Shown in pieces: positions 1 to 64,000 of a stretch of 64,000 bases of DNA. Under the pieces are notes generated by a model. The model was not told the DNA's origin, searched no databases, and saw only the letters and a program-made list of their open reading frames with translations. Position numbers and translations under genes: made by a program. The DNA comes from Roseovarius sp. 217 (GTDB lineage: Bacteria; Pseudomonadota; Alphaproteobacteria; Rhodobacterales; Rhodobacteraceae), in NCBI RefSeq assembly GCF_000152845.1, contig NZ_CH902584.1, positions 125,856 to 189,855 of the forward strand, given 5' to 3'. Within the stretch, counting starts at the first letter, position 1. Each line of letters opens with the position of its first letter.

Positions 1-3
1 CGA

Positions 4-612
4 TTGCAGGCCGACAAAGCCCTGATCCACCCCGAGTGCGAGATCACAGATTGCGAGTTCGGCATCTATACAGAGATCGGGCGCGGCAGCCGCCTCGCGC
101 ATGTGGCGATGGGGGATTATTCCTATTGCGACCGGTGCTGTGACCTCGCCAATGCCGAAATCGGCAAATTCGCCAATATCGCCAGCTTCGTCCGGGTGGG
201 GGCAACCGATCACCCGCTCGACCGCGCCAGCCTGCACCACTTTATCTATCGCTCGGCCAGCTATTGGGACGATGCAACTGACGACACGGATTGGTTCGAC
301 AAACGCCGCGCGCGGGTGGCGCGGATCGGCCATGACACCTGGATCGGCCACAATGCGCAAGTGAAGCCCGAAATCACCGTGGGCCATGGCGCGGTGATTG
401 CTGCGGGCGCTGTGGTCACGCATGACGTGGCCCCCTATACCATCGTCGCGGGCGTCCCCGCCCAGCCGCTGCGCCCGCGCCTCGCCCCTGCCGTGGCAGA
501 GCGCATGATGGCGCTCGCGTGGTGGGAGTGGGATCACGCCCACCTGCGGGAAACCTTGGATGATTTTCGCAGCCTGAGTGCCGAGGAGTTTCTCGAAAAG
601 CACGGCGGCTGA
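4..612 (+). CDS. Phosphonate-cluster hexapeptide-repeat acetyltransferase (5' end uncertain)
   Basis: Left-handed beta-helix acyltransferase of the xenobiotic/chloramphenicol acetyltransferase class. A variant of this family is often encoded in C-P lyase gene clusters, where it is thought to acetylate an aminophosphonate or an intermediate. Hexapeptide-type repeats run from about residue 10 and are clearest at 105-150 (IGHDTWIGHNAQV, GHGAVIAAGAVVTHDV), followed by the family's VAGVPAQ turn near 150. The reading frame is open to the window edge. The TTG at position 4 is only the first possible start, so a few N-terminal residues may lie upstream. It converges on phnF with a shared hairpin between them. 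The substrate cannot be read from sequence; the phosphonate role rests on context. Confidence 0.8.
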   Translation: MQADKALIHPECEITDCEFGIYTEIGRGSRLAHVAMGDYSYCDRCCDLANAEIGKFANIASFVRVGATDHPLDRASLHHFIYRSASYWDDATDDTDWFDKRRARVARIGHDTWIGHNAQVKPEITVGHGAVIAAGAVVTHDVAPYTIVAGVPAQPLRPRLAPAVAERMMALAWWEWDHAHLRETLDDFRSLSAEEFLEKHGG

Positions 613-616
613 GCAC

Positions 617-645
617 AAAAAAAGGCGGCCTTGCGGGGCCGCCTT
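617..645 (-). terminator. Rho-independent terminator, phnF side
   Basis: Nine-base-pair perfect stem AAGGCGGCC (622-630) with GGCCGCCTT (637-645) around a 6-nt loop. Read on the minus strand, it is followed by a run of seven T (complement of 617-623), so it best terminates transcription leaving phnF. It can also block read-through from the convergent acetyltransferase gene. Confidence 0.8.
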
Positions 646-738
646 GGGATGCTGAAATCGCGGGCTGAAAAGGGCAGCGAGAATAGCCCTGCTGATAGGC
701 GCGCCATATGACATCCCCGTGACAGGCTGGCCCGTTTT

Positions 739-1458
739 TCACAAATCCGCAAGCGTCAGCGTGATCCGGTCCCCGGCAAACCAGGTGCGGCCATATTCGA
801 TGGGCCAACCTTCTGGATCCACATTGACCGCAATCGTGCGCAGGATCGGTGCGCCGGGGCTGAGGCTCAGATGCACCGCCTGCATCGGGCTGGCCAGTTT
901 CGCATTGAGCCGGGTCGAGGCGCGGGTGAAATCCGCGACCCCCTCTGCGGCCAGCGCCGCCGTCACCGACGTCAGCCGCCTCAGCGCCTCGGGCAGGGCG
1001 GGAAACCGCGCCGCCGGAAAGCTGCTGCGAAACACCGCCACCGGCACGCCGTCTGCCAGCGACAGCCCGTCACAGACATGCACCATCGCCCCCGGCGCGA
1101 GCCTCAGCGCTTCTGCCTCGGCGGCATCGGCGCTGCGCGTCTCAAGGGCGAGGATTTCCTTGGTCGGCAAGCGCCCGGCGGCTTGCAAATTCTGATGAAA
1201 CCGCACCCGTCGGCCAATCGGATACTCGGTCGGGCGATGCGCGACAAAGGCCCCCGCCCCGCGCCGGCTAAAAATCACGCCCGCCTCGGCCAAGGCCGCC
1301 AACGCCCGGCGCACCGTATGGCGGTTGACGCCAAAACGCGTCGCCAGCACCGCCTCGGTCGGCAGCTTATCCCCGGGGCCATAGCGCGCTGCCGCGATGT
1401 CATTGCTCAGACTGTCATGGATCGCCCGCCACAGGGCATCGGGTTTTTCTCGGGGCAT
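739..1458 (-). CDS. phnF: GntR-family (HutC/UTRA) transcriptional regulator PhnF
   Basis: Repressor of phosphonate-utilisation genes. The N-terminal winged helix-turn-helix covers about residues 8-75 (PGDKLPTEAVLATRFGVNRH followed by TVRRAL) and a UTRA effector domain covers about 90-235, giving the 239-residue length usual for PhnF. It is divergent from phnG, with 114 bp between the two start codons that hold TTGTCTAG/TTGTATAG half-sites and a Pho-box-like repeat. No good Shine-Dalgarno precedes the ATG at 1458, so the message may be leaderless or the start a little different. The effector is not known from sequence; a phosphonate or phosphate ester is inferred. Confidence 0.93.
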   Translation of the reverse strand: MPREKPDALWRAIHDSLSNDIAAARYGPGDKLPTEAVLATRFGVNRHTVRRALAALAEAGVIFSRRGAGAFVAHRPTEYPIGRRVRFHQNLQAAGRLPTKEILALETRSADAAEAEALRLAPGAMVHVCDGLSLADGVPVAVFRSSFPAARFPALPEALRRLTSVTAALAAEGVADFTRASTRLNAKLASPMQAVHLSLSPGAPILRTIAVNVDPEGWPIEYGRTWFAGDRITLTLADL

Positions 1459-1474
1459 GTCACATAAGTTTCAT
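1457..1474 (+). promoter_or_regulatory. Candidate Pho box (PhoB site)
   Basis: Two 7-bp repeats, ATGTCAC (1457-1463) and GTTTCAT (1468-1474), are separated by the AT-rich spacer ATAA. This is the 11-bp periodicity of a PHO box (CTGTCAT repeats). Each repeat matches the consensus at five of seven positions. The site overlaps the phnF start codon and lies upstream of phnG. Confidence 0.4.
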
Positions 1475-1510
1475 TGCTGACTGGCTTGCTAGGGGCCGGG
1501 GTTTCGCGTA

Positions 1511-1531
1511 TAGATTTGTCTAGTTGTATAG
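1511..1531 (+). promoter_or_regulatory. Candidate PhnF operator upstream of phnG
   Basis: Tandem 8-mers TTGTCTAG (1516-1523) and TTGTATAG (1524-1531) differ at one base. The first overlaps an inverted repeat TAGA-N4-TCTA (1511-1522). GntR/HutC-type PhnF regulators bind TGTATAGA- or TGTCTAGA-like half-sites, so this is the likely repressor site for the phn operon. Assignment to PhnF is inferred from position and motif. Confidence 0.5.
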
Positions 1532-1572
1532 TGATATCGACAACTTCGCAAGATGTCCAGCAAGGGACCCGC

Positions 1573-2016
1573 ATGAGCAAAGAAACCGAACGCAAGGGCT
1601 GGATGGGCCTCTTGGCGCGCGCGCCCGCCGAGGCTCTGCACAGGCTCTGGTCTGACACGGGGTTGACCCCCGATCACGCCTATCTGCGCGCCCCAGAAGT
1701 GGGTGGCGTCATGGTGCGGGGTCGCGCCGGGGCCACGGGGACCGCCTTCAACCTGGGAGAGATGACCGTCACCCGCTGCGCCCTGCAACTGGGCGACGGC
1801 CGCGTCGGCCACGGCTATGTGCAGGGCCGCGACAAACGCCACGCGACTGAGGCCGCTCTGATTGACGCGCTGATGCAGGGGGCCGAGGCAGCGATGATCC
1901 GCGCCCATATTCTCGACCCTCTGGCCGAGGCAGAGACCACCCGCCGCCAGACCCGCGCCGCCCACGCCGCCGCGACCAAGGTGGATTTCTTCACCCTTGT
2001 GCGAGGAGAGGATTGA
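1573..2016 (+). CDS. phnG: C-P lyase core subunit PhnG
   Basis: Small subunit of the PhnGHIJ C-P lyase core complex, which with PhnI helps form ribose-1-phosphonate triphosphate from ATP and a phosphonate. Its 147 residues are normal for PhnG. The start is the ATG at 1573, preceded by an AAGGGA Shine-Dalgarno, rather than upstream in-frame starts that would run through the operator region. The stop overlaps the phnH start by one base (TGATG), indicating translational coupling. It is the first gene of the operon and lies downstream of the putative PhnF operator and Pho box. The soluble core complex is cytoplasmic. Confidence 0.95.
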   Translation: MSKETERKGWMGLLARAPAEALHRLWSDTGLTPDHAYLRAPEVGGVMVRGRAGATGTAFNLGEMTVTRCALQLGDGRVGHGYVQGRDKRHATEAALIDALMQGAEAAMIRAHILDPLAEAETTRRQTRAAHAAATKVDFFTLVRGED

Positions 2017-2585
2017 TGCAGACCGAGGCCCTGACCGGCGGCTTTGCCGATACACCAACCCAATCGGCAGAGGCATTTCGCGCGGTAATGCGCGTCATGG
2101 CCCGCCCCGGCACCATCGAGCGGATCATGGGCGCTCTGCCCCCCGCGCCGCTCTCAAACGCCGCTGGGGCTGTGATCCTCACCCTTTGTGATCCCGAAAC
2201 GCCGGTGCATCTGGCGGGCGCGGCCGATACCCCGGCCGTTCGCGACTGGATCACCTTTCACACCGGCGCGCCGCTGGTCGAGCGCGCCCGCGCCAGCTTT
2301 GCGCTTGGCACGTGGCAGGCGCTTTTGCCGCTCGATTCCTATCCCATCGGCAGCGCCGAATATCCCGACCGCTCGACCACCCTGATCGTCGAGATGCCAC
2401 AGCTCAGCCAAACCGGCGCGCGCCTGACCGGGCCGGGGATTGAAACCACCGCCGCCCTCTCGCTGCCCGAGGGCACCGCCTTTCAGCGCAACGCAGCGCT
2501 CTATCCCTTGGGGCTCGATTTCCTCTTCACCTCAGGCGATCACCTCGCGGCGCTGCCGCGCTCGACCCGCGTGGAGGGCCACTAG
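2016..2585 (+). CDS. phnH: C-P lyase core subunit PhnH
   Basis: Structural subunit of the C-P lyase core (PhnG2H2I2J2). It has a PLP-transferase-like fold without the cofactor site in characterised homologues. The protein is 189 residues, typical for PhnH, with the N-terminal stretch FRAVMRVMARPGTIERI that marks the family. The ATG at 2016 overlaps the phnG stop by one base; a TTG one codon earlier is not needed. The stop TAG directly abuts the phnI ATG, so phnG, phnH and phnI are translated as a tight unit. Identification is firm from family resemblance and from gene order. Confidence 0.95.
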   Translation: MQTEALTGGFADTPTQSAEAFRAVMRVMARPGTIERIMGALPPAPLSNAAGAVILTLCDPETPVHLAGAADTPAVRDWITFHTGAPLVERARASFALGTWQALLPLDSYPIGSAEYPDRSTTLIVEMPQLSQTGARLTGPGIETTAALSLPEGTAFQRNAALYPLGLDFLFTSGDHLAALPRSTRVEGH

Positions 2586-3674
2586 ATGTATGTCGCAGTC
2601 AAAGGCGGCGAACGCGCCATCGACAACGCCCATGCCTGGCTCGCCGAGGAGCGGCGCGGCGATACGGACGTGGCCGAACTCAGCGTGGCGCAGATCCGCG
2701 AACAACTCAGCCTCGCGGTCAACCGCGTCATGGCCGAAGGGTCGCTCTATGATCCCGACCTTGCCGCGCTCGCGATCAAACAGGCCCGCGGCGATCTGAT
2801 CGAGGCGATTTTTCTCATCCGCGCCTATCGCACCACCCTGCCCCGCTTTGGGGCCTCAAACCCGGTGGACACCGCCGCCATGCGCTGTGACCGGCGCATC
2901 TCAGCCACGTTCAAGGATGCGCCGGGCGGGCAGGTGCTGGGTCCGACCTTTGACTACACCCATCGCCTGTTGGATTTCAAACTGGCGGCAGAGGGCGAGA
3001 CGCCCGAGGCGCCAACAGCCGCGCCCACCCCCGGCCCCACGCCGCATATCATGGGCTATCTCGACCGTGAGGGGCTCATACAACAGGAACCCGAGAGTGA
3101 CAGCACGCCCCCCGACCTCACCCGCGAACCGATGCAATTGCCTGCAGACCGCGCGCTGCGGCTTCAGGCGCTCACGCGCGGCGACGAGGGGTTCATCCTG
3201 TCGCTCGCCTATTCCACCCAGCGCGGCTATGCCCGCAACCACGCCTTTGTGGGGGAGTTGCGCATCGGCGCGGTGGCGGTGGAAATGGACATTCCAGAAC
3301 TGGGTTTTGCCATCGAACTGGGCGAAATCACCCTCACCGAATGCGAGACGGTGAACCAGTTCAAAGGCTCCAAAACCGAACCGCCGCAATTCACGCGGGG
3401 CTATGGGCTGGTCTTTGGCCAGACCGAGCGTAAGGCCATCGCCATGGCGCTGGTGGACCGCGCCCTACGCTGGCGCGAACTCGGCGAAGAGGACCAGGGC
3501 GCGCCCGCGCAGGATGAGGAATTCGTCCTCATGCATGCCGACAATATTCAGGCCACCGGCTTTTTGGAGCATATCAAGTTGCCGCATTATGTCGATTTCC
3601 AAAGCGAATTGGAACTGGTGCGCAAACTCCGCCGCGAGGCAGAGGGCGCGGCGCATCGGGAGGCGGCGGAATGA
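2586..3674 (+). CDS. phnI: C-P lyase core subunit PhnI (nucleosidase)
   Basis: PhnI displaces adenine from ATP by ribosylating the phosphonate substrate, with PhnG, PhnH and PhnL assisting; alone it is a purine nucleosidase. The 362-residue length and the start MYVAVKGGERAI are characteristic. It begins immediately after the phnH stop with no gap. After its stop there are 31 bases before the next gene, the only sizeable gap in this part of the operon. That gap is where the HAD phosphatase gene enters, breaking the usual phnI-phnJ adjacency. No anomaly is visible in the protein itself. Confidence 0.96.
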   Translation: MYVAVKGGERAIDNAHAWLAEERRGDTDVAELSVAQIREQLSLAVNRVMAEGSLYDPDLAALAIKQARGDLIEAIFLIRAYRTTLPRFGASNPVDTAAMRCDRRISATFKDAPGGQVLGPTFDYTHRLLDFKLAAEGETPEAPTAAPTPGPTPHIMGYLDREGLIQQEPESDSTPPDLTREPMQLPADRALRLQALTRGDEGFILSLAYSTQRGYARNHAFVGELRIGAVAVEMDIPELGFAIELGEITLTECETVNQFKGSKTEPPQFTRGYGLVFGQTERKAIAMALVDRALRWRELGEEDQGAPAQDEEFVLMHADNIQATGFLEHIKLPHYVDFQSELELVRKLRREAEGAAHREAAE

Positions 3675-3705
3675 GTATTTTTGCCAAGAAAAAGCAGGGG
3701 CGCCG

Positions 3706-4308
3706 ATGACCCTCATCGTCTTTGACATCGGCAATGTCCTCTTGCGCTGGGACCCGCAGGCGGCCTTTCGCCATGCCTTTGCCAGCGACGCCGAGATTGA
3801 CGCGCTGCTGGACGAGGTCGGCTTCTATGACTGGAACTATGAGCAGGACAGGGGCCGCCCACGCGCCGAGGCGGTGGCGGCGATTGCCGCCCGCTGGCCA
3901 GAACATGCCGCCCTGATGGACGGCTATTTCGACCGCTTCGGCCTGACCATCCGCGACCGCATCCAAGGGTCATGGGACATTGCCGCAAACCTCAAGGTGC
4001 GCGCCTATCGCCTCTGGGCGCTCACCAATTTCTCAGCCGATACCTGGCCCGCCGCGCGGCACCTGCATCCCGACCTGACCACGCTCTTTGAGGGGATCCT
4101 CGTGTCGGGGCATGAGCGTATGGTCAAACCCGACCGTGAGATTTTCGACCTCCTCTGCACCCGCGCCGATGCCGCGCCGGAGCAGTGCTATTTCATTGAC
4201 GACAGCGCCAGCAACGTGGCCGGTGCCCGCGCCGCAGGCTGGCAGGCGCATCACTTCACCGGGCCCGAGGGCCTGCATGCAGACCTGCGCGACCGGGGGC
4301 TCTTATGA
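3706..4308 (+). CDS. HAD-superfamily phosphatase (YihX-like) inside the phn operon
   Basis: A 200-residue haloacid-dehalogenase hydrolase. Motif I is FDIGNVL with nucleophile Asp7, followed by Gly rather than Asp two residues on, as in YihX-type sugar-phosphate phosphatases. Motif II is LTNFS near 108, the motif III Lys lies in MVKPDREIF near 140, and motif IV is FIDDSASN near 163. The ATG at 3706 is chosen because homology starts there; the longer upstream frame only overlaps phnI. The stop overlaps the phnJ ATG (ATGA), so it is co-translated with the C-P lyase genes. A sugar-phosphate phosphatase acting on a ribose phosphate of the pathway is plausible but inferred. Confidence 0.85.
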   Translation: MTLIVFDIGNVLLRWDPQAAFRHAFASDAEIDALLDEVGFYDWNYEQDRGRPRAEAVAAIAARWPEHAALMDGYFDRFGLTIRDRIQGSWDIAANLKVRAYRLWALTNFSADTWPAARHLHPDLTTLFEGILVSGHERMVKPDREIFDLLCTRADAAPEQCYFIDDSASNVAGARAAGWQAHHFTGPEGLHADLRDRGLL

Positions 4309-5174
4309 CCGATTACAACTTTGCCTATCTCGATGAGCAGACCAAGCGGATGATCCGCCGCGCCATTCTAAAGGCATTGGCAATCCCCGGCTATCAGGTG
4401 CCCTTTGCCAGCCGCGAGATGCCGATGCCCTATGGCTGGGGCACGGGGGGCGTGCAGGTCTCTGCCGCCTGTCTTACGCCCGGCGATACGTTCAAGGTGA
4501 TCGACCAAGGGGCCGATGACACCACCAACGCGGTCTCGATCCGCAAATTCTTTGAGAAAACCGCGCGTGTCGCCACCACCGAGGAAACCGCACGGGCCAG
4601 CATCATCCAGACCCGTCACCGCATCCCCGAGGAGGCCCTGAGCGAGGATCAGATCCTAGTCTATCAGGTGCCGATCCCCGAACCGCTGCGGTTTCTCGAA
4701 CCCTCCGAGGTGGAGACCCGCAAGATGCACGCGCTTGAGGAATATGGCCTCATGCATGTGAAACTCTACGAGGATATCAGCCAGCATGGCGCGATTGCCA
4801 CCGCCTATGCCTATCCGGTCAAGGTCGAGGGGCGCTATGTCATGGACCCCTCACCGATCCCCAAATTCGACAACCCCAAACTCAGCATGGCCGCGATCCA
4901 GCTCTTTGGTGCAGGGCGCGAACAGCGCATCTATGCCCTGCCGCCCTATACAAAGGTTGTCAGTCTCGATTTCGAGGATCACCCGTTCGAGCCCACAAAG
5001 GCCGCGCATGATTGCGACCTTTGCGGGGCCGCTGACAGCTATCTCGACGAGGTGATCATGGATGATGCGGGCGGGCGCATGTTCGTCTGCTCAGACACCG
5101 ATTATTGCCGCGCCCGCCGCGCAGCGGGCCATATCGGTGCCCAAGGCGCCCCCTATGAAGAGGCCACCGCATGA
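4305..5174 (+). CDS. phnJ: Carbon-phosphorus lyase PhnJ (radical SAM)
   Basis: Catalytic subunit that cleaves the C-P bond of ribose-1-phosphonate 5-phosphate, giving the alkane and 5-phosphoribosyl 1,2-cyclic phosphate. The iron-sulfur cysteines are Cys237, Cys240, Cys262 and Cys268 in the non-canonical C-x2-C-x21-C-x5-C spacing of PhnJ; the last corresponds to the thiyl-radical cysteine of the E. coli enzyme. Gly29 in AIPGYQVPF corresponds to the glycyl-radical Gly32 of E. coli. Length is 289 residues. It is coupled to the HAD gene upstream and to phnK downstream, both through ATGA overlaps. All key residues are intact, so the enzyme should be active. Confidence 0.97.
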   Translation: MTDYNFAYLDEQTKRMIRRAILKALAIPGYQVPFASREMPMPYGWGTGGVQVSAACLTPGDTFKVIDQGADDTTNAVSIRKFFEKTARVATTEETARASIIQTRHRIPEEALSEDQILVYQVPIPEPLRFLEPSEVETRKMHALEEYGLMHVKLYEDISQHGAIATAYAYPVKVEGRYVMDPSPIPKFDNPKLSMAAIQLFGAGREQRIYALPPYTKVVSLDFEDHPFEPTKAAHDCDLCGAADSYLDEVIMDDAGGRMFVCSDTDYCRARRAAGHIGAQGAPYEEATA

Positions 5175-5941
5175 CCCCCCTTCTGCAAGTCCGCGATCTC
5201 GCCAAATTCTACGGGTCCCGGCGCGGCTGCGAGGGCGTCAGCTTTGATCTCTACCCCGGCGAGGTGATGGGCATTGTCGGCGAGAGCGGATCAGGCAAAT
5301 CCACGCTTCTGAGCTGCCTTGCCGGGCATCTGCCCCCCGACCGGGGCGAGGTCATCTTTGACACGCACGGCCACGGGCCCCGCGACACGCTCACCATGTC
5401 CGAACCTGAACGGCGGATGCTGATGCGCACCGATTGGGCCTTTGTCCATCAGCACGCCCGCGACGGGCTGCGCATGGGGGTGAGCGCCGGTGGCAATGTG
5501 GGCGAACGGATGATGGCCGTGGGCGCGCGGCATTATGGTGATATCCGCGCACAGGCGATTGACTGGCTGGGCCGGGTCGAAATTGCCGCCGACCGCGTCG
5601 ATGACAAACCGCAGGCGTTTTCAGGCGGCATGCAGCAACGCCTGCAAATCGCCCGCAACCTCGTCACCGGCCCGCGTCTGGTGTTCATGGATGAACCCAC
5701 CGGCGGGCTTGATGTCAGCGTGCAGGCGCGGCTCCTCGATCTCTTGCGCGGCCTCGTGCGCGAAATGGGCCTCTCGGCAATTATCGTCACCCATGATCTG
5801 GCGGTGGTGCGCCTGCTCGCGGATCGGCTCATGGTGATGAAGGATGGCCGCGTGGTCGAAGACGGCCTCACCGATCAGGTGCTCGACGACCCGCAACATG
5901 GCTACACGCAACTGCTGGTCTCCAGCGTATTGCAGGTCTGA
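5171..5941 (+). CDS. phnK: C-P lyase ABC-type ATPase PhnK
   Basis: ABC-family ATPase that docks on the PhnGHIJ core and is needed for C-P lyase activity in vivo; it is not an importer component. The Walker A is GESGSGKST (residues 37-45), the signature is FSGGMQQRLQIARN, the Walker B is LVFMDEPTGGLDV and the switch His lies in IVTHDL. Length is 256 residues. The start overlaps the phnJ stop (ATGA). The gene to its right is corA instead of phnL, which is unusual because phnK and phnL are normally adjacent. Confidence 0.95.
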   Translation: MTPLLQVRDLAKFYGSRRGCEGVSFDLYPGEVMGIVGESGSGKSTLLSCLAGHLPPDRGEVIFDTHGHGPRDTLTMSEPERRMLMRTDWAFVHQHARDGLRMGVSAGGNVGERMMAVGARHYGDIRAQAIDWLGRVEIAADRVDDKPQAFSGGMQQRLQIARNLVTGPRLVFMDEPTGGLDVSVQARLLDLLRGLVREMGLSAIIVTHDLAVVRLLADRLMVMKDGRVVEDGLTDQVLDDPQHGYTQLLVSSVLQV

Positions 5942-5962
5942 CGCCATGAGCAGGAGCAGAGC

Positions 5963-6919
5963 ATGATCACCTATTACGCCAAACACGAGACCGGATTGCA
6001 TCCGGTGCCAGACCTGAACGGCGCGCCTGTGCTGTGGATCGACATGCTCGCACCCGACGCACAGGCACTCGCGCAAATGTCGGGGCGTTTGGGCATCGCC
6101 CTGCCCAGCCGCGAGGATCAGGACGAGATCGAGCAATCCTCCCGCCTCTATCTTGAGGACGGCGTGCCGGTGATGACAGCCCTCTTGCCTGCGCGCAATG
6201 ACGCGGGCGAAACCATCGTCGGCCCGGTGTCTTTCGTGCTCATGGCCGACCGGCTGGTGACACTGCGTCACCACACCCCGCGCCCCTTTACCACCTTTCC
6301 CGACAAGGCCGGGAAATCCTCTTACGGCTGCGCCAGCACAGAGGCAGTGCTAATCGGTTTGATCGAGGAAATCATCGACCGACTGGCCGATATCATCGAA
6401 CAGACCGGGCGCGACATCGACGCGCTCTCCAAACGCATCTTTGGCGACAAACCCCTCAATACCGAGGCCTATCGCACCGCCCTGCGCGACATCGGTCAGG
6501 CCGACGGGCGCGTCATGCAAATCCGCGAGAGCCTGATGACACTGGAGCGCCTGCTGGGCTTTCTCATGCCGGTGATGGAGGCACGGCGCGGCGCCAAGCC
6601 ACTGCGCGGCGCGCTGAAATCGCAATATCGCGATGTGCGCACGATCACCGAACAGGCGGGCTATCTGCAACAGAAAACCGGCTTCATGCTGGATGCAGCG
6701 CTTGGCCTCATCACCATCGAGCAAAATGCCATCATCAAAATTTTCTCGGTCGCGGCGGTGGCCTTTCTGCCGCCCACCCTCGTGGCGTCCATCTACGGGA
6801 TGAATTTCGAGGTGATGCCAGAATTGTCCTGGCCCTTCGGCTATCCGCTGGCCTTGGGGCTGATGGCGCTGTCGGCGCTGGTGCCGCTCTGGCTTTTCCG
6901 CCGTCGCGGCTGGCTTTAA
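5963..6919 (+). CDS. CorA-family divalent metal transporter in the phn operon
   Basis: CorA/ZntB-type Mg2+ or other divalent-cation channel, 318 residues. It has a cytoplasmic N-terminal domain, a long helical stalk (about 130-260) and two C-terminal membrane helices. The pore signature GMN occurs in IYGMNFEVMPEL at the end of TM1. It lies 21 bp after phnK and 18 bp before phnL on the same strand, so it appears to be co-transcribed with the C-P lyase genes. Metal supply to the ATP- and Mg-dependent phn enzymes, or charge balance during phosphonate uptake, are possible reasons; neither is shown by sequence. The substrate (Mg, Co, Ni or Zn) cannot be assigned. Confidence 0.9.
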   Translation: MITYYAKHETGLHPVPDLNGAPVLWIDMLAPDAQALAQMSGRLGIALPSREDQDEIEQSSRLYLEDGVPVMTALLPARNDAGETIVGPVSFVLMADRLVTLRHHTPRPFTTFPDKAGKSSYGCASTEAVLIGLIEEIIDRLADIIEQTGRDIDALSKRIFGDKPLNTEAYRTALRDIGQADGRVMQIRESLMTLERLLGFLMPVMEARRGAKPLRGALKSQYRDVRTITEQAGYLQQKTGFMLDAALGLITIEQNAIIKIFSVAAVAFLPPTLVASIYGMNFEVMPELSWPFGYPLALGLMALSALVPLWLFRRRGWL

Positions 6920-6937
6920 CCCCATGGAGACCCGGCA

Positions 6938-7621
6938 ATGATCGAGATTGACAGCCTGAGCAAGAGCTTCACCCTGCACAATCAGGGTGGCGCGATCATT
7001 CCGGTGATGGTGGGCGCGCATCTCAATGCCGCCCCCGGCGAATGCGTGGCGCTCACCGGCAGCTCGGGCGCGGGCAAATCTACCCTCATGCGGATGATTT
7101 ACGGCAACTACCGTGCCAACACCGGGCGGATCATGGTGGGGGACACCGATGTCGCCCGCGCCACCCCGCGCGAGATCATCCAACTCCGCCGTCACACCCT
7201 GGGTTATGTCAGCCAGTTCCTGCGCGTCGTGCCCCGCGTGCCGACACGCGACGTGGTGGCAGAACCGCTCCTGATCCTCGGAACCCCGCCCGATGTGGCG
7301 CTCGACCGCGCCGAGGCGCTGCTGGCGCGCCTCAACATCCCCGGCCGGCTCTGGTCGCTCAGCCCCACGACGTTTTCCGGCGGCGAGCAACAGCGTGTCA
7401 ACATCGCACGCGGCTTTGCCCATGACTTTCCCGCCCTCCTGCTGGATGAGCCTACCGCCAGCCTCGATGCCACCAACCGCGAGGTCGTCCTGACCCTGAT
7501 CGAAGAGGCCAAGGCGCGCGGCGCGGCCATCATCGGCATTTTCCACGACGAGGCCGCACGCGCACGCGTCTGCGACCGAGAGGTGGACGTCGCCACCTTT
7601 ACCCCGGCGCGCGCGGCATGA
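6938..7621 (+). CDS. phnL: C-P lyase ABC-type protein PhnL
   Basis: ABC-type ATPase of the C-P lyase system, required with PhnGHI to form ribose-1-phosphonate 5-triphosphate. Walker A GSSGAGKST lies near residue 45, the signature is FSGGEQQRVNIARGF and the Walker B is LLLDEPTASLD. The 227-residue length matches PhnL and not PhnK, and LolD-like features confirm the subgroup. The gene is preceded by a good GGAGA ribosome-binding site. Its stop overlaps the phnN start (ATGA at 7618-7621). It is separated from phnK by corA. Confidence 0.95.
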   Translation: MIEIDSLSKSFTLHNQGGAIIPVMVGAHLNAAPGECVALTGSSGAGKSTLMRMIYGNYRANTGRIMVGDTDVARATPREIIQLRRHTLGYVSQFLRVVPRVPTRDVVAEPLLILGTPPDVALDRAEALLARLNIPGRLWSLSPTTFSGGEQQRVNIARGFAHDFPALLLDEPTASLDATNREVVLTLIEEAKARGAAIIGIFHDEAARARVCDREVDVATFTPARAA

Positions 7622-8166
7622 CGCGGGGCCGCCTCATCGCCGTGGTCGGCCCCTCTGGCGTGGGCAAGGACACGCTGATGCGCGCCATGATCGCAGGCCA
7701 CCCCGGTCTGCGCCGCGCCCGCCGCGTCATCACCCGCGCCCCCGACCCCGAAGGCGAGGGCCATGAGGCCGTGAGCGAGACCGAATTCGACGCCCGGCTC
7801 AAGGAGGGCGGTTTTGCCCTGCATTGGCGTGCGCACGGGCTACGCTACGGCGTGCCGGTGGGGATCTGCCTTGATCTGGCGGCGGGGCGCGATCTGCTGG
7901 TGAACCTGTCGCGCAGCGTGCTGCCCGAGGCACAGGCGCGGTTTCAGCCTTTTGTCATCCTGCATTTGACCGCCACCTCCGAGGTATTGGCTGCCCGCCT
8001 CGCCGGGCGCGGCCGCGAAACCCATACCGATATTGCGGAGCGGTTGAGCGGCGCCGATCTGGCCCTCCCCGAGGGCGTGGGTCCCGTGATCACGCTCGAC
8101 ACCGACGCAGCCCTCCCCCGGCTCACCAAAACCGCGCTCAAAGCAATCTATGCGGTCAAGGTATGA
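7618..8166 (+). CDS. phnN: Ribose 1,5-bisphosphate phosphokinase PhnN
   Basis: Converts ribose 1,5-bisphosphate to PRPP with ATP, the last step that returns the C-P lyase sugar product to metabolism. The guanylate-kinase-like fold shows the P-loop GPSGVGKDT at residues 12-20. Length is 182 residues, typical of PhnN. Start ATGA is coupled to phnL. The 3' end overlaps by 19 bp with the convergent DUF1045 gene. PhnN needs ribose 1,5-bisphosphate, normally made by PhnP, which is absent here; see the DUF1045 entry. Confidence 0.93.
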   Translation: MTRGRLIAVVGPSGVGKDTLMRAMIAGHPGLRRARRVITRAPDPEGEGHEAVSETEFDARLKEGGFALHWRAHGLRYGVPVGICLDLAAGRDLLVNLSRSVLPEAQARFQPFVILHLTATSEVLAARLAGRGRETHTDIAERLSGADLALPEGVGPVITLDTDAALPRLTKTALKAIYAVKV

Positions 8167-8834
8167 CGGTGCAGCACATGAAACCGCCCCTGCCGATCCT
8201 CGCCCACCAGCGAAAGCGCGTCGATCTGGAACGGACGCGGCACAATCGGGCCAAGCCGCGCGTCAAGCGCCGCCTTGATCACGGGCAATTCCGCCTTTGG
8301 CCGCTTGCCGGTCAACGTGATATGAAATCGGAACTCTTCCATCACATAGGGATAGCCCCAACGCAACAGGTGCGCGTCTTGCGCAGGCGTCAGCCCCCCG
8401 GCCCGACGCCGCGCCAATTGTGCCTCGGTCAAGGGCGCGCGAAACGGCTCGAACGCCGCAACGGCCCGTGCCGCCAACCCGTTCAGCCCACCCTGATCTC
8501 CCACCGGCACCAATGCCAGAAACCGCCCCAGAGCCGCGATCTCCAGCCCCGCCAGCGTGACCGCCGCCTCCCCTGCACAAAACCGCTCGAACGCCCCAAT
8601 CAATCCCGCCTCTCCCTGCCCCTCGGCCAAGGCAAAGGGCGGCTTGATCGTGGCATGCAGACCGTATTTGCGTGGGGTCTCGGTGATTTCGGCCACCGGC
8701 GCGGGCAGGCCCGGCACCTCGGGGTGCGCGACGGCACAGCCCCGCGCGCAATCCCACCCCAACCACGCCGCGCCCAGGGCGGCAAATTCCCCCTCGGGGG
8801 GCGTGAAATAAACAGCGTAGCGGTGAAAATCCAT
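8148..8834 (-). CDS. DUF1045 phosphonate-cluster protein with 2H phosphoesterase motifs
   Basis: Member of the DUF1045 family (putative phosphonate metabolism protein), 228 residues. Two HxT motifs, HATIKPPF near residue 60 and HITLTGKR near 180, fit the paired His-x-Thr/Ser of 2H phosphoesterases, which open cyclic phosphodiesters. The C-P lyase pathway needs a cyclic phosphodiesterase (PhnP in E. coli) and no phnP is visible, so this gene is a candidate replacement; that is inference. The start is ATG 8834 (MDFHRYAVYF), where family similarity begins; the upstream in-frame ATG 8885 would overlap phnM's start. It is encoded on the strand opposite to the rest of the cluster, between phnN and phnM. 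Confidence 0.85.
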   Translation of the reverse strand: MDFHRYAVYFTPPEGEFAALGAAWLGWDCARGCAVAHPEVPGLPAPVAEITETPRKYGLHATIKPPFALAEGQGEAGLIGAFERFCAGEAAVTLAGLEIAALGRFLALVPVGDQGGLNGLAARAVAAFEPFRAPLTEAQLARRRAGGLTPAQDAHLLRWGYPYVMEEFRFHITLTGKRPKAELPVIKAALDARLGPIVPRPFQIDALSLVGEDRQGRFHVLHRHTLTA

Positions 8835-8884
8835 GAGGTCTCTCGTCGGGTTGCCGTGACGTGCCAAGAAAGCGTGACATCCCA

Positions 8885-10027
8885 ATGACAGAAGACATCA
8901 TTCTCGCCAATGCCCTCCTCATCCTGCCCGATGCGGTGATGCCCGGCGCGCTCCACCTTCGGGGCGGTACAATCACCGCCATCGACAGCGGCACCGCCGT
9001 GCCGCCCGGTGCGGTCGATTGTGGCGGCGATTACCTCGCCCCCGGCCTGATCGAGCTGCACACCGACAATCTGGAGCGGCACATCCAACCCCGCCCCAAG
9101 GTCGATTGGCCGCATAATGCCGCCATCCTCGCCCATGATGCGGAACTGGCCAGCGTGGGCATCACCACCGTCTTTGACGCGATGCGCGTGGGCTCAATCC
9201 CCACCGGCGTCGGGCGCTATAGCAAATATGCCCGAGGTCTGGCCGATGAGTTGCTCAGCCTGCGCGCCGAGGATGCGCTCAAGATCAGCCATTTTCTGCA
9301 CCTGCGCGCCGAGGTCTGCTCGGAAACGCTGGAAGAGGAAATGGAGCAATTCGGCCCAGAGGACCGCGTCGGCATCGTCAGCCTGATGGACCACACGCCA
9401 GGGCAGCGCCAATTCCGCGACCTGACCAAGCTCGAGGAATACATGAAGGGCAAACACGCCCTCTCGGATGCGGAATTCGCCGAACATGTGGCGCAACTCA
9501 GGGCTCTGCGCGCCGCCAATGGCGCGCGCCACGAAGCGGCGGCGGTGGCCCACGCCGCCCGCTATGGCGCGGTGCTGGCCAGCCATGATGACACCACCGC
9601 CGAACAGGTGGCGGTGTCCGGCGGCTATGGCATCCGGCTGGCCGAATTTCCCACCACGGTCGAGGCGGCGCGAGCCTGTCACAGCCACGATATCGCGGTC
9701 ATCATGGGCGCGCCCAACCTCATTCGGGGCGGCTCGCATTCCGGCAATGTCGCGGCGGGGGAACTGGCGGACGTCGGCTATCTTGACATCCTGTCGTCGG
9801 ATTACGTGCCCTCCGCGCTCTTGCTCGGTGCGGTGCAACTGGGCGCACGCTGGGGCGATATGGCGCGGGGCCTCGCCACCGTCACCGCCAATCCGGCCCG
9901 CGCAGTGGGTCTGGCGGATCGCGGCACGCTCACGACCGGCGCACGCGCAGACCTGATCCGCTTTCGCCTGCGCAGCGGCGCGCCAGCGCTGCGCGGTGTC
10001 TGGTCACAGGGCCGCCGCGTCGCCTGA
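8885..10027 (+). CDS. phnM: Alpha-D-ribose 1-methylphosphonate 5-triphosphate diphosphatase PhnM
   Basis: Amidohydrolase-family enzyme that removes pyrophosphate from ribose-1-phosphonate 5-triphosphate before C-P cleavage. The metal-binding signatures are ELHTDNLERH (near 57), VSLMDHTPGQRQF (near 170), LASHDDTT (near 237) and DILSSDYVPSAL (near 305). Length is 380 residues from ATG 8885 (MTEDIILAN), preferred over an upstream GTG that overlaps the divergent DUF1045 start region. The gap to DUF1045 is 50 bp, so a shared divergent promoter is likely. All motifs are intact. Confidence 0.95.
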   Translation: MTEDIILANALLILPDAVMPGALHLRGGTITAIDSGTAVPPGAVDCGGDYLAPGLIELHTDNLERHIQPRPKVDWPHNAAILAHDAELASVGITTVFDAMRVGSIPTGVGRYSKYARGLADELLSLRAEDALKISHFLHLRAEVCSETLEEEMEQFGPEDRVGIVSLMDHTPGQRQFRDLTKLEEYMKGKHALSDAEFAEHVAQLRALRAANGARHEAAAVAHAARYGAVLASHDDTTAEQVAVSGGYGIRLAEFPTTVEAARACHSHDIAVIMGAPNLIRGGSHSGNVAAGELADVGYLDILSSDYVPSALLLGAVQLGARWGDMARGLATVTANPARAVGLADRGTLTTGARADLIRFRLRSGAPALRGVWSQGRRVA

Positions 10028-10098
10028 ACCCGCTTTGACAAGGGGGGAATCGGCGCGCATAACGGGCGCGAATTCAATCGCTTGCCCCGGAGGCCCCG

Positions 10099-10797
10099 AT
10101 GACCCAACCGCTGTTTTCCCTGCCCGCAACGCCGCTCGTGCCGATCACCGGCACGGATCAGGGCTACCCGGTGCAGCGCATCTTCTGCGTCGGGCGCAAC
10201 TATGCCGCCCATGCGCTTGAAATGGGCAATGAGGTAGACCGCGAAGCGCCGTTCTATTTCAACAAAGCGCCACAAACCCTGTGCCTCAGCGGCGCCAGCA
10301 TCCCCTATCCGCTGGAAACCTCGGATTGCCATCACGAGATGGAATTCGTCGTAGCGCTCAGCGCCCCCGCCTTTCGCGTCAGCGCGGCTGATGCGATGGA
10401 TGCGGTCTATGGCTATGCCTGCGGCATCGACCTCACCCGCCGCGACCTGCAAGGTGTCGCCAAGGAAAAACGCCGCCCCTGGGACATCGGCAAGGATTTC
10501 GAGAACGCCTCAATCATCTCGGCGCTCACCCCCAAAGCCGAATTTGGCGACATCGCCGATCAGGCCATCCGCCTCTCGGTGGACGGGCGCACCGTGCAAG
10601 AGGCGACACTCGCCGACATGATCTGGTCGGTCCCCGAGATCATCGCCCACCTGTCGCGCTTTTATCACCTCGCCCCCGGCGACCTGATTTACACCGGTAC
10701 GCCCGCAGGCGTCGGCCCCGTGCTGCCCGGCAACACACTCTTGGGCGAGATCGACGGTCTCGCCCCCCTGCACCTGACCATCACCGCCGCAGAGTAG
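10099..10797 (+). CDS. Fumarylacetoacetate hydrolase family protein (fumarylpyruvate hydrolase-like)
   Basis: FAH-superfamily enzyme, 232 residues, acting on 2,4-diketo acids or related substrates with a bound divalent metal. The metal-site segment HHEMEFVVAL (near 76-85) supplies the two acidic ligands, and the C-terminal IYTGTPAGVGPV segment is the family signature. Members of this length include fumarylpyruvate hydrolases, but substrate specificity cannot be settled. It starts at ATG 10099 after a CGGAGG ribosome-binding site, 71 bp downstream of phnM, and is followed by the SLAC1-type gene after 5 bp. A link to phosphonate breakdown is not evident. Confidence 0.85.
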   Translation: MTQPLFSLPATPLVPITGTDQGYPVQRIFCVGRNYAAHALEMGNEVDREAPFYFNKAPQTLCLSGASIPYPLETSDCHHEMEFVVALSAPAFRVSAADAMDAVYGYACGIDLTRRDLQGVAKEKRRPWDIGKDFENASIISALTPKAEFGDIADQAIRLSVDGRTVQEATLADMIWSVPEIIAHLSRFYHLAPGDLIYTGTPAGVGPVLPGNTLLGEIDGLAPLHLTITAAE

Positions 10798-10802
10798 ACC
10801 CC

Positions 10803-11765
10803 ATGACCGAACCAGACCAAGGCCGCCTGCAATATGTGCCGGTGACGCTCTTTACCATTGTCATGGGCCTTTGCGGCTTTACCCTCGCGCTCCGTGCGGG
10901 CGAGGCGGCTTTGGGCCTTGGCCACGCTGCCTCTTGGGCGGCGCATTGGCTGACCATGGCGGTCTTTGCCGCCGTGGCACTTGCCTATCTCGCCAAGGCG
11001 ATCCGCCACCCCGCTGCGGTGTCCGCCGAATGGCGACACCCGGTCAAACTCGCGTTCTTTCCGGCGATTTCCATCGCCTTGGTGCTGATGTCGATCGTCA
11101 TGCTCGCCCCGGCACCGGGCATCGCCCATGTGATGTGGCTGATCGCCGTGCCGATGCAACTGGTCCTCACCCTCGCCGTGGTCAGCGGCTGGATCAGCGC
11201 CCGCGCGTTCCAACATGGCCACCTCTCGCCCGCATGGTTCATTCCGGCGGTGGGCAATGTCATCGTGGCCATCGCCGGGGTGCCACTCGGCTACCCGGAA
11301 ATAAGCTGGTTCTTCACCAGCGTCGGCCTCATCTTCTGGATTGTCCTGCTCACGCTTGTGATGAACCGGCTGATTTTCCACGATCCCTTGCCAGAGCGCC
11401 TGCAACCCTCGCTGGTCATCCTGATCGCCCCGCCGTCGGTGGGATTTCTCGCTTGGGTGGAACTGGTGGGCGGCGTCGATCCCTTTGCCCGCGTGCTGCT
11501 CAATTGCGCCTATCTCTTTACGCTTATTGTCGCGGTGCAACTCCCCAAGCTCTTGAAGTTGCAGTTTTCCTTGGCCTTCTGGGCGCTCAGTTTTCCCATG
11601 GCAGGCGTCACCATCGCCAGCTTCACCTATGCAAACGCTGTCGGCTCTCCGGGACACCGCCTGATCGGTCTTGCCCTTCTCATGGCCCTCTGCGTGATCA
11701 TCGCTGGCCTTCTGTGGCGCACGCTCAAAGCCCTGCGCGCCGGCGTGATCTTTCAACCCGATTGA
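10803..11765 (+). CDS. SLAC1/TehA-type (TDT family) anion transporter
   Basis: Integral membrane protein of 320 residues with about ten hydrophobic helices and almost no hydrophilic loops, the layout of the tellurite-resistance/dicarboxylate transporter (TDT) and SLAC1 anion-channel family. The N-terminal QYVPVTLFTIVMGLCGFTLA and the regular small-residue pattern of each helix support this. It starts 5 bp after the FAH-family gene and probably shares its transcript. The transported ion is not predictable. Resistance to tellurite should not be assumed. Confidence 0.8.
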   Translation: MTEPDQGRLQYVPVTLFTIVMGLCGFTLALRAGEAALGLGHAASWAAHWLTMAVFAAVALAYLAKAIRHPAAVSAEWRHPVKLAFFPAISIALVLMSIVMLAPAPGIAHVMWLIAVPMQLVLTLAVVSGWISARAFQHGHLSPAWFIPAVGNVIVAIAGVPLGYPEISWFFTSVGLIFWIVLLTLVMNRLIFHDPLPERLQPSLVILIAPPSVGFLAWVELVGGVDPFARVLLNCAYLFTLIVAVQLPKLLKLQFSLAFWALSFPMAGVTIASFTYANAVGSPGHRLIGLALLMALCVIIAGLLWRTLKALRAGVIFQPD

Positions 11766-11820
11766 ACGGCTGGGCCAAGCACCCACCCGTTCCTCTGCAG
11801 TCATATCCTCGGGTTAAAGC

Positions 11821-12273
11821 TCAGCCGGTTGCCTGCGCCGTGATCCACGCGAGCACGACATAGCGCCCGGTCTTGGCCAGAGTAACGAGTAGCACGAAGA
11901 GCCAGATCGGTGTGCGCATGACCCCGGCGATCACCGTAAAAGCGTCACCCAAGGGGGCCCAACTGAGCAGCAGCGTCCAGACGCCCCATCGCGCGTACCA
12001 GCCCTGAGCGCGCGCCATCTGCGTGTCAGTTGCCGGAAACCAGCGCCGATGTCGAAATCGCTCGATTCCTCTGCCCATGACATAATTGACCACGGCCCCC
12101 AGCGTGTTGCCAATGCTGGCCACAACGATAAGCCACGTGAGTGATACCGTGCCAGCCAGTTGCAGCCCGACAAACACCACTTCGGATTGAAAGGGCAGGA
12201 TGGTTGCCGCGCCAAAGGCTGCCAGGAACAACCCGGCCAATTGCGCGAAAACGCCCGAATCCATCACGATCAT
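11821..12273 (-). CDS. YqaA family (DedA-like) membrane protein
   Basis: Small inner-membrane protein of 150 residues with about four hydrophobic segments, related to the SNARE-associated/DedA superfamily (YqaA type). Supporting segments are LPFQSEVVFVGL near 26 and the amphipathic NTLGAVVNYVMGRG near 55, followed by the conserved GVWTLLLSWAPLGD loop. DedA-type proteins act in membrane homeostasis and lipid flipping, but YqaA itself is poorly characterised. The start is ATG 12273 or 12264 (three residues shorter). It lies 42 bp downstream of the NYN-domain gene on the same strand. Confidence 0.8.
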   Translation of the reverse strand: MIVMDSGVFAQLAGLFLAAFGAATILPFQSEVVFVGLQLAGTVSLTWLIVVASIGNTLGAVVNYVMGRGIERFRHRRWFPATDTQMARAQGWYARWGVWTLLLSWAPLGDAFTVIAGVMRTPIWLFVLLVTLAKTGRYVVLAWITAQATG

Positions 12274-12315
12274 ACGTGACAGGTCCGGGCGGTACTGAAA
12301 GGCCAGCTCGGGAGA

Positions 12316-12888
12316 TCACTCCTGTTCGGCATAGGCCTCTTGTCGGTCACTCGGAACGTCACGCGGCGGGCGGCCGATGACATCCTTGAGATCCGCCAAT
12401 TCGATGAAATTATCCGCCTGGCGGCGCAATTCATCCGAGATCATCGGCGGTTGGCTGCGGATGGTCGACACGACCGAGACGCGCACGCCCTGACGCTGAA
12501 GGCTCTCGACCAGAGGGCGAAAATCGCCATCGCCCGAGAAGAGCACGATATGATCGACGCGCGGCGCGAGTTCCATCGCATCCACGGTCAGTTCGATATC
12601 CATATTGCCCTTGACCTTGCGGCGTCCTTGGCTGTCGGTATATTCCTTGGCCGGTTTGGTGACCATGGAATAGCCGTTGTAATGCAACCAATCGACCAAA
12701 GGCCGGATTGGCGAATACTCGTCATTCTCAAGCAGGGCGGTATAGTAAAAGGCGCGCAGCAATTTGCCGCGACGCATGAACTCGGATCTCAGCAACTTGT
12801 AATCAATGTCAAACCCAAGCGCCTTGCCAGCCGCGTAAAGGTTTGAGCCATCAATGAACAAGGCCAAACGCTCGTCCTTGTAAAACAT
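12316..12888 (-). CDS. NYN domain protein of the LabA/DUF88 family
   Basis: 190-residue PIN-like (NYN) putative RNase. The acidic active-site residues are seen in LALFIDGSNLY (Asp14), KGNMDIELTVDAM (near 95) and FSGDGDFRPLV (near 118-122). LabA/DUF88 proteins are mostly uncharacterised. Metal-dependent RNA cleavage is expected from the family fold. The start ATG 12888 has a GGAAGGA ribosome-binding site. The gene is divergent from folK, with a 144-bp gap containing a CATGCA-AG-TGCATG palindrome. It is followed on the same strand by the YqaA gene. Confidence 0.88.
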   Translation of the reverse strand: MFYKDERLALFIDGSNLYAAGKALGFDIDYKLLRSEFMRRGKLLRAFYYTALLENDEYSPIRPLVDWLHYNGYSMVTKPAKEYTDSQGRRKVKGNMDIELTVDAMELAPRVDHIVLFSGDGDFRPLVESLQRQGVRVSVVSTIRSQPPMISDELRRQADNFIELADLKDVIGRPPRDVPSDRQEAYAEQE

Positions 12889-12992
12889 CTTAAATGTCCT
12901 TCCGAATGGTCATGTCATGCCTGGGAGTGGTGAGTGGTGTGAGTGATGAAGGCAGAACAAGTAACTCGATGAATTAGGGGTTTCGAATTCTG

Positions 12993-13006
12993 CATGCAAG
13001 TGCATG
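12993..13006. repeat. CATGCA-N2-TGCATG palindrome upstream of folK
   Basis: Six-base arms CATGCA (12993-12998) and TGCATG (13001-13006) flank AG. It sits about 10 bp upstream of the folK ribosome-binding site and in the gap to the divergent NYN gene. Position and symmetry suggest a protein-binding site, but no known regulator motif is recognised. Confidence 0.35.
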
Positions 13007-13032
13007 TTACATCCTGAAAGGATATGAGTCTG

Positions 13033-13599
13033 ATGACGTTAGATCAACACTGCTTGATCGCCATGGGTGGAAACTTGCCGTTCGGCGAGGTGAGCCCCGA
13101 CGTTACCCTGTCGGACGCGCTTGCGCTCTTGCGCGAGAACGGGGCTGAAATCCTCGCGGTCAGCCGCTATTTTCGCACCCCTGCCTTCCCTGCGGGGGCA
13201 GGGCCGGATTTCGTGAATGCGGCGGCAGTCCTGCGCCACCCCGGCCCCGCAGAGGCCGTGCTGGCCCTCTTGCACCGGGTCGAGGCGGCGTTTGGGCGGA
13301 GACGGGACACCCGGTGGGGACAGCGTACGCTCGACCTTGATCTGATCGCCATCGGACCGCAAATCCTGCCGGACCGGGCCGGATTCGAGGCGTGGCGCGG
13401 TCTCTCGCTCAAGGCGCAGCAGGCGCGAGCACCCGACCATCTGATCCTGCCACATCCGCGCGTTCACGAGCGCGCGTTTGTGCTGGTGCCGTTGGCGGAT
13501 GTGGCCCCGGATTGGGTGCATCCGGTCTTGGGGCGCACGGTACGGCAGATGTTGGACGACCTGCCGCAAGCCCAGCGGGATGAGGTGAAAGTGCTTTGA
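13033..13599 (+). CDS. folK: 6-hydroxymethyl-7,8-dihydropterin pyrophosphokinase FolK
   Basis: Transfers pyrophosphate from ATP to 6-hydroxymethyl-7,8-dihydropterin in folate synthesis. Signatures are IAMGGNLPFG at the N-terminus, FGRRRDTRWGQRTLDLDLI near 96-114 (the HPPK signature with two Asp binding Mg) and LPHPRVHERAFVLVPL near 140-155. The ATG at 13033 is chosen because AAGGA ends 10 bases before it; the ATG at 13024 lies only one base from that site. That gives 188 residues. It is followed after about 80 bp by rpoZ, which has its own promoter. Confidence 0.94.
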   Translation: MTLDQHCLIAMGGNLPFGEVSPDVTLSDALALLRENGAEILAVSRYFRTPAFPAGAGPDFVNAAAVLRHPGPAEAVLALLHRVEAAFGRRRDTRWGQRTLDLDLIAIGPQILPDRAGFEAWRGLSLKAQQARAPDHLILPHPRVHERAFVLVPLADVAPDWVHPVLGRTVRQMLDDLPQAQRDEVKVL

Positions 13600-13621
13600 T
13601 TCTCTGCTTGTAAATCCCGGC

Positions 13622-13652
13622 TTGACAGCCTAAATACAAGGCTTCTTAAAAT
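13622..13652 (+). promoter_or_regulatory. Candidate sigma-70 promoter for rpoZ
   Basis: Perfect -35 TTGACA (13622-13627), with CTTAAA at 17-bp spacing (13645-13650) or TAAAAT at 19-bp spacing (13647-13652). It lies about 30-50 bp upstream of rpoZ, whose ribosome-binding site is CGGAGG. Confidence 0.55.
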
Positions 13653-13678
13653 CTGCCCCTAACCCTTCCGGAGGTCGT

Positions 13679-14032
13679 ATGGCCCGCGTTACCACAGAAG
13701 ATTGCGTTGACAAGGTTCCGAACCGTTTTGATCTGGTGATGCTTGCTGCACACCGTGCCCGCGAAATTGCGTCCGGATCGCCGCTGACGGTGGATCGCGA
13801 CAACGACAAGAACCCGGTCGTGGCGCTTCGCGAAATTGCCGAGGAAACCCAGTCGGCGGACGACCTGCGTGAGCGTCTGATCGAATCGAATCAGACCCAG
13901 ATTGAGGTGGATGAACCGGAAGAAGATTCCATGGCCCTCTTGATGGGTGGCGACGTGGACAAGCCCGACACCGACGACATGTCGGAGGAAAAGCTGCTGC
14001 GCGCCCTGATGGAAGCACAGGGTCAGGGCTGA
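13679..14032 (+). CDS. rpoZ: RNA polymerase omega subunit
   Basis: Omega assists assembly of RNA polymerase by wrapping the beta-prime C-terminus, and in many proteobacteria forms part of a ppGpp-binding site. The N-terminal segment [20 protein letters not shown] and the [13 protein letters not shown] segment near 52 are diagnostic. The 117-residue length includes the acidic C-terminal extension usual in alphaproteobacteria. It is located directly upstream of the (p)ppGpp synthetase/hydrolase gene, the conserved rpoZ-spoT arrangement. Confidence 0.97.
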
Positions 14033-14073
14033 GCCTCGACCCTCGTTGCCCGCTCAGCCAAGGCGCATAGCAG

Positions 14074-16200
14074 ATGATCGCCGTTGACGACCTGATCACG
14101 CTGGTGCGCCATTACAATCCCCGCACAGACGAGGCTCTCATTCGCGCGGCCTATGATTTTGGCCGCGCGATGCATGAGGGGCAATTTCGTCACTCGGGCG
14201 AGCCCTATTTCACCCATCCTGTTGCCGTGGCTGCGATCCTGACTGAGCAACGGCTGGATGATGCGACGATCATCACCGCTCTTTTGCATGACACGATTGA
14301 GGACACCAAAGCGTCCTATCAGATTGTCGCAGACAAATTTGGTCGTGAAGTGGCCGATCTGGTGGATGGCGTCACCAAGCTGACCAATCTGCAACTCAGT
14401 AGCTCCGAGACCAAACAGGCCGAGAATTTCCGCAAGCTGTTCATGGCGATGTCCAAGGATTTGCGGGTCATTCTGGTCAAACTCGCCGACCGCCTGCACA
14501 ACATGCGCACAATCAAGGCCATGCGCCCGGACAAACAGGCGCAAAAGGCGCGCGAGACCATGGATATCTATGGGCCGCTGGCGGGCCGCATGGGTATGCA
14601 GTGGATGCGCGAAGAACTGGAAGATTTGGCGTTTCGGGTGCTCAACCCCGAGGCCCGGGCCAGCATCATCCGTCGCTTCATTACCCTGCAACGCGAAACC
14701 GGCGATGTGGTCGAACGGATCACCAGCGATATGCGGCACGAGTTGGACAAGGCCGGGATCATGGCCGATGTCTTTGGCCGTGCCAAGAAACCGTATTCGA
14801 TCTGGCGCAAGATGCAGGAAAAGGAGATGGGCTTTTCACGCCTGTCGGATATCTATGGCTTTCGCGTGATCACCCGCTCCGAGAATGACTGTTACCGCGC
14901 TCTGGGGGCAATCCATCAGCGGTGGCGTGCCGTGCCGGGGCGGTTCAAGGATTACATCAGCCAGCCAAAATCCAACGGCTATCGCAGCATTCACACCACT
15001 GTGTCGGGCCGCGATGGCAAGCGGGTCGAGGTGCAGATTCGCACGCAGGCAATGCATGACGTGGCCGAAACGGGCGTGGCCGCGCATTGGTCCTATCGCG
15101 ACGGGGTGCGCTCCGAGAACCCATTTGCCGTAGATCCCGCCAAGTGGATTTCCTCCGTCAGCGAACAGTTCGACGCCGAAGAGGATCACGAGGATTTTCT
15201 CGAGGCGGTCAAGCTCGAGATGTATGCGGATCAGGTGTTTTGTTTCACGCCCAAAGGCGATGTGATCAAGTTGCCGCGCGGGGCGACACCGATTGATTTT
15301 GCCTATGCCATTCATACACGGATCGGCCATGCCTGCGTTGGGGCCAAGGTGGACGGCATGCGCGTGCCGCTCTGGACGCGGATCAAGAACGGCCAATCGG
15401 TCGAGGTGATCACCGCTGACGGGCAGACGCCGCAAGCCACTTGGCTTGATATTGCCACCACCGGCAAGGCGCGCGCTGCCATCCGCCGCGCCCTGCGCGA
15501 ACTGGACCGCGACCGCTATATCAAACTCGGGCGGGAATTGGCGCGCTCGGCCTTTGAGCATGTCGGCAAAAAGGCAACCGACAAGGCACTCGAAGCCGCC
15601 GCGCGCACGCTGCGCCTGAAAAACGCCGATGAGGTGCGCGCGCGATTGGGCAGCGCCGAATTGACTGCGCATCAGGTGCTGAACGCCGTTTACCCGGATC
15701 TGGTGCCTGAGGCGGGGAATGAGGTGACGCGTGACCGCGCGGTGATCGGCCTTGGGGCGGATCAGAGCTTTGAGCGGGCGCGGTGTTGCCAGCCTTTGCC
15801 GGGCGAGCGGATTGTCGGCATCACTTATCGCGGGCGCGGCGTGGTGATTCATGCCATCGACTGCGAGACCCTGTCGCAATATGACCAACAGCCGGATCGT
15901 TGGATGGACCTGCATTGGCACACCGGTACGCATCCGGCAGCCTATGACGTGACACTTGACCTCACCATTGGCAACGATGCCGGGGTGCTGGGGCGGATTT
16001 GCACCTTGATCGGCGAGCAGAAGGCCAATATCTCGGATCTGACATTCGTTGACCGGAAACCGGATTTCTATCGTCTATTGATTGATGTCGAGTTGCGCGA
16101 TGCCGAGCATTTGCACGGCGTGCTCTCGGCGCTAGATGCGGAAAGCGATGTCGCCGCAGTAGAGCGCTATCGAGATCCGTCCCGCGTGGGGGCGGGCTGA
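14074..16200 (+). CDS. rsh: Bifunctional (p)ppGpp synthetase/hydrolase (Rsh)
   Basis: Single long RelA/SpoT homologue of alphaproteobacteria that both makes and degrades the stringent-response alarmone. The HD hydrolase domain retains HD in LLHDTIEDT (residues 71-79), so hydrolysis should work. The synthetase domain has SKPKS-like residues in SQPKSNGYRSIHTTV near 297-311. A TGS domain (FCFTPKGDVIKLP near 389), a helical region, a Cys-containing segment (ARCCQPLPGERIVGI) and a C-terminal ACT domain complete its 708 residues. It lies 41 bp after rpoZ and probably shares its transcript. Confidence 0.96.
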   Translation: MIAVDDLITLVRHYNPRTDEALIRAAYDFGRAMHEGQFRHSGEPYFTHPVAVAAILTEQRLDDATIITALLHDTIEDTKASYQIVADKFGREVADLVDGVTKLTNLQLSSSETKQAENFRKLFMAMSKDLRVILVKLADRLHNMRTIKAMRPDKQAQKARETMDIYGPLAGRMGMQWMREELEDLAFRVLNPEARASIIRRFITLQRETGDVVERITSDMRHELDKAGIMADVFGRAKKPYSIWRKMQEKEMGFSRLSDIYGFRVITRSENDCYRALGAIHQRWRAVPGRFKDYISQPKSNGYRSIHTTVSGRDGKRVEVQIRTQAMHDVAETGVAAHWSYRDGVRSENPFAVDPAKWISSVSEQFDAEEDHEDFLEAVKLEMYADQVFCFTPKGDVIKLPRGATPIDFAYAIHTRIGHACVGAKVDGMRVPLWTRIKNGQSVEVITADGQTPQATWLDIATTGKARAAIRRALRELDRDRYIKLGRELARSAFEHVGKKATDKALEAAARTLRLKNADEVRARLGSAELTAHQVLNAVYPDLVPEAGNEVTRDRAVIGLGADQSFERARCCQPLPGERIVGITYRGRGVVIHAIDCETLSQYDQQPDRWMDLHWHTGTHPAAYDVTLDLTIGNDAGVLGRICTLIGEQKANISDLTFVDRKPDFYRLLIDVELRDAEHLHGVLSALDAESDVAAVERYRDPSRVGAG

Positions 16201-16225
16201 GCCATTAACCCTAGGAGCCGCACAA

Positions 16226-16906
16226 GTGGTTTTCAAACGTCGTGACAGACGCCCCTTGTGGAAGGTGATAGCCGATTTTTTCTGGCCCAAAGGCGGGTGG
16301 GCGCGCGCATTTACCTATGTCAAACACCGGCTGCACCGCCTGCCTGATCCACCCGAGCGTATCGCCCGCGGAATATTTGCCGGGGTTTTCACCACATTCA
16401 CACCGTTTTACGGTCTGCACTTCATTGTCGCGGGCACGATTGCTCTCATTCTGCGCGGCAATATCCCTGCGGCCTTGTTGGGCACGTTCTTTGGCAATCC
16501 GCTGACCTATGTGCCGATTGGGGTGATTTCGCTTCAGACGGGGCACGCGATCCTTGGTCGCACCACGCTGGCAGAGGATGAAATCAGCCGCTCGCTCGGG
16601 GGCAAGTTTCTCGATGCGGGCGATGACCTCAAGAACAACTTTCTTGCCATCTTCATGGATCACACGGCAGATTGGCATAACCTGAAAGTATTCTATGACG
16701 AGGTGTTCTTGCCGTATTTGGTGGGGGGCATCGTGCCGGGAATCGTGACGGCGCTTGCGGCCTATTACATCAGCCTGCCTGTGATCACCGCCTATCAGCA
16801 CCGACGCAAGGGCGTCCTAAAGGCAAAATGGACAGCGATGAAGGAAAAAAAGATCGCCAAGGAAAAACAGGCGCACAAGGCTGACGAGGCGCGAAAACCA
16901 GACTAG
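16226..16906 (+). CDS. DUF2062 membrane protein
   Basis: Predicted inner-membrane protein of 226 residues. DUF2062 signature segments are PPERIARGIFAGVFTTFTP near 44-62 and LGTFFGNPLTYVPIGV near 90, with a further hydrophobic stretch near 165-190 and a Lys-rich cytoplasmic tail. Its function is unknown; family members are often found near pdxJ or cell-envelope genes. Here it lies 25 bp after rsh and 39 bp before pdxJ, all on the plus strand, so it is probably part of an rsh-DUF2062-pdxJ-acpS-lepB run. Confidence 0.88.
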   Translation: MVFKRRDRRPLWKVIADFFWPKGGWARAFTYVKHRLHRLPDPPERIARGIFAGVFTTFTPFYGLHFIVAGTIALILRGNIPAALLGTFFGNPLTYVPIGVISLQTGHAILGRTTLAEDEISRSLGGKFLDAGDDLKNNFLAIFMDHTADWHNLKVFYDEVFLPYLVGGIVPGIVTALAAYYISLPVITAYQHRRKGVLKAKWTAMKEKKIAKEKQAHKADEARKPD

Positions 16907-16945
16907 GTTATGCCTCGAGTCGCGGATCAATCACGGGAGAGGCCG

Positions 16946-17698
16946 ATGTCGGCAGGAAAGAAGCTACGCCTTGGCGTCAATATCGACCATGTGGCCACAG
17001 TGCGCAATGCACGTGGCGGGGCCTATCCTGATCCTTTGCGCGCCGCGAAATTGGCCGAAGAGGCCGGGGCGGATGGCATCACCGCGCATCTGCGCGAGGA
17101 CCGGCGGCATATCTCGGACGCAGACATTGATGGGTTGATGGAGGTGCTGACGGTGCCGCTCAACTTTGAGATGGCGGCGACCGAGGAGATGCAGCGTATC
17201 GCCCTGCGGCATAAGCCACATGCGGTGTGCATCGTGCCGGAAAAACGCGAGGAGCGCACGACCGAAGGCGGGCTGGAAGTGGCACGCGAGGAAAACCGGC
17301 TGGCGCATTACTTAGCACCATTGCGTGCGGCAGGTTGCCGGGTGTCGATCTTTATTGCTGCCGACAAACGCCAGATTGACGCCGCGCACCGGATCGGGGC
17401 CGAGGTGATCGAATTGCACACCGGCGCCTATTGCGACGCCCATGCCGAGGGGCATTTTGAGGCCCGAGACCGTGAGTTGGAGGGGCTGCGCGAAATGTCG
17501 GCCTATGCCCATTCGCTGGGGCTTGAGGTGCATGCGGGGCATGGTTTGAACTATGAAACCGTCAAGCCGGTCGCAGCCTTTCCCGAGGTTATGGAGCTCA
17601 ACATCGGGCATTTCCTGATTGGCGAGGCGATTTTTCGCGGGTTGCAATCGGCGATTTCCGAAATGCGGCGACTGATGGACGAAGCGCGCGATGGCTGA
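16946..17698 (+). CDS. pdxJ: Pyridoxine 5'-phosphate synthase PdxJ
   Basis: Condenses 1-deoxy-D-xylulose 5-phosphate with 3-amino-2-oxopropyl phosphate to give pyridoxine 5'-phosphate. The TIM-barrel start LRLGVNIDHVATVRNARGG and the segments FEMAATEEM and EVHAGHGLNYETV are diagnostic. The ATG at 16946 follows a GGGAGAGG ribosome-binding site and gives the usual 250-residue protein; the in-frame ATG at 16910 is 12 residues longer and has no such site. The 3' end overlaps the LysE-type gene by 8 bp. pdxJ next to acpS is a conserved proteobacterial pairing, here separated by two inserted genes. Confidence 0.96.
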   Translation: MSAGKKLRLGVNIDHVATVRNARGGAYPDPLRAAKLAEEAGADGITAHLREDRRHISDADIDGLMEVLTVPLNFEMAATEEMQRIALRHKPHAVCIVPEKREERTTEGGLEVAREENRLAHYLAPLRAAGCRVSIFIAADKRQIDAAHRIGAEVIELHTGAYCDAHAEGHFEARDRELEGLREMSAYAHSLGLEVHAGHGLNYETVKPVAAFPEVMELNIGHFLIGEAIFRGLQSAISEMRRLMDEARDG

Positions 17699-18305
17699 GC
17701 CGTTGGGATTTCTCTCCGCCGCGCTTGCCTTTACCGTGATTGCGGCCTCTCCGGGGCCGGCCAATCTGGCGGCGGCGAGTGTGGCCATGGCGGCTGGGCG
17801 GGCCAAGGGCATGCGGTTTGCGCTTGGTCTGGGACTCGGTCTCTTTTTCTGGGGGGTGCTGGCCGCGATGGGGCTTGGGGCCGTCCTGCAATCTAGCGGA
17901 TGGGCGTTGAGCATCCTCAAAATTCTGGGGGCGGGCTATCTTTTCTGGTTGGCCCTGCACTCCTTGCGGGCCGCGCGGCTTGGAAACAGCACGATGGCTG
18001 TCCGCGCCGCGCCGCGCCGCCTGTTCTGGTCCGGTCTGATGCTGAACCTTTCGAACCCCAAGGCCGTCTTTGCCTGGATGGCGACGCTGTCACTGGGGAT
18101 TGGCGGCAGCGGGCAGGAATTTCTGCCGCTCATGCTGCTCTGTGGTTTGATCGGGTTGATCAATTACGTTGTTTGGGTCGCGCTCTTTTCAACCGGGGTG
18201 ATGATGCGGGGCTATCTGCGCGCGCGCCGCTGGATTGACGCGACGGTCGGCCTGTTGCTTGGTGCGGCGGGTGTGTCCCTGCTTCGGTCGTCGGCCTCTC
18301 AATGA
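17691..18305 (+). CDS. LysE/RhtB-family amino acid exporter
   Basis: Membrane protein of 204 residues with about six hydrophobic helices, and the N-terminal FTVIAASPGPANLAAA pattern (P-G-P motif) of the LysE/RhtB superfamily. It exports small amino acids or related compounds; the substrate is not assignable. It overlaps the pdxJ 3' end by 8 bp (ATGGCTGA), indicating coupling, and ends 10 bp before the hydrolase-membrane fusion gene. Confidence 0.85.
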   Translation: MAEPLGFLSAALAFTVIAASPGPANLAAASVAMAAGRAKGMRFALGLGLGLFFWGVLAAMGLGAVLQSSGWALSILKILGAGYLFWLALHSLRAARLGNSTMAVRAAPRRLFWSGLMLNLSNPKAVFAWMATLSLGIGGSGQEFLPLMLLCGLIGLINYVVWVALFSTGVMMRGYLRARRWIDATVGLLLGAAGVSLLRSSASQ

Positions 18306-18315
18306 GGCTGGGCTG

Positions 18316-19782
18316 ATGTTCCGTGTCGTAGCCCTGCTATGCGTCGCCGCCCTCGCGCTCTGGCAGCTAGAGGGGCAGCGGCGCGGGGTGGAAATCACCA
18401 GTTTTACGGTCTCTGACACGCCGGTGACGCGTGAAGCGCAGCCCGGTGCTGACGGGCCGGTGGTTGTCGTGGCGCATGGCTTTGCCGGGTCGCGGCAGAT
18501 GATGCAGTCCTATAGCCTTGATCTGGCGCGGGCGGGATACCGGGTCTGGGCGTTTGATTTCGAAGGGCATGGGCGCAACCGCGTGCCGATGTCGGGCGAT
18601 GTGACGCGCATCGACGGCACGACGCGGCTGCTGATCGAGCAGACGCGCCGCGTGGTCGCGGCGGCGGTGGCGCAAGAGGGTTACAACGGCGAGGTCGCGC
18701 TCTTGGGGCATTCCATGGCGACCGATATCATCATCCGCACCGCGCTGGAGGAGGACCGGGTTGGGCCGGTGGTGGCAATATCGGCCTTTTCTCAGGCGGT
18801 GACGGGGACCGAGCCGGATACCCTCTTGCTGATCAGCGGCGCGTGGGAGGCGGGCCTGCGCGGTTTTGCCCGGCAGGCGGTGGCGATGGTGGACCCAGAG
18901 GCGGGCGAAGGCCAGACTGCGCGCTCAGGGGATGTGACCCGACGCGCGGTTGTGGCCCCCTTGGCCGAGCATGTGGCGGTGCTGCATAGCCGTGTGGGGC
19001 GCACCGAGGCGATTGACTGGCTCGATACAGCCTCTGGGCGCGAGAGTGATGTTGCGGTGCGGGCCACGGGCCCATGGATCATGGTGTTGATGGGGGCGAT
19101 AGTGGCTCTGGCTTGGCCATTGTCGCGGCTCTTGCCGCAGCACGCGCCGCCTGTTCCGGGCACGCTCTCGATGCGGCAGTTCGCACTCGTGCTTGGGGTG
19201 CCGGCCAGTCTTGCGCCGCTCTTGGCGGTGCAGGTGGAAACACGGCTGCTGCCAGTGTTGGTGGCGGATTATCTGATGCTGCATCTGGCGCTCTACGGAG
19301 TTTGCCAACTTGCGCTCCTGTGGGGATTTGGGCTGCGTCCTGACCGGCTGCGACCCGTGGCGGTGGTGGCGCTGCTGGTCTGGGGCCTTGGCTTCTTTGG
19401 CCTTTTTCTGGATCGCTATAGCGCAAATTTCTGGCCCACACCTGAGCGGTTGACGATCATCGCGACACTCAGCCTCGGGGCGCTGCCGTTCATGCTGGCA
19501 GATGCGGTGCTGACGCGCGGCGCGCCGCTCTGGCAGAGGTTGGGCGCGCGGTTGATGTTTATACTCTCGCTGGGTCTGGCCATCCTGCTCGACACCGAGC
19601 GGTTGTTCTTCCTTGCGATGATTGCGCCGGTGATCCTCCTCTTTTTCCTGATATTCGGGCTGATGGGCCGTTGGGTGGCGGCGCGGGCGGGGGGGACGAG
19701 CGCAGGTGTGGCTCTTGGTCTCATCCTCGCCTGGGCGCTTGGGGTAAGTTTTCCGCTCTTTGCACCGGGGGTGACGGGATGA
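18316..19782 (+). CDS. Alpha/beta-hydrolase fused to a polytopic membrane domain
   Basis: A two-part protein of 488 residues. After an N-terminal signal or anchor segment, residues about 45-215 form an alpha/beta hydrolase: [12 protein letters not shown] for the oxyanion-hole region, [15 protein letters not shown], and the nucleophile elbow LLGHSMATD (G-x-S-x-A). Residues about 255-485 contain around eight membrane helices. The catalytic His is not obvious. The ATG at 18316 ([10 protein letters not shown]) starts 10 bp after the LysE-type stop. The stop overlaps the acpS ATG (ATGA). Function is unknown; its position between pdxJ and acpS hints at envelope or lipid chemistry, but this is inference. 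Confidence 0.75.
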
Positions 19783-20189
19783 TCTTGGGGATTGGCACGG
19801 ATCTGGCGAATATCGAGCGGATCGCACGCACGCTCGAGCGGTTTGGTGACCGGTTCCGCAACCGGGTCTTCACGCCCGTGGAACAGGCCAAGGCCGAGCG
19901 CCGCGCCGATGTGGCAGGCACTTATGCCAAGCGGTGGGCAGCCAAGGAAGCCTGTTCCAAGGCGCTTGGCACCGGACTACGCATGGGCATCGCGTGGAAG
20001 GATATGGCGGTCACCAACCTGCCCACGGGCCAGCCGGTGATGCAGGTTTCGGGCTGGGCCGCGACACGTCTGGCCGAGATGACGCCGCCGGGACATGAGG
20101 CCATCATCCATGTGACATTGACCGACGATCACCCTTGGGCGCAGGCCTTTGTGGTGATCGAGGCGCGGCCCGTTGAACGGTCTGCTTGA
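19779..20189 (+). CDS. acpS: Holo-[acyl-carrier-protein] synthase AcpS
   Basis: Transfers 4'-phosphopantetheine from CoA to apo-ACP, activating fatty-acid synthesis. The family signatures are [15 protein letters not shown] (Mg-binding Asp8) and [16 protein letters not shown] near 49-64 (Glu ligand). Length is 136 residues. The start overlaps the previous gene (ATGA), and lepB follows 53 bp later with its own candidate promoter. Order pdxJ...acpS-lepB-rnc-era is the conserved alphaproteobacterial core. Confidence 0.96.
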
Positions 20190-20214
20190 CACCTTGGCCC
20201 CGGCCCCGCATGTA
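20186..20214 (+). promoter_or_regulatory. Candidate promoter for lepB-rnc
   Basis: Perfect -35 TTGACA (20186-20191) overlaps the acpS stop, with CATGTA (20209-20214) at 17-bp spacing. It lies about 30 bp upstream of lepB. The -10 match is weak. Confidence 0.4.
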
Positions 20215-20242
20215 GCGCCGGAGAGATAGCGGAGGACGCCAA

Positions 20243-21073
20243 ATGGCCGCCACAGGCAAGACATCGAGCTCTATCTGGGAAACCGTCAAGACGGTGTTCT
20301 GGGCCCTTGTGATCGCGGGGCTGTTCCGCACGCTTTTCTTTCAGCCGTTCTGGATTCCCTCAGGGTCGATGAAGGACACGCTGCTGATCGGTGACTTCCT
20401 CTTTGTCAACAAGATGGCCTATGGCTATTCCTACGCCTCCTGCCCCTCGATCCGCTTCGCGGGGCTGAATATTGATGCACAGGATATCTGTGGTTTCATT
20501 GACGGCGATAACAGCCGTATCTTTGGGTCAGAGCCCGAGCGCGGTGATATCATCGTCTTCCGCCAGCCGACGGATGGCACCGATTTCATCAAGCGGGTTA
20601 TTGGCCTGCCAGGAGATCGCATTCAAATGAAGGATGGCGTGCTGCATATCAACGAGGCCGCCGTCGGCCTGGAACCGGCTGGTGATTTCGTTGAAGAATT
20701 CGCACGCCAAGGGCCAATGGGTATCCGTCCGCGCTGCGAGAATGGCGTGGTGGGAGAAGGGGCCGATTGCATCAAATCGCGCCAGATCGAGACTTTGCCA
20801 AATGGCCGATCGCATGCGATCCTCAATATCGGCGATCAGCGGGCGGATAACACGGGCGTCTTTACCGTTCCGGCCGGGCATTACTTCTTCATGGGCGACA
20901 ACCGCGACAATTCCACGGATTCACGCTTTCCGCAGGCGGTGGGCGGCGTGGGCTTTGTTCCCTACGAGAACCTGATCGGGCGGGCCAATCGGGTGGTGTT
21001 CTCATCGGCAGGCCGTTCCATGTTGGCATTTTGGACATGGCGCAGCGACCGCTTCTTCAAGAGGTTGGATTGA
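20243..21073 (+). CDS. lepB: Signal peptidase I LepB
   Basis: Membrane serine protease that removes signal peptides from exported proteins. One N-terminal membrane segment (about 16-33) precedes the catalytic-serine box [15 protein letters not shown] (Ser42). The catalytic lysine lies in [20 protein letters not shown] near residue 117, and the box [12 protein letters not shown] is near 218. Length is 276 residues, with an insertion between the last two boxes typical of alphaproteobacteria. The stop codon overlaps the TTG start of rnc. Confidence 0.96.
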
Positions 21074-21753
21074 AGCTTTCGGCCGAGATAAAGGCGTTTC
21101 AGACGCGGCTTGGGCATGAGTTCACTGCGACTGAACTTCTCATTCGGGCGCTGACCCATTCGTCGATGGTCACGCCCAACCGTGATGACAATCAAAGGCT
21201 GGAGTTTTTGGGCGACCGCGTGCTTGGGCTGGTGATGTCCGAGGCGCTGCTGTCGCAGGACAAAGGCGCGACCGAAGGGCAACTTGCGCCGCGATTCAAT
21301 GCACTGGTGCGCAAGGAGGCCTGCGCCGACGTGGCGCGCGAGATCGACCTTGGTGCTGTGCTCAAGCTCGGGCGCTCCGAAATGCTTTCTGGCGGGCGGC
21401 GCAAAGAGGCGCTCTTGGGTGATGCGATGGAGGCGGTGATTGCCGCGATCTATCTCGACGCCGGATTTGACGCGGCGCGCGCGGTTGTTCTCCGGCTCTG
21501 GGGGGCGCGGATCGGCGAGGTCAAGGATGACGCGCGCGACGCCAAGACAGCACTTCAGGAATGGGCGCAAGCGCGGGGCCTTCCGCCGCCCGACTACATT
21601 GAGCTGCGCCGAAAGGGACCGGATCACGCGCCGGTTTTCACTATTTCTGCTCAGTTGAAGAGCGGTGAAAGCGCCGAGGCAACCGCCGGCTCCAAGCGGC
21701 AGGCTGAGCAAACGGCAGCCAAGGCGCTCTTGGCCCGGCTGCAGACCGATTGA
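21070..21753 (+). CDS. rnc: Ribonuclease III
   Basis: Double-strand-specific endoribonuclease for rRNA and mRNA processing. Signature [18 protein letters not shown] lies near residues 40-57, second acidic site [17 protein letters not shown] near 117, and a double-stranded RNA-binding domain occupies about 155-227. The start chosen is TTG at 21070, overlapping the lepB stop (TTGA) with AAGAGG upstream. It yields 227 residues starting [18 protein letters not shown]; the ATG at 21031 would overlap lepB by 43 bp. A rare start codon in a stop-start overlap suggests modest, coupled translation. Confidence 0.95.
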
Positions 21754-21771
21754 GACCCTACGCGGGGCTGC

Positions 21772-21805
21772 GATCTCGGCATCCGCAGAAAAACGTGCCG
21801 AGATC
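21772..21805 (+). other. 10-bp stem-loop between rnc and era
   Basis: Perfect inverted repeat GATCTCGGCA (21772-21781) and TGCCGAGATC (21796-21805) with a 14-nt loop, 19 bp after rnc. It has no U-run, so it is not a standard terminator. The surrounding 253-bp gap before era contains no gene I can support. Confidence 0.6.
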
Positions 21806-22006
21806 ACCTGGGAACGTGTCGCACAGCGCGGTATCTACCCCAAATCCTGCAAGACGACGCGTTTGCCGACGGCCCCACCTGATGGTCATGAATGAGGCTG
21901 TGGCCACACCTTTGTTTCCTTTGGCTGTGGGAACTGACGCTCGGCTCTGGTCGTGGCGCGGCAAATCGGCTAGAGCCTGTCAATCACAACAGTCGAGACC
22001 CAATCC

Positions 22007-22912
22007 ATGACCACGCGCGCCGGCTTCATTGCCCTGATCGGAGAGCCCAATGCGGGCAAATCCACCCTGCTCAATCGCATGGTGGGGGCCAAGGTCAGCA
22101 TCGTCACCCACAAGGTACAGACCACGCGCGCGCGCATTCGGGGCGTGGCGATGGAGGGGCAGAGCCAGCTGGTGTTCGTCGACACACCGGGCCTGTTTCA
22201 GCCACGCCGCAGGCTGGATCGGGCGATGGTCGCCGCCGCCTGGGGGGGCGCGGCGGATGCCGATGTGGTGATCTTGCTGATTGAGGCGCATCGCGGCGTG
22301 ACCGAAGGTGTGGAGCGCATCTTGGACGGGTTGAGCGGCATTGCCAAGGGCCGCAAGGTGGCACTCGCCATCAACAAGATCGACCGCGTGCAAGCGCAGG
22401 TACTGCTGGCGCTGACCAAGGACATGAACGAGCGCTTTGCCTTTGAAAAGACGTTCTTAATTTCCGCCGAGAAGGGGCATGGCGTCGATGATCTGCGGCA
22501 CTGGCTGGCGGGTGAAGTGCCCGCGGGACCATGGCTTTATCCTGAGGATCAGATCGCCGATCTGCCGATGCGGATGATCGCCGCCGAGATGACGCGCGAA
22601 AAGCTGACGCTGCGGTTGCATCAGGAATTGCCCTATCAATTGACCGTCGAGACCGATCACTGGGAAGAGCGCAAGGATGGCTCGGCCCGGATTGATCAGG
22701 TGGTCTATGTGATGCGCGACGGGCACAAGGGCATCGTTCTGGGCAACAAGGGCGAGACGATCAAGGCTGTCTCCAAGGCGGCGCGTGAGGAGTTGGAAGA
22801 ATTCCTTGGCCGCCGCATTCATCTCTTCCTACAGGTCAAGGTTCGCGAGAACTGGCAGGAAGAATCCGAGCGCTATTCCGAAATGGGGCTGGATTTCAAG
22901 GACGGAAACTAG
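22007..22912 (+). CDS. era: GTPase Era
   Basis: Essential Ras-like GTPase that chaperones 16S rRNA maturation and 30S assembly. G1 is GEPNAGKSTLLN (near 12-23), G3 is DTPGLFQ, G4 is NKID, and the C-terminal KH domain contains KGIVLGNKGETIKAVS near 245. Length is 301 residues, the usual size. It lies downstream of rnc, the conserved pairing, but separated by a 253-bp gap that holds a stem-loop. DUF1491 and recO follow. Confidence 0.97.
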   Translation: MTTRAGFIALIGEPNAGKSTLLNRMVGAKVSIVTHKVQTTRARIRGVAMEGQSQLVFVDTPGLFQPRRRLDRAMVAAAWGGAADADVVILLIEAHRGVTEGVERILDGLSGIAKGRKVALAINKIDRVQAQVLLALTKDMNERFAFEKTFLISAEKGHGVDDLRHWLAGEVPAGPWLYPEDQIADLPMRMIAAEMTREKLTLRLHQELPYQLTVETDHWEERKDGSARIDQVVYVMRDGHKGIVLGNKGETIKAVSKAAREELEEFLGRRIHLFLQVKVRENWQEESERYSEMGLDFKDGN

Positions 22913-22916
22913 GCGT

Positions 22917-22997
22917 ATGTTTCTGCTTTTCTTGGATAAAGTACTCAAATCCAACCGCGCAGCAGGGGCGGAAACCGAGGGCGCATGGCCCGGCTGA
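22917..22997 (+). CDS. Possible 26-residue leader peptide between era and DUF1491
   Basis: A short open frame starting MFLLFLDKVLKSN, 4 bp after the era stop and overlapping the DUF1491 start by 13 bp. The ribosome-binding site is poor (AGG three bases before ATG). It may be a chance frame or a coupling leader. I cannot assign a function. Confidence 0.2.
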   Translation: MFLLFLDKVLKSNRAAGAETEGAWPG

Positions 22998-23317
22998 CCG
23001 CGCGCTTCTGGGTTGATGCCTATCTGGCACGGCTCAGATTGGCGGAGATTCCCGCCTTTGTGGTGGCGCATGGCGATGACACCGGCGGCGCAGTTCTGGT
23101 CAAGCTCAACACGCTGAACGGTCAGGCGCGGGTCTGGCAGCGGTCGTTTGACCTGATGAGCGGCGCGCGGGTTTGGGTTGTGTTGGCCGAGGGGGACGAG
23201 GCTGGTGTCGATGCCGCAATTCGCCGGCAGCGGGGCTATGATCCCGACCTCTGGGTGATCGAGGTGGAGGACCGGGAGGGTCGTCACCTGCTTGATCAAG
23301 ACGGGCTGGAGGCGTGA
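22985..23317 (+). CDS. DUF1491 family protein
   Basis: Small cytoplasmic protein of 110 residues of the alphaproteobacterial DUF1491 family, with an N-terminal [20 protein letters not shown] and a C-terminal [20 protein letters not shown]. Function is unknown. It lies between era and recO, a position the family often occupies in Rhodobacterales, and ends 7 bp before the recO start. Nothing in the sequence indicates catalysis. Confidence 0.88.
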
Positions 23318-23324
23318 GAGACCG

Positions 23325-24059
23325 ATGGATTGGCGCGATCAGGGTATCCTTCTGAGCAGCCGCCGCCACGGGGAAAGTGCTGTAATCATTGAAGTTTTCA
23401 CGCCAGAGCGCGGGCGTCACGCAGGCGTTGTGCGCGGTGGTGCATCGCGCAAAATGGCCCCGATCCTGCAACCCGGCGCGCAGCTTGATCTGGAATGGCG
23501 GGCGCGGTTGGAGGATCATATCGGCACTTTTAGGGTGGAACCTGTTCGATCCCGGGCGGGGGTTTTGGGGAATCCGCTGACCTTGGCGGGGTTGAATGCC
23601 GTTTGTGCGCTGTTGCTCTTTGCCCTGCCCGAGCGCGAAGCGCATGGTGCACTCTATGAGCGCACAGAGACTCTGCTCGATCTTCTGGCCGAATCCGAGG
23701 TCTGGCCCCTAGCCTATCTGCATTGGGAACTGGCGCTATTGGAGGATCTGGGATTTGGTCTGGACCTGAGCACCTGTGCGGTGATGGGGGAAAAGGCAAA
23801 TGATCTCAGCTACATATCACCAAGGACCGGGCGTGCGGTGTCGCGGGCTGGGGCGGGGGAATGGGTGGACAAGCTCTTGCCATTGCCGCCCTGTCTGATG
23901 GGACATGGGCCCGCACCGGATGCCGAAATCCTGCAAGGCTTGACGGTCACGGGCCATTTTTTGCGCACCCATCTGGCACCGCAGATGAGAAACAAGCCGC
24001 TGCCCGAGGCGCGCGAGAGGTTCGTCGCGCGCATGGCGGCGCGGGTCAATCGGGGCTGA
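23325..24059 (+). CDS. recO: DNA repair protein RecO
   Basis: RecFOR-pathway mediator that anneals single-stranded DNA and helps load RecA at gaps. The N-terminal OB-fold region starts [20 protein letters not shown], with the family segment [20 protein letters not shown] near 28-47. The C-terminal part has only one of the Cys residues used for zinc binding in some RecO proteins (LSTCAV). The ATG at 23325 is where homology begins; an upstream frame overlaps DUF1491. Length is 244 residues. It is convergent with the TSUP gene. Confidence 0.93.
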
Positions 24060-24064
24060 GGCGC

Positions 24065-24103
24065 CTGTAAGCTCTGTAAGGTTTCGGCCGAGTTTTGTAA
24101 GGT
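24065..24103 (+). repeat. Three TGTAAG direct repeats after recO
   Basis: CTGTAAG (24065-24071), CTGTAAGG (24074-24081) and TTGTAAGG (24096-24103) lie in the short convergent gap between recO and the TSUP gene. They have no recognised function. Confidence 0.4.
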
Positions 24104-24111
24104 CTTCTGGA

Positions 24112-24885
24112 TCAGAGCAGCATGACGCCACGCCGGATCAGGTTGAGCCCCGCAATCAGCAGCACCCAGAGGGTGATCTTGCGAAAGGTCGCCTGATCGA
24201 ATCGGTCCTGAAGGCGAAAGCCGATCCAGATTCCGAAGAGCGCCGGGGCGACCATCGCCAGAGAGAGCGGCACCGTTTCGGCGCGCAAGACGCCCGATCC
24301 GATATGCGAGCCAAGCAGCACCAGCGCACCCAAACCATAGATCACGCCCTGCACCCGCATCTGGTCGGTTTTCTCGGTGCCGCGCGCGATCAGCATGGCG
24401 ACGGTGGGCGGCCCCCAGATCCCCGAGAGGCCGCCGAAAAGACCGGCAAGCGCCCCCATGCCCGCCTCACCCTTGATCCCCGGCTCCGGCGGCAGACGCA
24501 ATCCGCGTCCCATGAGCGTGGAGACCGCATAAAGCGTGATAAGTGGGCCGATGAAGAGCAACATCGCAGAGGGCGGCAGCACCGGCACCAGCTGTGCCGC
24601 AAAGACCATAATCACGCCACCTGCAATCAGGAACACCCGGAAATGTGTGATCGAGGCGAGGGCGGCGAGAGCACCTTGGCGCAGCGCCTGCCAGAGATTT
24701 GTCGCCAGCGTCGGCAGGATCAACCCTGCCAGCGCCAGTTCGGGGGGCATCATCGTGCTGAGACCCGCGATCATCACCGTGGGCATGGCAAAGCCCACCA
24801 CCCCCTTGACCATCCCGGCGCAGACCGCCACGGTAAAGGCCATGGCCCAACCCCACATTGGGTCTATGTCGAAAAACGCTTCCAT
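24112..24885 (-). CDS. TauE/SafE (TSUP) family permease
   Basis: Eight-helix membrane protein of the sulfite exporter TauE/SafE family, 257 residues. It has two pseudo-repeats starting near AMAFTVAVCAGMVKGVVGFAM (15-34; shown here with its first residue dropped from the repeat) and GALAGLFGGLSGIWGPPTVAM (151 on). Homologues move sulfite, sulfoacetate or other organosulfonates, so a C1 or sulfonate link would suit a marine roseobacter, but the substrate is unknown. It is divergent from mcd with a 247-bp gap. Its start ATG 24885 is the first in frame. Confidence 0.83.
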   Translation of the reverse strand: MEAFFDIDPMWGWAMAFTVAVCAGMVKGVVGFAMPTVMIAGLSTMMPPELALAGLILPTLATNLWQALRQGALAALASITHFRVFLIAGGVIMVFAAQLVPVLPPSAMLLFIGPLITLYAVSTLMGRGLRLPPEPGIKGEAGMGALAGLFGGLSGIWGPPTVAMLIARGTEKTDQMRVQGVIYGLGALVLLGSHIGSGVLRAETVPLSLAMVAPALFGIWIGFRLQDRFDQATFRKITLWVLLIAGLNLIRRGVMLL

Positions 24886-25132
24886 GGAACCGTCTTAGGG
24901 TATTTCCGGAATCGCGCGAAACAGGGAAATGTTGCGGCGTGCGGGATTGAAGGCATTTTTGGCAACACGCAGGGACAGGTGCCGTCTGAAACCAGGCGCT
25001 GTGGGGCATAGCGCCGCAGTGCAGTATTTCAACACGCAATTTTAGAACAAAACCCTGCGACAAAAAGCATAATAGTTGCGCTGCACCTGCATAATAGATA
25101 AAAGGCACCAGATCAGGAAAAGGATGCGATTC

Positions 25133-26821
25133 ATGGCACATGACGGACAGGATCTTGCGATGGCACAGCCGATTATTCTGGGCGACCTTCTGGCCTTGAC
25201 CAGTGTGGCACTTGCCCCGACCGAAGCCTTGCTGGAGCGGGCCACTGACGCCGTGCGCGCGCTGGTCACTGTCGAGGGGCGCGTGTCGGGGGCAGCCATC
25301 GAGGCGCATCAGACCGCAGCACATGGGCTGGCGTGGTTGGCCACCTATGTCGAGGCGCTACGGCAAATGCAGGCCTGGGCCACGCGGCTCGAGGAAAAGG
25401 ATCAATTTGGCGAGGTCGAGCAACTGATCCTGCAAATCGCATTCGGAGAATATCTGAGCCAGATCGCGGGTGGCATCCAGATGAATCAGGGCGAGATGGT
25501 GCGGCTTCAGGATCTGGGCCTGAGCCCCGACGATGCACATCTGATGATGGACCCCGCCGCCACAATGCTGATGCAGGCGGGCAATACCCAAGCCGCCCGC
25601 AGCCGGTTGGTGGATTTGATGCAGGAGCGGTCCGCCGAGATCACGGTGGGGCGGACAGGGCTGGATGATGAGCTGGAAATGATCCGCGAGCAGTTCCGGC
25701 GGTTTTCGGTCGAGAAGGTCGAGCCCTATGCGCATGAGTGGCATCTCAAGGATGAGCTCATTCCGATGGAGATCATCGAGGAATTGGCGGAAATGGGCGT
25801 CTTTGGCCTGACCATTCCCGAGGAATTCGGTGGTTTTGGGTTGAGCAAGGCGTCGATGGTTGTGGTCTCGGAAGAGTTGAGCCGGGGCTATATCGGGGTG
25901 GGCTCTCTGGGCACCCGGTCCGAGATTGCCGCCGAGTTGATCCTGTGTGGTGGTACTGAGGAACAAAAGGCCCATTGGTTGCCCAAGCTGGCCAGCGCCG
26001 AGATCCTGCCGACGGCGGTCTTTACCGAGCCCAACACCGGATCGGATCTGGGCAGTCTGCGCACCCGCGCTGTCAAGGACGAGGCTGGCGACTGGAAAGT
26101 CACGGGCAACAAGACATGGATCACCCATGCTGCGCGCACCCATGTGATGACGCTCTTGGCGCGCACCGTGCCCGACACCACCGATCACCGGGGGCTGTCG
26201 ATGTTTCTGGCCGAGAAAACCCCCGGCACCGATGACGCACCATTCCCGACCCCCGGCATGACCGGCGGCGAGATCGAGGTTCTGGGCTATCGTGGCATGA
26301 AGGAATATGAACTGGGGTTCGATAATTTTCACATCAAGGGCGAGAACCTGCTGGGCGGTGAAGAAGGCAAGGGCTTCAAGCAGTTGATGGAGACCTTTGA
26401 GTCTGCTCGCATTCAGACCGCCGCCCGCGCCGTGGGCGTCGCGCAATCCGCTCTCGATGTGGCGATGAAATATGCGCAGGACCGCAAGCAGTTTGGCCGC
26501 GCGTTGATCGAGTTTCCGCGTGTGTCGGGCAAGCTGGCGATGATGGCGGTCGAGATCATGGTGGCGCGGCAATTGACCTATTTCTCGGCTTGGGAAAAGG
26601 ATCACGGGCGGCGCTGTGACCTTGAGGCGGGGATGGCCAAGCTCTTGGGGGCGCGGGTGGCCTGGGCTGCGGCGGATAACGGATTGCAGATCCATGGCGG
26701 CAACGGTTTTGCGCTGGAGTACACCATCAGCCGGATTCTCTGTGACGCGCGCATTCTCAATATTTTCGAGGGCGCGGCCGAGATTCAGGCGCAGGTGATC
26801 GCGCGTCGGCTGCTGGGGTAA
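25133..26821 (+). CDS. mcd: (2S)-Methylsuccinyl-CoA dehydrogenase (ethylmalonyl-CoA pathway)
   Basis: FAD-dependent acyl-CoA dehydrogenase of 562 residues. The roughly 160-residue N-terminal extension before the dehydrogenase core distinguishes the methylsuccinyl-CoA enzyme from ordinary 380-residue family members. Core segments are VFGLTIPEEFGGFGLSKASM (near 222), AVFTEPNTGSDLGSLRT (near 297) and the C-terminal IFEGAAEIQAQVIARRLLG. It oxidises methylsuccinyl-CoA to mesaconyl-CoA, allowing acetyl-CoA assimilation without isocitrate lyase. The ATG 25133 and an ATG at 25124 share the AGGAAAAGGA ribosome-binding site; the former is chosen. ccr and ecm are not in the window. Confidence 0.88.
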   Translation: MAHDGQDLAMAQPIILGDLLALTSVALAPTEALLERATDAVRALVTVEGRVSGAAIEAHQTAAHGLAWLATYVEALRQMQAWATRLEEKDQFGEVEQLILQIAFGEYLSQIAGGIQMNQGEMVRLQDLGLSPDDAHLMMDPAATMLMQAGNTQAARSRLVDLMQERSAEITVGRTGLDDELEMIREQFRRFSVEKVEPYAHEWHLKDELIPMEIIEELAEMGVFGLTIPEEFGGFGLSKASMVVVSEELSRGYIGVGSLGTRSEIAAELILCGGTEEQKAHWLPKLASAEILPTAVFTEPNTGSDLGSLRTRAVKDEAGDWKVTGNKTWITHAARTHVMTLLARTVPDTTDHRGLSMFLAEKTPGTDDAPFPTPGMTGGEIEVLGYRGMKEYELGFDNFHIKGENLLGGEEGKGFKQLMETFESARIQTAARAVGVAQSALDVAMKYAQDRKQFGRALIEFPRVSGKLAMMAVEIMVARQLTYFSAWEKDHGRRCDLEAGMAKLLGARVAWAAADNGLQIHGGNGFALEYTISRILCDARILNIFEGAAEIQAQVIARRLLG

Positions 26822-26831
26822 CTGGGGCGAA

Positions 26832-26868
26832 TGAGGCGGCGGCGGACACCCCGCAATTTCCCGCCTCA
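26832..26868 (+). terminator. Possible terminator after mcd
   Basis: Inverted repeat TGAGGCGG (26832-26839) and CCGCCTCA (26861-26868) with a 21-nt loop, in the gap between mcd and ispH. There is only a short T-run after it, so termination is uncertain. Confidence 0.35.
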
Positions 26869-26923
26869 CCCTTTACCTGCCGCCTCCCCTGCCTTACCTC
26901 TAGACCCAAGCAGGAGACGCGCG

Positions 26924-27874
26924 ATGACCAAGCCCCCCCTCACCCTCTACCTCGCCGCGCCGCGCGGCTTTTGCGCCGGTGTGGACCGCGCCATCAAGAT
27001 CGTCGAAATGGCCCTCGCGAAATGGGGGGCGCCGGTCTATGTGCGCCATGAGATCGTGCATAACAAATACGTGGTCGATGACCTGCGCGCCAAGGGGGCG
27101 GTGTTCGTCGAGGAATTGGATGAGTGCCCTACCGACCGACCGGTGATCTTTTCCGCCCATGGCGTGCCGAAATCGGTCCCGTCGGAGGCCGCAGCGCGCC
27201 AGATGCTCTATGTCGATGCCACCTGCCCGCTGGTCAGCAAGGTGCATATCGAGGCAGAGCGGCACCATGAGAACGGGCTGCAAATTGTGATGATCGGCCA
27301 TGCCGGGCACCCCGAAACCGTGGGCACCATGGGGCAATTGCCGACAGGCGAGGTGCTCTTGGTCGAGACCCCCGCCGATGTCGCCACGCTTGCGGTGCGC
27401 GACGCGGCCCGCCTTGCCTTTGTCACTCAAACCACCCTCTCGGTCGATGACACTGCCGAGGTGGTCGCGGCGCTTCAGGCGCGGTTCCCGGCGATTGTCG
27501 GCCCGCATAAGGAAGACATCTGTTACGCCACCACCAACCGGCAAGAGGCGGTCAAGGCCATGGCGGAACGGGCCGAGGCGATGCTGGTCGTGGGCGCACC
27601 CAATTCGTCGAATTCCAAACGTCTGGTCGAGGTCGGCGCGCGGGCGGGCTGCACGTACTCCCAGCTCGTGCAACGCGCCACCGACATCGACTGGCGCGCG
27701 CTGGACGGTATCGCCTCTATCGGCATTACCGCCGGGGCCTCTGCGCCGGAAGTGTTGGTCAACGAGGTGATCGACGCCTTCCACGCCCGCTATGACGTCA
27801 CCGTCGAACAGGTCGAAACCGCGCAGGAAACGGTTGAGTTCAAGGTGCCGAGGGTGCTGCGGGAGAAGGTATGA
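26924..27874 (+). CDS. ispH: 4-Hydroxy-3-methylbut-2-enyl diphosphate reductase IspH
   Basis: Last enzyme of the MEP isoprenoid pathway, reducing HMBPP to IPP and DMAPP with a [4Fe-4S] cluster. The three cluster cysteines lie in [12 protein letters not shown] (near 15), DATCPLVSK (near 100) and [12 protein letters not shown] (near 200); the catalytic Glu/Thr stretch and SNSKRL are intact. The ATG at 26924 follows CAGGAG and gives 316 residues. The 3' 75 bases are partly repeated at 28652-28723, marking an insertion event just downstream. The C-terminus (VPRVLREKV) differs from the remnant (VPRILRQPA), so one of the two is foreign. Confidence 0.96.
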
Positions 27875-28651
27875 GGGGGATTGGGTGACGTGTCGGATGG
27901 TCGGTTTGAGCCCTGAGCGGCGGATGCTGCGCAGTAAACGAATGTCGTCTTACTCATTTCAGTCACTACCTTGGGGGCCAAGACTGCACCCTTACTTAAG
28001 GCAGGGAAACGTTCGCTAGTCTGGCCCGATAAAACAAATCCAATGTTGCGACACCAAGTTGTACATATTCGCATGTCGTGAGTTCATAGCCGTTCAGCCC
28101 AGAACATTCAGGAACGTTTTCGAACGTATCAACGGCTCGCTCCAAGGCGCGTTCGTATCCTTTAGGTGCATAACCGTTTCCTTCTATCGTTGGCGGCAAA
28201 AGCGGTAGTAACTCCTCATAAAAAGTGCGCATTGAGGCCACGACGTCAGACAGACAGGAGCCAGTTCCTTTGTCCACAGCTATACAAATGTCTCCCGCGA
28301 CAACTACACAGTGCTGCTGCATCCAACCACGGTAACGCAAATCTAGAGGCTCAATGGCTTTTAAACAGTCGACAACGTCCGGCGTTGGCAAATCGAGATC
28401 CGCCCTGGTCAGGCTCGGAGCCGCAACGAAAACCAAACATACCGACATGAATATCCTAAACATCTGACTAGATTGGATTTGCGATGAGTTGGAGTCAACT
28501 CATTACTCCGCAAAGCTTACCTATCTCAATGGTCCGGTAGCGGCCATTCAGACGGCACCATTGAACGGCAGCAAAGTCCGCACATCAGACACACACCACC
28601 GCACCAACCAATAGCCCAAATTCGTGTTCCCCGCGCCACCACAGTATCTCG
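27875..28651. mobile_element. Lower-GC insert that displaced the original ispH 3' end
   Basis: About 780 bp between the ispH stop and a second ispH 3' fragment. A 60-bp sample (28081-28140) is about 50% GC, clearly below the neighbouring genes. The only supported gene is a secreted protein on the minus strand. The 29-bp stretches 27813-27841 and 28662-28690 are identical, so the segment is bounded by direct repeats formed from ispH. No integrase or transposase is present. It was probably acquired by homologous recombination into ispH or by a lost integrative element. Confidence 0.6.
27996..28463 (-). CDS. Small secreted Cys-rich protein on the ispH insert
   Basis: 155-residue protein with a clear signal peptide (MFRIFMSVCLVFVAAPSLTRA). 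Six cysteines after the signal (in PDVVDCLKAI, QHCVVV, GDICIA, GSCLSD, VPECSG and LTTCEY) suggest disulfide bonds in the periplasm. The spacing HC...DIC...GSCL followed by an aromatic-rich helix resembles the DUF1311/LprI-type lysozyme-inhibitor-like proteins of this order, but the match is weak. Codon use and GC look lower than in neighbours, consistent with transfer. No function is claimed. Confidence 0.6.
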   Translation of the reverse strand: MFRIFMSVCLVFVAAPSLTRADLDLPTPDVVDCLKAIEPLDLRYRGWMQQHCVVVAGDICIAVDKGTGSCLSDVVASMRTFYEELLPLLPPTIEGNGYAPKGYERALERAVDTFENVPECSGLNGYELTTCEYVQLGVATLDLFYRARLANVSLP

Positions 28652-28723
28652 GTCGAGGTGATCGAAACCGCGCAGGAAACGGTTGAGTTCACGGTGCCCC
28701 GCATCCTGCGTCAACCGGCCTGA
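28652..28723 (+). pseudogene. Duplicated 3' end of ispH
   Basis: Encodes 23 codons and a stop that align to the IspH C-terminus: [20 protein letters not shown] here against [20 protein letters not shown] in the intact gene. 29 bp (28662-28690) are identical to 27813-27841. There is no start, so it is a remnant. It probably marks the ancestral ispH end, 3 bp from the convergent metallo-hydrolase stop. Confidence 0.85.
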
Positions 28724-28726
28724 GCC

Positions 28727-29539
28727 TCATTCGTTATCCCGCAGCCACGCTGGGCGCAGGACGACAATCGTGGGTCGGTCCGGCAGGGTGCGCAAGGAGA
28801 CTTCAATATCGCTCACACCGGGGCGCGCGATGGCGAAATCCGCCTCCATCCCCGCCAGAAACCGCTCAAGCGTGCTGTCGCCAAACCAATGCATCGGCAA
28901 AACAATCGAGGCCTTCACCCGCCTCAGCACGCTCATCATATCCGCGATATTCATCGTGAACCCGCCATCGACCGGGGCCATTACCACATCCATCCGGCCA
29001 AGTGCTGCATATTGATCATCCGACGGCTCGTGATGCAGATGGCCCAGATGGGCGATGCAGAGCCCCTCGGCCTCGAACACGAAAATCGAATTGCCCTTGG
29101 CCTCGACCCCACCGCCCGAGCGGATGTCGGTCGAGACATTGCGCACGAGGAGCGTGTCCAGATCAAGGTGATGCTCGATCCCCTCGCCATACGCGCCCCA
29201 CCCCGGCAGAACATGCGGAATCGCCGGATCGGGAAAGGCGGTCCAATGGGTGTCATGGGCATGGTTCATGGTGACGATATCGGGGATCAGATCGGCACTG
29301 CCAATAAATCCGGTGAAATCCGTGATCGCATTATACCCGCCCGCCTGAATGAGAAACGAGGCATGGGCGATATAGCGCAGCCGCACGGTATACTCGGGCA
29401 AGGGCGCGCGGAAACTGGCCCGGTGCAGATATTCCAGCCCCGGCGTCGCATCGGCCAAGGCGATGCAATGGCTCGGGCGGCGGTCCTGCGCGGTAGCGGG
29501 TGCGGCCAGCACCAGGACAAACAAGACAAGTCGGATCAT
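28727..29539 (-). CDS. Secreted metallo-beta-lactamase-fold hydrolase (UlaG-like)
   Basis: 270-residue protein with a signal peptide (MIRLVLFVLVLAAPATAQ). The metal-binding motif HAHDTHW (H-x-H-x-D-H type) lies near residue 92, and further ligands may come from AHLGHLHHEPSD (near 155), PVDGGFTMN and LPMHWFGDS. The fold resembles UlaG-like and N-acyl-phosphatidylethanolamine-type metallo-hydrolases. Periplasmic location is expected; the substrate is unknown. The ATG at 29539 with a GGGAGGAG ribosome-binding site and signal peptide is preferred to the frame start 12 residues upstream. It is convergent with the ispH remnant. Confidence 0.82.
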   Translation of the reverse strand: MIRLVLFVLVLAAPATAQDRRPSHCIALADATPGLEYLHRASFRAPLPEYTVRLRYIAHASFLIQAGGYNAITDFTGFIGSADLIPDIVTMNHAHDTHWTAFPDPAIPHVLPGWGAYGEGIEHHLDLDTLLVRNVSTDIRSGGGVEAKGNSIFVFEAEGLCIAHLGHLHHEPSDDQYAALGRMDVVMAPVDGGFTMNIADMMSVLRRVKASIVLPMHWFGDSTLERFLAGMEADFAIARPGVSDIEVSLRTLPDRPTIVVLRPAWLRDNE

Positions 29540-29887
29540 CGGCACTCCTCCCTTTTGTGGAGGGGAAGATAGCACGGATTGGCGCGCGGTCAGGGGTTTG
29601 GCGGCGAAACGCGGCGGGACGGGATCGACGCTGCTGGAAAATCAGCCGCTATTGGCCTGAAGGGGACGGATGGACCTGTGCGATGAGCCGCGCGGTGCCC
29701 GTCCGCGGGAGGGTGCTGAAGCGGTGAAGGATGGCACTTTATGCCAGCAAAACACTCCCGCGTTATACGTATGTTGATACGTTGCAAAGGCACCCGCCCG
29801 GGGGGCGGTCGGGCGCCGCGCGGCGGTGCCTATGGCACCTTGATTCCGCGCTTTGATGATTGGGGCCAACGCCCGCTCAAGGTCAAA
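29540..29887. other. Intergenic region with mutually exclusive hairpins, no gene supported
   Basis: 348 bp between the metallo-hydrolase start and the GNAT stop, both on the minus strand. GGTGCC (29825-29830) can pair with GGCACC at 29834-29839 (3-nt loop) or, through GGCGGTGCC, with GGCACCCGCC near 29787. The two pairings exclude one another, as in attenuators. Frames here look like chance reading. The region is very GC-rich and gives no recognisable promoter. Confidence 0.4.
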
Positions 29888-30475
29888 TCACCCCACATCT
29901 GTCCGCCCCCGCCGATCCGCACGCAACGCGGCATAGAGCACATGCGTCCGCCAACGCCCGTTGATCTGCAAATAGCTTTGCGCGACGCCCTCGTACTTGA
30001 ACCCGCATTTTTCCAGCAGCGCCCGCGACGCTTGGTTTTCCGGCAGACAGGCCGCCTCGATCCGGCTCAGATCCAGCCGATCAAAGGCATGATGCACCAC
30101 CCCTGCGATGGCCTCCTGCATATAGCCCTGCCGCGCAAAGGGCTGTCCGATCCAATAACCCAGCGTGCCCGCCTGCGCCGGTCCGCGCCGGATATTGTCC
30201 AGAGTGATTGCTCCCAAAAGCGCCTGATCCTCGCGTCGGATCAAAAAGAGCGGCATTGCACTGCCGCTGGCAATCGAGCGTTGCGCCCACCAGACCCGAT
30301 TGGAAAACCCCTTGCGCGCCAGATGATCCGAAGCCCAGAGCGGCTCCCACGGGGTGAGGAAATCCGCACTGTCTGCCCGCAAACTGCTCCAGTTGCGAAA
30401 ATCACCGATCACCGGCTGCCGCAAGGTTAGACGCTCTGTCTCGATCCTGAGCTTGCGGCGCGGCAAGAGCATCAT
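29888..30475 (-). CDS. GNAT family N-acetyltransferase (RimJ-like)
   Basis: 195-residue acetyltransferase of the RimJ/RimL group, which acetylates N-termini of ribosomal and other proteins. The beta strand IETERLTLRQPVIGDF opens the domain (near 11-26), the pyrophosphate-loop pattern GYWIGQPFARQGYMQEA lies near 128-144, and the CoA-binding ACLPENQASRALLEKCGF follows near 160. The start is ATG 30475, overlapping the M16 peptidase stop by one base (TGATG). It is the last gene of the thrC-M16-GNAT group. The substrate is not predictable. Confidence 0.85.
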   Translation of the reverse strand: MMLLPRRKLRIETERLTLRQPVIGDFRNWSSLRADSADFLTPWEPLWASDHLARKGFSNRVWWAQRSIASGSAMPLFLIRREDQALLGAITLDNIRRGPAQAGTLGYWIGQPFARQGYMQEAIAGVVHHAFDRLDLSRIEAACLPENQASRALLEKCGFKYEGVAQSYLQINGRWRTHVLYAALRADRRGRTDVG

Positions 30476-31737
30476 CAGGCAGCGCGCCTCGCATCAAGCG
30501 CGGCCAGTGTCGGGGCCTGCTCGACCGGGCCATAGAGCGCCAAAGCAGAGGGGGCACGCGCCACTGTGCTCTCGGCCAGCCGCTTGACATCCGCCAGCGT
30601 CACCGCGTCGATCCGTTCCACCACCTCGGGCAGGTCCGGCACCCGGCCCCAGATTTGCAGCATCCGCGCCAGACGTTCGGCGCGGTTGCTCGGGCTCTCC
30701 AGCCCCATCAGCAACCCGGCCTTCATCTGTGCCCGCGCCCGCTCGACTTCGGCCACGCTCATGTCGTCGGCGGCACGCTTCATCTCATCGACCGTGATCC
30801 CTGCCAGATCGCCCAGTTGCTCGGCCGAAGTGCCTGCGTAGATCGTCATCATCCCGGTGTCGGAATAGGCCCCGGCCTGCGCATAGATCGAATAGCAGAG
30901 GCCCCGCCGCTCGCGGATCTCCTGAAACAACCGCGACGACATCGACCCACCAAGGGCAGAGGCATAGATCTGCGCGGTATAGATATCGGGATGCGCGTAA
31001 TCCGGGCTCTCGAACGCCAGCGCGAAATGCGCCTGCTCCAGATCCTTGACGTGCCGCGTCTCGCCGCCCGCGAACCGTGCGACGGGCGGCTCAATCGCAT
31101 CGCTTGGGATCATATCGCCAAACATGCCTTCGGCCATACGCACCAGCGCCTCGTGATCCACCGCTCCCGCCGCCGACAGAACCATCTGACCGGGCCGGTA
31201 ATACTGATCCACAAACCGCTCCAGATCAGGGCGGTCAAAGCCGCGCACGCGCTCTTCCGCCCCTAGAATGGTGCGTCCCAGCGGGTGATCGGGATAGGCC
31301 TTTTCCTGTAGCCAGTCGAAAATGATGTCGTCCGGCGTATCCGCCGCCTGCCCGATCTCTTGCAGGATCACGCCGCGCTCCACCTCGATCTCGCGCGGGT
31401 CGAACACCGGATTGCGCAGGATATCCGCCACCACATCGAGCGCGAGCGGCACATCCTCCTTGAGCACGCGCACGTAATAGGCCGTGACCTCGCGCGAGGT
31501 ATAGGCGTTGATATAGCCGCCCACATCCTCGATCGCCTCGGCAATCTGCAAGGCCGAGCGCCGCTTGGTCCCTTTGAAGGCCATATGCTCCAGAAAATGC
31601 GCGATGCCGTTCTGGCTGGCCTCTTCATGGCGCGCGCCTGCCAGCACCCAGACGCCAATCGCCGCCGATTGCAGGCCGGGCATATACTCCGAGACGATGC
31701 GAAACCCGTTGGGCAGGGTGGTCAGTTGGACACTCAA
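30475..31737 (-). CDS. M16 family zinc peptidase (processing-peptidase-like)
   Basis: 420-residue zinc metallopeptidase of the pitrilysin/mitochondrial-processing-peptidase family. The inverted zinc motif HFLEHMAFKGT (HxxEH) lies near residues 47-57 and the third ligand Glu falls in the helix about 75 residues later (near 125-135). The C-terminal half carries the non-catalytic M16 domain. The start overlaps the thrC stop (ATGA). thrC followed by an M16 peptidase and a GNAT gene is a common order in Rhodobacterales. It is probably cytoplasmic or periplasmic; no signal peptide is apparent. Confidence 0.93.
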   Translation of the reverse strand: MSVQLTTLPNGFRIVSEYMPGLQSAAIGVWVLAGARHEEASQNGIAHFLEHMAFKGTKRRSALQIAEAIEDVGGYINAYTSREVTAYYVRVLKEDVPLALDVVADILRNPVFDPREIEVERGVILQEIGQAADTPDDIIFDWLQEKAYPDHPLGRTILGAEERVRGFDRPDLERFVDQYYRPGQMVLSAAGAVDHEALVRMAEGMFGDMIPSDAIEPPVARFAGGETRHVKDLEQAHFALAFESPDYAHPDIYTAQIYASALGGSMSSRLFQEIRERRGLCYSIYAQAGAYSDTGMMTIYAGTSAEQLGDLAGITVDEMKRAADDMSVAEVERARAQMKAGLLMGLESPSNRAERLARMLQIWGRVPDLPEVVERIDAVTLADVKRLAESTVARAPSALALYGPVEQAPTLAALDARRAA

Positions 31738-33122
31738 TGGGCAATCCGTTCCTTGATCAATGTTTCAATGGCGTCGAGGTCATTGGCGACCCGCGTCACG
31801 CGCTCATCCCGCTCATACAGGTTCGCCATACGCTCGGGCAAGGGGGGGTGAATACCGCTTGCGTCCTCCACCGCCGCCGGAAACTTGGCGGGATGCGCGG
31901 TGGCCAGCGTGATCATCGGAACGCCCGCGCGACGCTCTGCCTCTGCCACATGCACGCCCACGGCGGAATGCGGGCAGAGCAATTCGCCACTCGTCGCCCA
32001 AGTCCGCCGGATCGCGGCGCGGGTCTCGTCCTCGTCACAACGCCCGCTATCGAATGTCTCGCGCAGCGCCTCCAGCGCGCCCTGGCTCACGGTGAATCCG
32101 CCCGCCTTCAACTCGTCCATCACCTGCGCCACAGCGCCGCCATCCTGCCCATAGGCATAAAAGAGCGCGCGTTCAAAGTTGGAACTCACCTGAATATCCA
32201 TCGAGGGGCTGATCGAGGGGGCAACCCCATCGGGCCGATAGTCGCCGGTGCTCAGACAGCGGTGCAGAATATCGTTCTGATTGGTCGCCACCACCAGCCG
32301 GTCAATCGGCAGCCCCATCCGCTTGGCGATATAGCCCGCAAAGACGTCGCCAAAATTGCCCGTGGGCACGGTGAAACTCACCTTGCGGTCGGGCGCGCCG
32401 AGACTCACGGCAGAGGTGAAATAATACACCACCTGCGCCAGAACCCGCGCCCAGTTGATGCTGTTGACCCCTGCCAAACGCACCCCGTCGCGGAACTCGA
32501 AATCGTTGAACATATCCTTGACGCGCGCCTGTGCGTCGTCGAAATGCCCGTCAATCGCCAGCGCATGCACATTGCTCTCAGCCGGCGTCGTCATCTGCCG
32601 CCGCTGCACCTCTGATACGCGGCCATGCGGATAGAGGATGAACACATCCACCGCATCCAAGCCGCGAAACGCCTCGATCGCCGCAGAGCCGGTATCGCCG
32701 CTTGTCGCGCCCACGATGCTCACCCGATTGCCCGAACGTTTGAGCGAAAACTCGAACATCTGCCCGATGAGCTGCATGGCGAAATCCTTGAACGCCAGCG
32801 TCGGGCCGTGGAACAGCTCGAGGAGGAAATGCCCCGGTGCCAACTGCTTCAAGGGTGCCCGCGCGGCATGGCCAAACCCCTCATAGGCCCGCGCGATGAT
32901 CCCGCGAAATTCGTCGTCGGTAAAGGCATCGCCGATGAAGGGCCGCATCACTCGGAACGCGGCCTCCTCATAGCTCACCCCTTCCAGCGCGCGGATGTCC
33001 TCATGGCTCATCTGCGGAATGCTTTCGGGCAGGTAAAGCCCGCCATCGCGCGCAAGCCCGGTCAGCATCGCCTCTTCAAAACTAAGCGTGGGCGCGCGGC
33101 CCCGTGTCGAGATGTATTTCAT
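31734..33122 (-). CDS. thrC: Threonine synthase ThrC
   Basis: Converts O-phosphohomoserine to threonine with PLP. The PLP lysine is in GPTLAFKDFAMQLIG near 107-121, and the phosphate-loop serine/glycine segment SIVGATSGDTGSAAIEAF follows near 136. Length is 462 residues, the long (class 2, proteobacterial) type. The start MKYISTRGRAPTLSFEEAML is characteristic. It lies 12 bp from the preceding membrane protein on the same strand and overlaps the M16 gene by four bases. Confidence 0.96.
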   Translation of the reverse strand: MKYISTRGRAPTLSFEEAMLTGLARDGGLYLPESIPQMSHEDIRALEGVSYEEAAFRVMRPFIGDAFTDDEFRGIIARAYEGFGHAARAPLKQLAPGHFLLELFHGPTLAFKDFAMQLIGQMFEFSLKRSGNRVSIVGATSGDTGSAAIEAFRGLDAVDVFILYPHGRVSEVQRRQMTTPAESNVHALAIDGHFDDAQARVKDMFNDFEFRDGVRLAGVNSINWARVLAQVVYYFTSAVSLGAPDRKVSFTVPTGNFGDVFAGYIAKRMGLPIDRLVVATNQNDILHRCLSTGDYRPDGVAPSISPSMDIQVSSNFERALFYAYGQDGGAVAQVMDELKAGGFTVSQGALEALRETFDSGRCDEDETRAAIRRTWATSGELLCPHSAVGVHVAEAERRAGVPMITLATAHPAKFPAAVEDASGIHPPLPERMANLYERDERVTRVANDLDAIETLIKERIAH

Positions 33123-33134
33123 GCCCCTGCCCTT

Positions 33135-33617
33135 CTATTCGCTCGCCTTGCCAAGACGCGTTTCAAGCGCACGATAGAGCGCCGCCTTGTCCACGCCAAA
33201 CAGGCCGATATGCAAAGTTTTTCCAAGACTGTGATAGCGCAGCGGATACCACCGAAGGCTCGCTTGCTTCATTTCCAGCCGAATGTCACGCTGCCGTTGG
33301 ATACTGTCAAAGGTTGGGGGCAGCATCTGCGTGACATCCGCGAAGAGGATCGACGCCCCCGCCGGGTAATATGTCAACGCATCGTCATCGATGACCATGT
33401 AGCGCGTTCGCATCGCTACAGCGATGAACGCGGCACCCAGTGCCGTTCCGAAACAAAAAAGGACTACCTCGGAGGTATCAAGTGTCCGCCGGACCATCGG
33501 CACACCAAGCGAGAGCAGGCAAACGATAAACGCCATCATGCCCATAATGATCATCTCATTCAGTCGAATCTCGATGATCTCCAGCGCGCGCCCGCCATCC
33601 GTTAAGTTTTCATTCAT
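33135..33617 (-). CDS. Small two-helix membrane protein after surf1
   Basis: 160-residue protein with two adjacent hydrophobic helices (about residues 22-42 and 53-73) followed by a soluble domain of about 85 residues with a PH-like pattern (YMVIDDDALTYYPAG, VTQMLPPTF). Such small bacterial membrane-PH-type proteins are of unknown function. The ATG at 33617 overlaps the surf1 stop (ATGA), so it is translationally coupled to surf1 and is probably part of the cta operon. The protein ends 12 bp before thrC. I do not recognise a named family. Confidence 0.7.
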   Translation of the reverse strand: MNENLTDGGRALEIIEIRLNEMIIMGMMAFIVCLLSLGVPMVRRTLDTSEVVLFCFGTALGAAFIAVAMRTRYMVIDDDALTYYPAGASILFADVTQMLPPTFDSIQRQRDIRLEMKQASLRWYPLRYHSLGKTLHIGLFGVDKAALYRALETRLGKASE

Positions 33618-34294
33618 GCCGCTCGGCCCCCCTTGACCTGCCGCCAGATGAAAACCCCGGTCATCGCGGCCCATATGGCGGCCAGCGAAAACCATGTGAT
33701 CGCGTAACTGAGGTGATCGTTCGGAATGCCGCTGGTGTCTACCGGCAAGGGCGACACGCCCACCTCTGGCACCGACAGGGCGCGCGCAACGATCAGCACC
33801 GGCTCGGTCTCCAGCACCTCCGCCATCTGCTCGATGTCGCGGGCAAACCAGATGTTGCCCGGCACATCATTTTCCGGCGTTGAACTCAGCCGCTCATCAG
33901 GCCAGTGCAGATTGCCGGTCACGGTGATCTCGCCTGCGGGCGGGGCCGGAATATCGGCGCTCACCCTGATGAACCCCCGGTCCAACAGTACCCGCCGCGT
34001 GTCTGTATCGAGCGCGGAGATCACCCGATATCCTGCACCGATCTGCTTTTGGCTGACCAGCACCCGCAGCGCCGCGTCGCCAATCTGACCGGTCACCGCG
34101 ACCGGCAGATAGCGATCCGCCTCAGGCTCTACCGCGTCTGGCAAGGCCACCGGCGGCGCGCTGATATGCGCCGCGATATCGGCCAGAATAGCCTCTTTCC
34201 GCGCCAGCCGTTCGACCTGCCATTTACCCAAGCCAATCAGCACCGCCACACCGGCGATGCCAAAGATCAGGGGGATCAGAATGCTTTTCCGCAT
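33614..34294 (-). CDS. SURF1 family cytochrome oxidase assembly protein
   Basis: Assembly factor for aa3 oxidase, thought to help insert heme a into subunit I. Two membrane helices flank a periplasmic domain: residues about 7-24 and about 195-215. Conserved segments are GKWQVERLARKEAIL near 24, LLDRGFIRVSADIPAPP near 110 and the C-terminal YAITWFSLA helix. Length is 226 residues. It lies 104 bp after ctaE, with a terminator-like hairpin between, and its stop overlaps the next gene. Confidence 0.9.
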   Translation of the reverse strand: MRKSILIPLIFGIAGVAVLIGLGKWQVERLARKEAILADIAAHISAPPVALPDAVEPEADRYLPVAVTGQIGDAALRVLVSQKQIGAGYRVISALDTDTRRVLLDRGFIRVSADIPAPPAGEITVTGNLHWPDERLSSTPENDVPGNIWFARDIEQMAEVLETEPVLIVARALSVPEVGVSPLPVDTSGIPNDHLSYAITWFSLAAIWAAMTGVFIWRQVKGGRAA

Positions 34295-34310
34295 GTTTCA
34301 CTCTCAAAAG

Positions 34311-34340
34311 GAAAATGCGGGGAAAGGAAACCCCCCGCAT
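34311..34340 (-). terminator. Terminator-like hairpin between ctaE and surf1
   Basis: ATGCGGGG (34315-34322) and CCCCGCAT (34333-34340) form an 8-bp stem with a 10-nt loop. On the minus strand the stem is followed by TTTTCCTTTT, so partial termination after ctaE is likely, with surf1 read at a lower level. Confidence 0.6.
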
Positions 34341-34398
34341 CTTCTTCTTGGTTCAAATCCTCGGACGGGCCGAGCACTGATCTTGCTCAGAACACTGG

Positions 34399-35199
34399 TT
34401 AGCTGCCCCAGATATAGACCGCAGCAAAGAGGAAGAGCCAGACCACATCGACAAAGTGCCAGTACCAGGCAGCCGCCTCAAAGCCCACATGCTGCTCGGG
34501 CGTGAGATGCCCCTTCATCACCCGAAGCAGGCAGACAAAGAGGAAAATCGTGCCGATCACCACATGCGCGCCGTGGAACCCGGTCGCCATAAAGAAGTTG
34601 GCACCGTAGATATTGCCGGAGAAGCCAAAGGCCGCGTGGCTGTATTCATAGGCCTGGAACACGGTAAAGATCGCGCCCAGCGCAATCGCGATGATCAGGC
34701 CGCGCTTGACGTCCTGCCGGTTGTTCTCATGCACCAGCGCATGGTGTGCCCAAGTGGCGGCACAGCCCGAGCAGAGCAGGATCAGCGTGTTGATCAGCGG
34801 CAGGTGCCAGGGATCAAAGGTCTCGATCCCGGCGGGCGGCCAGACCCCATCGACCATCGGTGAGTTTTCACCCATCGGGTACATGGCATGCTTGAAAAAG
34901 CTCCAGAACCACGCGGCGAAAAACATCACCTCGGACATGATGAACATGATGAAGCCGTACCGCAGGCCGATCCGCACGACGGGCGTGTGATCGCCGGTTT
35001 GACCCTCGTTCACAACATCGGACCACCAGCCGAACATGACGTAGATCACGCCGACGACGCCAGCAAGCAGCATCCAGGGCCCGTGGTCATGGAAAAACAG
35101 GACAGCCCCGAAGAGCATAACGAACCCCGCCAGCGCGCCCAGCAGCGGCCAGACGGAGGGGGGCAGAATGTGGTAATCGTGGTTCTTTTCGTGTGCCAT
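34399..35199 (-). CDS. ctaE: Cytochrome c oxidase subunit III
   Basis: Seven-helix membrane subunit of aa3-type cytochrome c oxidase that stabilises subunit I and binds lipids. The N-terminus [20 protein letters not shown] and the segments [13 protein letters not shown] (near 93) and [14 protein letters not shown] (near 205) are family hallmarks. Length is 266 residues. It follows ctaG after 25 bp and precedes surf1. Subunit I (ctaD) is not in the window; in this group it is usually encoded elsewhere. Confidence 0.97.
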
Positions 35200-35224
35200 C
35201 TTTATCTTATCCCTCGTCGAAGGC

Positions 35225-35806
35225 TCAGTTCAGGTTTTTATCATTGTTGGTCCCCTGCTCAAGAGCGGCTTGCTCCTCGGGCAGGTCAATCTCGTGAAAC
35301 GTATAGGACAGCGTGATCGTGTGGACATACTGTCCTTCACGGTCGCTGACAATCTCGGGGTCAACGTAAAAGGTCACGGGCATCTGCACCCGCTCACCCG
35401 GCTGTAGCACCTGTTGCTCGAAACAGAAACAGTCGATCTTGGTGAAAAAGCCGCCCGCCTCGTAAGGTGTCACGTTATAGCTGGCCGATCCGGCCACGAC
35501 ACGGTCGGTCGGGTTATACGCCTCGTAAAACGCCAGCCCGGTCTCGCCGATGCGCAGCTCCATCTGGCGCTCCATCGGCTTGAACTCCCACGGCATGCCG
35601 CGTTCCTTGCTGGCGTCGAACCGGATCTTGACGGTCTGCTCCAGCACATCGTCGCTTGCCACTTCCGATACGCCCGTGGCCCCGCCAAAGCCGGTCACAC
35701 GGCAAAACCAGTCATAGAACGGCACAGAGGCCCAAGCGAGGCCGCCCATCAGCACAACCACACCCACGGTTTGGGTTACCGTCTTGAGCTTTGGGTCCAA
35801 CGCCAT
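35225..35806 (-). CDS. ctaG: Copper chaperone for CuB, CtaG (Cox11)
   Basis: Membrane-anchored copper chaperone that delivers the CuB atom to subunit I. One N-terminal membrane helix (about 12-30) is followed by a periplasmic immunoglobulin-like domain. The copper motif [13 protein letters not shown] lies near residues 119-131, with the CFCF cysteines. Length is 193 residues. It starts at ATG 35806, overlapping the stop of the small upstream gene (TGATG), and lies 25 bp upstream of ctaE. Confidence 0.95.
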
Positions 35807-35970
35807 CAGTCCGCCCCCTGTTCGATCTTGGGCACCGCGAAATCTTCGTTTGAGACCTTGGCAATCGTCATCCCGAACACCAGCGCCACAAATCCTGCCA
35901 GCACAAGACCAAGGCCCAGATTGCGGCCAAACCGGCGCTTGTGCAGCTCATGTTCCTCGCGAAAGCTCAT
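35806..35970 (-). CDS. Small membrane protein of the cta operon (CoxF-like)
   Basis: 54-residue protein with a charged N-terminus ([17 protein letters not shown]), one membrane helix (about 18-36) and an acidic C-terminal tail. Its position between ctaB and ctaG matches the small CoxF/ORF3-type gene known in Rhodobacter and Paracoccus oxidase clusters; the role is unknown. The start ATG 35970 overlaps the ctaB stop (ATGA), and the in-frame ATG 35976 would add two residues. Its stop overlaps the ctaG start. It is too short for ordinary ORF length cut-offs but is clearly a coding unit. Confidence 0.8.
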
Positions 35971-36923
35971 GTCCATCCCCCAAGGCCCAGACCGCTCAGC
36001 GCCGCCTCGGCCAGAATGGCGGTGAAATGTGCAAAGAGATACCAGAGCGACAGCCGGAACGCCCGCTTCTCAACCCGGTAATTATCCGCCTCCGCCTGAT
36101 CCTCATCGCGCCGCCAGATCGCAATCGCGTCCCGCAGGAAAAGCGCGTTAAAGATCACCGCAACCGCCAGATAAACCGGCCCGCCGATGCCTGTGAACGC
36201 AGCGCCAATCGCCAACGCCGCCAAAAGCACCGTGTAGACGAGGATATGCACCCGCGTGGCGCGACGCCCATGGGTCACGGTCAGCATGGGAACACCCGCC
36301 TTGTCGTAATCGCCGCGCATAAACAGCGCCAGCGCCCAGAAATGCGGCGGTGTCCACATGAAAATCAGCGCAAACATCAGCACCGATTCAAGACTTACCG
36401 TGCCCGTCGCCGCCGCCCAGCCGATCATGGGAGGAAACGCGCCCGCCGCGCCGCCAATCACGATATTCTGTGGCGTCCAGCGTTTGAGCCCGATGGTGTA
36501 GATCACCACGTAGAAGAAAATCGTAAAGGCAAGGATGCCTGCGGCCAGCGCATTCGTGGCCAGCCACAGCATCACAACCGACATCACCGCCAGCGTGATG
36601 CCAAAGGCAAAGGCCTCGTCCCGCGTGACCTTGCCCGCCGGAATGGGCCGCTTCTGCGTCCGCTTCATCAGCGCATCAATATCGGATTCCCACCACATGT
36701 TGAGCGCGCCCGAGGCGCCCCCGCCCACGGCAATGAACAGGATTGCGGCAAAACCGATCACAGGATGCACCCCCACCGGCGCGGCCAAGAGGCCCACCAG
36801 TGCTGTGAACACCACCAGCGTCATCACGCGCGGCTTGAGCAGGGCAAAGAAATCGCCAAAGCCTGCCTCACCCTCTTGGGTGTGGCTTACGGGGCTGGCT
36901 GTATTCAGGCTCGCATCGCTCAT
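35967..36923 (-). CDS. ctaB: Protoheme IX farnesyltransferase CtaB
   Basis: UbiA-type prenyltransferase that makes heme o from heme b, the precursor of heme a. The first Asp-rich motif [12 protein letters not shown] is near residue 77, followed by KRPIPAGK. A second acidic segment follows near 200 ([19 protein letters not shown]). About nine membrane helices are seen. The ATG at 36923 is chosen over a longer frame start. Length is 318 residues. The stop overlaps the CoxF-like gene start. It lies 85 bp after ctaC, with a stem-loop between. Confidence 0.96.
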
Positions 36924-36977
36924 TTCGGTCTCCCGCCACGATGCGCAGGATCTGCGCACCCCGGACTTGCTGGATAG

Positions 36978-36998
36978 GGTGCGCGGGGACCGCGCACC
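36978..36998 (-). other. GC-rich stem-loop between ctaC and ctaB
   Basis: GGTGCGCG (36978-36985) and CGCGCACC (36991-36998) form an 8-bp stem with a 5-nt loop, 10 bp after the ctaC stop and without a U-run. It may protect the ctaC 3' end and set the ratio of subunit II to CtaB. Confidence 0.5.
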
Positions 36999-37007
36999 GC
37001 TCTCGTC

Positions 37008-37892
37008 TTAGTCAGCCTGCGCCACGTCAACGCTGCGCGGCGTTCCGGCATATTCCTCGATTGCCCCATCCAGCCACTCGGCATAGGCCTCTTCGCTCAC
37101 CACTTTGACGGTGATTGGCATATAGGCATGCGCCTGACCGCAGAGTTCCGAACACTGACCGAAATAGATGCCCTCCTTCTCGGCCTTGAACCAGAGCTGC
37201 GCCAGACGTCCCGGCACCGCATCCTGCTTCACGCCAAAGGCGGGCATGGCCCAGCTGTGGATCACATCGGCCCCGGTCACGGTCATGACCACGGTCTTGC
37301 CAATCGGAACGACAACAGAGGTATCGGTCGCCAGCAGAAACTCATCCTTGCTGAACCCGGCCTCGACCAATTGCGCCTCGACCTCGGGGCTCATCCGGTT
37401 CTCGCCGCCCGTCGCCGGTGCGCCGATCATATAGCTGTCAAAGGCGAAATCGTGGTCGGTGTATTCATAGCCCCAGTACCACTGATAACCCGTGACCTTG
37501 ATGTTGATCTCACCCTCAGGGATCTCTTGCTGCTTGAACAGGATCGGCAGCGAGAACGCGCCGATGAACACAAGGATCACAATCGGGATGATCGTCCAAG
37601 CGATTTCGACCGGCGAATTATGGGTAAAGGTCGCCGGATTCGCATTCGCCCGCCGACTGTACCGCACCGCAACAATCGCGAGCAGCGCAGTCACGAACAG
37701 CACGATGGCGATGATGATGACGTTGATCGTTCCGTCCAGCCATTGCAAATCCCGCGCAAGCTCGGTCGCCGCTGGCTGAAAGCCCATCTTGCCCTGCACA
37801 GGTTTCCCTACGATCTCGAGGCCCTCTTGAGCCATGGCAGGAAGGGTGAAGAAGGCGGTCAGAGCCGCCGTAAGGCTGGAAGTTAGTCGCAT
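37008..37892 (-). CDS. ctaC: Cytochrome c oxidase subunit II
   Basis: Periplasmic electron-entry subunit holding the CuA centre. A signal peptide ([22 protein letters not shown]) is followed by two membrane helices (about residues 58-82 and 97-120) and a cupredoxin domain. CuA ligands lie in [30 protein letters not shown] (two Cys, Glu, His, Met). Length is 294 residues. The ATG 37892 is chosen because a signal peptide follows directly. It heads the cta operon, with a 200-bp gap to the divergent tldD holding a perfect FNR-type palindrome. Confidence 0.97.
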
Positions 37893-38037
37893 TTTACACC
37901 CTGATCGGTTGAAGCGGTTCATGTCTTTTTGCGAGGGACACCCCGCCACCGGGCGGAATCCCATTGTCTCGGTGTCGTCTAAAACCATATTCTGCCTGAA
38001 ACGACAAGAAAGACCATTGCGGCAAACGGACGCTTTT

Positions 38038-38051
38038 TTGATTTAAATCAA
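38038..38051. promoter_or_regulatory. FNR/FnrL-type binding site between ctaC and tldD
   Basis: TTGATTTAAATCAA is an exact match to the FNR/Anr/FnrL consensus TTGAT-N4-ATCAA, and the palindrome extends one base on each side. It lies 146 bp from the ctaC start and 42 bp from the tldD start, in the divergent intergenic region. Being closer to tldD, it may act on either promoter. Confidence 0.75.
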
Positions 38052-38092
38052 ATTTAGGCCCGTCCGAGACCGCGCCGCAGAGAAAGAACCCA

Positions 38093-39514
38093 ATGACCGA
38101 CACATCTTTTCGTCCCTTCGAGACCCTGCTCGACCGCGCAACCGCCCTTTCGCGCCTGCGCGATGCCACCGAGGGCGCCGACGATGGCGAGCTTTTTCTC
38201 GAACGCCGCCGCGCCGAGGGGCTGATGTTCGACGATGGCCGGGTCAAGACAGCCTCCTATGACGCCTCCGAGGGCTTTGGCCTGCGCGCGGTGCGTGGCG
38301 AGGTCACGGGCTATGCCCATTCCTCAGAGGTGACCGACGCGGCCCTCAAGCGCGCGGTGGAAACGGCACGGCTCGCGGTGGGCGCGGGCGGCGGCACGCT
38401 TGCCGACGGTCCCTTGCGCACGAATCGCCGCCTCTACACCGATGCCGACCCCATCGCCGGGGCCAGCTTTCCGGTCAAGCTCGACACCCTGCGCGAGATG
38501 GATGCCTTTGCCCGCGATCTCGACCCCCGCGTCGTGCAGGTCACAGCCTCGATCGCCGCCTCCCTGCAAGAGGTGGTGATCCTGCGCCCCGATGGCACCG
38601 AGGTCAGCGATACGCGCCCCATGACCCGCGTCAATGTGTCGGTGATTGTCGAACAGAATGGCCGCCGCGAGAATGGCAGCGCCGGTGGAGGCGGGCGCGT
38701 CGGGCTGGACGGTCTTCTTGACCCCGCCGACTGGCAGGCCAAGACCCGCGAGGCGCTGCGCGTGGCGTTGGTCAATCTCAGGGCCGAACCGGCCCCTGCG
38801 GGCATGATGGATGTGGTGCTTGGCCCCGGCTGGCCCGGCATTTTGCTGCACGAGGCCATCGGTCACGGGCTTGAGGGCGATTTCAACCGCAAGGGCTCTT
38901 CCGCCTTTGCCGGTCTCATGGGCCAGCGCATTGCCGCCCCCGGTGTCACCGTGCTCGACGACGGCACCATCCCCGACCGGCGCGGCTCGATCACCATCGA
39001 CGACGAAGGCACGCCCTCAGGCCGCAATGTGCTGATCGAGGATGGCATTCTGGTGGGCTATATGCAGGACCGTCAGAACGCCCGCCTGATGGGTGTCGCC
39101 CCCACCGGCAACGGACGCCGCGAGAGCTATGCCCATGCCCCAATGCCGCGCATGACCAACACCTATATGATGGGCGGGGAGGCCACGCCGGATGATCTGG
39201 TGGCCGAGTTGAAGGACGGCATCTATGCCGTGGGCTTTGGCGGCGGTCAGGTCGATATCACCAACGGCAAATTCGTCTTTTCCTGCACCGAGGCCTACCG
39301 CGTCAAAGACGGCAAGGTGGGTGCGCCGGTCAAGGGCGCTACCCTGATCGGCGATGGCGCAACTGCGCTCCAGCAGATCCGCGGCTTGGGCAATGACATG
39401 GCGCTTGATCCCGGCATGGGCAATTGCGGTAAACAGGGCCAATGGGTGCCGGTGGGCGTCGGCCAGCCGACGGTGCTGATCGGCGGGCTGACGGTGGGCG
39501 GCTCGGCGACGTAG
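38093..39514 (+). CDS. tldD: Metalloprotease TldD
   Basis: Partner of TldE/PmbA in a heterodimeric zinc peptidase that processes small peptides such as microcins and degrades CcdA. The zinc motif HEAIGHGLEGDFNRKGSSAF (HExxxH) lies near residues 256-275. The segment IRGLGNDMALDPGMGNCGK near 420-440 contains the conserved C-terminal core. Length is 473 residues. It is divergent from ctaC and convergent with yaeQ. The partner pmbA is not in the window. Confidence 0.95.
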   Translation: MTDTSFRPFETLLDRATALSRLRDATEGADDGELFLERRRAEGLMFDDGRVKTASYDASEGFGLRAVRGEVTGYAHSSEVTDAALKRAVETARLAVGAGGGTLADGPLRTNRRLYTDADPIAGASFPVKLDTLREMDAFARDLDPRVVQVTASIAASLQEVVILRPDGTEVSDTRPMTRVNVSVIVEQNGRRENGSAGGGGRVGLDGLLDPADWQAKTREALRVALVNLRAEPAPAGMMDVVLGPGWPGILLHEAIGHGLEGDFNRKGSSAFAGLMGQRIAAPGVTVLDDGTIPDRRGSITIDDEGTPSGRNVLIEDGILVGYMQDRQNARLMGVAPTGNGRRESYAHAPMPRMTNTYMMGGEATPDDLVAELKDGIYAVGFGGGQVDITNGKFVFSCTEAYRVKDGKVGAPVKGATLIGDGATALQQIRGLGNDMALDPGMGNCGKQGQWVPVGVGQPTVLIGGLTVGGSAT

Positions 39515-39532
39515 CGCCCGGGCGGCCGTGAC

Positions 39533-40078
39533 TTACGCCGCAGTCTTCCAGTTCAGCGGCGTCACATAAACGACACTGTCCCCAACACTGACCATCACAT
39601 CGCCGTCCTGAATATTGATCTGAAGCTTCATCGCGCGGCTTGCCAGTTTTGCCAGGTCGCCGGTGTCCTTCTCGGAAAAACTTATCACCTGAAGATTGTC
39701 AAAACGGGTGGTGCTGTTCTTGACCTTGTCCCACCACATCTCGGCTGTCCTGCCGCCATAGGGATAGACAATCACCTTGGCGGCTTTGCTACAGGATTGA
39801 CGCATCACCTTTTCGCTGGGAAGCCCAAGGGCCACCCACACATCGAGCTCGCCGCTGAGGCTTTTCTGCCATATGTCCGGCTCGTCATCCGTTGATAGGC
39901 CCTTGGTCATTTCCAAATGCTCATGGGCATTCAGCGCAAACGCAACGATGCGCACCATAAGCCGCTCCTCGGTCTCCGAGGGATGCTTGGCAATGGTCAG
40001 TTTATGGGTCTCATAATAGTGACGATCCATGTCAGAGACCGATAACTCAACTTTATAGATGGTGGCATTCTGCGCCAT
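39533..40078 (-). CDS. YaeQ family protein
   Basis: 181-residue protein of the YaeQ family, which adopts a PD-(D/E)XK nuclease-like fold and whose cellular role is unclear. Characteristic segments are MAQNATIYKVELSVSDMDRH at the start, HPSETEERLMVRIVAFALNA near 33-52 and KSLSGELDVWVALG near 71-85. The ATG at 40078 gives the typical length; the longer frame start at 40195 adds unrelated residues and is rejected. It converges on tldD, 18 bp away. An imperfect palindrome CCCAAATCTTCAAAGATTGGG overlaps the region just upstream of its start. Confidence 0.83.
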   Translation of the reverse strand: MAQNATIYKVELSVSDMDRHYYETHKLTIAKHPSETEERLMVRIVAFALNAHEHLEMTKGLSTDDEPDIWQKSLSGELDVWVALGLPSEKVMRQSCSKAAKVIVYPYGGRTAEMWWDKVKNSTTRFDNLQVISFSEKDTGDLAKLASRAMKLQINIQDGDVMVSVGDSVVYVTPLNWKTAA

Positions 40079-40375
40079 GACGTGTCCCAAATCTTCAAAG
40101 ATTGGGATGCCTACTGCGTCTGGTGCGTGTTTGAAAGCAGATAAGACCACCATTGCAGTCCCACAGGCTGAATTGACCATCCCGCATCGCTTCACTGCCG
40201 CTACAGTTGAAAAACCTGCGGTGGATCTTTCAGGATAAAAGACCCTTTGGTCACCGACTGCTGGCGTTGCTATATCTGCATGCCGACCGGTCTGGGCCTG
40301 AAACTGCCTGATCGTGACGGCACCTTGCCAAACGCGGAGCAGTCATTGGACGGTCAGAGACGTCGTGCGGCGGCT
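40079..40375. other. Gap between yaeQ and kdpE
   Basis: 297 bp on the downstream side of kdpE and upstream of yaeQ. It contains an imperfect 21-bp palindrome at 40086-40106, near the yaeQ start codon. I see no gene and no clear terminator for the kdp operon here. Confidence 0.35.
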
Positions 40376-41080
40376 TTACGTGGGTGCAGGCACAGCACCG
40401 CCGGGATCATGGAACCGATACCCGACACCGGGCTCGTTCTGGATGAGAACCGGGCTTGACGGATCCTGCTCAAGCTTCTTTCGCAACGACCGCACCGTGA
40501 CCCGGAGATATTCGACGTGGTCGGTATGCGCCTGCCCCCAGACCTCTCGCAGCAGATGGGTATGGGTGAGAACCTTGCCGGGATGGCTGGCAAGCGCCGC
40601 CAGAAGCGTGAACTCCTTGGGGGTCAACTTTACCTCGATGCCCGCCTTAGACACGGCATGTGCGTCGAGATCGACCTGCACCGGCCCGACGGTCAATTTG
40701 CGCAGGCGGCCCATCGTTTGATCCGTCCGACGCAGGCAGGACCGGATGCGCGCCAGCAATTCCTCGCTGTCGAACGGTTTGGTGACATAGTCATCCGCGC
40801 CAAGGTCGAGAGCCGCGACTTTCTCAACCGACGCATCACGGGCGGTCAATACAATGATCGGCACGCCTTGTTCGCGGAACGCGCCGATCAGCTCGAGCCC
40901 GTCGCGGTCAGGCAGACCGAGATCAAGCAGAACGAGTTGAGGCAGGGGCGTCCTGAGCGCAGCAAGCGCGGCCTTGGCACACTCGGCCTCGACGGTTGCA
41001 TAGCCGCTGCGCTCCAGCGCGACGCGCAGAAGACGCCGGATTGGCATTTCATCATCGACGATCAGGACTGGCCCGGTCAT
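40376..41080 (-). CDS. kdpE: Response regulator KdpE
   Basis: OmpR/PhoB-type response regulator of the Kdp K+ system. The phosphoacceptor Asp is in LVLLDLGLPDRDG (near 50) and the receiver Lys in DYVTKPFDSEELL (near 100). The winged-helix DNA-binding domain occupies about 128-225. Length is 234 residues. It overlaps kdpD by four bases (ATGA) and is the last gene of the kdp operon. It would activate the kdp promoter when K+ or turgor is low. Confidence 0.95.
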   Translation of the reverse strand: MTGPVLIVDDEMPIRRLLRVALERSGYATVEAECAKAALAALRTPLPQLVLLDLGLPDRDGLELIGAFREQGVPIIVLTARDASVEKVAALDLGADDYVTKPFDSEELLARIRSCLRRTDQTMGRLRKLTVGPVQVDLDAHAVSKAGIEVKLTPKEFTLLAALASHPGKVLTHTHLLREVWGQAHTDHVEYLRVTVRSLRKKLEQDPSSPVLIQNEPGVGYRFHDPGGAVPAPT

Positions 41081-43731
41081 GCGATATCCTCCAGTGAAAC
41101 CTGTATGATTGCGGTCGACGGGATGCGGATCGTGAAGCGCGATCCGCCCCCCTGACGCCGCGCCGCTTCGACGGTAAAGCCCATCGCTGCGGCGAACCCC
41201 TTGACGATGGCAAGGCCCAGCCCCGAGCCGCCGGTGCGATCCGATGTCTCGCCGCGCGCAAAGCGGTCAAAGATCCGCTGTTCGCTGCCCTGTGGAATGC
41301 CGGGCCCGCTGTCGAGCACGTCGATCACCGGCCCGCGCCGGCCCATCCGCGCGATGATCTCGATCGGTGCGTCCTGCGGCGAATACTTGGCCGCGTTGTC
41401 GACCAGATTGAGCAAGGCATGGTTGAGGAGAACCGCGTCGGCCCGCACCAGTGGCAGGTTCGGGTCGATCGAGGTCAGCACCTTTCGCCCAGTCAGGCTT
41501 TTGCTCAGGTCGCCCAGCGCAGAGGCGATCACATCGGTCAGATCCGTGGGCACAAGATCAGGCGTGACCGCGCCTTCCTCGATCCGGGTCAGGTCCAGCA
41601 GGTCCGACAGAAAGCGATTCAGCCTGCGCGCCTCGCTGCGCACCGTCTCGACCAATTCGGCCTCATCGCCTGTTGCCGAAAGCGCCTCGGCCGCTGCCGT
41701 CACGGCGGTGAGCGGAGTGCGCAGGTCATGGCTGAGCGAGGCGAGCAAGGCCGCGCGCAGGTTGTCGCGCTGACGGACCACCTCCATATCGCGCATGTCG
41801 GCCTCCAGCTTCAGGCGCTCATGGGCAAGAGCGGCCTGATCAATCAGGCTTTCGGCCAGCGCCGCACGCTCGGTCGGGATGGGATCACGGCCATGTGGCC
41901 CACGAAACCCAAGGACCGCCAGGGTCCCGAGCGAGGTCTTGAGCGGGCGGAACTGCCACGCGCTGGCGGTGAGGGTATTGGTGCCGATGCCAGCCTCCTC
42001 GCCATGATCCATCACCCATTCCGCCGCAGCGCGGTCCACCGGGCTCAGCTGTGGCTTTGTCTGACCAAAAGCCGATATCGTCACGCCGTCGGCGGAGGGG
42101 TGCAGCACGATGGTCTGCACCGCCAGCAAGGATCGCAATTCATCGCGGATGAGCTGCGCTGTCTCTTGCGTATTGCTTGCGGCCCCGAGCCGTGTGGCGA
42201 ACCGGGCAAGGCCCGCATTCTCACGAGCGCTGCGCATGGCAAGAGCGGCGGCAGCGCGGGCGCGTGCCGCAAGCTGCCCGGTGATGATCGCGACGACCAC
42301 GAGCAAGACAGCCGTGATGATATTCGCAGGTCCGTAGATGATGACGGTGTAGAACGGTGGAAGGAAGAAGAAGTTATAGGCGATCCCGGCAGCAATCGCG
42401 GCGATCAGACCGGCGCGAAATCCGTAAAGACTGGCGCTGACGATCACCGGCAACAGATAGAGAAGGTCAATCGGACCGCGACTGATCCAGCCCTGCGCCA
42501 GAAAGGCGGCCAGCGTCAACGCAGCGACCGATCCGATGGCCACGGCATCTCCGGTCCAGCTTCCGCGCGGCACAAAATTCCGCCAGTCTCGCCCGCGCAC
42601 CTGCTCGTCAAAGGGGATGACGTGGATGGCGACGCCGGTTGTCCGGTCGAGGATATCCTGAACGATCGGATCGCGCCGTCTCCACCAACCACCCTGTCGA
42701 CGCGATTTCCCCAAGACAAGCTGCGTGGCGCTCACGTCCCTGCAATGCGCCAGAATGGCATCCTGAACAGAGGTTGCAGGCACCGATTGCAACGTGGCCC
42801 CGAGCGACGCCGCCAGCGACAGATTTCCAGCCAGTTGTGTTTTCTCGGCGTCACCGAACCGCTCCGCCGACGGTGTCTCGACATAGAGCGCGATGAGCGG
42901 TGCCTTGAGTGCATCAGCGAGACGCTTTGCGGCGCGGATCACCTGCTCGCCCCCTGCCTCCTGAGAGATCGCGACAAGGATGCGCTGTCCGCCGGCATAG
43001 CCGATATCCTTGCCGGTGACGCTCTTGTGTTCCTGAATGCGCGCTTCGACATATTGCGCGGCATGGCGCAGCGCGAGTTCGCGCAACGCGAGCAGGTTGC
43101 CCTTGGAAAAGAAGTGATCGAGCGCGTGGCGCGCCTGGTCGGGCACATAGACCTTGCCATCGCCCAGACGCGATATGAGATCCTCTGGCGGCAGGTCGAT
43201 CAGCTCGATTTCAGCCTCCTCGAACACCTTGTCCGGCACGGTTTCGCGGACCCGGACATGGGTAAAGCTGCCAACCACGTCATTGAGGCTTTCGACATGC
43301 TGGATGTTCACCGTGGTCATCACGTCGATGCCCGCAGCGCGCAACTCTTCGATATCCTGCCACCGCTTGGGGTGTCGGCTTCCCGGCGCATTGGTGTGGG
43401 CCAGTTCGTCAACGAGAACAATCTTGGGTCGCCGCTCCAGCACCGCATCGAGGTCCATCTCTGTCAGGGTCTGGCCCTTGTAGTCGATCTTTCTGCGGGG
43501 AATGACCGGCAACGGGGCAACCAGCGCCTCGGTCTCGTCGCGGCCATGGGTCTCGACCAGGCCGATGACGACATCGGCACCAGCCTCGATTTTTTCCGCC
43601 CCTTCAAGGAGCATTTCGTAGGTTTTCCCGACGCCGGGGGCGGCGCCAAGAAAGATCTTGAGCGTGCCACGCCCCTCGCGTTGTGCTTCGCGCAGCAGGG
43701 CATCGGGCGAGGGGCGAGCGTCATCTGTCAT
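41077..43731 (-). CDS. kdpD: Osmosensitive K+ channel histidine kinase KdpD
   Basis: Membrane sensor kinase of 884 residues. The N-terminal KdpD sensor domain (about 18-230) contains Walker A GAAPGVGKT (residues 29-37), VDELAHTNAPGSRHPKRWQD and a HVE segment. A universal-stress-like domain follows (about 250-370), then four membrane helices (about 400-495), a GAF-like region, and the kinase: H-box SHDLRTPLTAVTAAAEAL near 666, N-box and G-boxes (VLDSGPGIPQGSEQRIFDRF, GSGLGLAIVKGF). The domains appear complete. It lies 9 bp after kdpC and overlaps kdpE. Confidence 0.96.
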   Translation of the reverse strand: MTDDARPSPDALLREAQREGRGTLKIFLGAAPGVGKTYEMLLEGAEKIEAGADVVIGLVETHGRDETEALVAPLPVIPRRKIDYKGQTLTEMDLDAVLERRPKIVLVDELAHTNAPGSRHPKRWQDIEELRAAGIDVMTTVNIQHVESLNDVVGSFTHVRVRETVPDKVFEEAEIELIDLPPEDLISRLGDGKVYVPDQARHALDHFFSKGNLLALRELALRHAAQYVEARIQEHKSVTGKDIGYAGGQRILVAISQEAGGEQVIRAAKRLADALKAPLIALYVETPSAERFGDAEKTQLAGNLSLAASLGATLQSVPATSVQDAILAHCRDVSATQLVLGKSRRQGGWWRRRDPIVQDILDRTTGVAIHVIPFDEQVRGRDWRNFVPRGSWTGDAVAIGSVAALTLAAFLAQGWISRGPIDLLYLLPVIVSASLYGFRAGLIAAIAAGIAYNFFFLPPFYTVIIYGPANIITAVLLVVVAIITGQLAARARAAAALAMRSARENAGLARFATRLGAASNTQETAQLIRDELRSLLAVQTIVLHPSADGVTISAFGQTKPQLSPVDRAAAEWVMDHGEEAGIGTNTLTASAWQFRPLKTSLGTLAVLGFRGPHGRDPIPTERAALAESLIDQAALAHERLKLEADMRDMEVVRQRDNLRAALLASLSHDLRTPLTAVTAAAEALSATGDEAELVETVRSEARRLNRFLSDLLDLTRIEEGAVTPDLVPTDLTDVIASALGDLSKSLTGRKVLTSIDPNLPLVRADAVLLNHALLNLVDNAAKYSPQDAPIEIIARMGRRGPVIDVLDSGPGIPQGSEQRIFDRFARGETSDRTGGSGLGLAIVKGFAAAMGFTVEAARRQGGGSRFTIRIPSTAIIQVSLEDIA

Positions 43732-43740
43732 GGGGCCGTT

Positions 43741-44313
43741 TTACTCCGTGTCGGACGAACGTGCCAGTTCAGCATCGAGCGCGATGTTCAGCTCCAGCAC
43801 ATTGACGATGCGGTCTGGCGTGAATGCCCCACCTGGCCGTTCTGCCAGCCGGTCGATGATCGCCCGGACAGCAGCCGGTGCCACATCACGCGCCGCCGCG
43901 ACGCGGGGCGCCTGAAAAAGCGCGCCCGCACGCGAAATATGCGGATCAAGCCCCGCACCCGAGGCCGTCACCAGATCGGCTGGGATCGGGGTGGTATTTC
44001 CGCCATAGGCCGCGATCAGCGCCCTCGCACGCTCTGCCAAGAGCGGATTGGCAGGCGACAGGTTCGATCCGCCCGCGCCGGCCGCGTCATACGCCACCGC
44101 AGAGGGTCGCGGCCAGACATAGCCCGGCGCGGTGAAGCCCTGCGCGATCAGGCGGCTGCCCCGCGCGGTGCCGTCGTCGCCCAGGATAAGCGAGCCGTTG
44201 GCGGTGGCCGGTGTGACGACTTGCGCAAAGCCGAGGATCACGGCGGTATAGCCTGCGACGCAGATCGCCATGGTCGCTGCTGTGACACGAAGGCCTGAAA
44301 TGATGTCGTTCAT
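43741..44313 (-). CDS. kdpC: Potassium-transporting ATPase subunit KdpC
   Basis: Single-helix subunit that stabilises the KdpFABC complex and increases ATP affinity. One N-terminal membrane helix (about 9-30) is followed by a periplasmic domain of about 160 residues. The conserved LITASGAGLDPHISRAGALFQ-type segment is recognised as DLVTASGAGLDPHISR, with the nearby RIVNVLELN near the C-terminus. Length is 190 residues. It follows kdpA after 23 bp and precedes kdpD after 9 bp. Confidence 0.94.
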   Translation of the reverse strand: MNDIISGLRVTAATMAICVAGYTAVILGFAQVVTPATANGSLILGDDGTARGSRLIAQGFTAPGYVWPRPSAVAYDAAGAGGSNLSPANPLLAERARALIAAYGGNTTPIPADLVTASGAGLDPHISRAGALFQAPRVAAARDVAPAAVRAIIDRLAERPGGAFTPDRIVNVLELNIALDAELARSSDTE

Positions 44314-44336
44314 TGGTCTGTCTCCTTTGACGCGGC

Positions 44337-45998
44337 TCAGGGCCGCGCGAAATGTTCGGCAATCGGCCCAAGCGCCGCCGCCGGAAGAAAGGTGAGTGCG
44401 CCAAAGATCACAATGGTGATCCCCAGCATGATGCCGAAGGTCGCATCCTCGACCCCGAGCGTGCCCACACTTTCCGCCGCGCGGCGCTTGGTCATCAGGC
44501 TGCCAACAATGGCGAGCGTCAGGATGATGGGCAGGAACCGCCCGAGCAGCATCACGACGCCCGTGGCGATGTTCCAGGCCCAGGTGCCATCCCCCAACCC
44601 CTCAAAGCCAGAGCCGTTATTGGCCGCCGCCGAGGTGAACTCGTAGAGGATCTCCGAGAAACCGTGCGCGCCCGTCTCCTGCACCGTGGATTGGCCCAGC
44701 GACGTTGCGGCAAAGAGCGCCGTGCCGCCGAGGATCAGGACGGCGTGCGCGAAGAGTGCCAGAACGGCGAGCCGCACCTCCTTGGCCTCAATCCTGTGAC
44801 CGAGATATTCCGGCGTGCGCCCCACCATCATCCCCGCGACAAAGACCGCGACGACGATGTAGAGGAACATGTTGATCATGCCCACGCCGACGCCGCCAAA
44901 GGTCGCGTTGAGCCACATGCCCGCCATCGGCATCAGCCCGGTCAGCGGATTGAGGCTGTCATGCATCGCACCGACTGACCCGTTCGAGGTGGACGTGGTC
45001 AGCACCGCCCAGAGCGGCCCGCCCGTGGCCCCAAAGCGTAGTTCCTTGCCTTCAAGGTTGCCGACATCCGCGGCGACGGGCAAGTCGGCAAAGGCCGGGG
45101 TTGGCGCAGTCTCAAAGCTGACCGAGCCAGTGATCTTGACCAGGATGAACAGCGTCATCACCGCAAAGATGACAGCCGCGTGTTTCCTCCGGCCCAGAAT
45201 CCCGCCGAACATCCAGACACAGGCCATCGGGATCAGCATGATGGCGATCATCGCCAGCCCGTTGGTCCAGAAACTCGGGTTTTCCAGCGGATGCGTGGCG
45301 TTGGGCCCAAAGAAGCCGCCGCCATTGGTGCCCAGTTGCTTGATCGTCAAAAACGCCGCGACCGGGCCACGCGCGATGGTCTGTGTCACCCCTTCGAGCG
45401 TGGTGATCACCGCCGAGCCCTGCAAAGTCATCGGCACGCCCATCAGCACCATCAGCACCGCCACGACCAGCGCCACGGGCAGCAGCACAAGAAAGCTCGC
45501 GCGCTGCACGTCGACCAGAAAGTTGCCAAGCGTCGCGCGGCCCGCAATGCCACGGGCCAACGCGGCCAGCGCCGCGATGCCGGTCGCCGCCGATACGAAT
45601 TGCAGCCACATCAGTCCGGCAAGCTGGCTCAGATAGCTCATCGAGACCTCGCCCGAATAATGCTGCAGGTTGGTGTTGGTGGTAAAGGAAGCCGCCGTGT
45701 TGAACACCAGCGTCGGATCGAGACTGCCCTTGCCATCGGGGTTCAGCGGCAGCCAGTGTTGCAGCGCGAGGATCGCGAAGGTCACCGTAAACATGATCGC
45801 ATTGAAGATCAGCATCGCCACGAGATAGCGTTTCCAGCCCTGCTCCTCGCAGGTCCCGCCGATCCGGGCAAAGAGAGTGGTCCAGCGCGTGGCCCCGCCA
45901 GAGGCGGGATCCATTGCCAGTTTCATCCAGGCACCCAGCGGCAACGACAGCAGCGCCGTGCCACCAATGACAAGCCCTATGACACGCACATGGTCCAT
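44337..45998 (-). CDS. kdpA: Potassium-transporting ATPase K+-binding subunit KdpA
   Basis: Ten-helix K+-selective subunit of the Kdp P-type ATPase, 553 residues. Selectivity-filter segments are seen at SFTTNTNLQHYSG (near 110), TNGGGFFGPNATHPLENP (near 225), FGATGG (near 340) and AANNGSGFEGLGDG (near 460). The start lies 5 bp after the stop of a 26-residue membrane peptide, whose 3' end supplies the AAGGAG ribosome-binding site of kdpA. Unusually, kdpA comes after kdpB instead of before it. Confidence 0.96.
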   Translation of the reverse strand: MDHVRVIGLVIGGTALLSLPLGAWMKLAMDPASGGATRWTTLFARIGGTCEEQGWKRYLVAMLIFNAIMFTVTFAILALQHWLPLNPDGKGSLDPTLVFNTAASFTTNTNLQHYSGEVSMSYLSQLAGLMWLQFVSAATGIAALAALARGIAGRATLGNFLVDVQRASFLVLLPVALVVAVLMVLMGVPMTLQGSAVITTLEGVTQTIARGPVAAFLTIKQLGTNGGGFFGPNATHPLENPSFWTNGLAMIAIMLIPMACVWMFGGILGRRKHAAVIFAVMTLFILVKITGSVSFETAPTPAFADLPVAADVGNLEGKELRFGATGGPLWAVLTTSTSNGSVGAMHDSLNPLTGLMPMAGMWLNATFGGVGVGMINMFLYIVVAVFVAGMMVGRTPEYLGHRIEAKEVRLAVLALFAHAVLILGGTALFAATSLGQSTVQETGAHGFSEILYEFTSAAANNGSGFEGLGDGTWAWNIATGVVMLLGRFLPIILTLAIVGSLMTKRRAAESVGTLGVEDATFGIMLGITIVIFGALTFLPAAALGPIAEHFARP

Positions 45999-46002
45999 GG
46001 GG

Positions 46003-46083
46003 TCACTCCTTGAAAAGCCGGGTCACGATGCCGATCAGGGCGGCAAAAATCAGAATCCCGATTGCATAGGTGAGAAAGATCAT
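46003..46083 (-). CDS. 26-residue single-helix membrane peptide between kdpB and kdpA
   Basis: Tiny coding unit starting MIFLTYAIGILIFAALIGIV (residues 1-20, all hydrophobic) and ending in a charged VTRLFKE. A strong GGAGG ribosome-binding site precedes the ATG by six bases, and the stop lies 5 bp before the kdpA start, with kdpA's ribosome-binding site inside it. The membrane topology resembles KdpF, but a canonical KdpF gene is present separately upstream of kdpB. It could be a second KdpF-like accessory peptide. Function is unknown; expression is supported only by the signals described. Confidence 0.7.
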   Translation of the reverse strand: MIFLTYAIGILIFAALIGIVTRLFKE

Positions 46084-46095
46084 CTGCGTCCTCCG

Positions 46096-48108
46096 TCACG
46101 AGAGGCCGAGGCCGGACACGACCATATCGATCAGCTTGATCCCGACAAAGGGCGCGATCAGGCCGCCAAGCCCGTAGAGGCCAAGATTGCGGATAAGTTG
46201 CCGGGCCGCGCTCTGCGGTCGATAGGTCACGCCGCGCAGCGCCAGCGGCACCAACAACGGGATGATGACGGCGTTGAAGATGATCGCCGACAGGATCGCG
46301 CTTTGCGGGCTGGCAAGCCCCATGACGTTGAGCGCATCCAGACCCGGATAAAGCACCACGAAAATCGCCGGAAGGATGGCGAAATACTTGGCCACGTCAT
46401 TCGAGATCGAAAAGGTGGTCAGCGCGCCGCGCGTCATCAAAAGCTGCTTGCCGATGCCCACCACCTCGATCAGCTTTGTCGGGTTGTTGTCGAGATCGAC
46501 CATGTTGCCGGCCTCGCGCGCGGCCTGCGTGCCGGTGTTCATCGCAACACCCACATCGGCCTGCGCAAGCGCCGGCGCGTCGTTGGTGCCGTCCCCGCAC
46601 ATGGCGACCAGCTTGCCCTCGGCCTGTTCCTTGCGGATCAGCTCCAGCTTGTCCTCGGGCGTTGCCTCGGCCAGAAAGTCATCAACCCCGGACTCGGCCG
46701 CGATGGCCGCCGCCGTCAGCGGATTGTCCCCGGTGATCATCACCGTGCGGATGCCCATGCGGCGCAATTCGGCAAAGCGCTCCTTGATGCCTGCCTTGAC
46801 GATATCCGACAGGTTGATCGCCCCCAGCAGGCGGTTGCCATCGGCCACGGCCAGCGGCGTGCCGCCCGCCCGTGCGATCCGTTCGGTTAGGCTGCGCATC
46901 TGCGTGACAGCGCTTTGGTCAAAGTCATGTAGGTTCAGGATCGCGTCCACCGCGCCTTTGCGGATCTTGCGCTCGCCAATATCGATCCCGCTGACCCGTG
47001 TCTGTGCCGAGAAGCTCACCCTTTCGGCAGCGTTGGGGGCCGCCTCACCCTTGCCCGCCAGTTCGATGATCGACCGGCCCTCGGGGGTTTCATCCCCCAG
47101 CGACGACAGCCGCGCCGCCTCGATCAGGTCGCCCTCCTGCACGCCCGACAGTGGCAAAAACTCGGTCGCCTGCCGATCACCCAGCGTGATCGTCCCGGTC
47201 TTGTCGAGCAGCAGCGTGTCAATGTCGCCCGCCGCCTCGACCGCGCGGCCAGACTTGGCCAAGACGTTAAAGCGGATCAGCCGGTCCATGCCCGCGATAC
47301 CGATCGCCGACAGCAACGCAGAGATTGTCGTGGGGATCAGCGCCACGAAAAGCGCCACAAGGACCGGCACCGGGATGGCGCCCCCCGCATAGGCGGCAAA
47401 GGCAGGCAGCGTGCCGACCGCAATGAGAAAGATCAGCGTAAGCCCCGTGAGCAGCACCGTCAGCGCGACCTCGTTCGGTGTCTTGGCGCGGCTCGCGCCT
47501 TCGACAAGGCTGATCATCCGGTCGAGGAATCCCTCGCCCGGCTCTGCCGTCACCTTGACCTTGATCCAGTCCGAGATCACGCGCGTGCCCGCCGTGACCG
47601 CAGACCGGTCGCCACCCGCCTCGCGGATCACCGGCGCGGATTCCCCGGTGATCGCCGCCTCGTTGACCCACGCGACGCCCTCGATGACCTCGCCGTCCGC
47701 CGGGATCTGATCGCCGGTCTCAACCAGCACGATGTCACCGGCGCGCAGATCGCTGGCTGATACGCGCTTTTGGATGTCGCCCTTGAGGCGCTTGCCTTTC
47801 AGTTCCGCCTTGGTCGACCGCAATGAGGCCGCCTGCGCCTTGCCGCGCCCTTCTGCCAGCGCCTCGGCGAAGGTGCCGAAGAGCACCGTCAGCCAGAGCC
47901 AGAAGACGATCTGTGCCTCGAAACCCGCATCGCCACCAAAGGCCAGCGTGCGGATCAGCAGTATCGTCGCCAACAGGGCGACAACGGCTGTGGTGAACAT
48001 CACCGGGTTGCGGATCAACTGGCGCGGATCGAGCTTGACGACGCTCTCGCGCATCGCCGGACCGACAAGGCCGGATGAAAAGATCGACGTGTTGTGGTGA
48101 AGGGCCAT
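46096..48108 (-). CDS. kdpB: Potassium-transporting ATPase catalytic subunit KdpB
   Basis: P-type ATPase subunit of 670 residues that hydrolyses ATP for K+ import. The phosphorylation motif [13 protein letters not shown] lies near residue 301, the A-domain TGES motif at ITGESAPV near 153, and the [20 protein letters not shown] hinge near 510. Around seven membrane helices are seen. It starts 9 bp after kdpF and is followed by a 26-residue peptide and kdpA. In most genomes kdpA precedes kdpB; the order here is reversed. Confidence 0.96.
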
Positions 48109-48117
48109 GCTGCGCCC

Positions 48118-48207
48118 TCAGAACCGTTCGGGCCGCAAGAGCACAGCCAGCAGATAAACGAGAAGCGCTGCGGCAATGATGCCACCGAGCACGAGATCGA
48201 AGCCCAT
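48118..48207 (-). CDS. kdpF: KdpF, small stabilising subunit
   Basis: 29-residue single-helix peptide ending in the classic ALLRPERF-type tail (here VLLRPERF) and starting MGFDLVLGGIIAAALLVYLL, which matches KdpF. It stabilises the KdpFABC complex in the membrane. The start has a GGAGG ribosome-binding site (in GGAGGATTGAGAC). It is the first gene of the operon and lies 9 bp before kdpB. It is too short for most gene callers. Confidence 0.85.
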   Translation of the reverse strand: MGFDLVLGGIIAAALLVYLLAVLLRPERF

Positions 48208-48275
48208 GTCTCAATCCTCCAGATACCATTTCGTTTCTGATATCTGCGCCGGATGGGCATAAAGCCGCCATGTGA

Positions 48276-48290
48276 AGTTCACGCAGAACT
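48276..48290. promoter_or_regulatory. Inverted repeat in the kdp upstream region
   Basis: AGTTC (48276-48280) and GAACT (48286-48290) with a 5-nt spacer, about 70 bp upstream of kdpF. Nearby TTTATG elements occur on the minus strand. It is a candidate KdpE or other regulator site; the regulator is not known. Confidence 0.35.
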
Positions 48291-48333
48291 CATAAAGTGA
48301 GCATAAAAATCACTTGTAATCAGAGGTTTGAAA

Positions 48334-48453
48334 ATGCGCCCGCGCGCCCATTTGCGTGAGAAACAGCGCCCCAAAGGCCGCTCGGTCGAGGGCTCCGAGG
48401 ATGTGTCGGACATCATGTGGCGCGGTGCGGTCGATGTTTGGCAACGCACCTGA
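48334..48453 (+). CDS. Doubtful 39-residue ORF upstream of the ArsR operator
   Basis: Short plus-strand frame starting MRPRAHLREKQRPKGRSVEG with an AGAGG ribosome-binding site eight bases upstream. It ends two bases before the first ArsR-type operator. It may be a remnant of a longer gene or chance. No family is recognised. Confidence 0.2.
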   Translation: MRPRAHLREKQRPKGRSVEGSEDVSDIMWRGAVDVWQRT

Positions 48454-48454
48454 T

Positions 48455-48474
48455 ACTTAGGTTTATGGCTAAGT
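48455..48474. promoter_or_regulatory. ArsR-type operator, site 1
   Basis: Perfect inverted repeat ACTTAG-N8-CTAAGT. An identical-geometry copy lies 48 bp further on. These flank the start of an ArsR-family gene, so they are the probable autoregulatory operators. Confidence 0.7.
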
Positions 48475-48502
48475 TTTATTGACGGCCCTCACCCATGATG
48501 TT

Positions 48503-48522
48503 ACTTAGGAACATGTCTAAGT
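48503..48522. promoter_or_regulatory. ArsR-type operator, site 2
   Basis: Second ACTTAG-N8-CTAAGT, overlapping the ATG at 48513 of the ArsR-family gene. The pair shares the extended form ACTTAGG-N2-YATG-N-CTAAGT. Confidence 0.7.
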
Positions 48523-48854
48523 ATGAACCCAGCCTTGATCTCTGCTTTTCGGCGCTTGGCGATCCAACGCGACGCATGATCCTTCAGCGTCTAGCACGGG
48601 GCGAGGCCTCCGTCAGCGCGTTGGCTGCAGGGCATGATATGGCGCTGCCGTCTGTCATGGAACACCTGAAAAAACTCGAAGCGGCCAATCTTATCACCTC
48701 AAGGAAAAAAGGGCGGACACGGATCTGTGCGCTGTCCCCGGAGGCATTCACACCAGCCCAAAATTGGCTGAGCGCACAGAGTGCGATCTGGGAAGGGCGT
48801 CTCGACCGCTTTGACGATTACATCACGACTCTCATGCAGGAGAAAGAGACATGA
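48513..48854 (+). CDS. ArsR-family HTH transcriptional regulator
   Basis: 113-residue winged-helix regulator of the ArsR/SmtB fold (CFSALGDPTRRMILQRLARG near 11-30, recognition helix MALPSVMEHLKKLEAANL near 43-60, wing GRTRICALSP). It lacks an obvious metal-binding CxC, so it probably belongs to the group paired with SRPBCC/AHSA1 genes. The start is uncertain: ATG 48513 lies inside operator 2 with AGGA only two bases upstream, while ATGs at 48495 and 48498 are six and five codons earlier. It overlaps the next gene by ATGA. Autorepression through the two operators is likely. Confidence 0.85.
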   Translation: MSKYEPSLDLCFSALGDPTRRMILQRLARGEASVSALAAGHDMALPSVMEHLKKLEAANLITSRKKGRTRICALSPEAFTPAQNWLSAQSAIWEGRLDRFDDYITTLMQEKET

Positions 48855-49318
48855 CCCTCGATCCCAAGACCGACCTGACATTCACGCGCACGATCAACGC
48901 ACCACGGGCCCTGCTTTGGGAGTGCTGGACAACGCCGGAGCATATCAAGAATTTCTTTGTGCCAAGACCGCATGTTATCGAGGCATGCGAGATCGACCTG
49001 AGGGTTGGAGGCAAATTCAACACGACAATGAATGTCGACGGCCACCGGATGGAGAACGTGGGCGTTTTTCTGGACGTGGTCGACGGCGAACGATTGGTGT
49101 TCACAGACACCTATAGTGAAGGATGGAAGCCCGCACCCGATCCCTTTATGACGGCGATCGTCGAGTTTGCCGATGATGGAAAGGGTGGAACCACATACAC
49201 GGCCACGGCGCGCCATCGGTCATCCGAAGCGCGGCAGAGCCACGAGGATATGGGTTTCTATGAGGGCTGGGGAACAGTGGCAACACAGCTTGAGGCCTAC
49301 GCGCAATCGCTCAAGTGA
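48851..49318 (+). CDS. SRPBCC (AHSA1-like) domain protein
   Basis: 155-residue START/Bet v1-type protein of the activator-of-Hsp90-ATPase homologue 1-like group. It starts with FTRTINAPRALLWECWTTPE (near 11-30), a hallmark of this family, and has GMDGHRMENVG-like segments (here VDGHRMENVGVF) and a C-terminal helix. It overlaps the ArsR-family gene (ATGA), the common ArsR-SRPBCC pair. The ligand and role are unknown; small-molecule binding or stress response are typical suggestions. Confidence 0.85.
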   Translation: MTLDPKTDLTFTRTINAPRALLWECWTTPEHIKNFFVPRPHVIEACEIDLRVGGKFNTTMNVDGHRMENVGVFLDVVDGERLVFTDTYSEGWKPAPDPFMTAIVEFADDGKGGTTYTATARHRSSEARQSHEDMGFYEGWGTVATQLEAYAQSLK

Positions 49319-49643
49319 CGCTCGTTTGCTCTGCACGAGGGGGGTCAGGGTCCTGACCATTGACGCAGGCGTCAGGTCACGCGCCGTCAGCGGTGCGTGG
49401 ATTGCCGCATATCCAGCGGCCCGCATCGCGCTCCGCTCACGACCGGCCTCGCTTGGCACGCAGCCAACACCTCCACCGACGCGTGACCGGCCCGTACAAA
49501 ACCTCAAAAGCAAAAATAATTAATGTTTAGTATCAATTAATTGTGAGAAATTTCTGAAAAATCTGCGACTCACTCGATTGCGGTTTACCGCACGTTAACC
49601 CTCTCACCGTTATCCATGATCTTGCAAGCAGGCGAGGTCACGG
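49319..49643. other. Gap between the SRPBCC gene and dprA
   Basis: 325 bp with no supported gene. It contains a palindrome GGTCAGG-GT-CCTGACC (49343-49358) and TGACG-CAGG-CGTCA (49361-49374), then an AT-rich stretch with the palindrome CAATTAATTG (49534-49543). A GTTAACC half-site resembling a CtrA site lies near 49595. The AT-rich part probably holds the dprA promoter. Confidence 0.4.
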
Positions 49644-50795
49644 ATGCCCGAAGATACCCATCCTTCCACTCACCCCCCACTCCCACCCACCACGGAAGAT
49701 GATCGGGTGTCGTGGCTTCGCCTCTTGCGCTCTCGCCGGGTTGGTCCGGCCACCTTTCATCGCCTGATGGCCGCGCATGGCAGCGCGCAAGCGGCGCTTG
49801 CGGCCCTGCCAGAGGTGGCGCGCGCGGCGGGTGTTGCGGATTACACACCCTGCCCCATCGGTGCGGCCGAGGCGGAATTGCGCTCGGGGCGCGCCGCGGG
49901 GGCCCGCCTGATCTGCGCTTCAGATCCGGAATTTCCCAGCCGATTGCAAGAGATACAGGATGCGCCGCCGCTTCTGTGGATCATGGGCGATGCCGCGCTG
50001 CTCGCGCGTCCCATGATCGCCCTGGTGGGAGCGCGCAATGCCTCGTCACTTGGCACCCGCATGGCTAAATCCCTCGCGGCTGACCTCTCGGCCCGTGGCT
50101 ATCTCATTGTCTCGGGCCTAGCGCGTGGCATCGACACCGCCGCCCATCTGGGCAGTCTCACCGGTGGCACTGTCGCGATCATGGCGGGCGGGGTCGATGT
50201 GATCTATCCGGCGGAGAACTCGAAATTGGCCAGCGACATCCTCGCCAATGGCCTGCGCCTCTCGGAACAGCCCATCGGCCTCATCCCGCAGGCCCGGCAT
50301 TTCCCCAGCCGCAACCGGCTGGTCAGCGGTTTGGCGCAGGCTGTGGTCGTGGTAGAGGCCGCCGCTAAATCCGGATCTCTGATCACCGCGCGCACCGCCC
50401 TCGATCAGGGGCGCGATGTGATGGCCGTGCCCGGCCACCCGATTGACGCCCGCGCCAGTGGCTGCAACATGCTCATCCGCGACGGGGCCATTCTGGTGCG
50501 CAACGCAGAGGATGTGATCGACGCCCTGCCTCAGATCCCCCTCCTCAAACCGGCTCCCGCCCCTCAGACCGAGATGCCCCTCGACGCCGCACCTGTCCCC
50601 CCGCGCAGCCTGCGCGAAACGGCGAGCCTGCACGCGCAGATCCTCAACCGTCTCGGACCCTCTCCCTTGGCCGAGGATCAGCTGATCCGCGATCTCTCCA
50701 CTCCCGCGCACAAAGTTGCCCCGGCGCTGCTTGACCTTGAACTTGACGGGCGTATCACCCGGCATCCGGGCGGTCTCTTGGCGCTCGCACGGTGA
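49644..50795 (+). CDS. dprA: DNA processing protein DprA
   Basis: Loads RecA on incoming single-stranded DNA during natural transformation; also used in Rhodobacterales gene-transfer-agent uptake. An N-terminal SAM-like helical domain precedes the Rossmann-like DprA fold with VSGLARGIDTAAHLGSL near 153-169 and the GGVDVIYPAEN segment near 182. A C-terminal winged-helix domain (about 320-383) is recognised by LNRLGPSPLAEDQLIR. Length is 383 residues. The gene is followed by topA, a conserved pair in alphaproteobacteria. Confidence 0.95.
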   Translation: MPEDTHPSTHPPLPPTTEDDRVSWLRLLRSRRVGPATFHRLMAAHGSAQAALAALPEVARAAGVADYTPCPIGAAEAELRSGRAAGARLICASDPEFPSRLQEIQDAPPLLWIMGDAALLARPMIALVGARNASSLGTRMAKSLAADLSARGYLIVSGLARGIDTAAHLGSLTGGTVAIMAGGVDVIYPAENSKLASDILANGLRLSEQPIGLIPQARHFPSRNRLVSGLAQAVVVVEAAAKSGSLITARTALDQGRDVMAVPGHPIDARASGCNMLIRDGAILVRNAEDVIDALPQIPLLKPAPAPQTEMPLDAAPVPPRSLRETASLHAQILNRLGPSPLAEDQLIRDLSTPAHKVAPALLDLELDGRITRHPGGLLALAR

Positions 50796-50883
50796 GAATC
50801 GTCGATAGGGTTCTGAGCGCCCGTGATCCGCAAAGCCCCGTTCGGGGTCATAAAGTCGCGGTTTTGCAACCCTTACGGCTAGA

Positions 50884-50912
50884 TTGACAATTCCCCTTGC
50901 CAGCCCACATGG
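50884..50912 (+). promoter_or_regulatory. Possible promoter upstream of topA
   Basis: Perfect -35 TTGACA at 50884-50889. The -10 (ACATGG, 50907-50912 at 17-bp spacing) is weak. It lies about 40 bp before the topA ATG. Confidence 0.3.
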
Positions 50913-50953
50913 TGCCCCGCCATAAGCCTCGACCAGAGTCGGAAGGAGTGCCC

Positions 50954-53674
50954 ATGCCCGTTGTCGTTGTAGAATCGCCCGCCAAAGCCAAGACAATCAA
51001 CAAGTATTTGGGCGACGGATACACGGTTCTGGCAAGCTATGGCCACGTCCGCGACCTGCCTGCCAAAGATGGCTCTGTCGACACAGAGCACGGATTTGAG
51101 ATGACATGGGAAATCGGCGTCGACAGCCGAAAACATGTCAAGGCCATCGCCGATGCGCTTAAGGACGACAACGCGCTGATCCTCGCCACTGACCCCGACC
51201 GCGAAGGAGAGGCCATCAGCTGGCATCTTGAAGAAACCCTGCGCAAGCGCAAGGCGATCACCAAGGACACCCCCGTCAGCCGCGTGGTGTTCAACGCGAT
51301 CACCAAATCCGCCGTCACCGAGGCGATGAAAAATCCCCGTCAGGTCGATGCGCCACTGGTCGAGGCCTATCTGGCCCGCCGCGCGCTGGATTACCTCGTC
51401 GGCTTCAACCTAAGCCCGGTGCTCTGGCGCAAACTGCCCGGCGCGCGCTCGGCTGGGCGCGTGCAGTCGGTCTGCCTGCGCCTCATCGTCGAACGCGAGA
51501 TGGAGATCGAGGCCTTTACCGCCCGCGAATACTGGTCCGTCAAGGCCGTGCTGACCACGCCACGCGGACAGGATTATGAGGCGCGGCTTGTCTCGCTCGC
51601 GGGCAAGAAGCTCGACAAATTCGATCTGGAGAACGCCACGCAGGCCGAATTGGCGGTGCAAGCCATCACCTCCCGCACGCTCACCGTCACCTCGGTCGAG
51701 GCGAAACCGGCCAGCCGCAACCCCTCTGCCCCCTTCATGACCTCGACCTTGCAACAAGAGGCCAGCCGCAAATTCGGCATGGGTGCCAAGCAATGCATGT
51801 CTGCCGCGCAACGGCTCTACGAGGCCGGATACATCACCTATATGCGGACCGACGGCATCGACATGGCGCCCGAGGCCGTGATGGCCGCGCGCGACGCGAT
51901 CAAGGACCGCTTTGGCCCCGAATACCTGCCAAAATCGCCGCGCATGTACAAGAACAAGGCCAAGAACGCCCAAGAGGCGCATGAATGTATCCGCCCCACA
52001 GAGATGACCCGCGACGCAGGTCATATCAAAACCTCTGACGCGGATCAGCGCAAACTCTACGATCTCATCTGGAAGCGCACCCTCGCCTGTCAGATGGAGG
52101 CGGCACGGATGGAGCGCACCACTGTCGAGATCGGCAGCAACGATGGACAGGTCGGACTGCGTGCCACCGGTCAGGTGATGCTCTTTGAGGGCTTTCTCAA
52201 GGTCTACGAAGAAGGCCGCGATGATGTCAGCGGCGACGAGGATGATCGCCGCCTGCCGCAGATCATGCAGGGCGAACCCGCAGCCTTTGCCAAATCCTCG
52301 CTCCGGGCTGAGTTTGCCAAGGCAAGCGACGGGGCCGAGTCGACCGCCGCGGTGCTCTCTCCCAACGAAGCCATCCTTGGCCTTCAGCATTTCACCCAAC
52401 CGCCACCCCGCTACACCGAGGCGACGCTGGTCAAGAAGATGGAAGAATTGGGCATCGGCCGCCCCTCGACCTATGCCAGCGTTCTGACCACGATTCAGGA
52501 CCGCGAATATGTGCGCAAGGAACAGAACCGCCTCTTCCCCGAGGATAAGGGCCGCATTGTCACGGTCTTTCTGATCAATTTCTTCCGCAAATACGTGGGC
52601 TACGAATTCACCGCCAATCTCGAAGAGGATCTCGACCGCGTCAGCGCGGGCGAGGCGGATTACAAGGAAATTCTGGCGCGGTTCTGGCGCGATTTCTCCG
52701 CCGCGATTGCCGAAACGTCAGAGCTGCGCATCACCGAAGTGCTCACTGTGCTCGACGCGGCCCTTGCCCCCACACTCTATCCCCCGCGCGAGGATGGCAG
52801 CGACCCGCGTCAGTGCCCGCTCTGCGGCACCGGTCAGTTGCATCTCAAAACCTCGCGCTCGGGCGGCTTTGTCGGCTGTGGCAATTACCCTGAATGCCGT
52901 TACACCCGTCCCATCGGCGGGGATGCCGGGGAAAAAGGCGACCGGATTCTGGGCGAAGATGAGAACGGCATTGAGATTTCGCTGCGCTCGGGCCGCTTTG
53001 GCCCCTATGTGCAGCGTGGCGAGGCGACGGAAGAGAACAAGAAACCCGACCGCGCCAGCCTGCCCAAAGGCTGGAGCGCCGAGGCGATGACGCTGGAAAA
53101 GGCGCTCACCCTGCTCAGCCTGCCGCGCGAGGTGGGCCAACACCCCGAAGGCGGCATGATTTCCGCCAATTTCGGGCGCTTTGGCCCCTATCTCATGCAT
53201 CAATCGCCGGAAGAGGCCAAACCGGTCTACGCCAATCTCAAAGACCCGAATGATGTGTTCGAAATCGGCATGAACCGCGCCGTTGAACTCTTGGCCGCCA
53301 AACGCGCCAATCCCGGTGGGCGCGGACGTGCTGCGGCCAAGGCGCTGCGCGAAATGGGCGACCACCCCGAACATGGCGGCCCGATCCAGATCCTTGAGGG
53401 GCGCTATGGTCCCTATATCAAATGGGACAAGGTCAACGCGACCCTGCCCAAAGGCACCGAGCCGGAGGATGTGACGATGGAGATGGCCGTCGAGGCCATT
53501 GCCGCCAAGGCCTCCAAACCCGGTAAGGGGCGCAAGACCGCCGCCAAGAAACCTGCCGCCAAAACCGCAGCCGCCAAGAAACCGGCCACGAAAAAGGCAC
53601 CGGCAAAAAAGGCTCCTGCGAAAAAAACCAGCAGCGCAAAGGCCCCGGCCAAACGGGCCGCCGCAGGCGAATAG
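50954..53674 (+). CDS. topA: DNA topoisomerase I TopA
   Basis: Type IA topoisomerase that relaxes negative supercoils. The Toprim domain starts PVVVVESPAKAKTINKYLG (residues 2-20), with the DPDREGEAISWHL acidic motif near 80. The active-site tyrosine is in AGYITYMRTDGI near 300. A zinc-finger-like CPLCGTG...FVGCGNYPEC lies near 622-650. Topoisomerase C-terminal repeats follow, then a Lys/Ala-rich tail (about 855-900) typical of alphaproteobacterial enzymes. The ATG 50954 follows GGAAGGAG and gives 906 residues; an upstream frame start is discarded. Confidence 0.97.
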   Translation: MPVVVVESPAKAKTINKYLGDGYTVLASYGHVRDLPAKDGSVDTEHGFEMTWEIGVDSRKHVKAIADALKDDNALILATDPDREGEAISWHLEETLRKRKAITKDTPVSRVVFNAITKSAVTEAMKNPRQVDAPLVEAYLARRALDYLVGFNLSPVLWRKLPGARSAGRVQSVCLRLIVEREMEIEAFTAREYWSVKAVLTTPRGQDYEARLVSLAGKKLDKFDLENATQAELAVQAITSRTLTVTSVEAKPASRNPSAPFMTSTLQQEASRKFGMGAKQCMSAAQRLYEAGYITYMRTDGIDMAPEAVMAARDAIKDRFGPEYLPKSPRMYKNKAKNAQEAHECIRPTEMTRDAGHIKTSDADQRKLYDLIWKRTLACQMEAARMERTTVEIGSNDGQVGLRATGQVMLFEGFLKVYEEGRDDVSGDEDDRRLPQIMQGEPAAFAKSSLRAEFAKASDGAESTAAVLSPNEAILGLQHFTQPPPRYTEATLVKKMEELGIGRPSTYASVLTTIQDREYVRKEQNRLFPEDKGRIVTVFLINFFRKYVGYEFTANLEEDLDRVSAGEADYKEILARFWRDFSAAIAETSELRITEVLTVLDAALAPTLYPPREDGSDPRQCPLCGTGQLHLKTSRSGGFVGCGNYPECRYTRPIGGDAGEKGDRILGEDENGIEISLRSGRFGPYVQRGEATEENKKPDRASLPKGWSAEAMTLEKALTLLSLPREVGQHPEGGMISANFGRFGPYLMHQSPEEAKPVYANLKDPNDVFEIGMNRAVELLAAKRANPGGRGRAAAKALREMGDHPEHGGPIQILEGRYGPYIKWDKVNATLPKGTEPEDVTMEMAVEAIAAKASKPGKGRKTAAKKPAAKTAAAKKPATKKAPAKKAPAKKTSSAKAPAKRAAAGE

Positions 53675-53741
53675 TCCCACGCCACACAGAGCTGGGTCTA
53701 CGTAGTAATCCTTAATCCGCGTAGTTGCAGAGAGGGGTGCG

Positions 53742-53771
53742 TTGACTCGTGCCCACAATGCGCCCCATACC
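53742..53771 (+). promoter_or_regulatory. Possible sigma-70 promoter for scoAB
   Basis: TTGACT (53742-53747) with CATACC at 18-bp spacing (53766-53771). It lies about 30-60 bp upstream of the scoA ribosome-binding site. Confidence 0.35.
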
Positions 53772-53801
53772 GGGGCCGACAACTGTCTGGAGGAGTTTCA
53801 A

Positions 53802-54497
53802 ATGAAAAAGGTTTACGGCTCTGCCGCCGAGGCGCTTGACGGGATCTTGCGGGATGGCATGCTGATCGCGGCGGGCGGCTTTGGGCTCTGTGGCATTCCC
53901 GAATTGCTCTTGGCAGCCATCCGCGACTCTGGCGTCAAGGATCTGACCTTTGCCAGCAACAATGCAGGCGTCGATGATTTTGGCATCGGCATCCTGCTGC
54001 AGACCCGGCAAGTGCGCAAAATGATGTCCTCCTATGTGGGCGAGAATGCCGAATTCATGCGCCAGTATCTCTCGGGCGAGCTGGAACTTGAATTCAACCC
54101 GCAGGGCACCTTGGCCGAGCGTATGCGCGCTGGCGGCTGCGGCATCCCCGGTTTTTACACCAAGACCGGCGTCGGCACTCAGGTGGCCGAGGGCAAGGAA
54201 CACAAGGACTTCAACGGCGAGACTTATATTCTCGAACGGGGCATCTTTGCCGACCTCTCGATCGTCAAGGCGTGGAAGGCCGACACCACCGGCAACGCGA
54301 TCTTTCGCAAGACCGCCCGCAACTTCAACCCGCCGGCCGCGATGTGCGGCAAGATCTGCATCATGGAGGTCGAGGAAATCGTCCAACCCGGCGAATTGGA
54401 CCCCGACACCATCCACCTGCCGGGCATCTATGTGCATCGCCTCGTACAAGGCACACATGAGAAACGCATCGAACAACGTACCGTGAGGGCAGCATAA
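53802..54497 (+). CDS. scoA: Succinyl-CoA:3-ketoacid CoA-transferase subunit A
   Basis: Alpha subunit that transfers CoA from succinyl-CoA to acetoacetate, allowing use of ketone bodies. The family-I CoA-transferase CoA-binding loop GGFGLCGIPE lies near residues 24-33, with ADTTGNAIFRKTARNF near 162. Length is 231 residues. The ATG at 53802 has a GGAGGAG ribosome-binding site; the upstream frame start at 53742 is not used. Its TAA overlaps the scoB ATG by one base. Confidence 0.94.
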   Translation: MKKVYGSAAEALDGILRDGMLIAAGGFGLCGIPELLLAAIRDSGVKDLTFASNNAGVDDFGIGILLQTRQVRKMMSSYVGENAEFMRQYLSGELELEFNPQGTLAERMRAGGCGIPGFYTKTGVGTQVAEGKEHKDFNGETYILERGIFADLSIVKAWKADTTGNAIFRKTARNFNPPAAMCGKICIMEVEEIVQPGELDPDTIHLPGIYVHRLVQGTHEKRIEQRTVRAA

Positions 54498-55126
54498 TGG
54501 CTTGGGATCGCAATCAGATGGCCGCACGCGCGGCGCGAGAGCTTGAGGATGGCACCTATGTGAACCTCGGGATCGGCATTCCGACACTGGTGCCCAATTT
54601 CATCCCCGAAGGCGTGACCGTTACCCTGCAATCGGAAAACGGCATGCTGGGCATGGGTCCGTTTCCAGTCGCAGGCACCGAAGACCCGGACCTGATCAAC
54701 GCTGGCAAGCAGACCATCACCGAAGTACCGCAGACCAGCTATTTCGACAGCGCGCTGAGTTTCGGCATGATCCGCGGGGGCAAGATCGCCATGGCGATCC
54801 TCGGAGCCATGGAAGTGGCCGAGAATGGCGATCTCGCAAACTGGATGATCCCAGGCAAGCTGGTCAAGGGCATGGGCGGTGCCATGGATCTCGTGGCGGG
54901 CGTGGGCCGAGTGGTCGTGGTCATGGACCACACCAACAAGCATGGCGAGTCGAAAGTGCTCAAATCCTGCACCCTGCCGCTCACCGGCACGGGCGTGGTC
55001 AATCGGATCATCTCGAACCTGGGCGTTCTGGACGTGGTCGACGGCGGTCTCAAGATTGTTGAGTTGGCCGAAGGCGTCACCGAAGACGAATTGCGCGCCG
55101 CGACCGAGGCGACCATCGTCAACTGA
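54497..55126 (+). CDS. scoB: Succinyl-CoA:3-ketoacid CoA-transferase subunit B
   Basis: Beta subunit, carrying the catalytic glutamate that forms the glutamyl-CoA thioester. The active-site motif LQSENGMLGMGPFP lies near residues 44-57 (Glu in SENG). Length is 209 residues. It is coupled to scoA by a one-base overlap. Together with scoA it forms a two-gene operon that ends in a hairpin shared with the convergent lytic transglycosylase gene. Confidence 0.95.
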   Translation: MAWDRNQMAARAARELEDGTYVNLGIGIPTLVPNFIPEGVTVTLQSENGMLGMGPFPVAGTEDPDLINAGKQTITEVPQTSYFDSALSFGMIRGGKIAMAILGAMEVAENGDLANWMIPGKLVKGMGGAMDLVAGVGRVVVVMDHTNKHGESKVLKSCTLPLTGTGVVNRIISNLGVLDVVDGGLKIVELAEGVTEDELRAATEATIVN

Positions 55127-55145
55127 TCGTCGTCAACTGGAATCC

Positions 55146-55176
55146 AAGGGCCGAGCGCTTGCGTCGTTCGGCCCTT
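55146..55176. terminator. Hairpin between scoB and the lytic transglycosylase gene
   Basis: AAGGGCCGA (55146-55154) and TCGGCCCTT (55168-55176) form a 9-bp stem with a 13-nt loop, placed between convergent genes. It has no long U-run on either side, so strength is uncertain. Confidence 0.5.
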
Positions 55177-55993
55177 ACTTCATCGCCAGATTGAGCGCGC
55201 AGGCGTCCGTGATCAATTCCGGCTGCGTCTTGCACAGCCCGCGCGCCACCTCATAGGCGGCCAGCACCTTGGGGATATAGTCGCGGGTCTCTGTATAGGG
55301 CGGCACGCCACCGTGCTGTTTGACGGCGTTCTCGCCGGCATTATACCCCGCAAGCGCCAGCACCACATCGCCTTTGAACTCCGTCATCAGCCAGTCCAGA
55401 TAGGCCACCCCGCCCCGGATATTCTGGGCCGGTGACAGGCTGTCGGTCACACCAAAGCGACGGGCCGTATCCGGCATGAGCTGCATCAACCCCTGCGCCC
55501 CTGCCCCGCTGAGTGCTGCAGGCCGCCCAGAGGATTCGACAGCGATCACCGCCAGAACCAACGCAGGAGAGATTTGCGTGCCGATGGTCTCGCTGAGGAT
55601 ATGACGACCTTCCGAACGGGCGATGTCTTGCACCGATTGTAGCCGAGGCGCGCTGACGTATTTGCCAGCGGGCGGCCTGCTCAGATGGTCCATCGCCGTT
55701 CGCAGGCGTAGGTTAGGATCGGTTTCCTGATCGGCAGGGACAAGTTCCCAGAACCACCCATAGGCCGCAATACGCGGCACGTCAGGGGTGACAGGCGCAG
55801 GTGTCTCCGTCTTTTTGACACGCGGCGCGGGGGCCTGAGGCGTAACCTGCACGAGCGGTCCGCGTCGTGTCCCCGGCGCAGGTGCCTTTTCCCGCTTGAA
55901 GGTGAAGTCAGCGAAGGGCTGCGGCTCCTGCGCCACAACAGGGCCGGTTCCTGCAAGAATCGCAGCAAACACCAAAAGACTTAAAATTTTCAT
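55175..55993 (-). CDS. Lytic transglycosylase (SLT domain)
   Basis: Periplasmic peptidoglycan lytic transglycosylase of 272 residues. A signal peptide (MKILSLLVFAAILAGTGPVV-AQ) is followed by a Pro-rich linker and an SLT domain: catalytic Glu in AVESSGRPAALSG (near 178), then GAQGLMQLMPDTARRFGV and YLDWLMTEFKGDVVLALAGY. It may make openings for the neighbouring pilus apparatus or act in cell-wall turnover. The ATG 55993 gives the signal peptide; the longer upstream frame is rejected. It is divergent from the first pilin gene. Confidence 0.9.
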   Translation of the reverse strand: MKILSLLVFAAILAGTGPVVAQEPQPFADFTFKREKAPAPGTRRGPLVQVTPQAPAPRVKKTETPAPVTPDVPRIAAYGWFWELVPADQETDPNLRLRTAMDHLSRPPAGKYVSAPRLQSVQDIARSEGRHILSETIGTQISPALVLAVIAVESSGRPAALSGAGAQGLMQLMPDTARRFGVTDSLSPAQNIRGGVAYLDWLMTEFKGDVVLALAGYNAGENAVKQHGGVPPYTETRDYIPKVLAAYEVARGLCKTQPELITDACALNLAMK

Positions 55994-56348
55994 AGCGGGC
56001 GCTGCTCTGCCTCTGATTGATTGTGTCAAGTATTGCAAAAATACGCCTCCGACGCCAGTATTGTCGTGATTGAGGGTGCGAGCACCGCACAATTGCGCCA
56101 CAATCCCCCCTTCAAACCTGAAGAAAAACGGTTTTTCAGATTTTCTTCTGTTGTTTTTCAATATCTTAAGATTTTTCATGGAGTTTCTTCAGGTCACTCA
56201 AAAATTGGTCCATTGCCGCCAAATTCCCGCCTGATTTGACCCGCTATATGGCTTCACACCACGACGGCAGCGGGCCATTAAAAAAATCGGGTCCTAAACT
56301 GAAGCGGCTGTAACAACACAAGCAACTGATCCTTTGGAGGGACCAACA
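55994..56348. other. Divergent gap before the first pilin gene
   Basis: 355 bp, notably AT-rich in 56090-56180 and 56279-56300. No gene is supported. It must hold the promoters for the lytic transglycosylase (minus) and pilin (plus) genes; I do not see a clear consensus -35/-10 pair. The pilin ribosome-binding site is GGAGGGACC. Confidence 0.4.
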
Positions 56349-56558
56349 ATGATCAAATTTTTCAAAAACTTCTCGAAAGACGAAGACGGCGCCGTAACGG
56401 TTGACTGGGTCGTTCTGACCGCAGCCGTCGTTGGCCTGGGTATCGCTGGTGTGGCATCGGTCAACAGCGGCATCACCTCGCTGGCCACCGCAATCGAAAC
56501 TGGAGTCTCCGGTCAGACGGTCGGGACGGGTGCAGCTGCTCCCACAACCACACCGTAA
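56349..56558 (+). CDS. Flp-type (Tad) pilin with G/AVTVDW processing core
   Basis: 69-residue small pilin of the type IVb/Flp class. The positively charged leader of 14 residues ends at Gly14, followed by AVTVDW and a hydrophobic helix (about 15-38). In typical Flp pilins the core is G-A-x-x-x-E-Y, so here Asp19 replaces Glu (+5) and Trp20 replaces Tyr (+6). The C-terminal tail is Ala/Thr/Pro-rich. It has a strong ribosome-binding site and a 12-bp hairpin directly after it, as expected for an abundant pilin transcript. It is followed by a second, similar pilin gene. Confidence 0.8.
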   Translation: MIKFFKNFSKDEDGAVTVDWVVLTAAVVGLGIAGVASVNSGITSLATAIETGVSGQTVGTGAAAPTTTP

Positions 56559-56581
56559 TACGACCCGAACGTGTTAGGGTC

Positions 56582-56610
56582 ATGGCCGCAAATCCACGAT
56601 TTGCGGCCAT
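56582..56610 (+). other. 12-bp hairpin between the two pilin genes
   Basis: Perfect ATGGCCGCAAAT (56582-56593) and ATTTGCGGCCAT (56599-56610), 5-nt loop, without a U-run. It may stabilise the upstream pilin mRNA 3' end or act as a partial terminator. Confidence 0.6.
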
Positions 56611-56732
56611 TACGCCCTAAACACGCATAGCGCTCATGCGCGAAATTCAGAACCTTGGTTAAAGCGTATAGACACTCAGAACATCCAAACGCCGAAGTTC
56701 AGGAATTTCCGTACCGAAAGGCGAATTTTGGA

Positions 56733-56921
56733 ATGCGACACATAGCAAGACGATTTGCGTTCGACCAGGATGGGGCGGTGACTGTCGATTGGGTGGTGCT
56801 CACCGCAGCCGTCGTAGGTCTGGCTGTAGGCGCGATTTTAACGATCCAAAACGCGACAACATCCCTTGGCGGCGACGTTTCAACTGCCGTTTCCAACGTG
56901 ACTGTCGGAACTGGCAACTAG
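56733..56921 (+). CDS. Second Flp-type pilin
   Basis: 62 residues, with the same 14-residue leader length and an identical GAVTVDWVVLTAAVVGL core as the first pilin, then a divergent tail (TIQNATTSLGGDVS). The ATG at 56733 is selected because it gives the same leader; the longer upstream frame has no support. The ribosome-binding site is weak (GGA, two bases upstream), suggesting lower expression. It may be a minor pilin. A terminator follows. Confidence 0.72.
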   Translation: MRHIARRFAFDQDGAVTVDWVVLTAAVVGLAVGAILTIQNATTSLGGDVSTAVSNVTVGTGN

Positions 56922-56940
56922 TCAATCTTCGACTGTCGAG

Positions 56941-56980
56941 AAGAACTCCGGAAGGTTAATCCTTCTGGAGTTCTTTCGTT
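56941..56980 (+). terminator. Terminator after the second pilin gene
   Basis: 15-bp stem with one G-U pair, AAGAACTCCGGAAGG (56941-56955) and CCTTCTGGAGTTCTT (56961-56975), loop TTAAT, followed by a pyrimidine-rich tail. Confidence 0.7.
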
Positions 56981-57080
56981 CTGCTCTTTCAAAAGACACT
57001 CCACCAACGCCGAGCGCCGCGAAACGTTCTCGATACATCCAAACTTCCGCCGCATTTGTATGTGATTGCATGGTGCGAGA

Positions 57081-57107
57081 TAGGAGATCGCATAGCGGTT
57101 TCTCCTA
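57081..57107 (+). other. Inverted repeat upstream of cpaB
   Basis: TAGGAGA (57081-57087) and TCTCCTA (57101-57107) flank 13 bases, just before the cpaB ribosome-binding site GGAGAGG. It could be an operator or a leader hairpin. Confidence 0.35.
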
Positions 57108-57132
57108 AAAGATAACCTGGAGAGGAATAGCC

Positions 57133-58002
57133 ATGCGAATTGTCTTCGGATTGGTGCTAATGCTGGGATTAGGGCTTGCGGGTTTTGCGGTCTATATGGC
57201 CAAGACCTACATCGACGGCTATCAGCAGCAGTTGGCCTTGGAGCGTCAACAACGCGCGCCCAATATCGAAACGGTCGACATCTATGTGGCCAACCAATTG
57301 ATAAAATACGGCGAGCCCCTCACCACAGAAGCCGTGCGATTGATCGCCTTTCCCAAAGACTCTCTACCCGAAGGAGCCTTCAGCTCCACGGAAGAGCTGT
57401 TTCCCAGCGGGGCAAGCGTCGTGCGCAAAGCGCTGCGTCGCATGGAGAAAAACGAACCCATCCTTGCGGTCAAGGTTACAAAACCCGGCGAAGAAGCCGG
57501 TATAACGTCGCAATTGGAGCGCGGCATGCGGGCGTTTGCCATCAAGGTGGATGTGACCAGCGGCGTTTCAGGTTTCCTGCGCCCCGGTGACACGGTCGAT
57601 ATCTATTGGACGGGTAGCATCGGAGCGGGCAATCTGCGCACTGAGGAAGATTCCACGGGCGAAGTCACCAAGCTGATCGACACAGGCGTGAAACTGATCG
57701 CAGTTGATCAGGTCGCCGACATGGATATGACCGAGGCAGTGGTTGCCCGCACAGTGGCCGTTGCGGTCACGCCCAACCAAGTTGCCGCATTGGCGCAAGC
57801 TCAATCCACCGGGCGGCTGTCGCTGTCGCTGGTCGGCGCGTCGGACGATACGGTGGCCCAGTCCATCGAGGTAGACCAACGTCGGCTCCTCGGACTCACT
57901 GCACAGGCGGTCGTCAAGCAGGAGGCGATCCCGGAAACCTGCACCATCCGCACGCGGCGTGGAGCAGAGGTGATCGAGACACCCATTCCCTGCACGAACT
58001 GA
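57133..58002 (+). CDS. cpaB: Flp pilus assembly protein CpaB (RcpC)
   Basis: Periplasmic SAF-domain protein of the Tad pilus, anchored by one N-terminal helix (about 6-24). The SAF domain begins VDIYVANQLIKYGEPLT (near 49) and continues with FPKDSLPEGAF. A C-terminal RcpC domain follows (about 130-270) and a Cys pair in TCIRTRRGAEVIETPIPC-type tail. Length is 289 residues. The last five codons with the stop are tandemly duplicated just after the gene (57988-58017). A strong terminator separates it from cpaC. Confidence 0.92.
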   Translation: MRIVFGLVLMLGLGLAGFAVYMAKTYIDGYQQQLALERQQRAPNIETVDIYVANQLIKYGEPLTTEAVRLIAFPKDSLPEGAFSSTEELFPSGASVVRKALRRMEKNEPILAVKVTKPGEEAGITSQLERGMRAFAIKVDVTSGVSGFLRPGDTVDIYWTGSIGAGNLRTEEDSTGEVTKLIDTGVKLIAVDQVADMDMTEAVVARTVAVAVTPNQVAALAQAQSTGRLSLSLVGASDDTVAQSIEVDQRRLLGLTAQAVVKQEAIPETCTIRTRRGAEVIETPIPCTN

Positions 58003-58017
58003 CCCTGCACGAACTGA
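57988..58017 (+). repeat. 15-bp tandem duplication spanning the cpaB stop codon
   Basis: The unit CCCTGCACGAACTGA occurs exactly twice (57988-58002 and 58003-58017). The first copy encodes the last four residues (PCTN) and stop of CpaB; the second is in the same frame but lies beyond the stop. Confidence 0.9.
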
Positions 58018-58040
58018 CCCGGTCAGGGACGTTCGGCATT

Positions 58041-58067
58041 GGCACCCGCTCGCGGGTGCCTTTTTTT
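58041..58067 (+). terminator. Strong rho-independent terminator between cpaB and cpaC
   Basis: GGCACCCG (58041-58048), loop CTCG, CGGGTGCC (58053-58060), then seven T (58061-58067). A textbook terminator inside the Tad cluster. Confidence 0.85.
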
Positions 58068-58212
58068 CGTACATGTAGGATTTGGTCACACAAATAAGAA
58101 AAATGCACAAAACTGCATTGATTCTTGAAAAAAAATCGGAACTGCCGCAATGTGGCACAAATCCGGGCGACAAGACCCGACAAAATGAGGCGTGATCGGA
58201 AAGGCAGGTCAC

Positions 58213-59631
58213 ATGAAATTGCGTAGATATTTATGCGCGGCTCTCTTTGGGCTGGCGTGTGTTGCTGGCCACGTACCACAGCCTGCACAGGCAGAGACGA
58301 TCCGGGTCGTTCGCAACGGCACGTCCAGCGTTCTCAGCGTGGCGATGAACAGGGCCGTGGTTGTCGAGAGCGATTCACCCTTCGCGGAATTGAGCATTGC
58401 AAACCCTGCCATCGCTGATTTTTCAACGCTGTCAGACCGGACGATCTATGTCTTGGGCAAGACTCCGGGGCGCACCACTCTCAGCCTGTTTGATGGCGCA
58501 GGACAACTCATCACCAATATCGACGTGCATGTCAGCACGGATATAGAAGAGTTCAAGGAACGCCTGAAACAAATTCTACCGGGCGAACCGATTGAGGTGC
58601 GCAGCGCCAATGACGGTATCGTGATTTCTGGTACAGTCTCCAGCTCATCCCGCATGCAACGCGCTCTGGACCTCGCCGAGCGCTATGCACCCGAACGTGT
58701 GTCAAACCTGATGTCGGTCTCCGGCAAACAACAGGTGATGCTCAAGGTTCGCTTTGCCGAAATGCAACGCAGCGTGTCCAAGGCCCTCTCGACCTCGCTC
58801 TCTATCGACGCGCGTGGGGCCAATCAGGTCGGCGTCTTCGGCGGCACCAACACCACGAACACGCTAGGTGGCGTGCTGGGGTCGACGGCGGGGACAATTC
58901 CTGGTGCGAATGACAACAACGGCGTCTTTAACTTCGGCTTTGACGTGGGCTCGGTCGAGGTTGGCATTCTGCTTGAGGCGCTGGAAACCAAGGGCGTTGT
59001 GCGCACCTTGGCAGAGCCGAACCTGACCGCCCTATCGGGCCAAGAGGCCAAATTTCTTGCAGGTGGCGAATTTCCGGTGCCCGTGGCTCAGGATAACGAC
59101 ACCACCACCGTCGAATTCAAACCCTTCGGTGTCGAGCTGAACTTCGTGCCGCGCGTCGTGGACGACGGCATTATCAACCTCGAGATGGCGGCAGCGGTAT
59201 CCTCGATTGATACGAGCAATTCTTTGGTTTCAGACGGTTTTTCGATCCCTGCCTTCCGCCGCCGCGACACGTCCACGACTGTGGCCCTGCGCGACGGCGA
59301 GAGCTTTGCGATTGCCGGTCTCTTGCAGGATGATTTCCGCGACAATGCTGGTCAGGTTCCGTGGCTGGGCGATGTGCCGGTCTTGGGCGCACTCTTCCGA
59401 AGTGCCGATTATCAGCGCTCGCAGACCGAGCTCGTGATCATCGTCTCGGCGCATTTGGTGTCACCCTCCCGTGGTGAGGCGCTTGCCTTGCCGACAGATC
59501 GCGTGAAACTTCCGTCGGAGAAAGATTTGTTCCTGAATGGTCGCGTTGCCAATGGCGTCAGTGACCGGGGCGCAGTGGGTGAGGTGGCCAAGCAGGATTT
59601 CACCGGATCCTACGGCTATGTGATGGATTGA
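58213..59631 (+). CDS. cpaC: Tad pilus outer-membrane secretin CpaC (RcpA)
   Basis: Outer-membrane secretin of the Tad pilus, 472 residues. A signal peptide (about 1-27) is followed by a pilus-assembly N-domain (VAMNRAVVVESDSPFAELS), a BON-like domain (IEVRSANDGIVISGTVSS near 140) and the secretin domain with GVVRTLAEPNLTALSGQEAK near 263 and VPWLGDVPVLGALFRS near 388. The ATG 58213 with AAGGCAGG upstream fits the signal peptide. Located after a terminator, it should have its own promoter in 58068-58212. Confidence 0.94.
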   Translation: MKLRRYLCAALFGLACVAGHVPQPAQAETIRVVRNGTSSVLSVAMNRAVVVESDSPFAELSIANPAIADFSTLSDRTIYVLGKTPGRTTLSLFDGAGQLITNIDVHVSTDIEEFKERLKQILPGEPIEVRSANDGIVISGTVSSSSRMQRALDLAERYAPERVSNLMSVSGKQQVMLKVRFAEMQRSVSKALSTSLSIDARGANQVGVFGGTNTTNTLGGVLGSTAGTIPGANDNNGVFNFGFDVGSVEVGILLEALETKGVVRTLAEPNLTALSGQEAKFLAGGEFPVPVAQDNDTTTVEFKPFGVELNFVPRVVDDGIINLEMAAAVSSIDTSNSLVSDGFSIPAFRRRDTSTTVALRDGESFAIAGLLQDDFRDNAGQVPWLGDVPVLGALFRSADYQRSQTELVIIVSAHLVSPSRGEALALPTDRVKLPSEKDLFLNGRVANGVSDRGAVGEVAKQDFTGSYGYVMD

Positions 59632-59645
59632 GCAGGGGACTGGCT

Positions 59646-60305
59646 ATGAAACATGTTCTCGCACTTGCCGGCCTGATCGCCGCTTCGGCCTGTGCCCCAC
59701 AAGACGAGGTTTATCGCTCGTATTTCAACGAAGCGGGCGCACATGTGGATAGCGGCCATTTCGGAGAGGCGGTGATGAACAACCACCTCGTGATGACGGG
59801 GGAGCGCAGCTATACCTACGATTTGGCGAACCGCTTTGCCAGCGAGGTATTGAGCACCGTCAACTTCGCCTTCAACTCGGCCGAACTGGACACAGGCGCG
59901 CGCGACACGCTGCGTGAACAGGCCAGATGGATTCGTCAATTCCCCGAAGTGCGGTTTCGCGTTTATGGTCATACCGATGCCGTCGGGTCGGACAGCTACA
60001 ACAAGACCCTCGGCATGCGGCGCGCCCAGGCCGTTGTCGCCTTTCTCTCAAGTCAGGGCATAAGCCGTGCCCGGCTCGAGGCGGTCGCGTCGTTTGGAGA
60101 AACGCAGCCCTTGATCGTGACCGATGGTCGCGAACGCCGCAATCGGCGCACGGTCACCGAGGTGTCGGGCTTTGTCCAATCCCATCCGATTGTCATGGAT
60201 GGCAAATACGCCCAAGTTGTGTACCGCGAATACATCAACAGCGCCGTGCCGAGATCGGAACTTCTGATGATCGAGACGTCCGGCTCGACCCAATCCGAAG
60301 AATAG
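59646..60305 (+). CDS. OmpA-like lipoprotein of the Tad cluster
   Basis: 219-residue outer-membrane lipoprotein. A lipobox in LIAASACAPQ (Cys18) ends the signal, and a C-terminal OmpA-type peptidoglycan-binding domain starts near 75 (FNSAELDTGARDTL, FRVYGHTDAVGSDSYNKTLG, RAQAVVAFL). It occupies the cpaD position between cpaC and cpaE in this cluster, so it may anchor the secretin to peptidoglycan instead of CpaD. It begins 14 bp after cpaC, with the ATG at 59646. A strong terminator follows. The position is more informative than sequence for its role. Confidence 0.85.
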   Translation: MKHVLALAGLIAASACAPQDEVYRSYFNEAGAHVDSGHFGEAVMNNHLVMTGERSYTYDLANRFASEVLSTVNFAFNSAELDTGARDTLREQARWIRQFPEVRFRVYGHTDAVGSDSYNKTLGMRRAQAVVAFLSSQGISRARLEAVASFGETQPLIVTDGRERRNRRTVTEVSGFVQSHPIVMDGKYAQVVYREYINSAVPRSELLMIETSGSTQSEE

Positions 60306-60352
60306 CTCGCGGATTTTGATTTCTCCCTGTTCGGCTTAGCCCGAACCACCTC

Positions 60353-60380
60353 AAACCCGCCCCAATTGGGCGGGTTTTTT
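60353..60380 (+). terminator. Strong rho-independent terminator before cpaE
   Basis: AAACCCGCCC (60353-60362), loop CAATT, GGGCGGGTTT (60368-60377) followed by more T: a 10-bp stem with a T-run. It ends the cpaC-ompA-like unit. Confidence 0.88.
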
Positions 60381-60556
60381 GTCTCTGAACATCGCACAAT
60401 TACGATCTTTTGGCCCAAATGTCGCCAATATTTCCGAGCATGTTCCCCAAGAGCCAAAAGTTTCCGTCGCATACAGCGCTCCGTGAGATTGCCATCGTTT
60501 CCTTGTTCAACAGGGGTCCGGCAACGTTCGCACAGCGACGGCAAAAACAGGACCGA

Positions 60557-61801
60557 ATGATGAGTAGTGTTATAAAACAATCAGACCCAAGCCCGATCAT
60601 CGCCTGCACCATCAGCCGCGATGTCCAGAATTTTGATCTGCTGATCGAGGATATGGAGGCCGCCATGGGCGAGGCCTGGGGCGATCTCGGGTTTGCCGAG
60701 GCCTTGGCCTTTTTCAACCAGCCAGAAGCGGAATCGTTGGAATTCGTCGCCGTCGCGATTGACGAGGCGGACGAGGATGATCTGGTCATGCTGGGTGAAA
60801 TCATCGGGCTTGCCAACAAGAAGGGCGTCAAAGTCATTCTCATTGCCGAGGACGTGACCCCTGCGGCGCTGCATCAACTGCTGCGCCAGGGTGCCGATGA
60901 ATTTGTCCCCTACCCCCTTCCCGAAGGCGAACTTCAGGCAGCTATCGAACGGCTGCAGACGGCCCCTGCGCCGGTTCACCTAGCCCCGGCGCTCACACAT
61001 GCGGCGCTTGCCACACCGACAGCCGGCGACGGCGTGATCTTTGCGGTTCAGGGTCTTGCAGGGGGCACGGGCGCCACCACGCTGGCTGTCAACCTCGCAT
61101 GGGAACTGGCCAATATCGAGAAAGCCAATCCCCCCCGCGTTTGCCTGTTGGATTTCAGCCTGCAATTCGGCTCTGTCTCGACCTATCTCGATCTGCCGCG
61201 CCGCGACGTGGTGTTTGAAATGTGGTCAGATACCGAGGCGCTGGACGACGACATATTCCGGCAGGCGTTGGTCGCCTTCGAGGAAAAGCTCTGGGTCTTG
61301 ACCGCCCCGTCGGATGTCCTGCCGCTCGACATGATCTCCTCCGAGGATGTGAACAAGGTGCTGGCCCTCGCCCGCAAGCATTTCGACTATGTCGTCATTG
61401 ATATGCCGGGGTCTTTGGTCCAGTGGACCGAAGCGGTCCTGCATTCCGCGCAAGTTTACTTTACGACGCTTGAGTTGGATATGCGCTCGGCACAAAATGC
61501 CCTGCGGATCAAGCGGGCCCTGCAATCCGAAGACCTGCCGGTCGACAAGCTGCGTTATTGTTTGAACCGCTCTCCAAAATTCACCGATCTGAACGGCAAG
61601 AGCCGGGTGAAACGCATGGCCGAAAGTCTCGAAATACGGATCGAGATCTTGTTGCCGGACGGCGGGCGCGCCGTTTGTCAAAGCTCGGATCATGGTTTGC
61701 CACTGGCCTCGAGTACCGCCAAGAATCCATTGCGCCGCGAAATCGCCAAGCTGGCCAGCTCCTTGCATGCTCTTGGCAAGAGCGACGCCGAAGCGGCCTA
61801 A
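60557..61801 (+). CDS. cpaE: Flp pilus ATPase-like protein CpaE (TadZ)
   Basis: Pilus localisation protein of the MinD/ParA type, 414 residues. An N-terminal receiver-like domain (about 15-130, VKVILIAEDVTPAAL) precedes the MinD-like domain with a deviant Walker A, GLAGGTGATTLAVNLAWEL (near 171-189), lacking the usual Lys; this is common in CpaE/TadZ. Walker B-type YVVIDMPGSLVQ follows near 278. The ATG 60557 follows CAGGAC; a longer frame starting at 60410 lies just after the terminator and lacks homology. It starts a new unit, cpaE-cpaF-tadB. Confidence 0.92.
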   Translation: MMSSVIKQSDPSPIIACTISRDVQNFDLLIEDMEAAMGEAWGDLGFAEALAFFNQPEAESLEFVAVAIDEADEDDLVMLGEIIGLANKKGVKVILIAEDVTPAALHQLLRQGADEFVPYPLPEGELQAAIERLQTAPAPVHLAPALTHAALATPTAGDGVIFAVQGLAGGTGATTLAVNLAWELANIEKANPPRVCLLDFSLQFGSVSTYLDLPRRDVVFEMWSDTEALDDDIFRQALVAFEEKLWVLTAPSDVLPLDMISSEDVNKVLALARKHFDYVVIDMPGSLVQWTEAVLHSAQVYFTTLELDMRSAQNALRIKRALQSEDLPVDKLRYCLNRSPKFTDLNGKSRVKRMAESLEIRIEILLPDGGRAVCQSSDHGLPLASSTAKNPLRREIAKLASSLHALGKSDAEAA

Positions 61802-61818
61802 AACAAGGGTAGAAACAG

Positions 61819-63258
61819 ATGTTTTCCCGTTACAAGAAATCCGATCCCGGCCGGGCGCCCTCTGCTGCGGTGCCCACATCCGCCCCAAAAACCGCATCAA
61901 TCGAAGCGGTCCCGCTACAGTCTTTTCGCAGACCCACCCAAGTCGCGGCCGCAAAGCCTGTCGGCATGGACAAGGAGCGCAAGCGCAAAGAGCGGATCAG
62001 CGAAATCAAGATCGAACTGCACCGCGCGATGCTCGATCACCTCAACCTCGCGGCGCTCGATACAGCGACGGAATCCGATCTGCGCGCTGAAATCAGCTCG
62101 ATTGCGGGCGAAATCCTTGAGGAAAAGGGCATCGTTCTCAACCGCGAAGACCGCACGCAGCTCACGCAAGAGCTTTATGACGAGGTCAAGGGCCTCGGAC
62201 CGCTCGAAACCCTTCTCAAGGATGACACGGTCAACGATATTCTCGTCAATGGCCCACACCAGATCTTTATTGAACGCGCGGGCAAACTGGAACTCAGCGA
62301 CGTCACCTTCAAAGATGAAAAGCATCTCCTGCGCATCATCGACAAGATCGTGTCGGCGGTGGGACGCCGCGTGGACGAATCCAACCCCTATGTTGACGCC
62401 CGTCTGGCCGACGGATCGCGTTTCAACGCGATGGTGCCCCCGGTCGCGGTGGATGGCAGCCTCGTATCAATCCGTAAATTCAAGAAAGACAAGCTCGGGA
62501 TCGACGATCTGGTGCGCTTTGGCGCCTTTTCCGAGGAAATGGCCGCCTATCTTCAGGCCGCCGTCGCCACGCGCCTCAACGTGATCGTTTCCGGGGGAAC
62601 AGGCTCCGGTAAGACGACCACGCTCAACGCGCTCTCATCCTTTATCGACAACGCCGAGCGGATTCTCACGATCGAGGACACCGCAGAATTGCAGCTGCAA
62701 CAGGTCCATGTGGGCCGGATGGAAAGCCGCCCGCCCAACATCGAAGGCAAGGGCGAGGTTTCCCCCCGTGACTGCCTCAAGAACGCGCTCCGCATGCGCC
62801 CCGACCGTATCATCGTCGGGGAAACGCGCGGCGAAGAGGTGATCGACATGTTGCAGGCCATGAACACAGGCCATGACGGGTCCATGACCACGATCCACGC
62901 GAACAACCCGCGCGACGGCATCAGCCGAATGGAAAACATGGTCGCCATGGCGGGCATCGAAATGCCGCTCAAGGCGGTGCGCAGCCAGATCGCAAGCGCC
63001 GTCAACCTCATCGTGCAGGCCAGCCGCCTTCAGGATGGCTCACGCCGGATGACCTCGATCACCGAAATTACCGGGATGGAGGGCGACGTGATCTCGATGC
63101 AGGAAATCTTCCGCTTTCAGCGGGTGGGCCTCAGCCCCGAGAACAAAATCATCGGCCATTTCACTGCAACCGGCGTCCGCTCGCATTTCTCCGAGCGCTT
63201 TCGACTTTGGGGCTATGACCTGCCCACACATATCTACGAACCCATCGCAGCGGAGTAA
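61819..63258 (+). CDS. cpaF: Tad pilus secretion ATPase CpaF (TadA)
   Basis: Hexameric type II/IV secretion ATPase that powers Flp pilus assembly, 479 residues. Walker A is [14 protein letters not shown] near residue 257, the Asp box lies in [12 protein letters not shown], and the Walker B with [20 protein letters not shown] near 333-352. The HNH-like [19 protein letters not shown] follows near 352. The N-terminal domain starts at about 50 ([18 protein letters not shown]). It lies 17 bp after cpaE and 5 bp before tadB, so co-transcription is likely. Confidence 0.96.
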
Positions 63259-63263
63259 CGCAG

Positions 63264-64000
63264 ATGTCCATTAGTGCCGAACCGATCATCTATGCGTTGA
63301 TCTTCGTGGGCGTCCTCGTCCTTGTCGAAGGCATCTACCTTACAGTCTTCGGCCGCTCGATCAGCCTCAACAACCGGGTCAATCGACGGCTCGAGATGCT
63401 CGACAAATCGGGCAATCGCGAAGAGGTGATGGAAAAACTGCGCAAGGAGATGCAGCAGCATCTCAAGGCGCGCAGACTGCCGCTCTATGCGATCCTGTCG
63501 GACAAGGCGCAAAAGGCGGCGATTGCCTTTACGCCCAAGCAATTGATCCTGTTGATGGTTGCCCTCAGCGTTCTGGCCTTTATCGGCCTATCGGTCGGGA
63601 CCGAAACCGCCGCCCCGGTGCGCGCCATCGCGTCCGTCGGCATTGGCGTGGGCGGTATCTTTACCTGGATCAGCATGAAGGCCAGCAAGCGTATGGCGCT
63701 GCTCGAAGAACAACTGCCCGATGCCATCGAACTCATGGTGCGATCCCTGCGGGTCGGGCATCCGTTCTCATCCGCCATCGGCATTGTCGCAACCGAAGTC
63801 GGCGATCCGCTTGCCACCGAATTCGGCATCATCGCGGATGAGGCAGCCTATGGCCGTGACATGGGCGAGGCGCTCAAGGAAATGGCCGAACGGCTCGATA
63901 TGCAGGATCTGCGCTTTCTTGCCGTGGCGGTCACTATTCAGCAGCAATCAGGCGGCAATCTGGCTGAAATCCTTGCCGGTCTGGCCAAGGTGATCCGCGC
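63264..64000 (+). CDS. tadB: Tad pilus inner-membrane protein TadB (3' end cut by the window)
   Basis: GspF-type platform protein of the Tad pilus; about 245 residues of the usual 325 are visible. A membrane helix near residues 8-28, a long basic cytoplasmic segment and helices near 95-135 are followed by the GspF domain (LPDAIELMVRSLRVGHPFSS near 151-170; RFLAVAVTIQQQSGGNLAEI near 215). It starts at ATG 63264, 5 bp after cpaF. No stop is reached, so the gene continues beyond the window and tadC is expected next. Confidence 0.93.
   Translation, partial: MSISAEPIIYALIFVGVLVLVEGIYLTVFGRSISLNNRVNRRLEMLDKSGNREEVMEKLRKEMQQHLKARRLPLYAILSDKAQKAAIAFTPKQLILLMVALSVLAFIGLSVGTETAAPVRAIASVGIGVGGIFTWISMKASKRMALLEEQLPDAIELMVRSLRVGHPFSSAIGIVATEVGDPLATEFGIIADEAAYGRDMGEALKEMAERLDMQDLRFLAVAVTIQQQSGGNLAEILAGLAKVIR

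Follow-up and report, generated by a model that had tools for sequence, protein, structure and literature searches.

The KdpFABC complex has long served as a model for a channel and a P-type ATPase joined in one machine. Its smallest subunit, KdpF (PF09604/TIGR02115), is a peptide of 25-30 aa with one helix, encoded in the kdp operon and, in canonical operons, close upstream of kdpA. P-type ATPases are also known to have single-helix partners, such as phospholamban, sarcolipin and FXYD proteins. Further small genes have been noticed ahead of kdpA in other bacteria: we take Alicyclobacillus (A. acidocaldarius) to have a kdpZFABC operon, and orfZ and orfY of Clostridium acetobutylicum presumably encode small hydrophobic peptides. 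For C. acetobutylicum, a kdpZYABCXDE transcript has been named (PMC5401905).

Here, we examined the kdp locus of Roseovarius sp. 217 in a window of 64,000 nucleotides (the whole stretch of DNA analysed). The window has a complete set of genes for the Kdp P-type K+ pump (kdpA, kdpB, kdpC and kdpF), and the order on the minus strand is kdpF-kdpB-X-kdpA-kdpC-kdpD-kdpE, in which X encodes a 26-aa peptide; the order is thus F-B-X-A-C and not the canonical F-A-B-C. A sequence check confirmed this arrangement, which an earlier note on this DNA had described, together with all of its coordinates, and the PF09604 and TIGR02115 matches agree with its canonical 29-residue KdpF upstream of kdpB. The features are as follows (window coordinates):

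48118..48207, minus strand: kdpF, canonical 29-aa subunit (PF09604 6.6e-11, 42.3 bits, cut-off 21.2; TIGR02115 4.4e-9)
46096..48108, minus strand: kdpB, P-type ATPase subunit (TIGR01497, E 2e-294)
46090..46094, minus strand: GGAGG ribosome-binding site of X (sequence reading; duplex -9.5 kcal/mol)
46003..46083, minus strand: X (KdpZ-like), 26-aa single-helix peptide MIFLTYAIGILIFAALIGIVTRLFKE (conserved frame, selection, kdp linkage)
46006..46011, minus strand: AAGGAG, the last two X codons and also the kdpA ribosome site (sequence reading)
44337..45998, minus strand: kdpA, K+-binding channel-like subunit (PF03814 1.2e-202)
43741..44313, minus strand: kdpC (PF02669 5.9e-55)
41077..43731, minus strand: kdpD sensor-kinase frame, 884 aa (open frame; named by eye)
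40376..41080, minus strand: kdpE-like response-regulator frame, 234 aa, overlapping kdpD (open frame; named by eye)

When used as a query, the KdpD frame of the window found D frames adjoining the kdp genes of relatives. An Rfam scan of positions 43000-49000 gave no match.

Among the best 80 of 97 loci, kdpB lies ahead of kdpA in 67, and X was found between the two genes in 44 of these 67, with a length of exactly 26 aa in 42 of the 44. Loss of the frame in close relatives with the same gene order, which the earlier note considered, was not observed, since all 11 other loci of the window clade with an intact operon have X; in one close relative (G135), a deletion has taken out X along with the greater part of kdpB and kdpA. 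In frame, pN/pS of X was 0.38 (12 loci) and 0.46 (30 loci), versus 0.98-1.90 for the two other frames of the same region, the pairs in these counts being non-independent. These values indicate that the codons of X are under purifying selection, and both the peptide frame and the B-before-A order, whose conservation the earlier note had raised as a question, are conserved. The order of A and B changed at least four times on a 202-row KdpA tree, which marks the reversed arrangement as a trait of lineages; the reversal itself is real, and its treatment as a peculiarity of this operon is not supported.

The family extends well beyond the window clade. A profile trained on B-X-A peptides only (n=25), and hence free of the post hoc choice of a C-terminal pattern, reached at least 5 bits in 41/132 A-before-B loci and in 0/132 of each of three controls; a cross-validated profile, whose training rows were picked by a C-terminal pattern chosen after data inspection, detected an X-like peptide upstream of kdpA, with a score of at least 8 bits, in 97/130 A-before-B loci, whereas the three controls gave 1, 0 and 0 of 130. 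In both tests the controls were often without any short hydrophobic frame (the median in the B-X-A-trained test was 'none'), and they therefore test not only for sequence but equally for whether a frame of this kind exists at all. In 88/130 A-before-B loci the X score was at least 13.0 bits, above every noise match met. These X-like peptides are nearly always encoded beside kdpF, usually just upstream of it, and one was also present in a Clostridia plasmid record (L249, Subdoligranulum; 26.8 bits), again ahead of KdpF. Various gene orders were observed, including X-F-A-B-C, F-B-X-A-C, F-X-A-C-B and B-X-F-A-C, and X remains upstream of kdpA in all of them. The frequency of the peptide in A-before-B loci does not fit its earlier description as an extra to the normal order; X belongs to a kdp-linked family that is widespread, with a sequence pattern shared across phyla.

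Whole-genome searches gave a similar picture. In 349 Pseudomonadota genomes, 38 X matches were obtained at E<=1e-3, all at kdp genes, 8 of them at loci that had supplied rows of the search profile (A2). As compared by eye, thirty-seven are directly upstream of a kdpA match, and the 38th immediately precedes a kdpF frame located at the end of a contig. Eight weaker matches (E 0.001-0.01) comprised four at kdpA and four within frames of 217-304 aa. A KdpA match was present in 113 genomes; 90 loci were examined, 87 of which were unique A-before-B loci that had 450 nt or more of upstream sequence. Profile noise reached 12.3 bits outside kdpA and 10.8 bits in its last helix, because of which matches inside kdpA were excluded by position. 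In 118 loci, no convincing second copy of X was found outside the region that precedes kdpA, the five additional matches (10.0-12.3 bits) all being on the other strand and judged to be noise; neither was an X-KdpF fusion in one frame found among the 8,099 hydrophobic ORFs of these loci. In a background check, X of the window (itself a training row) scored 39.6 bits, and the runner-up among 116 scored ORFs 9.0.

On the other hand, X was absent from 23 of the 67 B-before-A loci (best 80 of 97 loci), and from all members of the families coded f40 (0/6), f45 (0/8) and f42 (0/2). By resemblance, f45 and f40 look enteric and pseudomonad-like. X was not found in the one E. coli record examined. At least 18 changes of X presence were counted on the KdpA tree. 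Several X-less pump lineages presumably work, and therefore X is not needed for the Kdp pump as such. Columns changed in at least three X-less clades were no commoner than those in X-bearing control clades (KdpA 3/160 vs 3/159; KdpB 6/346 vs 6/337), and counts at two or more clades were judged to give no signal (KdpA 13/160 vs 8/159; KdpB 27/346 vs 35/337); therefore, no contact site is suggested.

As judged from sequence comparison, it is strongly supported that X is a real protein. None of 149 X peptides has K/R at residues 2-5, and 146/149 have at least one K/R in the last eight residues, so that the positive-inside rule predicts an N-out/C-in orientation. This rule can mislead for such peptides, since the C-terminus of mycobacterial KdpF was concluded to be periplasmic in a two-hybrid study (PMC3618439). 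The most likely reading, to which we give a probability of about 0.57, is that X is a genuine, selected single-pass membrane peptide that serves the Kdp pump as a second small accessory subunit. X would be synthesised from the kdp operon immediately ahead of KdpA, or of KdpF and KdpA, and would enter the membrane with the N-terminus outside and the basic C-terminus on the cytoplasmic side. It would then pack against the membrane-spanning portion of the complex, with KdpA as its probable partner, as gene neighbourhood suggests, and might help to assemble or stabilise the pump, as KdpF does. Such a subunit would be old, with losses in several lineages. In the window clade, the end of its gene doubles as the kdpA ribosome site. 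Translation of X in the cell, its membership of the complex and its stabilising role are all inferred here.

The alternative that survives best is that X is not a structural subunit but a regulatory membrane peptide that tunes either the activity of the pump, as phospholamban tunes SERCA, or the KdpD sensor. Its patchy presence fits an optional modulator, the operon position is also compatible, and membrane peptides binding sensor kinases are known; in the mycobacterial study, KdpF bound KdpD in a bacterial two-hybrid assay, and KdpF overexpression changed kdp regulation little (PMC3618439). However, X keeps its place upstream of kdpA under every arrangement of the other genes, which fits a partner of KdpA better than one of KdpD, and we consider a regulator unlikely. 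A new regulatory subunit had been among the earlier suggestions: the new subunit is retained as the best reading, with regulation as a lower-rated rival.

X might also be a mere translational-coupling leader that opens the ribosome site of kdpA (or kdpF), with an inert peptide. The GGAGG site lies 6 nt ahead of the X ATG and, in line with the earlier description of a strong site of its own, gives the strongest anti-SD core duplex (-9.5 kcal/mol; kdpF -9.3) in a comparison of five ribosome sites. That the 3' end of the peptide gene supplies the kdpA ribosome-binding site also holds. The X stop is 4 nt before the kdpA ATG in the window, as in 12/12 loci of the window clade, all with an SD-like string inside X (AAGGA in 10/12, GAGGA in 2/12). 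In A-before-B loci kdpF is usually between X and kdpA. X reaches at least 5 bits in 100 such loci; a 4-nt overlap of X with kdpF is seen in 29 of them (starts chosen by the analyst), and an SD-like site was counted in 88 (a raw count without a chance rate). However, among the remaining X-bearing B-before-A loci the distance to kdpA varies between -4 and 216 nt (kdpA start estimated), and the Sphingomonadales-type loci mostly have a B-A gap of 28-47 nt (0.9-1.1 kb in L088 and L128) without X. Selection at the amino acid level and a sequence pattern common across phyla are also not expected of an inert leader. A pure coupling leader is thus disfavoured by codon selection and variable spacing, and appears quite improbable; the coupling device that had been proposed earlier is plausible only as a local addition in the window clade.

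It is very improbable that X arose as a second copy of KdpF that has since diverged and plays a redundant role. The two are alike in size, single helix and neighbouring operon place, and the earlier note had proposed two KdpF-like subunits. However, none of 22 X rows matched PF09604 or TIGR02115 at E<=1, whereas KdpF of the window did, and the profile of X does not align with that of KdpF (hhalign probability 12.5% over 18 hydrophobic columns). The C-termini also differ: X ends in FKE in the window and in D/E-R/K-x in many family rows, and lacks the [KR]-P-E-x-F end of KdpF, which is PERF-like (P-E-[RK]-F type). Both peptides occur in one operon, with a separate KdpF frame in 100/100 A-before-B loci whose X scores at least 5 bits. 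Membership of X in the KdpF family was therefore rejected. Although short hydrophobic frames do arise by chance and profile noise reaches 12.3 bits, a chance open frame or conserved DNA misread as a gene is hardly credible given the in-frame selection, the kdp linkage, the whole-genome matches at kdp genes and the lack of an Rfam match.

No tested X row reached the cut-off of any Pfam or NCBIfam model. The most frequent weak family match was NF041554 (SA1362_fam; 4/22 X rows, best E 0.037), against which X of the window scored 13 bits (cut-off 42). A PDB search with the X profile gave nothing better than E 0.25, and a PHROGs search gave scattered single-row matches (best E 0.0018). X thus represents an unmodelled, widespread family that travels with the Kdp pump and is distinct from KdpF.

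If many other bacteria carry an X subunit, the working complex has so far been described minus one part. A KdpA relative is present in 25 PDB entries at E<=1e-5; they contain three distinct KdpA sequences, each 557 aa long and with almost equal scores. Apart from a 2025 eLife structure, we take these entries to be from E. coli as well. The eLife paper deals with the E. coli pump (PMC12629597). A broader and more tentative proposal, which we place slightly below even odds, is that KdpFABC plus X is the five-part pump of most bacteria, X being old and lost several times, and that structures are without X because an X-less lineage was used. The lineages named as losers of X in this proposal are f45, f40 and the Sphingomonadales-type clade. 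The X gene has about 80 nt and is often unannotated in the genome records inspected; therefore, constructs starting at kdpF would omit it.

A pSymA record of Sinorhizobium meliloti (L246) has X at 23 bits with the cross-validated profile. Words starting with kdp are absent from the main text of a ribosome-profiling paper on this species (PMC10117765). In C. crescentus, the roughly 100 nt ahead of kdpF have been discussed as a structured 5' UTR (PMC8552747). A Caulobacteraceae plasmid (L257) has an X-like frame at the matching place (by eye), and because of this the C. crescentus stretch may be coding. Annotation pipelines have already picked up the family, but with a misleading label: Mycetohabitans WP_191287747.1, 'potassium ABC transporter ATPase', is a 34-aa frame just before kdpF that scores 28 bits with the cross-validated X profile, and differs from X of the window in a longer basic tail and the canonical X-F-A-B-C order. 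The kdpZ and kdpY genes of C. acetobutylicum, two genes before kdpA in one transcript, resemble X-F-A-B-C in gene position. This KdpZ-type position, upstream of a kdpF-like gene and kdpA, is that of X in A-before-B relatives, whereas X of the window lies between kdpB and kdpA. As one-helix partners of P-type pumps, phospholamban, sarcolipin and FXYD proteins provide a working analogy for X, with no sequence relation claimed.

The kdp operon of the window is encoded on the minus strand in the order F-B-X-A-C-D-E, where D and E were named by eye and X is the gene for a single-helix peptide of 26 residues. KdpF, KdpB, KdpA and KdpC were confirmed with Pfam or NCBIfam models, and X itself had no match near any cut-off among these models. 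The X ATG is preceded by GGAGG at 6 nt, and the kdpA ATG stands 7 nt after an AAGGAG located within the last two X codons.

46083-46003, minus strand: X, between kdpB and kdpA
48495-48854, plus strand: small regulator-like frame divergent from kdpF, by eye a putative ArsR-type regulator
48851-49318, plus strand: second frame overlapping the former, by eye a putative AHSA1-type protein

KdpA was present in 17 of the 295 genomes of the window's family. Five of them, including the window genome and G150, have X between kdpB and kdpA, so the peptide and the B-before-A order, whose conservation the earlier note had left to be checked, are indeed kept in relatives. Eleven others have the canonical A-B order (KdpA 44-50% identical), and in the last, G135, only a remnant is left after a deletion. 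With the window X itself as query, three relatives besides itself were detected at E <=1.5e-5, all directly upstream of kdpA, while every other match among those listed had E >=0.16. The G135 locus (L062, 6066-10107) is a decayed copy of the operon, in which kdpB residues 1-45 are fused onto kdpA residues 350-553, X is missing and the kdpD match is split into three pieces.

Among the best 80 of 97 confirmed related loci, kdpB precedes kdpA in 67, and X lies between them in 44 of these (exactly 26 residues in 42). Of the 23 B-before-A loci counted as X-less, 18 are of the Sphingomonadales type by record title or by their place in its KdpA clade, and two, both Hyphomicrobiales, have a shifted (L107, a MAG, 5854-5946) or degenerate (L123, 5864-5977) X frame. 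Two loci, L088 (5125-6001) and L128 (4877-6001), carry about 0.9-1.1 kb of extra sequence between kdpB and kdpA, possibly another gene.

X was upstream of kdpA in every gene order seen. It precedes kdpF in A-B-C operons, such as those of Hydrogenedentota (L131, L133) and Desulfurivibrio (L132), and in the B-X-F-A-C operons of Deinococcus plasmids (L235, L253), whereas in Planctomycetota A-C-B operons (L094, L113, L114) a KdpF frame is followed by X and then directly by kdpA. In the KdpA tree, this B-first order of Deinococcus groups separately from that of the Alphaproteobacteria. In three genomes of family f45 (L181, L183, L196), mutually similar hydrophobic frames without a clear ribosome site lie just upstream of kdpF, and may be promoter DNA or an X remnant.

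With a profile trained only on 25 peptides from B-X-A loci, 41 of 132 A-before-B loci had a score of at least 5 bits upstream of kdpA, versus none of 132 in each of three controls (the opposite strand, DNA shuffled by triplets, and the interior of kdpA). With rows from A-before-B loci added under two-fold cross-validation, at least 8 bits were reached in 97 of 130 such loci, versus 1 of 130 on the opposite strand and none of 130 in either shuffled DNA or antisense DNA within kdpA, and 10 bits in 93 versus none in all three. Noise went up to 10.8 bits within kdpA and to 12.3 bits elsewhere; 88 of the 130 loci scored at least 13.0 bits. Among 100 A-before-B loci at 5 bits or more, X starts with ATG in 90 and has a Shine-Dalgarno-like string upstream in 88. 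In the Pseudomonadota sample, X was found at this threshold in 64 of 87 loci over 22 of 28 family codes, with none in f40 (0/6) and f45 (0/8). Some sub-threshold rows (L251, L209) are X-like by eye. In other phyla, Subdoligranulum (L249, 26.8 bits), Bacteroides (L252, 24.5) and Bacillus badius (L250, 20.8) scored highest; the lower scores of Allomeiothermus (L254, 12.1), Parabacteroides (L238, 10.5), Streptomyces (L239, 10.5), Listeria (L237, 8.0) and Rhodococcus (L255, 6.4) are inside the noise range, their case resting on position. The cross-validated profile found no X in Lactiplantibacillus (L240) and Halobacterium (L241).

X was found only together with kdp. A profile of 22 X rows gave 46 matches at E<=0.01 in 349 whole Pseudomonadota genomes, 113 of which have KdpA, and at this cut-off reaches only some kdp genomes. 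Of the 38 matches at E<=1e-3 (8 of these loci had supplied rows to the profile), 37 were just upstream of a kdpA match, with coordinates compared by eye; the other, in G439 (no kdpA listed), is directly followed by a KdpF frame at the contig end. Four of the eight weaker matches were at kdpA and four inside frames of 217-304 residues.

Selection on the peptide codons, which the earlier note had also proposed to examine, is evident: pN/pS was 0.38 in frame versus 1.25 and 1.36 in the shifted frames for the window's clade (12 loci, 66 pairs), and 0.46 versus 0.98 and 1.90 for 30 loci, mostly Hyphomicrobiales by title (435 pairs), with most variation at third codon positions. None of 149 X peptides has K or R at residues 2-5, and 146 carry one or more of these residues among the final eight. 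The positive-inside rule is well established, and by it X is predicted to be N-out, C-in. The rule is no proof of this topology, since the C-terminus of mycobacterial KdpF was placed in the periplasm by a two-hybrid study (PMC3618439).

In a FastTree phylogeny of 202 KdpA rows, of which 149 have X, at least 18 changes were needed for X presence and at least 4 for the A/B order. X occurs on either side of the midpoint root, consistent with an old gene that was lost repeatedly, although 64 of the 199 inner branches of this tree are open.

Of the plasmid records examined that carry a gene table, one (Mycetohabitans) lists X, as 'potassium ABC transporter ATPase', and the X frame is present but unlisted in several others, although PLSDB gene tables are incomplete and some original records may list it. 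The literature searched yielded no account of a second small Kdp peptide that is conserved, subscription journals being mostly outside the search. The orfZ and orfY products of Clostridium acetobutylicum are presumably hydrophobic peptides. The one hint of an earlier sighting of X is the name kdpZYABCXDE given to a transcript of this organism in PMC5401905. A 'structured 5' UTR' of Caulobacter crescentus kdpF is discussed in PMC8552747; it may be coding, because a Caulobacteraceae plasmid (L257, 2308-2391) has an X-like frame just before kdpF.

Of the roles suggested earlier for X, translational coupling is plausible in part: throughout the window's clade (12 of 12 loci), the end of X probably also serves as the ribosome site of kdpA (AAGGA in 10, GAGGA in 2). 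This doubling is confined to that clade, so coupling would be an added local feature. The proposal of a second KdpF-like subunit found no backing in sequence, as neither profile-profile comparison nor a scan of 22 X rows with the KdpF models revealed a relation between X and KdpF.

We infer the partner of X from gene neighbourhood alone, and a co-change test for it was negative. KdpA relatives in the PDB comprise three distinct 557-residue sequences across 25 entries; a KdpF profile found KdpF chains there, and the X profile nothing convincing. In one E. coli record (L256), KdpF is present and no X was found within 7.6 kb around kdpA. The simplest reading is that X would be a second accessory subunit of the Kdp pump, because it has a KdpF-like size, lies upstream of kdpA in all orders seen and was found only with kdp. 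KdpF, which X resembles in size, stabilises the Kdp complex of E. coli, as stated in the introduction of PMC8385062 and its reference.
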